From: Desulfobacterales bacterium | Lineage (GTDB): Bacteria > Desulfobacterota > Desulfobulbia > Desulfobulbales > VMSU01 | NCBI GenBank assembly: GCA_011330685.1 | Contig: DRPV01000310.1 | Coordinates: 1 to 37,357, forward strand | Direction of reading: 5' to 3' | DNA: 37,357 nt | Shown: positions 1 to 37,357 of the stretch, piece after piece | Layout of the letters: every line of letters starts with the position of its first letter | Position numbering within the stretch: the stretch's first letter is position 1 | The notes under the pieces: model-generated | Told to the model about the DNA's origin: nothing | The model's input: only the letters and a program-made list of their open reading frames with translations | The model's database searches: none | Made by a program: the position numbers and the translations under genes

Positions 1-285
1 GACTGGCTGCATGCCGGGGGCCGTACGCCCCCGTCCTGCCTGCCAGTGGACATGAAAGGTGCCAGGGATTATCTCTGGCACCATCTGCCGGATGAAGTAG
101 AGGGACTATTTAATCAGCGCCAACGCCATGCCTTCTTTAAAAAGACCATCTTTCAGCGGTTCAGTATTGAGACTCTGAAGCTTGCCGGCCATAAAATCTA
201 CTCCAGTCAGCTTGAGGCCCACGCCGCCTTTCTACCTGTGACCACCGGCCTGCTCAAGCATCAGGAGACCAGGGTGATTTTATAA
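1..285 (+). CDS. unidentified ORF, 3' end only
   Basis: A frame on the plus strand is open from the window edge to a TAA at 283-285 (94 codons; an internal GTG at 46 could start a 79-residue product). I do not recognise the protein. The C-terminal part is rich in His, Phe and Leu with no domain motif I can name. The opposite strand has stops in all three frames around 61-120, so a reverse gene is not a better explanation. The GC-rich hairpin at 2-47 lies in its 5' part. It may be the tail of a gene beginning upstream, or chance. Confidence 0.3.
   Translation, partial: DWLHAGGRTPPSCLPVDMKGARDYLWHHLPDEVEGLFNQRQRHAFFKKTIFQRFSIETLKLAGHKIYSSQLEAHAAFLPVTTGLLKHQETRVIL
2..47. repeat. GC-rich nested inverted repeat
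   Basis: An inner 7-bp perfect stem (CGGGGGC at 15-21 and GCCCCCG at 27-33, loop CGTAC) is nested in an outer 6-bp stem (ACTGGC at 2-7, GCCAGT at 42-47). No T-tract follows, so it is not an obvious terminator. It lies inside the open frame described at 1-285, which weakens the case that this frame is coding here. It may be a palindromic repeat cut by the window edge. Confidence 0.45.
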
Positions 286-401
286 AATAGAAAAAATTCA
301 CCACGAAGTACACGAAGAGAGAGAAAAGTGAATTTGTAATTTCAGGAATACGCAGCCCCCGGATTGGCAGATAGCAGGTACAAAAGTTACAAAAAACAAA
401 A

Positions 402-436
402 AAGGCCGCCGATGATTAATATTCATCGGCGGCCTT
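402..436 (-). terminator. Rho-independent terminator of the 16-haem cytochrome gene
   Basis: A perfect 14-bp stem (AAGGCCGCCGATGA at 402-415, complement at 423-436) with a 7-nt loop. Read on the minus strand it is followed by a T-rich run (the A-rich stretch at 382-401). It sits about 45 bp past the stop codon of the minus-strand cytochrome gene, as expected for its terminator. The A residues on its other side are too few for a strong bidirectional signal. Confidence 0.9.
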
Positions 437-480
437 AGTTTTTAATGAAGAGGATTAGTAATTAAATCCTCAATCATGGT

Positions 481-1704
481 TTATTTAACTATATTATTAT
501 ACTCCCTCAGATAGGGCTGCAGTACGGAGCCTGGTGCCGGAGCACCATGCATACGACCCCGGACATCATGAGCGGTGCCGTGACAGGCGCCGCATTTGCC
601 GCCGAACTTCTTGAGCATATCCTCGCCGTGCGGTACGCCGTGACAGCGCTGACACTTGGGAAGCTCACCATGGTGCGGATGGCAGAAGGCGCAAGTCAGT
701 TTTGAATGACGAGTATTACTTGCGATTAGAGTCTTGTACTCCTTGGTGTGACAACCGCCGCAGATGGACTTGGGATCGGTGGGCGAGAAAGTCACATTCA
801 GCGGATTATGCGGATCGGTATGACAACGCAGACACTCAGAGGCCTTCAAATTCTTGCGATGGCCCTTATGGTCATGGCACTTGAAACAGGACGGAATCTC
901 GCCGTGCCGAACATGACATTTAGCGCAGGTAAGCAGCTTGAAGTGCTTGGAATTGGCCTTCTTCAGATCCGCGTATACCTTGGCGTGAGTCGGATTCATA
1001 TGGCAGCTGGCGCATAATTTCTTGGGCGTATTGGGCGCGTAAGAAATCTGCAGAGGTTTATGAGGACTGACATGGCAGCTCAGACAAACCTTGTTGGTGG
1101 GATTACCGGCAATATGATATACCTCGCCGCCGTCCTCACTATGACACATAGTACAATTCGGAATATAGCCGTGTTTGGTATGACAGTCGGTACAATCCAG
1201 ATCACTATGCTTGCTCGGGTATTTCTTCAGGTCGGCAGGCGGCCCCGGATGGCAGTTGATGCACATGTCGCCGGTGATATTGGGCAGATTCAACGGGCTA
1301 TGGGCATTGGAATGGCAATTGTGGCAGTTAACCACAAGAGGCTTGTTGCCGTGTGGATGGCCGTGACAGGCAACACATTTGGGCAGGGCGTCCTTGTAGC
1401 TGACCCGGCCGGGGGAGTAAGTGTGATAGACTTCATGACAGAAGGTACATACTTTCTGATGCCGGTGACCCTGGGCCTTCAAAAGTTTGAAGACTCCAAT
1501 ATGACATTGAGCACATTGCTTCATCTTCAATGGTTTAATGGTCTGGTCATACAGAGCCGGCCGCGGTGGTATTGTTTTGATCTTAGCGGTCAGAGCCACC
1601 TTGGTCAACCGGGCCTGAACCTGGGTTGTGGTCAGCAGAACCGAGGCAAATAATAGAGCCGCCAGTACCGTTATGAATTTTGTGCCTTTTTTTAGTTTCT
1701 TCAT
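481..1704 (-). CDS. 16-haem periplasmic c-type cytochrome
   Basis: The product is 407 residues with a Sec signal peptide (basic MKKLKKGTK, hydrophobic stretch to about 28, likely cut after A31) and no lipobox Cys. Sixteen CXXCH haem c motifs begin at residues 64, 86, 110, 127, 148, 171, 184, 207, 231, 260, 273, 291, 315, 338, 351 and 371. From residue 127 they form three tetrahaem modules (127-188, 207-277, 291-355), each with a CxxCH..PH.PL opening and a closing pair of the form KH..L.C..CH..HG.(I/L)P.C..CH. Three haems precede the modules and one follows. The start at 1704 is chosen over an upstream in-frame ATG (1770) because GAGGGGG lies just upstream and the signal peptide then begins correctly. 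The likely role is periplasmic or extracellular electron transfer; the partner is unknown. It is a paralogue of the next gene. Confidence 0.93.
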   Translation of the reverse strand: MKKLKKGTKFITVLAALLFASVLLTTTQVQARLTKVALTAKIKTIPPRPALYDQTIKPLKMKQCAQCHIGVFKLLKAQGHRHQKVCTFCHEVYHTYSPGRVSYKDALPKCVACHGHPHGNKPLVVNCHNCHSNAHSPLNLPNITGDMCINCHPGPPADLKKYPSKHSDLDCTDCHTKHGYIPNCTMCHSEDGGEVYHIAGNPTNKVCLSCHVSPHKPLQISYAPNTPKKLCASCHMNPTHAKVYADLKKANSKHFKLLTCAKCHVRHGEIPSCFKCHDHKGHRKNLKASECLRCHTDPHNPLNVTFSPTDPKSICGGCHTKEYKTLIASNTRHSKLTCAFCHPHHGELPKCQRCHGVPHGEDMLKKFGGKCGACHGTAHDVRGRMHGAPAPGSVLQPYLREYNNIVK

Positions 1705-1887
1705 ATTCCCCCTCGCCTTTTTCTTCTTTCTTGAATTTATCTTAAATGACGCCAGACATATTGACGCCAAAACCTTTTAAATTAAGGTAACAACTACGCC
1801 CGGTCACCCAGAACCAATATCATGGCAGGTGACTTTCATATCTTTCATGTAAATCTATAACTGCTATCCTCAGGTATCAGTCCGTTA

Positions 1888-2787
1888 CTAAATTAATAAA
1901 TTATGCGGGTCACGGTGACATTTCAGGCAATTGTTATTAAAGCGTGACAGAATGCTCTCTGAGTGGATATTCTGATGGCAGTCCTGACACTTGGGTACTG
2001 TGGGATGCTTATTCTTGTGGCAGAAGGCGCATTTGAATTTCCCATGCTTGGCTTTACTCTTGGAGAGCAGCTTAAAGATATCCGTGTGACAGGCCCCGCA
2101 GTATTTGTTGGGTATATTGCCGGCATAATGAATGTTTAAGGGGCTATGCGGCTTATGACAGCGCAGACAGTCTTTAAAGACCATGAACGGGGCGTGGGGT
2201 TTATGACATTGCAGACAGCGTTTAATCCGCTTATGCTTTTTGGGGTGACAGAAGGTACAGTTTTTCTGGGAGTGCTTGCTGGGATACTCTTTGAATTCCT
2301 TGCCCTTTTCCGGATGGCAGGTCTCGCAGGCCTTGTTTACCCAGTGTTTATCCGGAATGGTTATGATTAGGGGCGTGTGAGGATTGCGATGGCATTTAAG
2401 ACAGACGGAGCGCGTCCCGAGAGCAAAATGAGCCTGAGCCGAAGGGTCATGGCACATAGAGCATTGGGGAATGGTCTTTACTCCACTTGGCAGGTGCTGA
2501 ATATGGCAGTCAAGACAGGTGACTGCTGTTCTATGCTTGCCGCCGGCCCGTTTGATGTCGGCGGGCTCTGATGTATGGCATTTTATACAATCGGTATTCA
2601 ACAGTTTGTGGGCGCTGTCAAGAGCCAGGATCTTCTTGGCTGCGGCTTGAAGCCTGGCGCTACCTGCAACTGCTGGGTTCTGAGCGGCCTCAACCGACAG
2701 GGGCAGAACGGATGCCCAAAGCGTAACGACCAGGAAAAAACAGATAATCCTGGCGGCGCTGTCGTTTAAAGAGGCTTTTCTGATCAT
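1888..2787 (-). CDS. 12-haem periplasmic c-type cytochrome
   Basis: The product is 299 residues with a signal peptide (hydrophobic core about residues 14-31, likely cut after VEAA at 32-35). Twelve CXXCH motifs begin at 67, 91, 109, 129, 154, 177, 191, 207, 230, 253, 267 and 287. The layout is the same as in the 16-haem neighbour, with three leading haems, two tetrahaem modules (129-195 and 207-271) and one final haem followed by PHNLLI. The start at 2787 has CAGGAG six bases upstream and is preferred to the ATG at 2808. It lies 183 bp upstream of the 16-haem gene on the same strand, so co-transcription is possible. The likely role is multihaem electron transfer in the periplasm; acceptor and donor are not shown by the sequence. 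Confidence 0.93.
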   Translation of the reverse strand: MIRKASLNDSAARIICFFLVVTLWASVLPLSVEAAQNPAVAGSARLQAAAKKILALDSAHKLLNTDCIKCHTSEPADIKRAGGKHRTAVTCLDCHIQHLPSGVKTIPQCSMCHDPSAQAHFALGTRSVCLKCHRNPHTPLIITIPDKHWVNKACETCHPEKGKEFKEYPSKHSQKNCTFCHPKKHKRIKRCLQCHKPHAPFMVFKDCLRCHKPHSPLNIHYAGNIPNKYCGACHTDIFKLLSKSKAKHGKFKCAFCHKNKHPTVPKCQDCHQNIHSESILSRFNNNCLKCHRDPHNLLI

Positions 2788-2912
2788 AAAAACTCCTGAT
2801 TGGAACAATTTTAAAGTTGCTTTTCTCTAACACAACTTATTGCTTACCGCAAGTTAAAAAGCGAGTCTGCGGGGTATGGAAATACGGCGGCCCGGCAATG
2901 GGGTAAGCACGT

Positions 2913-5282
2913 CTAAGCGCTGCCCGATGTCAGATCTTCAACCAGGGTCATAAAATCTTCTATTACCAGGGGCTTTGCCATAAAATGTACCCTTGGTCGA
3001 GCAAGTATTTCCGGGGAAAGATGATTATCGGCGCCGCCGTTGCCGCTGATAAAAATAACCGGCAGGTGGTGCTGATTTTTGTATATAACCTCATAAATTT
3101 CCCGGCCGTTTCTAAGGGGCTGGAGCAGGTCTAAAATCGCCAGATTAATCTCATCTTTGTGATCAATAAAGAGGCTGATGGCCTTTTTTCCATTAGCGGC
3201 GCCGAGAACATTAAAGCCCGCCTGCTGCAGTTGAATCGTCAATGAATTACGAACCATCTCTTCGTCGTCAGACAGCAGAATTGTACCGCGGGAGGCGGGG
3301 CTGGCCGGGATATTTTCTTTAATGCCGGTACCGGCATTGACCGGAGAACATGTTTTGTCGTCAGTTTGAGCGGTATCAACCGGCGGCGAGGCGGGCGCAG
3401 GGGTTTTCCGGGGAGGAGTAAGAGGCGCTGAATTGTGTTTTACCGGGAAATAAGCCGTGAAGGTTGTTCCTTCTCCACCAACGCTTTGGACATTAAAAAA
3501 GGCCCCGTGCTTTTTGATAATATCGTGGATAATGGCCAGGCCCAGGCCGGTACCCTTGGAAGAATTCTTGGTGGTGAAAAAGGGCTCACATATTCTGCTC
3601 AGGTCGGCTGGATTGATTCCCTCGCCGTTGTCGGCAAGACTGAGTTTCATGTAACAGCCCGCTGGAATTTTATCAATATTACCATTGATGGGGGACTCGA
3701 CCTCCACCGCCTGGCTGGCAATCTTGATGGTTCCGCCGTTCGGCATGGCATCTCTGGCGTTGGTGCAAAGATTAATCAGCACCTGTTCCAGTTGATGCTT
3801 GTCCGCCGCTATGGGTAAATCATCGGCGGCAGGTTTAATCTGGAGGTCGATCTCCTCGTTTACCAGACTGCGGAGGATGTCGGCTATGCCGGAGATAATG
3901 TTATTCAGGGAGGCAGCGCATAGGGCAACCTCCTGCCTTTTGCCGAAAGACAGGAGGTTGGCGGTGAGGTTTTTACCAAGTTTGGTGGCGATATTTATGT
4001 ATTTGATATAGTCGCTGACGGTTTTATTGCCGTGGCTCTCTTGGGCCAGCAGGTGGCTGAAAGTGCTGATGGAGGCCAAAACATTGTTGAAATCATGGGC
4101 GATGCCACCGGCGAATCGCCCTAAATATTCCAGGCGCTTAGTGTGGTTCAGACGTTCCTCTAATTTTTTGTGTTCGGTAATGTCAATACTGCTTCCCCGG
4201 CGTCCCAGGAACTGGCCGTTAATATATATGGGGCTGCAGGTGTGGGTGAACCAGCGTACCTGGCCGTCTCTGGTTATTATGCGAAAATCAGTGCCGTTAT
4301 GTTCAGGATCATCTATTTTATGCAGGTGGCGGCGATACATCTCCTTGTCGTCGGGATGAATTATATCTAATAATAATTTAGGGTTATTCATGAATTCCAG
4401 GCGGGAATATCCGGTGAGCCGTTCACAGGATGGAGATATAAAGGCCAGCTGGTTATTGTTCTTTATCCAATATTCAAAATTATAGGCGAATTCAGATACG
4501 ATACGGAATTTTTTTTCGCTCTCGGTAATTGTTGCCTGATAGCGCTGGAAGGCGGCGCTGAATTTGATAATAGCCAGGCCGCCGAGGAGCCAGAGCAGGA
4601 GATGAGTCAGGAGAATAGTATGCCGCGCCATGACCGCTGTCGCGTAATAGGGCTGCATGGGGATGGCCACGCTCATGCCGCCGTGTACCGCGCCGACTTT
4701 GAACTCTGGGCTCTCGTGGCAGTTAAGGCAGCCTTGGTCAATTACATATGGTTTTAAGAGCTTCAGATAAGGGGCGCTGTTGATTTTGGTAATGGTACTC
4801 GCCTCTGTAATTATTCCTTTGCGGAATTCTTTAAGAATCTTTGTTTCCCAGGCATCCGGTTTGTCGTAAGGGTCAATGGTCTCCTGATAATTGAGGCTTA
4901 CCGTGTGGCTGAAGGCGGCCAGGTTTGAGGACTGCTTGTGTAAAACCTCATAGGCCTGCTGGGTCACCTGAAAGGGGTCGATAATTGTGAAACCCACGGT
5001 GTTTGGCCGGGAGCCCTTGATTTTAAAGAAGAAATGCGGGTTGTTCTTGTCTTTGTTGGGGATTTTGGTATATATACCACCATGCATGGTGCTCCATTTG
5101 CGATAGGCAATATTATGCTCGAAAATGGTTCTCGCCTCTATTTTGGCCTTGGCTATGGTGTCAACGTGGTTCTGGTAGAGATTCCAGGCTCCAGAGGCGG
5201 CGATGAGGATAGTCCAGCCGATCAGCAGGCTGGAACGATAGTTCGCAGCCAGAAATACCCGAATTGATCTGCCGATATTCAT
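2913..5282 (-). CDS. hybrid sensor histidine kinase with periplasmic haem c (DUF3365-like) sensor domain
   Basis: The protein has 789 residues. A first membrane segment (about 17-36) is followed by a periplasmic region resembling the Tll0287/DUF3365 sensor family, with a CLNCH haem motif at 185-189. A second membrane segment lies at about 222-240 and a PAS domain at about 258-370. The HisKA H-box (AHDFNN, phospho-His 396) is followed by an HATPase with N-box NLCTNARDA near 504-512 and GTGLGLA near 577. A Pro-rich linker (618-660) leads to a receiver domain with DD at 672-673, acceptor Asp 718 and a KP near its end. It probably senses redox state, NO or another haem ligand and phosphorelays through its own receiver; there is no DNA-binding output. 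Its position just upstream of two multihaem cytochromes suggests, but does not prove, that it controls them. No clear ribosome binding site precedes the ATG. Confidence 0.9.
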   Translation of the reverse strand: MNIGRSIRVFLAANYRSSLLIGWTILIAASGAWNLYQNHVDTIAKAKIEARTIFEHNIAYRKWSTMHGGIYTKIPNKDKNNPHFFFKIKGSRPNTVGFTIIDPFQVTQQAYEVLHKQSSNLAAFSHTVSLNYQETIDPYDKPDAWETKILKEFRKGIITEASTITKINSAPYLKLLKPYVIDQGCLNCHESPEFKVGAVHGGMSVAIPMQPYYATAVMARHTILLTHLLLWLLGGLAIIKFSAAFQRYQATITESEKKFRIVSEFAYNFEYWIKNNNQLAFISPSCERLTGYSRLEFMNNPKLLLDIIHPDDKEMYRRHLHKIDDPEHNGTDFRIITRDGQVRWFTHTCSPIYINGQFLGRRGSSIDITEHKKLEERLNHTKRLEYLGRFAGGIAHDFNNVLASISTFSHLLAQESHGNKTVSDYIKYINIATKLGKNLTANLLSFGKRQEVALCAASLNNIISGIADILRSLVNEEIDLQIKPAADDLPIAADKHQLEQVLINLCTNARDAMPNGGTIKIASQAVEVESPINGNIDKIPAGCYMKLSLADNGEGINPADLSRICEPFFTTKNSSKGTGLGLAIIHDIIKKHGAFFNVQSVGGEGTTFTAYFPVKHNSAPLTPPRKTPAPASPPVDTAQTDDKTCSPVNAGTGIKENIPASPASRGTILLSDDEEMVRNSLTIQLQQAGFNVLGAANGKKAISLFIDHKDEINLAILDLLQPLRNGREIYEVIYKNQHHLPVIFISGNGGADNHLSPEILARPRVHFMAKPLVIEDFMTLVEDLTSGSA

Positions 5283-5343
5283 AGATTGTCTGAAAATGTT
5301 GGGTGCAAGTATTTATTGGTATACTCTGATTGTAAACGATCAA

Positions 5344-5377
5344 TACACTTCGGAAGTAGGTTGCTCTCCGAGGTGTA
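5344..5377. promoter_or_regulatory. imperfect palindrome upstream of the sensor kinase
   Basis: An 11-bp inverted repeat (TACACTTCGGA at 5344-5354 and TCCGAGGTGTA at 5367-5377, one mismatch or G-U pair) has a 12-base gap and lies 62 bp upstream of the kinase start. It also lies in the divergent region before the OB-fold gene at 5542. No T-tract follows. It could be an operator or a short hairpin; this is inference from symmetry only. Confidence 0.35.
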
Positions 5378-5541
5378 AGTGTTGCAGGGGGTCATGGAGC
5401 GTTTACTTCTGATTAGAAATTGATGCTGGACATTCCTGCTGATTCGATACAATTAATAGATATTCTTGTCAAGGTTAAAGGAATGTATTTGTCCAGGGGG
5501 GATTTGTCAGCCTGGATTCCTGATTTCTCCAAGGTGAAAAA

Positions 5542-6243
5542 ATGTGGTTTTTCCGTCGTAAAGAATTTTCTACTTTTGTCTTGTTAATTGCTATAATACT
5601 GCTATCTGCTACTGTGTCCCAGGCGGTTGGTAAACTGGCCGGCAAGGTACTGGAAACCATGAACAGCGGGGGCTATACCTATGCTAAGATTGAGACTGCA
5701 AAGGGGAAACAGTGGGTGGCAATACAACAGGCTCTGGTGCGGAAAGGGGATGTGATTGAATTTAAGCAGGGGATGGATATGGGCCGATATACCAGCCCAA
5801 CTCTGGGTCGGAGTTTTAGCGATATTATTTTCTCCAGCGGTATAAGGCATATAAAACGTGTGGTGGGGGGCGATGAAAGAGCCGCCGGCGCTCGGAATAC
5901 CGCATCTAAACCCGGCCAGAGCCTGAAGGTCAAAAAGGCCTCTGGCGCCGAGGGCTATACCATCGCCGGGTTGTATAAAAACAAGAAAAAATTGAATGGC
6001 AGGAAGGTTGAGGTGCGTGGTAAGATTATTAAGATATCTCATTATGGTGGCCTTACCTGGCTCCGCCTCATTGACGGTACCGGCAGCCGCCGGCGTGGCA
6101 ACCGCAAGCTGGTAGTTACCTCTACGGATCAGGCGGTTAAGAAGGGCAGTATAGTTCTGGTCAGCGGCATCCTGCGAGCCGATAAGGCCTTTGGGGCGCT
6201 GATCTATGAAGTTATTGTCGAAGATGCCGCTATTGATAAATAG
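5542..6243 (+). CDS. secreted OB-fold-like protein
   Basis: The product is 233 residues. The N-terminus is basic (MWFFRRKEF) with a hydrophobic core (12-28) and a likely signal peptidase site near SQA. Two domains can be inferred. Residues about 31-100 have a GKV.ET...GYTYAKIET..GKQWVA pattern. Residues about 140-230 read TIAGLYKNKKKLNGRKVEVRG, then LTWLRLIDGTG and VLVSGIL, a beta-rich pattern like the OB-fold proteins often found in Desulfobacterota and Geobacter relatives. AAGGTGA before the ATG supports the start. It is divergent from the sensor kinase. The function is unknown. A palindromic element begins on the base after its stop codon. Confidence 0.8.
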   Translation: MWFFRRKEFSTFVLLIAIILLSATVSQAVGKLAGKVLETMNSGGYTYAKIETAKGKQWVAIQQALVRKGDVIEFKQGMDMGRYTSPTLGRSFSDIIFSSGIRHIKRVVGGDERAAGARNTASKPGQSLKVKKASGAEGYTIAGLYKNKKKLNGRKVEVRGKIIKISHYGGLTWLRLIDGTGSRRRGNRKLVVTSTDQAVKKGSIVLVSGILRADKAFGALIYEVIVEDAAIDK

Positions 6244-6341
6244 GTAAGCGCTCCATGAATACTATCCTGAACACGTTCCAAGTTTCCGATATACCGTATA
6301 ATCGAAGGATTGGAACGGGCATTTGCCGGTGAAACGCTTAC
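6244..6341. repeat. 98-bp palindromic element abutting a stop codon
   Basis: The termini GTAAGCG (6244-6250) and CGCTTAC (6335-6341) are inverted, and an inner inverted pair CGTTCCAA (6274-6281) and TTGGAACG (6310-6317) is nested within. The arms between are only partly complementary, so this looks like a decayed miniature palindromic element. It begins directly after the TAG of the OB-fold gene. I see no convincing target duplication. Its termini differ from those of the 36314-36455 element. Confidence 0.5.
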
Positions 6342-6411
6342 AATTATGGGGTTATATGAACCTAAATGTGGTTAATTGATCGCTATTATAAAAAGTAAAT
6401 AATATTTTGTC

Positions 6412-6612
6412 TTGAAAACCATCTTGAGTATTATTGGTTTGCTTCTTGTTTTGGAGGGGCTGCCCTATGCCGCCTTTCCTGAGAAGATGTTGGACTGGCT
6501 GCGGCAATTAATCGCTATGCCGCCGGCATTATTGCGTATTATGGGATTTATGATCGTGGCCGTGGGCCTTCTCCTCTGCTATCTTACCAGGCGCACCGGT
6601 TTTTTTGGCTGA
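6412..6612 (+). CDS. YjeT/DUF2065 family small membrane protein
   Basis: The product is 66 residues from a TTG start. A first hydrophobic segment contains the family's L(V)LEGL..A.FP motif (about residues 8-24). A short amphipathic stretch (WLRQLIAMPPALLR) precedes a second membrane segment (about 41-60). Length and pattern match DUF2065 proteins such as E. coli YjeT, whose role is not established. No strong ribosome binding site is visible before the TTG, so the exact start is uncertain. It stands between two repeat elements (6244-6341 and 6644-6700). Confidence 0.75.
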   Translation: MKTILSIIGLLLVLEGLPYAAFPEKMLDWLRQLIAMPPALLRIMGFMIVAVGLLLCYLTRRTGFFG

Positions 6613-6643
6613 TAGCCGTCCGGTCGGCCACTCAGGCACAATA

Positions 6644-6700
6644 GATAGCGTAGACTTCGGATAGCGTAGACTCCGAGATGGGGTGTAGCTGAACAGTTAC
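6644..6700. repeat. tandem 16-mer plus relic end of the GTAAC/GTTAC palindromic element
   Basis: Two near-identical 16-bp units (GATAGCGTAGACTTCG at 6644-6659, GATAGCGTAGACTCCG at 6660-6675) run into a stretch ending CAGTTAC at 6700. From GCGTAGACTCCGAGATGGGGTG onward it closely matches the right arm of the complete element at 36314-36455, so it appears to be a truncated copy carrying one end. It lies 17 bp before the M23 peptidase start and may contribute that gene's upstream region. Confidence 0.7.
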
Positions 6701-6717
6701 CTTTTTGATTTAAATTA

Positions 6718-7674
6718 ATGGAAGCGTTAGAATCTATGTCAAACAAGCTGCACATAATATTGACCGGTGAGCAGAGTGATACAAGATCCTTTGTGGTTTC
6801 AAAATCCGCCATCAAGGTTGGCCTGCTTGTTTCTCTGGCTGTAGCAGTCGTCTTAATTGTCTCGAGTGTCGCCGGGGTTCATTTTGTTAGAGAAAACGGC
6901 AGGATAAAAACATCGGTCGCCCGTCTTTCTAATGAGCTGCGAGCCTCCAGAGTCTGGAATAATGAGTTTAAAGAGCGCCTGACCGAGGAGGTGTCCCTCC
7001 GGGAGGCCCGCCGGCAGGATAAGCTGAGTGAATTGATTAAGCAGAACAGTGCTAAACAAGCTATGCTCACCAAGGCTCTGGCTGACTTGAAAAAGAAGAG
7101 CCGCAGTATTGAGTCAATTTTGCGTGTCGTCGGGGTAAAAATTAAGGTGAAGAGCAGCTCCCGGAACAGCGGCGGGCCTTTTATTCCCCTTTCCGACAAT
7201 ACCTATAAAGACTTGTCATTCAAGGTTGATAATTATTTGGATGCTATTCGGGCCATTCCTCTGGGGCCGCCGGTATGGGGGACGATTACCTCTAAATATG
7301 GCCGCCGCATTGATCCTATTAATAATAAGCCCGCCTTCCATTCCGGTCTTGATATTCGCCAGAAGAGGGGAACCGGGGTCATGTGTACCGCGGCTGGAGT
7401 TGTCGTGGCTCAGGGATTTTCCAGGGGTAATGGTAATTATGTGTTCGTTAAACACGCCATGAATTTTGAGACGAAGTATCTCCATATGGAGAAGACTCTG
7501 GTAAAGAAAGGCCAAAAAGTTAAAAGAGGGCAGGTTATCGGGCTGCTCGGTAATACCGGTCGCAGTACAGGCCCGCATCTGCATTACGAAATTGTTTATA
7601 AGGGGCGAACCGTTAATCCATTAAAATTCGTCAGGATTGCCCGATATATCTCGAAAAGATCAGGGAGGAGCTAA
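6718..7674 (+). CDS. membrane-anchored M23 family metallopeptidase
   Basis: The product is 318 residues. A short cytoplasmic N-terminus (KLHIILTGEQSDTRSFVVSK) precedes one membrane segment (about 32-57) and a charged helical, probably coiled-coil region (60-135). The C-terminal peptidase domain (about 185-305) has HxxxD Zn ligands H208/D212 and HLH at 287-289. M23 enzymes cut peptide cross-links in peptidoglycan, with the catalytic domain in the periplasm. A second in-frame ATG at 6736 begins the conserved part and may be the real start. The stop is 4 bp from the bactofilin start, so the two are surely co-expressed. Such pairs shape the cell wall in other bacteria, for example Csd1/CcmA in Helicobacter. 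Confidence 0.92.
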   Translation: MEALESMSNKLHIILTGEQSDTRSFVVSKSAIKVGLLVSLAVAVVLIVSSVAGVHFVRENGRIKTSVARLSNELRASRVWNNEFKERLTEEVSLREARRQDKLSELIKQNSAKQAMLTKALADLKKKSRSIESILRVVGVKIKVKSSSRNSGGPFIPLSDNTYKDLSFKVDNYLDAIRAIPLGPPVWGTITSKYGRRIDPINNKPAFHSGLDIRQKRGTGVMCTAAGVVVAQGFSRGNGNYVFVKHAMNFETKYLHMEKTLVKKGQKVKRGQVIGLLGNTGRSTGPHLHYEIVYKGRTVNPLKFVRIARYISKRSGRS

Positions 7675-7678
7675 GCGC

Positions 7679-8104
7679 ATGGGTTTGTTCAACAGGGAGG
7701 CACCCCATAGAACTGCCGATAAAGCGGCGATCAACAGTATAATAGGCCGGGGGTTAAGCATAGTTGGTGATCTGTCATTTTCCGGCAAATTAAAGCTGGA
7801 TGGCACTATAAAAGGCAACGTTAAGGGCGAGTATCTTGTTATTGGTAAAACCGGTGGCGTCACCGGAGATGTTGATGCCGAAACCTGCATCTGTCAGGGC
7901 AAGGTGCGGGGTAATATAAAATCAAAAGACCTTACCGTTGTGAAAGGGTGCCGTATTGAGGGTAATGTTGAGACCGTAAACCTTGCGGTGGAATCAGGGG
8001 CCTCTTTAGTCGGAGAGGTTAAGGTTGACGATAAGGATCTCCGGCTTATAAAAACAGGTTCCGTTTCGGAAGAACAATTACCCGAAATCGCAAGCAACGG
8101 TTAA
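7679..8104 (+). CDS. bactofilin
   Basis: The product is 141 residues with the bactofilin core (about 20-115), a right-handed beta-helix of short repeats (KLKLDGTIKGNVKGEYLVIG, VTGDVDAETCICQGKVRGN, IEGNVETVNLAVESGASLVG). Bactofilins form nucleotide-independent filaments under the inner membrane and locate wall-modifying enzymes. The start at 7679 has GGGAGGAG about 11 bases upstream, inside the end of the M23 gene. An upstream in-frame start at 7637 would overlap that gene and lacks this signal. The likely partner is the M23 peptidase just upstream, whose cytoplasmic tail could bind the filament. Confidence 0.93.
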   Translation: MGLFNREAPHRTADKAAINSIIGRGLSIVGDLSFSGKLKLDGTIKGNVKGEYLVIGKTGGVTGDVDAETCICQGKVRGNIKSKDLTVVKGCRIEGNVETVNLAVESGASLVGEVKVDDKDLRLIKTGSVSEEQLPEIASNG

Positions 8105-8256
8105 TAAAGTTTCAGCGGCTCTATCCCCATAGTCAATAACCATACTCTTACCGCTTTCCACTCTCTTGTTTTCTCTCTATTTCTTTGTCCTCATTTCTTT
8201 CCTTCGTCAAGACCTGTGCAGGGATGGCCGTTCCTATCCCGATAGCAGCTTCTTGG

Positions 8257-8610
8257 CTACAATTCTCTTGGCTCTGTAAGTAGTTGTATCCCTGACAATA
8301 TCTCTTTAACTCTGTCGATGTTTACGGCCCCGATCTTTTCACAGAGATCATTCCGGTCTACGGTATAAATTTGAGTTATATTAACAACGCTTTTCTTTGG
8401 TAAATTAGCCTCACCTTTTTTTAAAACAACATTTCCGGGTGATGAGCCTCTTTTGATATTGGAGGTAAGGGAGCACATTACCACCGTATTGATTAAGCTT
8501 GAGTTAAAAAGGTTATTCTGGATTACAATGTGAGGGTGTTTGTAGCCTGGCTCAGAGCCGTTTGGCTCACCAAGATCGACCCAATAGATTTCTCCTTGTT
8601 TGATTACCAT
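8257..8610 (-). CDS. MazF/PemK-type endoribonuclease toxin
   Basis: The product is 117 residues with the family's opening pattern (IKQGEIYWVDLGEPNGSEPGYKHP) and the later NVVLKKGEANLPKKSVVNITQI segment that forms the RNA-binding and catalytic face in MazF. It is a sequence-specific mRNA interferase by homology. It overlaps the upstream antitoxin gene by 7 bp, the standard antitoxin-first order. The surrounding DNA is clearly more AT-rich than the flanking genes, which fits recent acquisition. The full length suggests an intact toxin. Confidence 0.9.
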   Translation of the reverse strand: MVIKQGEIYWVDLGEPNGSEPGYKHPHIVIQNNLFNSSLINTVVMCSLTSNIKRGSSPGNVVLKKGEANLPKKSVVNITQIYTVDRNDLCEKIGAVNIDRVKEILSGIQLLTEPREL

Positions 8611-8864
8611 GATTCACTCATTATGTTCTTCGCATGCTTAACTCTCATTTTCTTTTGTATGACCATTTCATCAGAAGTTGGAGCATCACTGAAAGCACTA
8701 TTTATCTGCTCTATTAAATTCTTGCTTTCTTCTTTTTTGATAAAATCCTTTACGGCCATAACGAATAGTTTGCTTCGTGACACATGCATCTCACTGGCTA
8801 GCTGGTTGACTTCTTTGAATAAATCTTCTTGTAGCGAGATAGCTGTTTTTACGCTGGTTGCCAT
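8604..8864 (-). CDS. ribbon-helix-helix antitoxin of the MazF-type toxin
   Basis: The product is 86 residues. The N-terminal TSVKTAISLQEDLFKEVNQLASEMHVSRSKLF is a ribbon-helix-helix DNA-binding domain, and the charged C-terminal tail would wrap the toxin. The start at 8864 follows GGAGG with a 5-base spacer and is preferred to an upstream ATG at 8891. It is first in a two-gene operon with the toxin and would be expected to repress its own promoter (candidate at 8897-8927). Confidence 0.88.
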   Translation of the reverse strand: MATSVKTAISLQEDLFKEVNQLASEMHVSRSKLFVMAVKDFIKKEESKNLIEQINSAFSDAPTSDEMVIQKKMRVKHAKNIMSESW

Positions 8865-8896
8865 GTTATCCTCCATAATCAAAAATAGCATTATGA

Positions 8897-8927
8897 ATAA
8901 TATGATGCATAGTTATACCATTGTCAA
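8897..8927 (-). promoter_or_regulatory. candidate promoter of the toxin-antitoxin operon
   Basis: On the minus strand a perfect TTGACA (plus-strand TGTCAA at 8922-8927) is followed by CATATT with a 17-base spacer or TATTAT with 19. The region is AT-rich with short symmetric stretches that an RHH antitoxin could bind. It lies 33 bp upstream of the antitoxin start. Confidence 0.45.
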
Positions 8928-9096
8928 TATTATTTTATGATGTTTCATATCTTTGGTAGACGATAGTACGATGTTTATGTTAACTTTTTTGACTTGCTGA
9001 CGTTTAGCTCAGGGGCGCACCGACGAGCCTGAAAAGACTTGGCTGGGAGAACTGAACGTCAATAAACAAAAAATTACGCGGCGAGTGTGCGTCCCT

Positions 9097-9219
9097 TGAA
9101 ATTGCTGTCCGGTTGCAACGTAAAAGCAAATGGAAGTGATTGTCCAGCAAGACCCAGGTAAAACAATCGGTGTCGGTGTCTTTTAAATAGAGAAGAAATC
9201 GTTTTAAGAACATCCCGCG
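9097..9219 (-). pseudogene. truncated fragment of the REP-associated transposase
   Basis: The translated piece (RGMFLKRF...KDTDTDCF.W.LLDNHFHLLLRCNR.AIS) is nearly identical to residues 37-77 of the intact transposase encoded at 10068-11063, and the DNA matches 10845-10967 with few differences. It keeps the HUH motif (HFH) but has no N-terminus, catalytic Tyr or C-terminal domain. It is embedded in a chance ORF (9004-9255). It may be debris of an older copy or of a recombination event, since it forms a direct repeat around the channel gene. Confidence 0.85.
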
Positions 9220-9244
9220 TGTTGTTGGTTGAACTTGGCTTTTA

Positions 9245-9865
9245 TTATGGTTCACGACTGATGACCGTTGGCAGAGTGGCGTTTTTGCCGCCTTGATGGG
9301 CGTAAATGAGTACCGCGAAGAAGACGCCGCCCTGAATAAAGCCTAGCAGGGCCTCTATTCCAGCCGCCAGCATGGCGTTTAAGGTTTGGGGAATCCAGTC
9401 TCCGGCCCCCAGGGTGGTGAATAGTTCCATGGAAATATAAAAGGCCACCCGTAGGTTGTGGCCTTGCATCAGGGCCATATGTTCGCCTGCGGCGGGGCCG
9501 TTGTAGCGGAAGAGAGAGAATACCCCGAAAAGGTCATAGAGCAGGGTGAAAAACAGCATGGTAACAATTGTAATTTCAAGGTAGAGAAATACAATATGCA
9601 AGAGATCTAAATGGATGGAGCTGTGGTGGCTTGAGACGTAGAACAGCATGAGGTCGAGCAGGGTGAAGCGTATAACCACTATGTAGATTAAAAAGCCGAG
9701 CAATATCCCTTCCCGGTGGTGGGCAAACTGGGAAGGAAAGGTGGACTGCCACCACCAGCCTGCGGCGAGGGGCAGAAGCAGTAATGGCATAATAAAGGGC
9801 ATGATGGGTATTACCCTGTTGATAAAAAACTGTATAATCCCTTTATGCGGCTTCGGAGTAGTCAT
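9245..9865 (-). CDS. small channel-like membrane protein with an altered K+-type filter
   Basis: The product is 206 residues with about five hydrophobic segments (near 18-37, 53-76, 87-112, 140-150 and 165-190). Between the last two lies TTLGAGDWIP (150-159), which aligns with the pore signature TTVGYGD.P of two-TM potassium channel (Ion_trans_2) proteins, with GAG in place of GYG. It is therefore probably an ion channel relative, but the changed filter means potassium selectivity cannot be assumed. No good ribosome binding site precedes the ATG. It is monocistronic, between a transposase fragment and the intact transposase, so it may be passenger DNA of the island. Confidence 0.65.
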   Translation of the reverse strand: MTTPKPHKGIIQFFINRVIPIMPFIMPLLLLPLAAGWWWQSTFPSQFAHHREGILLGFLIYIVVIRFTLLDLMLFYVSSHHSSIHLDLLHIVFLYLEITIVTMLFFTLLYDLFGVFSLFRYNGPAAGEHMALMQGHNLRVAFYISMELFTTLGAGDWIPQTLNAMLAAGIEALLGFIQGGVFFAVLIYAHQGGKNATLPTVISREP

Positions 9866-9918
9866 GTTGTTTTGTTTTCATCCTCGTGGCATGGCCTTGA
9901 TAGCTCCGGCTATTTCTC

Positions 9919-10011
9919 GGGGGATAAGAGGGACGTCTATGCTCTCATGGGGGGATAAGAGGGACGTCTATGCTCTCATGGGGGGATAAGAGGGACGTCT
10001 ATGCTCTCATG
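9919..10011. repeat. three 31-bp tandem repeats left of the transposase
   Basis: There are three nearly perfect units of 31 bp, each a run of 5-6 G followed by ATAAGAGGGACGTCTATG and CTCTCAT. They end 57 bp from the 3' end of the transposase gene. The core ATAAGAGGGACGT is the inverse complement of the core of the repeats at 11109-11161 on the other side (ACGTCCCCTTAT). They look like REP-type sequences recognised by the transposase. There is no spacer, so this is not a CRISPR array. Confidence 0.85.
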
Positions 10012-10067
10012 CGTTTCACGTAATTAAGTATATACAAGAGCCGTTATTGCTCTATGCTGCCCTTATT

Positions 10068-11063
10068 TCATTTCTCGCGCAAGACGCTGTCCAAGTGCTT
10101 TTGGAGGGGCTTGTTCTCATGTAATATCTGTTCCCCGCGATACATCGATCGGCTTACAGCTGATGGCCCTATGGAAAGAAATTCCCCAACCTCAACACCC
10201 TTCATGCCGAGCCATCGAATCGCAGCGTAGCAAAAAACTGCTCTTACTTCGGATACAGGGCCACCCCTCGATCGGTGATAAATCGATTCAGGCGGCACTT
10301 CAAACAGCTCGCATATGATTTCACGGGTTTTCTGCAATGATACTCTTGGCGGCATGATCGTCCGGATATCCGTTTCCATTCGAAGCCGCTCGACAAATTC
10401 CCCGCTCCCCAGAATTCGATCGTCAAAGACTGCGCACTCGTCTTGGCCGTCTTCGGTCTTTCTGCTCCGGCGTAAACCTCCACCCACCAATTCGGGGCGG
10501 CGGCCTTGGGATATGCCGTCGGAGAGGAATTGCCGGTATTTTTTGCGGCTTTCCTTTCGCCGTTTATCGAAAAGAAGCAATACCTCGTCAATAGCCTGGC
10601 CGAGTAGATCCGTTTTGCCCATTAATACGGCATGGCCGCTCCAGGGATAAGTATCGAGTGTGGTTATCTCAGGTACTATTTGGGCTCGTAAGGGGTTCAG
10701 ATGGATGTAACGGATGAGTTCAAGCAAATAGACATCTTCCTCGCAGATAATTGACTTGTAGCGGTTTTGGAAAAGATGGCCGTTTCGTTTGTGACGCTGG
10801 TTGAAATTTACTGCATATCCAGTCAGTAGGCGCCGCATGAAGGTGGAAATTGCTGACCGGTTGCAACGTAAAAGCAAATGGAAGTGATTGTCCAGCAAGG
10901 CCCAGGCAAAACAATCGGTGTCGGTGTCTTTAAGCAGAGAAGAAAATCGTTTTAAGAACATCCCGCGGTCTTTATCGTCGCGGTATATTTTCCGCCTCTC
11001 GATTCCGCGCACAATTACATGTTGCAACAATCCCGGTATGTCGATTCTGGCTTTTCGTGGCAT
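10068..11063 (-). CDS. REP-associated tyrosine transposase with DnaA-like C-terminal domain
   Basis: The product is 331 residues from MPRKARIDIPG; an ATG 12 bp upstream is possible and neither start has a clear ribosome binding site. In numbering from that upstream ATG, the Y1 transposase domain spans about 5-160 with the HUH motif H64-F-H66 (DNHFHLLLR) and likely nucleophile Tyr in RYIHLNPLR (Tyr123). Residues about 243-335 (SLQKTREIICELFEV to SRSMYRGEQIL) resemble the helix-turn-helix domain IV of DnaA, found in a subgroup of these transposases. The enzyme would nick and join single-stranded REP-type DNA. It is flanked on both sides by repeats with inverse-complementary cores, its likely substrates. 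A truncated copy lies at 9097-9219. Confidence 0.92.
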   Translation of the reverse strand: MPRKARIDIPGLLQHVIVRGIERRKIYRDDKDRGMFLKRFSSLLKDTDTDCFAWALLDNHFHLLLRCNRSAISTFMRRLLTGYAVNFNQRHKRNGHLFQNRYKSIICEEDVYLLELIRYIHLNPLRAQIVPEITTLDTYPWSGHAVLMGKTDLLGQAIDEVLLLFDKRRKESRKKYRQFLSDGISQGRRPELVGGGLRRSRKTEDGQDECAVFDDRILGSGEFVERLRMETDIRTIMPPRVSLQKTREIICELFEVPPESIYHRSRGGPVSEVRAVFCYAAIRWLGMKGVEVGEFLSIGPSAVSRSMYRGEQILHENKPLQKHLDSVLREK

Positions 11064-11108
11064 GAAAGTCAGCATAGCCGTTTAATCGCCTTAAGTCAAT
11101 AAAACAAC

Positions 11109-11161
11109 AACGTCCCCTTATGTCTCGCTTATGTCTCAACGTCCCCTTATGTCTCGCTTAT
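11109..11161. repeat. two 24-bp direct repeats right of the transposase
   Basis: Two perfect 24-bp copies (11109-11132 and 11138-11161, each AACGTCCCCTTATG then TCTCGCTTAT) are separated by 5 bp, giving a 29-bp period. The core ACGTCCCCTTAT is inverted relative to the core of the 9919-10011 repeats, so the transposase is bounded by oppositely oriented repeat families. Confidence 0.85.
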
Positions 11162-11359
11162 CGTTTTTTTTCTCCCACTTTTCCCCACAGTGCTGTCTGC
11201 CCCAAATGAGTCGTGTTAGATTACGATTATGCTTTCTCGTGTACCATATATAGTTGTGGCTTGTTGTTAATGCTTCACTATATGGTATGCTGAATTTTTA
11301 TGTCAACTAAATCAGTAGGTTATGCTTTTGGCTTAATCGGACTCTTTTTAAAAAAAATC

Positions 11360-11389
11360 TTGACATGCCCTTGGCGATTTAGATATACA
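11360..11389 (+). promoter_or_regulatory. sigma70-type promoter of the dcw cluster
   Basis: TTGACA (11360-11365) and TATACA (11384-11389) are separated by 18 bp, 46 bp upstream of the mraZ ATG and directly before the MraZ boxes. An A-tract just upstream could act as an UP element. In the rest of the 11162-11359 stretch I see only a weak 9-bp inverted repeat (TACCATATA 11242-11250, TATATGGTA 11279-11287) and no gene. Confidence 0.75.
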
Positions 11390-11400
11390 GTAGTAAGATG

Positions 11401-11424
11401 TGGGTTAATGTGGAAAAATTAGGA
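11401..11424 (+). promoter_or_regulatory. MraZ binding boxes
   Basis: TGGG (11401), TGGA (11411) and AGGA (11421) occur with an exact 10-bp period between the -10 box and mraZ. Known MraZ operators are TGGGN repeats with 5-nt spacers, also a 10-bp period. The second and third boxes are imperfect. This suggests autoregulation of the cluster by its first gene product. Confidence 0.6.
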
Positions 11425-11435
11425 AAATTTCAACT

Positions 11436-11912
11436 ATGAGCATAGAGCAACCGTCAGGGCCGGTTTATCATTTTCGCGGCCGCTCGGAACATAATCTGGA
11501 TGGCAAGGGCAGGTTGAGTATCCCGGCCCGCTTTCGGGATGTTCTGCGTCGTCAATATGATGAACGGCTCATGGTCGCTCCATGGCATAAATCTCTGCGG
11601 GCTTACCCTTTCCCGCAATGGGAGAAGATGGAAGTCGGGCTCCTGTCCAGTATGAGGGAATATCCCGAAATGAAGAAAATGGCCGCCTATATCATCGGCG
11701 GGGTGGTGGAGTGTCAGCTTGACAAACAAGGCCGGGTTCTTCTGCCGCCCAGGCTACGTGAGGAGAGTAGTATCCACCGTGAGGTCGTGCTGAGCGGGGT
11801 AATGACCTATTTTGAGATATTGGATAAAAAGTCCTGGGAGGAGGAAAATAAGCCCACGGCGGAGGATTACGCCAGCTTTGATGTCAGTCTCTTAAAAGCC
11901 GGTCTCATGTAG
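11436..11912 (+). CDS. mraZ: MraZ transcriptional regulator
   Basis: The product is 158 residues, the usual size. Two SpoVT/AbrB-type swapped-hairpin domains are seen: N-terminal NLDGKGRLSIPARFRDVL (about 20-37) and C-terminal QLDKQGRVLLPPRLRE (about 94-109), each with the family's DxKGRxxxPxxFR signature. It binds the TGGG-type repeats upstream of itself and tunes dcw expression. It is the first gene of the cluster and is followed by rsmH after 13 bp. Confidence 0.95.
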   Translation: MSIEQPSGPVYHFRGRSEHNLDGKGRLSIPARFRDVLRRQYDERLMVAPWHKSLRAYPFPQWEKMEVGLLSSMREYPEMKKMAAYIIGGVVECQLDKQGRVLLPPRLREESSIHREVVLSGVMTYFEILDKKSWEEENKPTAEDYASFDVSLLKAGLM

Positions 11913-11925
11913 GGGACGAAGAATA

Positions 11926-12807
11926 ATGGCCCATTGTCCCGTTTTGTTGGCGGAAACCATGGATTTGTTGAGTCCTGTCCCCGGCGGTATATATGTGGAC
12001 GGCAATCTTGGCATGGGTGGCCACAGCCGTGAAATATTAAGAAGGTCAGCCCCTGACGGCCGTCTGATTGGTTTTGATCTCGACGCCGATGCCATTGCCA
12101 TGGCCCGTCGTAACCTGACTGAATTCGGCGGCAGGGTCGAATATATCCAGGATAATTTTGCCAATTCACCCAAGCGGCTGGCGGACTTGGGAATAGATGC
12201 AATAGACGGGTTATTGTTAGACCTGGGATTGTCGTCATATCAATTAGACAGCAGTGCCAGGGGGTTCAGCTTTCAGGGTAAAGAGCCTCTCGATATGAGA
12301 ATGGACAAGGGGCAAGACCTGACTGCCGCTCAGATATTAAACAGTGCCAGCAGTGAAGAACTGGCCGATATCTTTTATTTTTATGGGGAGGAGAGGCAGG
12401 CCCGTCGTATTGCCTCCTTTGTGGTTCAGGAGCGTCGGAAGCAGAAAATTATTACCACTGATCAATTGGTGGCGCTGGTCGCCCGGGCCGTACCGCGTAA
12501 ATTTCAGCCCCGGAAGATTCATGTGGCCACCAAGGTGTTTCAGGCCCTGCGCATAGCGGTGAATAAGGAAATGGACAATTTACTGCGTATTCTAAAGCTG
12601 GGGCCGCAAATGTTAAAAAATGAGGCGAAATTCTGTGTTATTTCATTTCACTCCCTGGAAGACCGCCTGATTAAACGGGCCTTTCAGAGTAACCCGTCCT
12701 TGTCGGTAGTGACCAGGAAACCGGTTATAGCCGGAGAAGATGAACTGCGGCTTAATCCACGGGCCAGGAGTGCCAAATTGCGAATGGCGAAGAAGGAGGT
12801 ATTATGA
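11926..12807 (+). CDS. rsmH: 16S rRNA (cytosine1402-N4)-methyltransferase RsmH
   Basis: The product is 293 residues. The SAM-binding motif is YVDGNLGMGGHSREIL (about 23-38), followed by GFDLDADAIAMA. The DGLLLDLGLSSYQLD and RGFSFQGKEPLDMRMD blocks are diagnostic for MraW/RsmH. C-terminal CVISFHSLEDRLIKRAF is the family's conserved SFHSLEDR motif. It methylates N4 of C1402 in the ribosomal P site. The start is ATG at 11926 after GGGGA. The last 4 bp overlap ftsL (ATGA). Confidence 0.96.
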   Translation: MAHCPVLLAETMDLLSPVPGGIYVDGNLGMGGHSREILRRSAPDGRLIGFDLDADAIAMARRNLTEFGGRVEYIQDNFANSPKRLADLGIDAIDGLLLDLGLSSYQLDSSARGFSFQGKEPLDMRMDKGQDLTAAQILNSASSEELADIFYFYGEERQARRIASFVVQERRKQKIITTDQLVALVARAVPRKFQPRKIHVATKVFQALRIAVNKEMDNLLRILKLGPQMLKNEAKFCVISFHSLEDRLIKRAFQSNPSLSVVTRKPVIAGEDELRLNPRARSAKLRMAKKEVL

Positions 12808-13139
12808 TTCAGGATTTTTCCAATACATTTAACGGCCGTCAGAGCGTTATGGTGAGGCCCGTGGCCATCAGCGGCAACCAGACCTTGAAAAAGGCGGTGG
12901 GGGTTATATTACTCTGCGCCGCCATCAGTGCTCTAATCAGCAGTGTGGCCTTCGCTTTTCTGCTGCGTAGCGGTTTAAACAACTTGAATATGGAACAGAG
13001 CCTCAAGGTTAATATGTTAAAGACCGAGCAGCAGCTCTATAGCCGGCGTCAAAGGCTTGTTTCCAGGCATTATGTCAGTAAAACGGCTGGGCGTCTCGGG
13101 CTTCATCCCCCGCTGAAAAGCCAGATAAAACATCTTTAG
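12804..13139 (+). CDS. ftsL: FtsL-like divisome protein
   Basis: The product is 111 residues: a cytoplasmic N-terminus (1-30), one membrane segment (about 32-55) and a short periplasmic helical region with heptad-like pattern (NLNMEQSLKVNMLKTEQQLYSR) ending in GRLGLHPP. Size, topology and position between rsmH and ftsI identify FtsL, although sequence conservation in this family is low. The start has AAGGAGG upstream and overlaps the rsmH stop. FtsL forms a complex with FtsB and FtsQ and activates the FtsWI synthase, which makes the state of ftsI and ftsW here notable. Confidence 0.85.
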   Translation: MIQDFSNTFNGRQSVMVRPVAISGNQTLKKAVGVILLCAAISALISSVAFAFLLRSGLNNLNMEQSLKVNMLKTEQQLYSRRQRLVSRHYVSKTAGRLGLHPPLKSQIKHL

Positions 13140-13169
13140 GGCTCAAACGCCGATGGGCGGTGGGAAAAG

Positions 13170-15146
13170 ATGAGATATCAGCGCCAGACAGTGAGGAGAG
13201 GCCGTGGCTGGTTATGGCTGTTTATAATCCTGTTGGCTGTTGCTGGATATTTCCTGTGGTATGTGACATCATACCACAGGGCTCCATCGGGAGTGAAAAA
13301 GGCGGTAAGATCGCGGCCCGCCAAGGTTGATAAATTTATAGCGGCCGAGAGCCCCCTGCGGCGTGATATTTATGACCGCAATATGAGGCCGCTGGCCTTA
13401 AGTGTTCGGAGTTACTCGGTAAACTTAAGGCCAATGGAGTTGAAGCCCGGCCCGGCAGGGATAAAGCAGCTACGGAAGATCCCCGGTCTGCATAACAGGC
13501 AAATTGCTGGGCTGCGAAACGGGCAGGCCTCTGTCCAGCTTAAAAAGTATATATCGGCGGCTGAGGCCGATAGAATAGCCAGGCTGAAGATAAGCGGTAT
13601 CCATCTGCGGGCCGCTGAACATCGCTTCTACCCTTATGGTGATGCCGCCGCGCAGGTTATCGGCTTTACCAAGGACGGCCAGGGGCTGGCGGGTGTAGAG
13701 TTTACCTACGACAGTGTCTTGACTGGTGATTTATTGCCTGCCTCCAGGGTTCTAAAGGCGGCGGGGATTAATATCTCTAATCCTGCCGGTGGGGCAGCGG
13801 TTGTTTTGTCTCTTGATGTCAAGCTGCAGATGTTGCTGGAAAAGACCTTAAAGGGCTTGATTAAAAAAAGAGGGGCCGGTTCCGCTATGGCCCTGTTGCT
13901 GAATGCCGCTGACGGCAGAATTGAGGCCCTGGCGAATATTCCATCCTATGACCCTAATCGTTATTGGCAATATGACAGTTTTAACCGCCGTAATAGAGCC
14001 TTAAAAGATCCGGTACTCCTCGGCGGTATGTTCAGGTATCTGCAAATCGCGGCTGCCCTCCGTTCTGGACTGCTTAAACCGCCCAGCCTCAACGGGTCAA
14101 AAAAGGTAATCGCGCACCTTGTTCCGCGCTTTATGAAACTGCCGGTGCGGGGAGTAACCGGACTTAACAAGGGGGTATGGCAGAAGATTCAGGATGGCGT
14201 TTATTATGGCCCCGGTCTCGGCGCGATGCAGGAGATAACGGCGGCCCTTCCGCCCCGTTTGGCTGTCAATGCCCTGGACGGGTTGGTGGATAAGGCATTT
14301 ATTACTACTGACATAACCCCCTTAACCCCTGTTTCTCTTGTTGATCTAACGGCTGTCTTCGGGCGCTTGATTAACGGCGGCAAGGGGTTAAGGCCTCATT
14401 TGTTGGATGGTTTACGTTTAGACGGCAGTAAAAAAATCCTGGCGGCTGATTTTAAGACCGCTGCCGCTGTTGACCCTAAGTATCCAGGTCGGGAGTTTCT
14501 GAATATTTTGCGTAAAGGGCGGAATGGGGCTAAGGGGCCGATAGTTTTGGAGTCTCTGCTCACGGCGGCGGATAAAGAGGCGGCCAGTATTGAATTTAAA
14601 GAGGCGGGGACGGCAGGTAAACAGGGGATTGAACCGCCGCCGGAGAAAAAGGTTATTTATAACAGCCTGTCAATGGGTATTCAAACCGGCCGTACCCCGT
14701 TGGTGCTGCTTATCGCCCTTGAGGGTTTAACTAAGCCGGGCAGCGGCTCATTATGCGGCGCTGCCATAGGGCGTATTCTACGCGGCCGCCGCCGGATATA
14801 CCGCCGAAAATTAGCGGTAAGGCCGGTGAGGCGGGATTATTTCGCGGTTTGGCAGCGCTGGCGGATAAAACATGAACGGGCCGCTAAGAGGGAACGCGCC
14901 AAGAGTACTACCGGTGTTATGCCCGATGTCCGGGGCTACAGTCTGCGCCGGGCCTTACGGCGTTTGAGCGGTCTTAAGGTCAGGCTGGTAATAAGCGGGG
15001 CCGGGCAGGTGAAATGGCAGCAGCCCGCACCCGGCGTTAGATTGCGTGATAACGAGCTCTGCCGCCTGCGATTACGCTTTTTAGAGGTTAAGCAAAGGGT
15101 CAATGAACACTTCGGGAGCGGCACAGGAAAGGCGGTTAATCGCTGA
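13170..15146 (+). CDS. ftsI: FtsI-like class B penicillin-binding protein homologue lacking all catalytic motifs, with PASTA domain
   Basis: The product is 658 residues: a membrane anchor (about 13-31), a PBP dimerisation region (about 57-185, with SPLRRDIYDRNMRPLA), a transpeptidase-like domain (about 205-540) and a C-terminal PASTA domain (about 582-636). In the fold the catalytic SxxK block aligns as DPVLLGGMFRYLQIAAALR: expected E-P-G-S-T-F-K is L-L-G-G286-M-F-R289. SxN aligns with GPG at 347-349 (YYGPGLGAM), and KTGT aligns with EAGT at 478-481. Flanking family residues are kept (NRALKDP, TPLTPVSL.DLTAVFGRLINGG), so alignment and frame are sound and no frameshift is needed. It is placed exactly where ftsI belongs. 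It is most likely a catalytically dead scaffold that still binds FtsL/FtsQ. Whether it binds beta-lactams is unknown, but acylation at Ser is not possible at this site. Confidence 0.9.
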   Translation: MRYQRQTVRRGRGWLWLFIILLAVAGYFLWYVTSYHRAPSGVKKAVRSRPAKVDKFIAAESPLRRDIYDRNMRPLALSVRSYSVNLRPMELKPGPAGIKQLRKIPGLHNRQIAGLRNGQASVQLKKYISAAEADRIARLKISGIHLRAAEHRFYPYGDAAAQVIGFTKDGQGLAGVEFTYDSVLTGDLLPASRVLKAAGINISNPAGGAAVVLSLDVKLQMLLEKTLKGLIKKRGAGSAMALLLNAADGRIEALANIPSYDPNRYWQYDSFNRRNRALKDPVLLGGMFRYLQIAAALRSGLLKPPSLNGSKKVIAHLVPRFMKLPVRGVTGLNKGVWQKIQDGVYYGPGLGAMQEITAALPPRLAVNALDGLVDKAFITTDITPLTPVSLVDLTAVFGRLINGGKGLRPHLLDGLRLDGSKKILAADFKTAAAVDPKYPGREFLNILRKGRNGAKGPIVLESLLTAADKEAASIEFKEAGTAGKQGIEPPPEKKVIYNSLSMGIQTGRTPLVLLIALEGLTKPGSGSLCGAAIGRILRGRRRIYRRKLAVRPVRRDYFAVWQRWRIKHERAAKRERAKSTTGVMPDVRGYSLRRALRRLSGLKVRLVISGAGQVKWQQPAPGVRLRDNELCRLRLRFLEVKQRVNEHFGSGTGKAVNR

Positions 15147-16683
15147 TCTCATCAGAGACACCGGCTGCCGGAGGCGGAGCGGCCCTCTTGATAAGCGGAT
15201 AAGCGGGTTGGTCTGTGATTCCAGGGAGGCCGGGCCGGGTATGCTGTTCGCGGCCCTGCCTGGTTCAACGGTTGACGGTCATGAGTACGCGGCCATGGCG
15301 GCGGCCGGGGGATGTACCGCCCTGCTGGTTGAAAGGGGGCGGGAAGTAGACCTAAACGGCCAGGCAGGGGTCACCATTCTGGAGAGTGATAATACCCGCC
15401 GGGATTTCGGACTCATGGCGGCAGCCTTTTATGGTAATCCGGGTCAGCGGCTCTGCCTGATTGGTATCACCGGTACTAACGGTAAGACTACCAGCACCTA
15501 TTTATTAGAGGCAATCCTCAGGGAGAGCGGTGCTGAACCGGGGGTAATCGGCACTATTAATTACCGTTTTAACGGCCGGGAGACCCCGGCCTCCCTGACC
15601 ACTCCGGACGCGGTACATCTGCAGCGGCTTTTAAAGGCCATGGCGGATGGCGGGGTGACTCACGTCATCATGGAGATGTCCTCACATGCCATTGCCCAGG
15701 AACGGCTGAGCGGTTGTGAATTTGAGGCGGTTTTATTCACCAATTTGAGCCGTGATCACCTGGATTTTCATGGCAGCATGGATAATTATTTTGCCGTTAA
15801 GCAAAGGGCCTTCCGGCAGTTAACGGGCCAGGGGCGGGCGGTGGTGGTGATTGCTCCGGCAGTGGATGGGCGGCACTGGGGCAGAGAGCTGGTTCACTTT
15901 CTAAAAAAAGACCTGCATAAGACCGGGAGGGCCGTTATTACCTGCGGTCAGGAACCGGGGATGACCGTCCAGGCCGGGAAGGTGGAATTCAGCTTAAAAG
16001 GCATTAAGGCCGAGTTGATACTGGACGGCACGGAACTTACTGTCCTAAGCCCCATGCACGGCAGATTTAATCTCCAGAATATTTTAGGCGCTGCCGGCAC
16101 AGCCCTGGCCCTGGGGACAAAGCCGGCGGCAATAGTCAGGGGTCTTGCCAATACCCCCGTGGTACCTGGTCGTTTGGAGCGGGTCAGGGCCGGCGGGGAT
16201 GAGGAGAAGGCCCCCGCGGTTTTTGTTGATTACGCCCATACCCCTGATGCTCTGCGTAATGTTCTGCGAACCTTGAGACCTCTTACCAGCCGCCGTCTGG
16301 TGCTGGTTTTCGGCTGCGGGGGCGATCGCGATCAGGGGAAGCGTTATTTAATGGGCCGGATTGGCGGCGAGCTGGCCGATATCATAATCATTACCAGTGA
16401 TAATTCCCGTTCTGAAGAGCCGCTGGCGATTATGCGGGAGATTGGCCGCGGGGTCAGGGAGTCTATAGAGCCGGGAAAAGAATTTTTTCTCATTGAGGAC
16501 AGGGCTCAGGCCATATCCCAGGCCATCGGCGGGGCAGATGATGAAGATGTGGTACTCATCAGCGGTAAGGGCCATGAGGATTATCAACTGAGCCGTAACG
16601 GCCGGATATTTTTTGATGATCGTCTGCAGGCCCGGCAGAATCTTGCGCTCTGGAGTAAAAAAAGAGATTTTGGCTCTGTCTAA
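15103..16683 (+). CDS. murE: UDP-MurNAc-tripeptide synthetase MurE
   Basis: The product is 526 residues. N-terminal domain: ISGLVCDSREAGPGMLFAALPG. The ATP-binding loop is GITGTNGKTTSTYLLEA (about 125-141). Other family marks are TTPDAVHLQRLL, EMSSHAI, TNLSRDHLDFHG and VDYAHTPDAL. The substrate-selecting motif reads D433-N-S-R436 where meso-diaminopimelate enzymes usually have DNPR; the Arg is kept, so meso-A2pm is still the likely third residue. It adds that residue to UDP-MurNAc-L-Ala-D-Glu in the cytoplasm. The start at 15103 overlaps ftsI by 44 bp; a GAGG lies upstream. It is followed by murF after 86 bp. Confidence 0.95.
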   Translation: MNTSGAAQERRLIADLIRDTGCRRRSGPLDKRISGLVCDSREAGPGMLFAALPGSTVDGHEYAAMAAAGGCTALLVERGREVDLNGQAGVTILESDNTRRDFGLMAAAFYGNPGQRLCLIGITGTNGKTTSTYLLEAILRESGAEPGVIGTINYRFNGRETPASLTTPDAVHLQRLLKAMADGGVTHVIMEMSSHAIAQERLSGCEFEAVLFTNLSRDHLDFHGSMDNYFAVKQRAFRQLTGQGRAVVVIAPAVDGRHWGRELVHFLKKDLHKTGRAVITCGQEPGMTVQAGKVEFSLKGIKAELILDGTELTVLSPMHGRFNLQNILGAAGTALALGTKPAAIVRGLANTPVVPGRLERVRAGGDEEKAPAVFVDYAHTPDALRNVLRTLRPLTSRRLVLVFGCGGDRDQGKRYLMGRIGGELADIIIITSDNSRSEEPLAIMREIGRGVRESIEPGKEFFLIEDRAQAISQAIGGADDEDVVLISGKGHEDYQLSRNGRIFFDDRLQARQNLALWSKKRDFGSV

Positions 16684-16769
16684 AAAGCTGAAAAAAACAG
16701 GAGCAGGGCCGTAAGTTTATTGGGAACAAGGTAAATTCTTAACCAGACATTAATCAGGAGGGAATTAAT

Positions 16770-18281
16770 ATGGCAATTGCGGCTCGGGCGGCAGCGAACG
16801 TAACGATGGCTTCAGCTGTCGGTGCCATGGGTTTTGGCTACGGCTTTGCCACCCTGCAGAATCCCTCCTGGAGCCTTAAACAGGTTATACTGGCCACTAA
16901 CGGCCGGTTGTGCAACAATTCTTCCTCCACCATGTCATTCCGCAGTATTGTCACCGACAGCCGCGCGGTACGGGCGGGTGATATATTTTTAACTCTAAGC
17001 GGGGATAATTTTGATGGGGCGGATTTTTGCGGGGAGGCGGTTAAAAAGGGGGCGGCGGGCGTTATTACCAGCCGGCCGCTCAGCACTGTTCCGGTGCCGC
17101 AGATAATCGTGGCCGATACCTGCAAGGCTCTGGGTGATCTTGCCGCCTGGCGGCGTAATATTATGCGAAATCTCACCGTGGCGGCCATAACCGGCAGTTC
17201 GGGTAAAACCACGGTGAAGGATATGACTGCCGCCATTCTTGAGAGAGACGGCCGGGTAATTAAGACCAGGGGTAATTTTAATAATCTCATTGGCCTGCCT
17301 CTCTCCCTGCTGCCGGTTAATTTCCATCATGATTACGCCGTTCTTGAGATGGGCATGAATGCCCCCGGCGAGATTGCCAGGCTCACCGAGATTGCCGACC
17401 CCGATATCGCCTGCCTGAATAATATTCATCCGGCCCATTTAGCGGGGCTTGGCGATATTAAAGGGGTGGCGGCGGCCAAGGGCGAATTACTGAGTTACAG
17501 CCGCTCCTCAACTACGCTCGTGGTTAATATTGATGATCCCGAGGTTCGCCGTTTGATTCGGGGCCGTCGAGGCAGGATGGTCGGTTTCGGGCGCCGGCGG
17601 CAGGCCGAAGTCAGGGGCTGTTATCCCAAGGTCTGGGGGGAGAACGGCCTGGCCTTTACCCTGAAAATAGGCACCCGCCAGGGCCGGGTAAGATTGCGGG
17701 CTCTGGGGGAACATAATATGTTAAACGGCCTGGCGGCAGCGGCTATCGCCCATGCGGCGGGTATTGAATTCGCGGATATTGTTGCCGGTCTTGAATCATT
17801 CCGCCCCCCTGATAATCGCCTGCAGCTTATGAAGCTTGCCAACGGTCTGCGGGTGATTAATGACTCCTATAACGCCAATCCCGCCTCCATGCGGGCGGCA
17901 TTAGTCGCGGCCCGCAAGATCAGCAAGGGCGGCAAATGCGCCGCGGTGCTGGGCGATATGCTGGAACTTGGCGCCTTCAGTGCTGAGGCCCACGGCGAGT
18001 TGGGCGGCAGAGTGGCAAAGGAGGGCTTTGATTATCTGCTTGCCATGGGCGAATTTGCTGGAATAATGGCCGCCGGGGCCGTTAAAGCCGGAATGGACAG
18101 GAAACGGATAGTAACCTGTGCCGGGGCCAAAGAGATGAATAAGGCCTTAAGCGATCTGCTCGGCACGGGAAAAATCGCGGCCGGGGATCTACTGCTGATT
18201 AAGGGCTCAAGAGGAATGCGGATGGAAAGATTTATAGAGCCTTTAAACCTCGATGAGTTTGCGGGTCGCAAAGGGGACTGA
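16770..18281 (+). CDS. murF: UDP-MurNAc-tripeptide-D-Ala-D-Ala ligase MurF
   Basis: The product is 503 residues. The ligase core starts near residue 33 (WSLKQVILATNGRL). The ATP loop is AITGSSGKTTVKDM (about 139-152), followed by NFNNLIGLPLSLL, LEMGMNAPGEI and INDSYNANPASM motifs. It joins D-Ala-D-Ala to the tripeptide precursor. The ATG at 16770 has a strong AGGAGGG seven to eight bases upstream, so the first 32 residues (Ala/Gly-rich, MAIAARAAANVTMASAVGAM...) appear to be translated although most MurF proteins lack them. The stop overlaps the mraY start by one base. Confidence 0.95.
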   Translation: MAIAARAAANVTMASAVGAMGFGYGFATLQNPSWSLKQVILATNGRLCNNSSSTMSFRSIVTDSRAVRAGDIFLTLSGDNFDGADFCGEAVKKGAAGVITSRPLSTVPVPQIIVADTCKALGDLAAWRRNIMRNLTVAAITGSSGKTTVKDMTAAILERDGRVIKTRGNFNNLIGLPLSLLPVNFHHDYAVLEMGMNAPGEIARLTEIADPDIACLNNIHPAHLAGLGDIKGVAAAKGELLSYSRSSTTLVVNIDDPEVRRLIRGRRGRMVGFGRRRQAEVRGCYPKVWGENGLAFTLKIGTRQGRVRLRALGEHNMLNGLAAAAIAHAAGIEFADIVAGLESFRPPDNRLQLMKLANGLRVINDSYNANPASMRAALVAARKISKGGKCAAVLGDMLELGAFSAEAHGELGGRVAKEGFDYLLAMGEFAGIMAAGAVKAGMDRKRIVTCAGAKEMNKALSDLLGTGKIAAGDLLLIKGSRGMRMERFIEPLNLDEFAGRKGD

Positions 18282-19360
18282 TGTTTTATCAATTCTTATA
18301 TCCCCTTCATCACCTGTTCAGCGGCTTTAATGTCTTCCGCTATATTACCTTTCGCTGCGTGGGGGCAACGGTCAGCGCCTTTTTGATTGTTATTTTCATG
18401 GGGCCGTGGTTTATCCGTGCCATGCGGGATTACAAAATAGGCCAGGTTATTCGGAAGGACGGCCCGGCCAGTCATCTGTCCAAACAGGGGATACCAACCA
18501 TGGGAGGACTGCTGATTATTTTCTCCATGGTGGTGACCACTCTGCTCTGGGTCAAGCTCGATAATCCCCATGTCTGGATAATCTTATTGATTACCATCTG
18601 GTTCGCGGCCATCGGCGGCTATGACGATTATTGCAAGATACGGCTGAAAAGCAGCCGGGGCCTAAGTCCCTGGGGTAAAATCATCTTACAGGTCAGCGGC
18701 GCCCTGCTGGCTGGATATTTTATCTATCGTGACCCGGCGGTTAATGAGGCGCTCACCGTGCCCTTTTTTAAGAATTTCCAGATTAATATGGGCTGGGGAT
18801 ATATTTTTTTTATGGTTCTGGTTATTGTCGGCTCATCCAACGCCGTCAATCTCACCGACGGCTTAGATGGTCTGGTAACCGGCCCCACGGTGGTCACCAG
18901 CGCCGTGTATCTCATATTTTCCTATCTTGCCGGTCACGTCGTTCTGGCCCGCTATCTGCATATTACCTATGTGGCCGGGGCCGGTGAGGTGGCAGTTTTC
19001 TGTGGCGCCATGGTGGGCGCCTGTCTTGGCTTTTTGTGGTTTAATGCCTATCCGGCCCAGATTTTTATGGGCGATACCGGCTCTCTGGCCCTCGGTGCCG
19101 CCATGGGCGGTATCGCCGTAATCACCAAGCAGGAAATACTTCTGGCCCTGGTGGGTGGTATCTTTGTCATGGAGGCTCTGTCGGTAATGATGCAGGTTGG
19201 ATATTTTAAAGTCAGCGGCGGTAAACGGATTTTTTTGATGGCCCCCTTTCACCATCATTTTGAAAAGATGGGCTGGGAGGAGCCAAAGGTGGTGGTTAGA
19301 TTCTGGATAGTCTCCATCATTCTGGGGTTGAGCGCTCTGGCCACCCTTAAATTACGTTAA
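18281..19360 (+). CDS. mraY: phospho-MurNAc-pentapeptide translocase MraY
   Basis: The product is 359 residues with about ten membrane segments. Family motifs are GKQGIPTMGG-like SKQGIPTMGGLLI (about 67-79), FAAIGGYDDYCKI, NLTDGLDGLVTG (about 191-202), NAYPAQIFMGDTGSLALG (about 256-273) and the MAPFHHHFEKMGWEE loop (about 322-336). It makes lipid I at the inner face of the membrane from UDP-MurNAc-pentapeptide and undecaprenyl phosphate. The ATG overlaps the murF stop by one base, and murD starts 4 bp after its stop. Confidence 0.97.
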   Translation: MFYQFLYPLHHLFSGFNVFRYITFRCVGATVSAFLIVIFMGPWFIRAMRDYKIGQVIRKDGPASHLSKQGIPTMGGLLIIFSMVVTTLLWVKLDNPHVWIILLITIWFAAIGGYDDYCKIRLKSSRGLSPWGKIILQVSGALLAGYFIYRDPAVNEALTVPFFKNFQINMGWGYIFFMVLVIVGSSNAVNLTDGLDGLVTGPTVVTSAVYLIFSYLAGHVVLARYLHITYVAGAGEVAVFCGAMVGACLGFLWFNAYPAQIFMGDTGSLALGAAMGGIAVITKQEILLALVGGIFVMEALSVMMQVGYFKVSGGKRIFLMAPFHHHFEKMGWEEPKVVVRFWIVSIILGLSALATLKLR

Positions 19361-19364
19361 GCCG

Positions 19365-20726
19365 ATGCTGATCCGCCCCCAAACCAGGGTCTTGATTGTC
19401 GGCCTCGGTAAATCCGGACGCTCAGCCCTGCGCTTTTGTCAGGGGTTGGGGGCCGTGGTCTCGGTGAGCGATGCCGGGGCTGCCGGGGTGGAGAATGCCC
19501 ATTGGCTGGCCGGGCGGGGGGTTAAATATGAACTGGGCGGCCATAGCCGGGATTTTTTTGAGGCTGCGGAGGTGATAATCGTCAGTCCCGGAGTGCCGGA
19601 TATTCCTCTGCTCCAGGAGGCCGGGCGCCGGGGCGCCCTGGTAATCGGCGAGCTGGCTCTGGCCCCGGATTACCTGCGTACCCCGGTGATGGCCATAACC
19701 GGCACCAATGGCAAGACCACCGTCACCACCCTGCTTGGTGATCTGCTGCGGGCGGCGGGCCGGAAGGTATTTGTCGGCGGTAATATCGGCACCCCCCTAA
19801 CCGATTATTTATCCGGCCCCCAGGAGGCGGATTGGGTGGTATTGGAGGTGAGCAGCTTTCAGCTGGATATGGCGGGTGGATTCAGGCCGCGGCTGGGGAT
19901 TATTCTTAATATCTCACCCGATCATCTGGATCGTTACAAGAATATGGAGGATTACGCCTTGAGTAAGATGAGTCTCCTGCGTAATCAGCTTGCGGCTGAC
20001 AGCGCCATCTTAAATGCTGATGATCCAATGATTTGCCGGCTCCTGGGAGAAAATCCGCCCCTGTCCCAAAGATATTATTTTGGCACTTCCCCAGGACTGG
20101 AGGCCGTGATTGATGGTGGCCGTATCTGCCTCACGAAGGGGCCGGCGGCGGAAGATTTCCAGCTGCCCGCTACCCTGACCCCGGCACCCAATCCGGCCAA
20201 CGCCGCGGCGGCGATTTTAAGCGCTGGAACGGCTGGTTGCGGCAGGGCGGATATTGCGGCAGGCTTAAAGGCCTTTCGGCCCCTGGCCCATCGCCTGACT
20301 CCGGTGGCGGAGATTAACGGGGTTCAGTATATAGATGATTCCAAGGCCACCAATGTCGGGGCAGCCGCCGCCGCCCTGGGGAGCATGGAGCGGCCGGTTA
20401 TTCTCATCGCCGGAGGCCTGAGCAAGGACGGCGGCTATGAACTGATGCGGCCGCTGATCAGTGAAAAGGTAAAGGCTATGCTCTTGATTGGTGAGGCCCG
20501 TTTTGAGATGGCGGCCGCCTGCCGCGGCTTATGTCCTCTGGAACTCCATGATTCCTTGGAGGGGGCGGTAGAGCGGGCGGCTGAATTAAGCGAGTCCGGC
20601 GATATCGTCCTGTTGTCACCGGCCTGCGCCAGTTTTGATATGTTCAGGAGCTACGGGGAGCGGGGTGAGGTGTTTCAGAAGCTGGTGGGCAGGCTGGTGG
20701 GCAGGCTGGCGGGTAAGGCCGGATGA
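19365..20726 (+). CDS. murD: UDP-MurNAc-L-Ala:D-Glu ligase MurD
   Basis: The product is 453 residues. The N-terminal Rossmann part is VLIVGLGKSGRSALRF, the ATP loop ITGTNGKTTVTTLLGDLL (about 110-127), then EVSSFQLD and ISPDHLDRY. C-terminal YIDDSKATNVGAA and LIAGGLSKDGGYE are typical MurD motifs. It adds D-Glu to UDP-MurNAc-L-Ala. The last 4 bp overlap murG (ATGA). In most dcw clusters ftsW lies between these two genes; here there is no room for it. Confidence 0.96.
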   Translation: MLIRPQTRVLIVGLGKSGRSALRFCQGLGAVVSVSDAGAAGVENAHWLAGRGVKYELGGHSRDFFEAAEVIIVSPGVPDIPLLQEAGRRGALVIGELALAPDYLRTPVMAITGTNGKTTVTTLLGDLLRAAGRKVFVGGNIGTPLTDYLSGPQEADWVVLEVSSFQLDMAGGFRPRLGIILNISPDHLDRYKNMEDYALSKMSLLRNQLAADSAILNADDPMICRLLGENPPLSQRYYFGTSPGLEAVIDGGRICLTKGPAAEDFQLPATLTPAPNPANAAAAILSAGTAGCGRADIAAGLKAFRPLAHRLTPVAEINGVQYIDDSKATNVGAAAAALGSMERPVILIAGGLSKDGGYELMRPLISEKVKAMLLIGEARFEMAAACRGLCPLELHDSLEGAVERAAELSESGDIVLLSPACASFDMFRSYGERGEVFQKLVGRLVGRLAGKAG

Positions 20727-21817
20727 GCGGCCGGCAGCTCCGGATAATTATTACCGGCGGCGGCACCGGTGGTCATCTTTTTCCGGGAATTGCCGTGGCT
20801 CAGGAGATAAAACGCCGCGAGCCGGAGGCCCGTATTCTCTTTGCCGGTACTGGCCGGGCGGTGGATAAAGAAGGCCTGGCCCGCTATGGCTTTGAGGCCC
20901 GGACTATGCATTGCGGAGCCTTGAAGGGGGCCGGACTCATGGGGATGTTGAGAACCATGTTAGGCCTGCCCGCGAGTCTGGTGGAGGCCCTGCGTCTGTT
21001 ACGGGAGTTTAAACCTGCCCTGGTTTTCGGGGTAGGGGGCTATGTCACCGGGCCGGTGATAGTGGCGGCCCGGCTTTTGGGAATTCCTGCCGCTATTCAT
21101 GAGCAGAATTCAGTACCCGGTCTGGCCAACCGGCAGCTCGGCCGGCTGGCGCGGCGGGTATTTTTGTCGATTCCCGGCAGTGAGCGTTATTTCCGGCCCC
21201 GGAAATGTTATTTCAGCGGCAACCCGGTGCGGCAGGAGATTATCAAGGCCGCCGCCGGGCCGTCCAGCGGGGAGCCGGTTCTCCTGATCCTTGGGGGCAG
21301 CCAGGGGGCGCATCGTTTAAATACCCTGCTGCCGGAGGCCGTGGGCGGGATTTTAACGGAACTTCCGGCCGGTTTTCGGGTGATTCATCAGACCGGCAAA
21401 GAGGATGAGTTGGTGAGCCGTGAGGCCTGGAATAAGCTCAAGGTAGAGGCGGAGGTCAGGGCGTTTTTTAGGGATATGGCCCGGATTTACAGCCCGGCCT
21501 CCCTGGTGGTCTCCAGGGCCGGGGCCACTACCCTGGCCGAATTAACCGTCCTGGGCAAGGCCGCTGTTCTCATCCCCTTTCCCTTCGCGGCGGATAATCA
21601 TCAGGAAAAAAATGGTGATTATCTTGTGGCGGCCGGGGCGGCGAGGATGTTTAAGGAGCAGGATTTAAGCCCCGCGGATTTGGGCCGGGCCATAGCGGAA
21701 ATATTTAAGAATGATGAGTCGCGCCGTCACATGGAAAAACAGGCCGGAAAACTGGCCCGTCCGGAAGCGGCGGCGGCAATAGTTGATGAATGCGAGAAAT
21801 TAATTGTGAGCCGGTAA
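20723..21817 (+). CDS. murG: undecaprenyl-PP-MurNAc-pentapeptide GlcNAc transferase MurG
   Basis: The product is 364 residues. The N-terminal G-loop is ITGGGTGGHLFPGIAVAQEI (about 9-28). GVGGYVTGPVIVAARLLGIPAAIHEQNSVPG follows, with a second G-loop LILGGSQGAHRLN (about 191-203). The UDP-GlcNAc-binding region is VVSRAGATTLAELTVLGKAAVLIPFPFAADNHQ. It makes lipid II from lipid I at the inner membrane. It overlaps murD by 4 bp, and its TAA is directly followed by the murC ATG. Confidence 0.97.
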   Translation: MSGRQLRIIITGGGTGGHLFPGIAVAQEIKRREPEARILFAGTGRAVDKEGLARYGFEARTMHCGALKGAGLMGMLRTMLGLPASLVEALRLLREFKPALVFGVGGYVTGPVIVAARLLGIPAAIHEQNSVPGLANRQLGRLARRVFLSIPGSERYFRPRKCYFSGNPVRQEIIKAAAGPSSGEPVLLILGGSQGAHRLNTLLPEAVGGILTELPAGFRVIHQTGKEDELVSREAWNKLKVEAEVRAFFRDMARIYSPASLVVSRAGATTLAELTVLGKAAVLIPFPFAADNHQEKNGDYLVAAGAARMFKEQDLSPADLGRAIAEIFKNDESRRHMEKQAGKLARPEAAAAIVDECEKLIVSR

Positions 21818-23209
21818 ATGTACCATAAAAATAAACGCATACATTTTGTCGGTATTGGCGGCATCGGGATGAGCGGTATAGCTGAGCTTCTGCTTAATCT
21901 CGGCTATAAGGTAAGCGGCTCTGATCTCAGGGAAAGCGATATTACCCGGCATCTTACGGCGGTCGGCGCAAAAGTCCATATCGGTCATCGTGCCGCTTGG
22001 ATTGCCGGGGCCGAGGTGGTGGTTATCTCATCCGCCATTCGCGATGATAATCCCGAGGTGGCGGCAGCCCACAAAGAAAAGATTCCGGTGATTCCCAGGG
22101 CCGAGATGTTAGCGGAGTTAATGCGTCTTAAGAAATATGGGATTGCCGTGGCCGGCAGTCATGGCAAAACGTCCACCACCTCACTCACCGGCTGGCTGCT
22201 GGCCCAGGCCGATTTTGACCCCACCGTGGTCATTGGCGGCCTGGTGAACAGCATGGACAGTAACGCCAAACTGGGCAGCGGTGAGTTTATGGTGGCTGAG
22301 GCCGATGAGAGCGACGGCTCATTTTTACATCTGGCCCCGGTAATTGAGATTGTGACCAATATTGACCTGGAACATCTCGATTTTTACCATGATATTGAAG
22401 AAATCAAGGCCGTATTCATGGAATTTATTCATAAAATTCCCTTTTACGGGGCGGTTGTCCTTTGTCTTGATAATGATAATATTGCCAGCCTCCTGCCGCA
22501 GATTAAGAAAAGGGTTATCACCTACGGCCTGAGCGCCCAGGCCGATATTCACGCCCGGGACATAGTGACCAAGGGGCTGAATTCAAGCTTTGAGTTATGC
22601 CGCGGTCATGAGGTGTTGGGCACCATAAATCTGCCCCTGGCCGGTACTCATAATGTCTATAATTCCCTGGCCGCCATGGCGGTGGCCATGGAATTAGGAG
22701 TGTCTTTTGAGCTGATCCGCGCCGCTCTGGCTGATTATTCCGGGGTGCAGCGTCGTCTGCAGATTAAGGGCGAAGCCGCCGGGATCACGGTGATTGATGA
22801 TTACGGCCATCATCCAACTGAGATCAGGGCCACGCTCCGGGCCCTGCGTGAGGCCTGGCCCAAACGGCGCCTCGTGGTGATTTTTCAACCCCATCGTTAC
22901 AGCCGGACTCAAGGGCTGTTTAAGGAGTTCTGTACCGCCTTTCATCAGGCCGATATGTTATTTATGACCAAAATCTATCCCGCTGATGAAGATCCCATTG
23001 CCGGGGTCTCATCCGAGGCCCTGCTGGAGCAGATTCGGGCTCATGGTCAGAAGGGGGTGCATTTTGTGGCTGAGGTCGATGAGGCGGCGGTTCAGGTAAT
23101 TCCCTTCCTGCGGGCGGGGGATGTGGTTCTGACCCTGGGGGCCGGGAGTATCTGGCGGGCTGGAGAGCAGGTGTTAGCGGCAATTAAGGGCGAGGGGGGC
23201 ACAGAATAA
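21818..23209 (+). CDS. murC: UDP-MurNAc:L-Ala ligase MurC
   Basis: The product is 463 residues. The N-terminal UDP-binding loop is [17 protein letters not shown] (about 9-25), then [13 protein letters not shown]. The ATP loop is [19 protein letters not shown] (about 111-129), followed by EADESDGSF and [11 protein letters not shown]-terminal [14 protein letters not shown] and FQPHRYSRT are MurC-specific. It catalyses the first amino acid addition to UDP-MurNAc. The start codon follows the murG stop with no gap, and the murB frame begins within its 3' end. Confidence 0.97.
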
Positions 23210-23274
23210 AATTCGGGTGTCAGGCATATATTAAAGAGCTGGCAGGGCTTTGGCCCGGCAGAATTCGGCGGAAT

Positions 23275-24135
23275 GTGGCCATGTCAACGCTTTCCACCCT
23301 GAGAGTGGGCGGGCCGGTCGCCGGGGTTTGTTATCCGGCTTCGACTGCCGATTTGAGCCGCCTGCTCAAGGCTTTGTCCCGTCTGACAATCCCCTGGCAG
23401 GTGGTGGGGCGGGGCAGTAACATTCTGGCAGCGGACAGCGGGCTTGCGGGGGTGGTAATTCTGCTTGGTTCGGAGCTGGGCCGTATACAGCCGCTGGCCG
23501 GGGAAGGGCTGATTCATGTAGAGGCTGGACGAAGCCTCTCCGGGTTGCTTGACTGGTGTGCTGAGCGGGGTTTGGGCGGCCTGGAATTTGCCGCAGGTAT
23601 TCCCGGCACCGTGGGCGGAGCGCTGAAGATGAATGCCGGGGCCTGGGGGCATGAGATGGCGGAGGTGGTAGAGGCGGCGGAGCTCATGAGCCGGGAGGGC
23701 GGGATCTCACGCCATGAATTTCAGCCCGGTGAACTTGCTTACCGGAGCTGGCCGGGGCTGGGGGAAAATATCATTAGCGCGGCGATCTTTCGTCTGCGTC
23801 CCGCTAATCCGGAGAAGATTAAGGCCCGCTGCCGGGAATTAAGCCGGCGGCGGCGTGAGAAACAGCCAAAGAACATGCGTAGTGCCGGTTCTTTCTTTAA
23901 AAATCCGCCTGATGAGGCGGCCGGGCGTCTTATTGAGGCGGCCGGTTTGAAGGGTCTGCGGGTCGGCGGGGCCATGGTCTCGACGAAACACGCTAATTTT
24001 CTGGTTAATGAACAGGGAGCCACGGCGCGGGATTTTGTGCGGCTCATGCGGCTGGTACAGGAAAAGGTTAAGGAGACGAGCGGTATAGATCTGGAACCGG
24101 AGGTAAGATTAATGGGCCGCTTTGATGATCCATGA
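23275..24135 (+). CDS. murB: UDP-N-acetylenolpyruvylglucosamine reductase MurB
   Basis: The product is 286 residues from a GTG at 23275. FAD-binding marks are LRVGGP, VVGRGSNILAADSG (about 42-55) and FAAGIPGTVGGALKMNAGAWG. The catalytic proton-donor Ser is in RSAGSFFKNP and the final Glu in LEPEV. It reduces the enolpyruvyl group with NADPH. The start is doubtful. The same frame is open upstream to 23188 and encodes IKELAGLWPGRIRRNVAM, which looks like the missing normal MurB N-terminus, yet that stretch has no ATG, GTG or TTG. A rare start (ATA 23206, ATT 23230, CTG 23239) or the short GTG form are the options. It lies directly after murC. Confidence 0.93.
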   Translation: MAMSTLSTLRVGGPVAGVCYPASTADLSRLLKALSRLTIPWQVVGRGSNILAADSGLAGVVILLGSELGRIQPLAGEGLIHVEAGRSLSGLLDWCAERGLGGLEFAAGIPGTVGGALKMNAGAWGHEMAEVVEAAELMSREGGISRHEFQPGELAYRSWPGLGENIISAAIFRLRPANPEKIKARCRELSRRRREKQPKNMRSAGSFFKNPPDEAAGRLIEAAGLKGLRVGGAMVSTKHANFLVNEQGATARDFVRLMRLVQEKVKETSGIDLEPEVRLMGRFDDP

Positions 24136-24150
24136 CCGGCGGGGGCAGCA

Positions 24151-24951
24151 ATGAAACGGACAGCAGGGGACTGGTTAGTCCATATTTTAGCTCGACGCTC
24201 CTCTGAAAACCGCCGCCGGTTTATCCTGTGCTTTATTCTGCTGGCGGCCATCGGCGGTGGGGCGGCGGGACTTGGGATGCTGGTCTATCATTCGCTCAGC
24301 CGCTCTGATTTTTTTCAGATAACCGAGATCAGGATCAACGGTATACACCGGCTGCGGCGTGACAGGATTTTGACCTTGGGCCGGGTGAGAGTCGGCGACA
24401 ATCTTTTATCTCTGAATACTGACAAGATTAAGACCCGGCTGGCCGCGGAGCCGTGGATTGCCAAGGCGGAGGTGGATAGAGAGTGGCCCAACCGCCTTAT
24501 AATAACTATTAAGGAGAGAAAGCCGCTGTGCCTCTTAAATCAGGGCGGCAAGCTGAGTTATGTTGATCGACATGGCCGGGTGTTTGCCGCGGTTGAAGCG
24601 GGGGATGAACTCGATTATCCCGTGATCAGCGGGCTGCAGACGGCGGCAAAGGCTGGGCCGGGCGGCCCTTTAAGTCTGGCTTTAAAATTTATTCATTATG
24701 CCGGACTTGGCAGTGACTTTTTACCGAGGCAGAATATCTCCGAGCTCCATTTTCGCAAAAAAGGGGGGGAGATTCTTTTTTTAGCAGACCGGCCGTTTCC
24801 CATATATCTTGGCAAGGTGATTGATAGAAGTTCCTATTCCCGCCTCGCCAAGGTTTTAGAATGGCTTTATAAACATCGTAAATTCAAAGAGGTATCATAT
24901 ATTAAAATGGGTTATGGTGAAGAAAAGATACTGGTGGTAAAAAATAGATAA
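24151..24951 (+). CDS. ftsQ: cell division protein FtsQ
   Basis: The product is 266 residues: a cytoplasmic N-terminus rich in Arg, one membrane segment (about 24-48), then a POTRA domain (about 55-125: FFQITEIRINGIHRLRRDRIL, NLLSLNTDKIKTRL, PWIAKAEVDREWPNRLIITIKER). The FtsQ/DivIB beta domain follows, with YVDRHGRVFA and LDYPVISGL. It links FtsA/FtsZ-side assembly to FtsL/FtsB and the septal synthase in the periplasm. It begins 15 bp after murB. No ddl gene lies between murB and ftsQ, unlike in many clusters. Confidence 0.94.
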   Translation: MKRTAGDWLVHILARRSSENRRRFILCFILLAAIGGGAAGLGMLVYHSLSRSDFFQITEIRINGIHRLRRDRILTLGRVRVGDNLLSLNTDKIKTRLAAEPWIAKAEVDREWPNRLIITIKERKPLCLLNQGGKLSYVDRHGRVFAAVEAGDELDYPVISGLQTAAKAGPGGPLSLALKFIHYAGLGSDFLPRQNISELHFRKKGGEILFLADRPFPIYLGKVIDRSSYSRLAKVLEWLYKHRKFKEVSYIKMGYGEEKILVVKNR

Positions 24952-25070
24952 GCGTAAAAAATCCAGGATACTGCTATAGCAGTTATAGTGCGGAGTCAGG
25001 GGGTAATTTGCCGCCCTCCGCCTGAATAGTGACGATAAAAATATTGAATTTTAGGCAGTTATCATTTAAT

Positions 25071-25112
25071 TATTCTAAGTGGTAATCTTTAGGCAATTTA
25101 CCACTTAGAATA
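25071..25112. promoter_or_regulatory. perfect 15-bp stem hairpin between ftsQ and ftsA
   Basis: TATTCTAAGTGGTAA (25071-25085) and its exact reverse complement (25098-25112) are separated by 12 bases, 31 bp upstream of the ftsA ATG. It is AT-rich and lacks a following T-tract, so it is not a standard terminator. It lies in the longest internal gap of the mur-fts region (24952-25143). It may be an operator, an mRNA-stability hairpin or a translation control element for ftsA-ftsZ. Confidence 0.75.
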
Positions 25113-25143
25113 GTGGTTCGCATCGGCAGAAAATGGTGAATAA

Positions 25144-26391
25144 ATGGCGCGGCACGACACAGCGGAATTAATCGTAGGACTTGATATCGGTACCACCAAG
25201 ATTTGTGTGGTCGTGGGTGAGGTCAATGACGGCAAAGCCGAGATAATTGGTATGGGGGTGCATCCCTCCATTGGCTTGCGTAAAGGGGTTGTGGTCAATA
25301 TAGACAGTACCGTCAAGTCAATAAAAAGGGCCGTTGAAGAGGCGGAGATGATGGCCAATTGCGATATTTCCACCGTATATGTGGGGATAGCCGGCAGTCA
25401 TATTAAGGGTTTTAACAGCCATGGCCTGATTCCCATCAAGAATGAGGAGGTTACCAGGGACGACATCGGCCGGGTGGTGGAGGCTGCCAGGGCGGTGCCC
25501 ATCCCCCAGGATCAGAAAATTATTCATGTCCTGCCCCAGGAATTTACCGTTGATGATCAATCAGGTATCCAGGATCCCCAGGGCATGACCGGGGTGCGTC
25601 TTGAGGCCGATGTCCATATCGTTACCGGGGCCTCCACTGCCATTCATAATATTGTCAAGTGCTGTAATGTGGCAGGATTGGAGGTGGCCAATGTGGTGTT
25701 GGAACAATTGGCCTCGGCGGCGGCCATTCTGACCCCGGAGGAGTTGGAACTGGGGGTCGCTCTCCTCGATATCGGCGGCGGAACCTCAGACCTGGCAATT
25801 TTCTTTGAGGGTACCATTAAACATACCTATGTTCTGGGTCTGGGGGGGAATAATCTGACCAACGATCTCTCAATCGGCCTTCGTACCCCAATGAAGGAGG
25901 CGGAGCGTTTAAAGGAGCTCTACGGCAGTGCTATTTCGGGGATGATAGACAAGGATCAGGCCATTGAGGTACCCAGCGTTGGCGGAAGAAACCCCCGCCG
26001 GCTCTCTCAGCGGGTCATGGGTGAGATTCTTGAGCCCCGTATTGAAGAAATGCTGACTATGGTCAATCAGGAGATGAATGAACGGGCCGAAAACAATATG
26101 CTCTATAAAGAATATGTCAATGCCGGGGTAGTTATCACCGGTGGTACGGCCTTATTAGCTAATATTCAGGATCTGGCGGAACAGATATTTGATCAGCCGG
26201 TACGGCTTGGCAATCCCACTGATCTTGGCGGGGTGACGGATATTGTTAATACCCCGCAATGCGCCACCGGGGTTGGGCTTGTTTTATACGGTCTGCGTAA
26301 TCGTAATCAGACTCTGGCAACTCACCGTAATCGGCAGGCCATGGGCAAAATAAGCAGCCGTTTAAAGGGTTTTCTTGGTAAGATGTTTTAG
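25144..26391 (+). CDS. ftsA: cell division protein FtsA
   Basis: The product is 415 residues of the actin/Hsp70 fold: phosphate-1 LIVGLDIGTTKICVVVGE (about 9-26), SHIKGFNSHGLIPIK of the SHS2/1C domain (about 81-95), phosphate-2 ALLDIGGGTSDLAIF (about 205-219) and adenosine motif VVITGGTALLANI. The C-terminal KGFLGKMF is a short amphipathic membrane-targeting helix, preceded by a basic linker. It anchors FtsZ filaments to the membrane and recruits later divisome proteins. GGTGA precedes the ATG. The 97-bp gap to ftsZ holds a small palindromic repeat. Confidence 0.97.
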   Translation: MARHDTAELIVGLDIGTTKICVVVGEVNDGKAEIIGMGVHPSIGLRKGVVVNIDSTVKSIKRAVEEAEMMANCDISTVYVGIAGSHIKGFNSHGLIPIKNEEVTRDDIGRVVEAARAVPIPQDQKIIHVLPQEFTVDDQSGIQDPQGMTGVRLEADVHIVTGASTAIHNIVKCCNVAGLEVANVVLEQLASAAAILTPEELELGVALLDIGGGTSDLAIFFEGTIKHTYVLGLGGNNLTNDLSIGLRTPMKEAERLKELYGSAISGMIDKDQAIEVPSVGGRNPRRLSQRVMGEILEPRIEEMLTMVNQEMNERAENNMLYKEYVNAGVVITGGTALLANIQDLAEQIFDQPVRLGNPTDLGGVTDIVNTPQCATGVGLVLYGLRNRNQTLATHRNRQAMGKISSRLKGFLGKMF

Positions 26392-26404
26392 GCGGGCGGC
26401 AACT

Positions 26405-26447
26405 GTAACTGTTGTTCTGTAGAGACGGGGTGCAGCTGAATAGTTAC
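26405..26447. repeat. 43-bp miniature copy of the GTAAC/GTTAC palindromic element
   Basis: GTAACTGTT at the left and AATAGTTAC at the right are imperfect inverted ends. The right part (GTAGAGACGGGGTGCAGCTGAA) resembles the right end of the complete element at 36314-36455 with an internal deletion. It lies between ftsA and ftsZ, 41 bp before the ftsZ ATG. Confidence 0.6.
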
Positions 26448-26488
26448 CAGCGACTTTCATATAAAGTTGGGCATGGGGAGAGATAATT

Positions 26489-27691
26489 ATGACATTTGTA
26501 TTAGCTGAATCAGAAAGCCGGGCCAATATCAAGGTTATCGGCATCGGCGGCGGCGGCAATAATGCTGTGAATACCATGGTGGAAAGTAAATTGGCCGGGG
26601 TGGACTTTATTGCCGCTAATACTGATTTACAGGCGCTTAATAATTCACAGGCTGATATTCATATTCAGCTGGGGCCGCAGAAGACCAAGGGGCTGGGGGC
26701 TGGGGCCAATCCCGAGATCGGTCGTGAATCAGCGGAAGAAAGTGTGCAGGAAATCAGGGAGGCCCTGACCGGCGCCGATATGGTCTTTATCACTGCCGGC
26801 ATGGGCGGCGGTACCGGTACCGGAGCCGCCCCGGTGGTGGCGAGGATCAGTAAGGAGACGGGGGCGCTCACCGTGGGCGTAGTCACCAAACCCTTTATGT
26901 TTGAGGGCCGGGCCCGGATGCGCAACGCCGAGGCAGGCTGGGCGAAGCTTAAAGAGCATGTCGATACGATTATTACCATCCCCAATGACCGTTTAATCGC
27001 GCTGTCCGACAAAAAAGCCACCTTTATGAGCGGGATGAAGATGGCTGATGACGTCCTGGTGCAGGCGGTACAGGGGATAACGGATATGGTTAATATGCGT
27101 GGTTATATTAACCCGGATTTTGCCGATCTGCGCACGGTTATGAACGAGATGGGCCCCGCCCTCATGGGTGCCGGGCAGGGTATCGGCGAGAATCGGGCTG
27201 CCGAGGCGGTTAATATGGCCATTGCCAGCCCCTTGCTGCAGGATGTCAGTATCGAGGGTGCCAAAGGGGTGCTGCTGAATATCTCCGCCCGCGAGGATTC
27301 TCTGACCATGGCCGAGGTTACTGAGGTCTCCAGCAAGATTTATGATGAGGTACACGACGACGCCAAGATAATTATGGGGGTCATTTTTGATGACTCGCTG
27401 GGTGAGGCCATGCGGGTGACCGTCATCGCCACTGGGATTCAGTCGGCGGAGATAGAGGAACTGCCGATAAACGTCCAGGCCATCAACAGTCGGCCGGCTG
27501 CTCCCCCTGTGGAACCGGAGCCGCCGCTTCCCCAGAAAACAACCCCGGAGCCGGCACCCTCTAATGGTATTGATTATTCCGATTCTCAGAATCGGCTGCG
27601 CAATAACGTGGTGCGCAAGGCCTTTAAACGTAAGATATTTGATGAAGACGAACTTGACAGGCCAACCTTTATCCGCCGTAATGAGAGCTGA
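26489..27691 (+). CDS. ftsZ: cell division GTPase FtsZ
   Basis: The product is 400 residues. Nucleotide-binding motifs are [13 protein letters not shown] (about 16-28), AANTDLQAL (42-50) and the tubulin signature GGGTGTG (106-112). The T7 synergy loop is N208-P-D210-F-A-D213, keeping the Asp residues needed for GTP hydrolysis. A Pro-rich variable linker (about 320-370) precedes the C-terminal conserved peptide ([11 protein letters not shown]), which binds FtsA. It forms the Z ring. GGGGAGAG precedes the ATG. The stop overlaps the next gene's start by one base. Nothing suggests loss of function, so division itself is FtsZ-based. Confidence 0.98.
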
Positions 27692-29463
27692 TGGCCGCAG
27701 GCCTGACCCGCCAGAGGGCTGCCCGGCCCTTGAGAACCAACAAAAAAGACTATGATCTGTTCAGTCTCGAAACCGGCAGCCTCCGTAAGAAATGGACCGG
27801 GAAGCTGCCCGTTGCCCTTGTCTTTCCCAACACCTACCACCTTGGCATGTCGAATTTGGGCTTTCAGCTCATCTACGACCTGCTGAACTCCAACTCCGAT
27901 ATTGTCTGTGAACGGGTATTCCTGCCGCCGGCAGGCTCTTTGCCCCTTTCGGTTGAGTCCGGGCATCTGCTGCGTGATTTCCCCATTATTCTCTTCTCGG
28001 TAAGTTTCGAGCATGATTTCTTAAGTATTATCCAGATAATGCGCCTCTCCGGTATTGCCCCAGTCACCTCGGTTCGCCGCCTGGCGGGCAGGCCGGGGCC
28101 GGGTACACCTCTCGTGGTGGGCGGCGGGGTTGCCACCTTTATTAATCCCGAGCCCCTGGCCCCGTATATGGATTTTTTCCTCCTCGGTGAGGCGGAGCCG
28201 GTTATGGCCCCTTTTCAGGAGTATCTCTTTAAGTTTATCGGCGGTAATTATGAGTCCCTGTTGCGGGAGGCGGCTGCCGGGCTGCCGGGCTGTTATGTCC
28301 CGGCTCTTTATGCCCCGATCTGCCGGGAGGACGGCACCTTAGAGGCCATGCCGCCGCTCGTAGATGGAATACCGGCGCGGATAAAAAAGAATATTACCAC
28401 CTCAATGCCGGTGGCCGGTCACTCCAGGATACTAAGTCCGGAGACGGAATTTGCCAATATTTACCTCACTGAATTAGGGCGGGGTTGTACCCGTGGCTGC
28501 CGTTTCTGCGCTGCGGGTTATGTCTACCGTCCGCCCCGGCAATGGACGCCGGAGGCGATAATCGCCGCAGTCAGGGAGAAACCCGCGGTGAGTCCCAAGG
28601 TGGGGCTGTTAGGCATGGAGATGACCCGGCCGGAGAATCTGCGCCGGGTTGCCGCTTTTTTGCTTCAGCAGGATTGCAGTCTGTCTTTTTCCTCTCTGCG
28701 GGCCGATGCCTTAAGTGATACCCTGCTTGAGCTGCTGGCCGCCAGTAAATTAAAGAGTGCCGCTATTGCCCCGGATGGCGGCTCGGAGCGTCTGCGCCGG
28801 GTAATCAACAAGGGGATAAGCGCCGAGGACTGTCTTGTGGCTGCTGAGGCCCTGATCAAGGCGGATGTCCACAATCTGAAGCTCTATTTTATGATTGGTC
28901 TGCCCACTGAAACCAGCGATGACCTCCTGGAGCTGGTGGAGCTGGTGCGTCTCATCCAGGAGCGGATCATGGGAATAGGCCGGGCGCGGGGGCGTTTGAG
29001 TCAATTAACTTTAAGTATTAACAGCTTTGTCCCCAAGGCCTGGACGCCTTTTCAGTTCCATGGGGCCTTTCCCCTGGCGGAGTTGAAGCGTAAGGTTAAA
29101 TTTCTGCGCCGTCAATTCGCCTCCTTTAATAATCTTAAACTGGTTTTTGATCAGCCCCGGCACGCTTTTTTTCAGGCCATGCTGGCCCGCGGTGACCGGC
29201 GGCTGGGAGAGGCGTTGCTCAGTATTGTGGAAAGCGGTGGCAACTGGCAGCAGACACTCAGGCGGCTGGGGATTGAGCCTGATTTTTACGCCGCCCGGCT
29301 GCGTGCTGAAGATGAGGTCTTCCCCTGGGAGATAGTGGATCATGGCCTTGACCGCAAATTTTTATGGCGGGAATATCAACTGGCCTTGGAGTCGCGCCCC
29401 TCACGGGGGTGCGAAATCGCTGAACCATTAATTAACTGCCGTCGTTGCGGGGTATGCCGATGA
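27691..29463 (+). CDS. B12-binding/radical SAM protein (TIGR03960-like)
   Basis: The product is 590 residues. The N-terminal part (about 40-180, LVFPNTYHLGMSNLGFQ.IYDLLN, VVGGGVATFINPEPLAPYMDFFLLGEAE) resembles the cobalamin-binding-like domain of this group. The radical SAM core (about 255-480) has the cluster motif C266-TRG-C270-RF-C273. The C-terminus ends CRRCGVCR, possibly a second metal site. It resembles the N-terminal half of the TIGR03960 family, which is often fused to or followed by a TIGR03936 protein; that part is absent here. The reaction is unknown. The ATG overlaps the ftsZ stop by one base and the 3' end overlaps the kinase gene, so it is translationally coupled to both. Confidence 0.88.
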   Translation: MAAGLTRQRAARPLRTNKKDYDLFSLETGSLRKKWTGKLPVALVFPNTYHLGMSNLGFQLIYDLLNSNSDIVCERVFLPPAGSLPLSVESGHLLRDFPIILFSVSFEHDFLSIIQIMRLSGIAPVTSVRRLAGRPGPGTPLVVGGGVATFINPEPLAPYMDFFLLGEAEPVMAPFQEYLFKFIGGNYESLLREAAAGLPGCYVPALYAPICREDGTLEAMPPLVDGIPARIKKNITTSMPVAGHSRILSPETEFANIYLTELGRGCTRGCRFCAAGYVYRPPRQWTPEAIIAAVREKPAVSPKVGLLGMEMTRPENLRRVAAFLLQQDCSLSFSSLRADALSDTLLELLAASKLKSAAIAPDGGSERLRRVINKGISAEDCLVAAEALIKADVHNLKLYFMIGLPTETSDDLLELVELVRLIQERIMGIGRARGRLSQLTLSINSFVPKAWTPFQFHGAFPLAELKRKVKFLRRQFASFNNLKLVFDQPRHAFFQAMLARGDRRLGEALLSIVESGGNWQQTLRRLGIEPDFYAARLRAEDEVFPWEIVDHGLDRKFLWREYQLALESRPSRGCEIAEPLINCRRCGVCR

Positions 29464-30911
29464 GCCGCGATAATGAATATTACCAGGGGCCGGATCCTGC
29501 CTCTTTAAAACCCTTCCGTTTGGTAAAGGTCTTTTCTTTCTCCGCCCTTATTCTTTTTCTAATCTCCACCATCATGCTGGCCTGGCTCATTGCCGACCAT
29601 ACCAAGAATATGCTTCTCCGCCGCAGTGAGGCCTATGCCATGGTTCTGGCGGAGAATCTTAATCATCAGGTCTTTCAGCAGTTTGTGCTGCCGGTGCTGG
29701 TGCGTTACGGTAAGATTGGCCTGCGTAACAAGGAGCAGTTTAAACGTCTTGATTTTATCGTCAGAAATACCATTCACGGCTTAAATATTCAGTCCGTTAC
29801 CATATTTGACCGTGAGGAGGGCATTGTCTCCTACAGTACCATCAAGGAGCGGGTGGGTAAGAGGGGGCTGGGCAAGAGCGCCTATAAAACCGCTCTCCAG
29901 GGTAAGAGTAATTCCCGCTTCATTGTCAAGGGCTCAATATTTGATTTATTTTCCGACGAGAACAATATCTCCTTTCAACTTAAAACCTATATCCCCTTTC
30001 GCCAGGAGATGCGAATAAGCCAGAGTACCGGCCCTATTATGGGCGTTTTCGAGATCGTCCAGAACCTGAATGCCGATTTTAAGGCCCTGCTGCGCCTCCA
30101 GGCTGTGATCATCGGGGCCGCGGTTTTAATTATGACCGTACTCTTTGTCATCTTATGGTTCATTGTGGTCAGTGGTGACAAAATTATGGCTCAGCGGGCC
30201 AGGGAACGCCAGCGCCTTGAGGAGAAATTGAATCACGCCGAGCGCCTGGCCGGTTTAGGCAAGATGGTGGCCTCGGTCTCCCACGAAATTAAAAACCCCC
30301 TTGGTATCGTCCGCAGTACGGCTGAAATTCTGGTTAAACGGATTAAAAAAATCGCCCCCGGCAACGAGCAGTTAGCCGAGATTATTGTTGAGGAGACCTC
30401 GCGGCTTGATGGTATTGTGCGGGAATTTCTGGACTTTGCCCGGCCGCAAAAGGTAAAATTCATGATGGTGGATCTCAATGAATTATCGGTCAAGGCCTTG
30501 AATTTCATGGCCCCTGAATTTGAGAAGACCGGAATTAAATCCCGGCGGGAATTAACGCCGGATCTGCCCCAGGTACCGGCGGATTCGGCGCAGATTTATC
30601 AGGCCCTGCTTAATATATTAATGAATGCCATGCAGGCTATGCCCAAGGGGGGGAATCTCACCGTTCGTACTAAACAAATCAGGGAAGATGAACGCCCCAT
30701 GGCTGCCATTGAGGTCTCTGATACCGGTATTGGGATGTCGGCTGAGGTGGGCAGACAGGCCTTGAATCCCTTTTATACCAATAAAATACGCGGTACCGGG
30801 CTGGGACTGGCCATTGTAAATAATATTGTCACCGCCCATCAGGGCCGATTGGAATTTGCCAGCAGTCCGGGTAAGGGGACAACCTTTATAATTAAACTCC
30901 CCGTGGCATAG
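29460..30911 (+). CDS. membrane sensor histidine kinase
   Basis: The product is 483 residues. Two membrane segments (about 22-46 and 213-239) enclose a periplasmic Cache-like sensor of about 165 residues. The cytoplasmic part has HisKA (SVSHEIKNPLGIV, phospho-His about 275), an N-box (NILMNAMQAMPKGG), DTGIGMS and GTGLGLAIV of the ATPase domain. There is no HAMP signature I can place with confidence and no receiver domain. The start at 29460 is chosen because its ATGA overlaps the radical SAM stop and GGGG lies upstream; an in-frame GTG at 29445 is less likely. No response regulator gene follows, so the partner is elsewhere. Confidence 0.92.
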   Translation: MSRDNEYYQGPDPASLKPFRLVKVFSFSALILFLISTIMLAWLIADHTKNMLLRRSEAYAMVLAENLNHQVFQQFVLPVLVRYGKIGLRNKEQFKRLDFIVRNTIHGLNIQSVTIFDREEGIVSYSTIKERVGKRGLGKSAYKTALQGKSNSRFIVKGSIFDLFSDENNISFQLKTYIPFRQEMRISQSTGPIMGVFEIVQNLNADFKALLRLQAVIIGAAVLIMTVLFVILWFIVVSGDKIMAQRARERQRLEEKLNHAERLAGLGKMVASVSHEIKNPLGIVRSTAEILVKRIKKIAPGNEQLAEIIVEETSRLDGIVREFLDFARPQKVKFMMVDLNELSVKALNFMAPEFEKTGIKSRRELTPDLPQVPADSAQIYQALLNILMNAMQAMPKGGNLTVRTKQIREDERPMAAIEVSDTGIGMSAEVGRQALNPFYTNKIRGTGLGLAIVNNIVTAHQGRLEFASSPGKGTTFIIKLPVA

Positions 30912-30941
30912 ATGATTTGTTTAGCAGCCCAAAATGTCAAA

Positions 30942-30966
30942 TTTTTTTCTTTTTTTCTTTTTTTTT
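30942..30966 (+). other. long T-rich tract followed by A-tract
   Basis: A run of T broken by single C residues (30942-30966) is followed by seven A and ATATATAG. It lies 30 bp after the kinase stop and about 85 bp before the PilZ gene. No GC stem precedes it, so it is not a classical terminator. It could act as curved or UP-type promoter DNA, or as a weak termination site. Confidence 0.5.
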
Positions 30967-31049
30967 AAAAAAATATATAGTAACTTCGTTTGGAATGCTT
31001 TTTTGTAGCTGTTTAAAAACGCTTAAATAAGCACAAGGAGGGTCGAATC

Positions 31050-31637
31050 ATGTCTTATGAAATGCCCTGTTGGAAAATTATGGCCTGTCCGGAGAGTCGT
31101 CCTTGCGCGGCTCGTGAGATTCAGGACAGACCCTGTTGGGATGTTGCCAGGGATTACAAACGTCTTCAGCATAAACTGGGGGTATGTGAAGACTGTCTGG
31201 TTTATATTCTCAAGAATCAGCCCAGTGGACTTAACAGGGCTGAAATTACCGCTATTTTTGACCGTCGTTCCCCTTCCGCCGCTCCATGTCCCCTTTTGAC
31301 CACTACTGACCGCCGCCAGGAACAAAGATTCAAACTTCAGAATCAGGCCCTGGCTTTTTTTATCCATAATTCATCCTCTCAGTCCATGCCGATTATTGAC
31401 ATTAGCAGAACCGGGATGTCTTTTACCTCCCTGGCATCTACTGCCGCTCAACGTGACAAGCTGACCATTGCCGTAAAGCATAATGGCGGCCGCTTCTCGC
31501 TGCCGGCCGTTATTGTTGCCAGTGTAAATTCTCAATCCTCCAAATACCAGCGTTATGGGGTAAAATTTGGGAATCTCTCTGCCATTCAGCTTAACGCCTT
31601 AGATAATCTACTCCTGAAACACGGCAAAGCCGCCTGA
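31050..31637 (+). CDS. PilZ-domain protein with Cys-rich N-terminal domain
   Basis: The product is 195 residues. The N-terminal part (1-60) has six Cys at 7, 13, 19, 29, 46 and 49, arranged CW.I..C.....C.........CW......C..C, which suggests a metal or iron-sulfur site. I know similar CW-type modules from Desulfobacterota proteins but no assigned function. The C-terminal PilZ domain (about 85-190) has both c-di-GMP motifs, RRQEQR (88-93) and DISRTG (117-122). No signal peptide is seen, so it is cytoplasmic. It may couple c-di-GMP to a redox or metal signal. AAGGAGGG precedes the ATG at good spacing. It stands alone, with a terminator after it. Confidence 0.85.
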   Translation: MSYEMPCWKIMACPESRPCAAREIQDRPCWDVARDYKRLQHKLGVCEDCLVYILKNQPSGLNRAEITAIFDRRSPSAAPCPLLTTTDRRQEQRFKLQNQALAFFIHNSSSQSMPIIDISRTGMSFTSLASTAAQRDKLTIAVKHNGGRFSLPAVIVASVNSQSSKYQRYGVKFGNLSAIQLNALDNLLLKHGKAA

Positions 31638-31665
31638 CTTTCCCCCATCATGGAAAGAGGCAGGC

Positions 31666-31699
31666 GGCGGGCCAAAAAAAATCCCGCCCACGTTTTTTT
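31666..31699 (+). terminator. probable Rho-independent terminator after the PilZ gene
   Basis: A 6-bp GGCGGG/CCCGCC stem (31666-31671 and 31683-31688) with an A-rich loop is followed after four bases by seven T (31693-31699). It is 29 bp past the PilZ stop codon. Confidence 0.65.
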
Positions 31700-31779
31700 C
31701 ATATTGACATCCTCCCGGAACTGTATTAGTTGTGGCACGTAATTTTTTTTAGTGCTACTGACAAATACAAGGGGGAATT

Positions 31780-33042
31780 ATGAAAAAAATTTTATGTAGT
31801 GTTGCGGCCTTGGGGCTTGTCTGTCTATCGGGGGCGCCGCCGGCTCAGGCTGTATCTCAGGAGACGGCGATGCTTCTGCAGTTATTGCAGAACAAGGGGG
31901 TTATAACTTCGGCGGATGCCGTAAAATTTAAGCGAACCATTGATCAGGCCATGGCCGCCAGGGAAAAGAAAGAGGAGGCCGGCGATCATTATCATTCTGT
32001 GCGGAGTATGGCTCAGCGTATTGAGAAGCTGGAAAAAACAGTGGAGACTGCCAAGTCAGGCCAGGAGCCTTTGAAAAAGGTGAATTTAAGCGGTGTCCTG
32101 GCAGTGGACGCGGTCATGAGCCGGGAAAAGGCGGCCGATGGTACTGCCACCGAGAGCAGCGATCTCCTTATTAATACGGCGGAGCTCGATGTTGATGCCC
32201 AGGTCAATAAATATGTCGGCGGCCATGTGGCCTTTCTCTATGAGGAGGATGATTCCAATCGTGACGGCAGCGGCATAAAAATTGACGAAGCAATTGTTAA
32301 TATTCAGGGTGCCGGGACTACTCCTCTGTACCTTAAGGCGGGTAAGATGTATCTGCCCTTTGGTTCCTTTGAGAGTCATTTTATTACCGATCCCCAGACC
32401 TTGGTTCTCGGCCGTACCAATGATACGGCTCTGATTGTCGGTTATGGTAATTCCATGTGGGATGTTAACGTCGGGGCCTTTCGTGGCCAGGTAAAGAAGA
32501 CTGGTGATGACAATAAAATTGATTCTCTGGTGAGTAATGTTACTTTTACCCTGCCCGATAATGTTGTCTCCGGGCTGCACCTGCGCAGTGGTATATCATA
32601 TACCTCCAACCTGGCGGCCAGCGATACCCTGCAGGGGGTTGTGACGACAGCCGGTGAGGTACATGATATGACGGCTGGTTTCAGTGCCTTTGCCCATATG
32701 GAATATAATATTTTCACGCTGGATCTTGAATATCTTGGCGCGATTGATAATTTTGCCGACGATGATTTGTCATTTACCGCTTCCGGCAATACCAAACCGG
32801 CCGCCTGGAATATCGAGACGGCGGCCAAAATAATGCCTAAGCTGGAGCTTGCCCTGCGTTATGGCGGCAGCAGTGATACCGGCGATCATGCCAACACCAG
32901 CCTGGCTCAGGCGCAGTATGGCACGGCTCTGCTCTATGATATGTGGGATGACACCTCCATCATCTTTGAGTATCTGCATGATGAATATAAAAACAACGAT
33001 CATGATAACCAGGCCACACTTGAGCTGGCAGTACAGTTTTAA
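31780..33042 (+). CDS. LbtU-like outer-membrane porin
   Basis: The product is 420 residues with a signal peptide (MKKILCSVAALGLVCLSG, likely cut after AQA at about 24). An N-terminal helical segment (about 30-92) includes a coiled-coil stretch (RIEKLEKTVETAK). The rest is alternating beta strands of a barrel, including EAIVNIQG..TPLYLKAGKMYLPFGSFESHFITDP (about 169-207), typical of the LbtU siderophore porin group. It ends in Phe as outer-membrane barrels do. The substrate is not clear from sequence. AAGGGGGA precedes the ATG. It is monocistronic with its own terminator. Confidence 0.82.
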   Translation: MKKILCSVAALGLVCLSGAPPAQAVSQETAMLLQLLQNKGVITSADAVKFKRTIDQAMAAREKKEEAGDHYHSVRSMAQRIEKLEKTVETAKSGQEPLKKVNLSGVLAVDAVMSREKAADGTATESSDLLINTAELDVDAQVNKYVGGHVAFLYEEDDSNRDGSGIKIDEAIVNIQGAGTTPLYLKAGKMYLPFGSFESHFITDPQTLVLGRTNDTALIVGYGNSMWDVNVGAFRGQVKKTGDDNKIDSLVSNVTFTLPDNVVSGLHLRSGISYTSNLAASDTLQGVVTTAGEVHDMTAGFSAFAHMEYNIFTLDLEYLGAIDNFADDDLSFTASGNTKPAAWNIETAAKIMPKLELALRYGGSSDTGDHANTSLAQAQYGTALLYDMWDDTSIIFEYLHDEYKNNDHDNQATLELAVQF

Positions 33043-33063
33043 GTAGGCGTAGTTTTCTTCCTC

Positions 33064-34329
33064 TCAGGGCGGTGCGGATTTACGCGCCGCCCTTTTTTTA
33101 TGGAGCCGAAGGAGACGGTTTAAAATGGCATCACGGTTATTCCGGGGCTGATTGAGCATAATCACAAAGGGATCTGTTTGCCCGGCCGTCAGGAGATACC
33201 CGGCATAGTTGTAAACCCCGGTCAGGGTGCCTGATTTTACGCGGCCGCCTTTATGCTCAGGCAGCAAATGGGCGTAGGGCCGGAAATAACGGAGCAGGGT
33301 CAGCATGGCTCTGGGAGTAATGCGATTGCGGCGCGAGAGGCCGGAGCCCTCCTCAACCTCATAGCTGCCCTTGGGAAGCCGTACCTGCTGGCGCAAAAAA
33401 ATATTTAGGGCCCGGCGGCCTTTGGCCCAGGTGGCGGGCCAGCCAAAAAGGCGTGCCCCGCAGGTCAGGAAAATCTGGTCGGCGATGAAATTATTGGAGT
33501 AGAGCAGCATGGCCTGAATAATCTCTCGCAGGGGACGGCGGGAGTAATGAATAAATACGGGCCGCAGGCCTGCCGGTACCAGCCCCATTTTTATCTTTAC
33601 CCCCTGCCAGCCGCTCAGGGCGGCAAAGAGCTGGCCCACGTAACGTCCCGCCTGGGCGGCCGTTAAGGGCAGACGGTATTCACCGGGGGGAAGATGGCCG
33701 GCCGCCTGGGTCATGATTCCAAGATTCGGCGTTTGGGGCTCGGCCGAGCTGACCCCGTCTCTGTCTATTCTGAGATGAACTGTGTTAAAATTAACTGCCG
33801 TGGCGTTAAGGCCGGCATCGTAGGGATTAAGACTCTGGTCGCTGCCATCGGTGGGGCCGTTTAGATGAAAGGCGCTGCTGTCAATAATAATTGTCTTGAC
33901 GGGCATGCTTAGAGTACGGCGCAGTTTGGGGAGCATGGCCGTAATTTCTTCGGAGATGAGCATCGGGGCGCCTCGCCCTTGAATGAAGAGGCGGCCCTTG
34001 TTATCCGCGAAAAAACGGGTCTCGAAGCGATAATTATCACCTAACAGATGAAGGGCCATGGCCGCTGTGGCCAATTTCCAGGTGGAGGCGGGGATAAAGA
34101 GGGCCGTGGGATTCAGCTCGGCAATAATCGTCTTATCTCTGGTCAGGATAAAGCCGCCCTTAACGACGAGCTTGGCAACTGTTGCCCCAGGGGGAACGGC
34201 GGCCTTTACGGCCCCCTGGGGCAGAATGAAAACGGTTGATATAGAGATGCAAAAGAGGAGGCGAACAGCAAAGAAAATGAATTTACTGCCTCTGCCGACG
34301 GGAGCCGTCCCGCTTTGCCTGTAAGTCAA
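33064..34329 (-). CDS. dacB: PBP4-type D-Ala-D-Ala carboxypeptidase/endopeptidase
   Basis: The product is 421 residues. An N-terminal hydrophobic signal segment (about 16-44) precedes a class C low-mass penicillin-binding protein domain. All three active-site motifs are present: S82-T-W-K85 in IPASTWKLATAA, S278-N-N280 in LLYSNNFIAD, and K365-S-G367 in GRVKSGTLTG. It trims or cleaves peptidoglycan peptides in the periplasm. No ATG fits; the TTG at 34329 has AAGGT nine to ten bases upstream inside the end of the trpB2 gene and is taken as the start. It lies immediately after trpB2 on the same strand, so the two are probably co-transcribed. Its intact motifs contrast with the FtsI homologue. 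Confidence 0.92.
   Translation of the reverse strand: MTYRQSGTAPVGRGSKFIFFAVRLLFCISISTVFILPQGAVKAAVPPGATVAKLVVKGGFILTRDKTIIAELNPTALFIPASTWKLATAAMALHLLGDNYRFETRFFADNKGRLFIQGRGAPMLISEEITAMLPKLRRTLSMPVKTIIIDSSAFHLNGPTDGSDQSLNPYDAGLNATAVNFNTVHLRIDRDGVSSAEPQTPNLGIMTQAAGHLPPGEYRLPLTAAQAGRYVGQLFAALSGWQGVKIKMGLVPAGLRPVFIHYSRRPLREIIQAMLLYSNNFIADQIFLTCGARLFGWPATWAKGRRALNIFLRQQVRLPKGSYEVEEGSGLSRRNRITPRAMLTLLRYFRPYAHLLPEHKGGRVKSGTLTGVYNYAGYLLTAGQTDPFVIMLNQPRNNRDAILNRLLRLHKKRAARKSAPP
33066..33099 (+). terminator. Rho-independent terminator after the porin gene
   Basis: AGGGCGG (33066-33072) pairs with CCGCCCT (33087-33093). The stem is extended by a G-U pair and GCG/CGC around a GATTTA loop, and followed by seven T. 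It overlaps the last codons of the convergent dacB gene. Confidence 0.88.
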
Positions 34330-35679
34330 TTAATCGACCTTGGGCAGGTTGGCCATGGACTTGGCGATCTCGGCGGCCGGGTAATCATAATTTTCAAGCT
34401 GACCCTGATAAAATTTATCATAACTCACCATATCCATCATCCCGTGACCGGAAAAGTTGAAGAGGATATTGATTGGTTCGTTCTTGTCTTTGGTGGCCTC
34501 AATAATGGCTGCCCGGATGGCGTGACAGGTCTCCGGGGCGGGGATAATCCCTTCGGTCTGGGCAAAGAGGCGGCCGGCTTCAAAACATTCCAACTGGTGG
34601 ACGCTTATCGGCTCAATAATATTTTCCCGCACCAGAGCGCTGACAATGGGAGACATGCCATGATAACGGAGGCCGCCGGCGTGGATGCCGGGGGGCATGA
34701 AGTCGTGGCCTAAGGTAAACATATAGAGCAGGGGGGTGACCTTGGCCACGTCACCAAAGTCGTAGGCCAGTTTACCCTTGGTGAGGGTGGGGCAGGAGGC
34801 CGGTTCAACCCCGACAAAGCGGATATTTTTACCGTTTAATTTGTCGGCGACAAAGGGGGCGGCAATACCGCCGAAATTGGAGCCGCCTCCGCAGCAGCCA
34901 ATAATGACATCTGGTTCAGCGCCAATCATGGCCAATTGTTTTTTGGCCTCCAGGCCAATGATGGATTGATGGAGAACAACGTGGTTCAGTACTGAACCCA
35001 AGGCATAATTGGTATCATCACGGGAGGCGGCATCCATTACCGCCTCGCTGATGGCGATACCGAGTGAGCCATTGGAATTAGGGTTATCTTTCAGCATCTG
35101 GCGGCCGAATTCGGTATCCTCGCTGGGGCTGGCCACAATCTCCGCCCCATAGGTATTCATCATACTCTTGCGGTAGGGTTTCTGGTCGTAAGATATGCGC
35201 ACCATATAGACCTTGCACTCCAAGCCGAATTTATGGGCGGCAAAGGACAGGGCGCTGCCCCACTGACCAGCTCCGGTCTCGGTGGCGAGGCGTTTTATAC
35301 CCGCCTCTTTATTGTAGTAGGCCTGGGCTACGGCGCTGTTGGGTTTATGACTGCCTGCCGGTGACACGCCCTCATATTTATAATAGATTCTGGCCTTGGT
35401 GCCGATGGCCTTCTCTAAGTTGTCGGCCCTGATCAGCGGTGACGGCCGCCAGATTTTGTAGATATCGCGCACCTCTTCAGGAATATCTATCCACCGTTGA
35501 TCCGTCATTTCCTGTTCCAGAATGGCCATGGGGAAGATGGCGGACAACTTTTCAGGCCCCATGGGCTGGCCGGTGGCCGGGTCTAAGGGCGGTTGTAAAC
35601 CATTGGGGATATCAGGCCCCACATTATACCATTGGCTTGGCATTTCGTTTTCCGGCAGAAATATCTTTTTCGCGGTCAT
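34330..35679 (-). CDS. trpB: TrpB2-type tryptophan synthase beta-like enzyme
   Basis: The product is 449 residues, longer than classical TrpB1 and typical of TrpB2. The PLP lysine is in [13 protein letters not shown] (about 109-121), the catalytic Glu in [13 protein letters not shown] (about 132-144), and the phosphate-binding loop is [10 protein letters not shown] (about 261-270). C-terminal GHGMMD is also conserved. It condenses indole with Ser (or phosphoserine in some TrpB2) to make Trp. GAGGT lies eight bases before the ATG. No trpA is adjacent, which fits TrpB2 acting without TrpA. It is divergent from hsp20. Confidence 0.93.
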
Positions 35680-35755
35680 TATTGCTACCTCATTGAAAAT
35701 TTAAATTTATGACAAGACGTCTAAGTAGAGATACCTACTAATTTTTTATGCAAAA

Positions 35756-35764
35756 TGCTATAAT
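35756..35764 (+). promoter_or_regulatory. candidate extended -10 promoter for hsp20-lon
   Basis: TGCTATAAT (TGn plus a perfect TATAAT at 35759-35764) lies about 160 bp upstream of hsp20. No good -35 is present, as is common for extended -10 promoters. I did not find a convincing heat-shock sigma32 pair or a CIRCE repeat in 35680-35924. A short CCACA/TGTGG inverted pair lies further down. Confidence 0.4.
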
Positions 35765-35924
35765 TTTGTGTGAAAATTTAAGCTGAAGGATTAAAACCAC
35801 ATAAAGGCTTGTGGTGGATGTGGAGTTTTCCGTTCCCGGCTTGAGCCTGCAAGTTCCGAAGGTATAGATGCACGAATCTGGGGTGCTGCTGTTAGCTGCC
35901 CGAATTTAAAAACCGAGGGTTGAT

Positions 35925-36314
35925 ATGGATAAGCAGTTTGGCAGAATTATGCGTAAGATGGTGATTACCAGGATGACCTCATCATCATTTTCCCTCTGGG
36001 AGCCGCCTGTTGATCTTTACGAGTCTGACACTGATCTCATTGTTTTCATGGAGGCCGCTGGAATTGACGCACAACAGATAAAGGTTGTCGTTGAGCCCAG
36101 GATGTTGACCATCAAAGGGGAGAGAAAATGCCCGGTGAACGGCATAAGCACGGTTCATCAGCTGGAGATCGAATATGGCCGTTTTGAACGTCAGCTTGTT
36201 CTGCCGCGCAGAATTGATACCAGCCGGGTGATTTCAGAATGCCGGCATGGGTTTCTCGAGGTGCGTATGCCTCTGCTTAAGACACAGAATACAGTTGAGA
36301 TAGTGGTTAAATAG
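35925..36314 (+). CDS. Hsp20 small heat shock protein
   Basis: The product is 129 residues. The alpha-crystallin domain spans about 25-129: WEPPVDLYESDTDLIVFMEAAGID, MLTIKGERK and YGRFERQLVLPRRIDTSRVISECRHGFLEVRMPL. The C-terminus is short, ending VEIVVK, and lacks a clear IxI tail motif. It is an ATP-independent holdase. GAGGG precedes the ATG. Its stop codon TAG is formed jointly by the target duplication and the first base of the palindromic element at 36314; without the insertion it would read TAA. lon follows on the same strand. Confidence 0.94.
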   Translation: MDKQFGRIMRKMVITRMTSSSFSLWEPPVDLYESDTDLIVFMEAAGIDAQQIKVVVEPRMLTIKGERKCPVNGISTVHQLEIEYGRFERQLVLPRRIDTSRVISECRHGFLEVRMPLLKTQNTVEIVVK

Positions 36315-36455
36315 TAACCGTTCAGATGTGCCCCATCTCGGAGTCTACGCTTACCTCGTCCGTTTCGGCCCCCGAAGCGTACCTGTTGTACGTGAGGGGG
36401 GCGAAACGGACGAGGTAAGCGTAGACTCCGAGATGGGGTGCAGGTGAACGGTTAC
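36314..36455. mobile_element. 142-bp palindromic miniature element with 8-bp target duplication
   Basis: Two arms of about 60 bp are almost perfectly inverse-complementary, from GTAACCGTTCA (36314) inward to the C/G runs and from the G run outward to TGAACGGTTAC (ending 36455). A loop of about 22 bases (GAAGCGTACCTGTTGTACGTGA) separates them. The 8-bp sequence GTTAAATA occurs directly on both sides (36306-36313 and 36456-36463), as expected for a target site duplication. It encodes no protein. Relics with the same end are at 6660-6700 and 26405-26447. As RNA it would form a very long hairpin between hsp20 and lon. Confidence 0.88.
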
Positions 36456-36485
36456 GTTAAATAATATAAAAGGACTGGATAAGAG

Positions 36486-37357
36486 ATGAAAAACGATAAA
36501 AATCCGGAACAAAATAGCGGCGACAGCCCCGAAGTCTTGAAGGTGCCGGAAATATTGCCTATTCTGCCCTTGCAGGGCTTTGTTTTTTTCCCCGGCATGG
36601 GGTTTCCGCTCCAGATAAGCCATAAAGAATCCAAAAAGCTCATAGACGAGGCCCTGGTCACCGACCATCTGGTCGCCCTGATGGCCCATCGGCCCACAAA
36701 GAGCGGTAAGACTACTTCTCCCAAGCCGGAGGATCATCTGTTTAATATCGGCAGCCTGGGGTATATCCATAAGATGTCCAAGGGTAAGGAGGATGTCTAT
36801 AATGTTCTGATCAGTTCCGTCAAGAAAATCAAGATATTGGAATACACCCAGAATGCCCCGTACCACAAGGGACGAGTGGCAGAAATTCCCATGCGGACGG
36901 TTAAGAGCCAGGAGATAGATGCCCTGATTTTAAACCTGCGCACTCAGTTTAAACGCATGGCTGAGCTCTCGAAGCTCCCCGAAGAGTTGACCATGACCAT
37001 AATGGCCCTGGAAAATCCCTTTCATGTCGCCTATCTCGCCGGGTCTCAATTAGGGTTGCGCCTGGAGGAGGAGCAGGAAGTCCTGGAGATAGAGCCCATC
37101 GCCGAGCTTCTGAAAAAGGTAACCATGGAGATCAACAAGAAGTTGGAGACCCTGGATGCCAGCGCTGAAATTCAAAAGAGCATGAAGGCTGATATTGATA
37201 AAAAACAGCGGGAATATTTTTTACGGCAGCAACTGAAGGCCATTCGCAAAGAGCTGGGGGAGGAGGACGATAATGTTGATCTTGCTGACCTCAACAAAAA
37301 GATCAAGAGTACCAAGCTCCCGGAGGAGGCCAAAGAAACCGTGGATAAGGAAATGGC
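36486..37357 (+). CDS. lon: ATP-dependent protease Lon, N-terminal part
   Basis: There are 290 complete codons before the window ends. The LonN substrate-binding domain begins at about residue 23 (LPILPLQGFVFFPGMGFPLQI). The helical region contains the hallmark REYFLRQQLKAIRKELGEE (about 241-259). The AAA+ and Ser-Lys protease domains lie beyond the window. Lon degrades damaged and regulatory proteins in the cytoplasm. The ATG at 36486 is 23 bp after the target duplication of the palindromic element; AAGGA lies about 12 bases upstream. Pairing with hsp20 fits a stress unit. Confidence 0.95.
   Translation, partial: MKNDKNPEQNSGDSPEVLKVPEILPILPLQGFVFFPGMGFPLQISHKESKKLIDEALVTDHLVALMAHRPTKSGKTTSPKPEDHLFNIGSLGYIHKMSKGKEDVYNVLISSVKKIKILEYTQNAPYHKGRVAEIPMRTVKSQEIDALILNLRTQFKRMAELSKLPEELTMTIMALENPFHVAYLAGSQLGLRLEEEQEVLEIEPIAELLKKVTMEINKKLETLDASAEIQKSMKADIDKKQREYFLRQQLKAIRKELGEEDDNVDLADLNKKIKSTKLPEEAKETVDKEM

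Follow-up and report, generated by a model that had tools for sequence, protein, structure and literature searches.

An FtsI homologue lacking its transpeptidase motifs is conserved in Desulfobulbales, together with the absence of FtsW

Introduction

The FtsW–FtsI pair is regarded as the near-universal synthase of the septal wall and as a main target of beta-lactams. The docking of class B penicillin-binding protein (PBP) pedestals on SEDS proteins is established for both FtsWI and RodA–PBP2. Being bifunctional, class A PBPs could take the place of FtsW as well as FtsI.

Departures from the canonical scheme have been described. In Bacillus subtilis, cells with the S309A variant of PBP2B still divide, and another enzyme supplies transpeptidation (PMC5656894). 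In Clostridioides difficile, division is driven by a class A PBP, RodA–PBP2 acts in elongation only, and the SEDS/class B PBP pair of the dcw cluster is repurposed for sporulation (PMC10693644). In four Desulfobulbaceae, namely two cable bacteria and two Desulfobulbus species, zipA, ftsW and ftsN were found to be absent; FtsI is treated as normal in the parts of that survey considered here, with no remark on a loss of its active site (PMC7873302). Here, the FtsI homologue of a Desulfobulbales genome is described, which shares the dcw position, transmembrane (TM) helix, PBP_dimer/pedestal domain, transpeptidase fold and, as in related FtsIs, PASTA domain with FtsI/PBP3, but differs in that it has no SxxK, SxN or KTG motif and is encoded in a genome without FtsW. 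It is referred to as pseudo-FtsI.

Results

The dcw Cluster and Domain Organization of Pseudo-FtsI

The window, i.e., the whole analyzed stretch of 37,357 nucleotides (assembly GCA_011330685.1, contig DRPV01000310.1), contains a dcw cluster with the gene order mraZ, rsmH, ftsL, ftsI, murE, murF, mraY, murD, murG, murC, murB, ftsQ, ftsA and ftsZ. The features relevant to cell division are as follows:

12804..13139, + strand: FtsL-like protein (dcw position, one hydrophobic segment, conserved in the order, no Pfam FtsL match)
13170..15146, + strand: pseudo-FtsI (TM helix, pedestal/PBP-dimer domain, transpeptidase fold without SxxK, SxN and KTG, PASTA domain)
14916..15053, + strand: PASTA domain, residues 583–628, the best conserved part of pseudo-FtsI across the order
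20720..20730, + strand: murD–murG junction, where the two ORFs overlap by 4 bases; site of ftsW in outgroups, ftsW absent
24151..24951, + strand: FtsQ (Pfam POTRA_1 and FtsQ_DivIB_C)
25144..26391, + strand: FtsA
26489..27691, + strand: FtsZ

An IS200-like (Y1) transposase gene is located just upstream of mraZ (10068–11075, − strand), and two multihaem cytochrome c7/c3-type genes (481–2808, − strand) adjoin a hybrid histidine kinase gene (2913–5282) in the same window.

The ORF of pseudo-FtsI, located between ftsL and murE, is translated into 658 aa with no internal stop. Pfam analysis revealed a PBP_dimer domain at residues 61–169 (45 bits) and a PASTA domain at residues 583–628 (27 bits), and Transpeptidase matched only as a fragment, residues 240–304 (26 bits), which corresponds to approximately the first fifth of the domain. 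The AlphaFold2 model (mean pLDDT, 77) has its best Foldseek matches to the crystal structures of SpoVD and PBP3/FtsI (E-value, ~1e-25; TM-score, ~0.6 by target length), and the fold is therefore that of a class B PBP. Thus, the original prediction, made from the window alone, that a full-length class B PBP occupies the ftsI slot was correct.

Loss of the Active-Site Motifs

The residues that replace the catalytic motifs, or have been proposed to do so, are encoded at the following positions:

14025..14036, + strand: GMFR in place of SxxK, codons 286–289 (alignment with 18 intact FtsIs)
14208..14216, + strand: GPG in place of SxN, codons 347–349 (profile alignment)
14550..14558, + strand: ESL, likely equivalent of KTG, codons 461–463 (inferred from predicted strand order)
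14601..14609, + strand: EAG, equivalent of KTG in the original prediction, codons 478–480 (disordered stretch)

The proposed replacement of SxxK by GMFR was borne out when pseudo-FtsI was aligned with 18 intact FtsIs from its phylum: EPGSTFK lines up with LGGMFR of pseudo-FtsI (RRNRALKDPVLLGGMFRYLQIAAAL vs. RDRAVADSFEPGSTFKVFLVAAAL). Profile–profile alignment (100%; E-value, 6e-93; 634 columns) agrees on the placement of both SxxK and SxN, and the latter, read as GPG, was also confirmed by direct reading of the residues. In the AlphaFold2 model, residue 286 starts a helix (285–298), as it does in active PBPs, with a local pLDDT of ~88. The loss of KTG was confirmed as well, but the assignment of EAG as its equivalent is doubtful. 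MAFFT places KTG on EAG, whereas residues 475–492 are disordered in the AlphaFold2 model (pLDDT < 50). E461-S462-L463 lies on a predicted strand (458–465) ahead of the two strands which come after KTG in PBPs, and its Glu is invariant in an alignment of nine sequences (A2). ESL is thus the likelier structural equivalent on the basis of the model, the exact equivalent being uncertain; KTG is lost whichever of the two is right.

Relocation of the motifs was also considered. A search across the whole protein found S..K only at residues 40 and 600, both outside the transpeptidase domain, and no KTG or KSG anywhere, which rules out that the catalytic motifs have moved elsewhere in pseudo-FtsI.

Distribution over the Order

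In total, 58 genomes of the order Desulfobulbales, mostly MAGs, representing 15 families and 34 genera, were sampled, and 56 of them encode a relative of pseudo-FtsI. Among the 59 rows extracted for these relatives, both SxxK positions are occupied in 54; none of the 54 combines the Ser and the Lys, and a single Ser or Lys is found in four rows. SxN is intact in 5 of the 59 rows, with Ser at the SxN position in 32, and KTG is absent throughout the printed alignment. A further 32 loci (L121–L152) from Desulfurivibrio, Desulfocapsa, and Desulfobulbaceae and Desulfurivibrionaceae MAGs are also devoid of the SxxK and KTG patterns. Most Acidobacteriota and Clostridia FtsIs retrieved by the same collection search retain both patterns, and all of the inspected outgroup FtsIs have SxxK and KTG. 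Pseudo-FtsI is hence a trait of the whole order and not an oddity of a single genome, so that decay in one genome is excluded.

Conservation peaks in the pedestal (RxNIYDRN and GFVKDxQGLAGxE), in the PASTA domain and in the early part of the transpeptidase fold, and the center of the transpeptidase domain is poorly conserved and varies in length among the relatives in the order. Omega values were calculated by the NG86 method for ten pairs of pseudo-FtsI genes, some of them with high dS, and ranged from 0.08 to 0.34. For the pair G000/G002 (dS, 0.42), omega was 0.21, compared with 0.05 for PBP2, 0.03 for RodA and 0.08 for rsmH. Pseudo-FtsI is therefore less constrained than the active wall enzymes and far from neutral, i.e., under purifying selection, in agreement with the earlier proposal of a non-catalytic protein maintained by selection rather than decaying. 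The loss of catalytic residues from a protein whose fold is kept and whose gene remains under purifying selection is what defines a pseudoenzyme.

Absence of FtsW

No SEDS gene was found in any of the 21 dcw loci of the order, as opposed to 21 out of 21 dcw loci of phylum outgroups, and all 21 of these ftsW-containing clusters also have an FtsI with PGSxxK and KTGT. Searches of the 58 genomes with profile PF01098 typically returned one SEDS protein per genome, encoded next to PBP2; this sole SEDS protein is considered to be RodA because of its position beside PBP2. The exceptions are G019 and G049, in which the copies are split by contig ends or frame, G003, which has an extra fragment of 33 aa, and G045, which has none. 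The rodA gene of G019, a single-contig genome, consists of two overlapping frames (L199:4090–5285), owing to either a frameshift or a sequencing error. With PF03717, two class B PBPs were found in 53 genomes and a single one in four (G003, G006, G034 and G045); G036 has none. The strong PF03717 match (PBP2) separates cleanly from the weak one (pseudo-FtsI). Profile searches with PF01098 and PF03717 detected neither a second, intact FtsI nor any FtsW elsewhere in the genome that carries the window, and its only SEDS protein is RodA.

Most families of the phylum sample outside the order have two SEDS proteins. In two genomes with an intact FtsI, either no SEDS protein (G095) or only RodA (G058) was found. 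The FtsI contigs of both stop before the position of ftsW, and the assemblies are in 380 and 450 pieces, respectively; these genomes were therefore set aside as counterexamples to the link between FtsI and FtsW.

Other FtsW-Less Lineages of the Phylum

Family f28 (G070 and G106) also has no ftsW, and in its degenerate FtsI, Glu and Gly stand where SxxK has Ser and Lys. The first tree separated f28 from the order; a single clade is not rejected by the AU test (p = 0.56), and the mixture-model tree leaves the choice undecided. Two independent origins are accordingly not claimed, and either one or two loss events across the order and f28 are possible.

In families f35, f39 and f40, the only SEDS protein is encoded next to PBP2, and the ftsI slot contains shortened proteins: ~410 aa in G082, ~320 aa in G081 and G116, and ~250 aa in G077 and G113. 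Apart from a TM segment and a short linker, the last of these retain only the PASTA domain (profile match of 97.9% to the PASTA part). This graded series in families without FtsW suggests that the loss of FtsW makes the transpeptidase domain dispensable, in contrast to some other part of FtsI.

The ftsW slot of f35 is occupied by a hydrophobic ORF of 267–270 aa, probably a polytopic membrane protein (L240:3110–3910 and L241:3088–3897, both on the − strand), which is conserved between genera in two FtsW-less genomes. It has no Pfam match and no detectable homology to FtsW, and profile comparison gives no support to its being an FtsW remnant.

Candidate Septal Enzymes

Apart from PBP2 (STYK, KTGT) with RodA, the genome that carries the window encodes three GT51 class A PBPs with SxxK and KTG intact. 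At least two GT51 proteins per genome are found in all genomes of the order but one, which is 80% complete. Nearly all genomes of the order encode a class A PBP of ~1,100 aa, which also occurs in four sampled outgroups that have FtsW, and it was not found in the other FtsW-less lineages sampled. With this distribution, the loss of FtsW is not uniquely associated with any enzyme, and the ~1,100-aa protein is not claimed to be a dedicated replacement, given its presence in the four FtsW-bearing outgroups. This class A PBP (L197:1092–4418, − strand; G000:C157) has a long insert between its GT51 and transpeptidase parts, which by eye is S1/OB-like.

In G045 (99% complete; dcw cluster at L226), no SEDS protein, PBP2 or true MreB was found, the only MreB match being FtsA-like; pseudo-FtsI and three GT51 proteins are present. 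Since the SEDS, PBP2 and MreB genes form one stretch in the sister genome G019, their absence could be an assembly gap. G045 is thus either a SEDS-free cell or a genome with a missing operon, and the former would favor class A PBPs.

Discussion

The loss of the active site, its spread over the order, the absence of FtsW and the purifying selection on pseudo-FtsI are observed. Of these, the order-wide distribution and the co-loss of FtsW, as well as the further-reduced forms in other lineages, go beyond the original prediction. A literature search, with most subscription journals outside its scope, found no report of an inactive FtsI in Desulfobulbales. The absence of FtsW from Desulfobulbaceae is already in print (PMC7873302); the same absence was observed here.

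As pseudo-FtsI has no active site and FtsW is absent, another enzyme should, by elimination, cross-link the septum. The septum would be made by class A PBPs and/or RodA–PBP2, with class A PBPs as the first candidate and RodA–PBP2 as the second. It is probable, in our opinion, that the conserved pseudo-FtsI is a non-catalytic subunit of the divisome, that ftsW was lost, and that other enzymes, most likely class A PBPs, produce the septum. The ftsW gene was probably lost from the dcw cluster in an ancestor of the order, possibly one shared with a related lineage, and the transpeptidase site of FtsI, which elsewhere works with FtsW, degenerated. Pseudo-FtsI is nevertheless retained in the operon, encoded after ftsL and before murE, and its membrane anchor, its pedestal, the transpeptidase fold and the PASTA domain are all preserved. 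Pseudo-FtsI may contact FtsQ/FtsL(/FtsB) through its TM segment and pedestal, its PASTA domain may bind new peptidoglycan, and the protein may recruit or activate the septum-making enzymes, presumably class A PBPs, with RodA–PBP2 as an alternative or helper.

The fact that the motifs are gone, together with an omega above that of PBP2 and RodA, could be taken to indicate a decaying gene or a sequencing artefact. Full-length open frames in dozens of genomes of 15 families and omega values well below 1 make this explanation extremely improbable, and both a pseudogene and local decay were rejected on these grounds. It is also rather improbable that the transpeptidase domain has taken on a new function in binding or catalysis, e.g., binding of stem peptides or lipid II, or the sensing of septal peptidoglycan via PASTA. 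The fold is kept, Ser persists at the SxN position in over half of the rows, the Glu of ESL does not vary in A2, and PASTA is the most conserved part, all of which would fit such a role. On the other hand, the poorly conserved center of the domain, its variable length, and its shortening or deletion in other FtsW-less families favor a dispensable domain.

A more serious competitor, though still an unlikely one, is that RodA–PBP2 serves both elongation and division and is recruited to the septum by pseudo-FtsI, with no special role of class A PBPs. In nearly all genomes of the order, as in the other FtsW-less families, no SEDS/class B pair other than RodA–PBP2 is left, and a class B pedestal is naturally suited to docking on a SEDS protein. 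Against this, G045 has pseudo-FtsI without SEDS, PBP2 and true MreB, which a missing operon contig could explain, and RodA–PBP2 of C. difficile is confined to elongation while a class A PBP divides the cell (PMC10693644).

Both described systems have points in common with Desulfobulbales. In B. subtilis S309A, a catalytically dead divisome PBP is likewise compatible with division, but it is a laboratory point mutant in a cell with FtsW, whereas pseudo-FtsI is natural, order-wide and found without FtsW (PMC5656894). In C. difficile, as inferred for Desulfobulbales, the septum is not made by FtsW–FtsI, a class A PBP being the candidate for this role; the genome that carries the window has no canonical FtsW/FtsI pair, as expected of a divisome of this type. 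The dcw SEDS/class B pair is repurposed in C. difficile, whereas in the Gram-negative Desulfobulbales the SEDS gene is missing and the class B PBP is kept as a pseudoenzyme (PMC10693644).

As a broader and more tentative proposal, which we would not put at quite even chances, the FtsW–FtsI pair may have been dismantled in Desulfobulbales, and several other lineages of the phylum may have followed the same course, FtsW by deletion and FtsI by stepwise reduction from a dead enzyme to a membrane-anchored PASTA protein, leaving a divisome without a SEDS polymerase of its own, in which pseudo-FtsI would recruit class A PBPs. An order that has no FtsW and retains FtsI for its non-catalytic part offers natural material on the roles of FtsI beyond catalysis, and Desulfobulbales pose the question of whether division is possible without a SEDS polymerase dedicated to the divisome, and of which enzyme takes its place.
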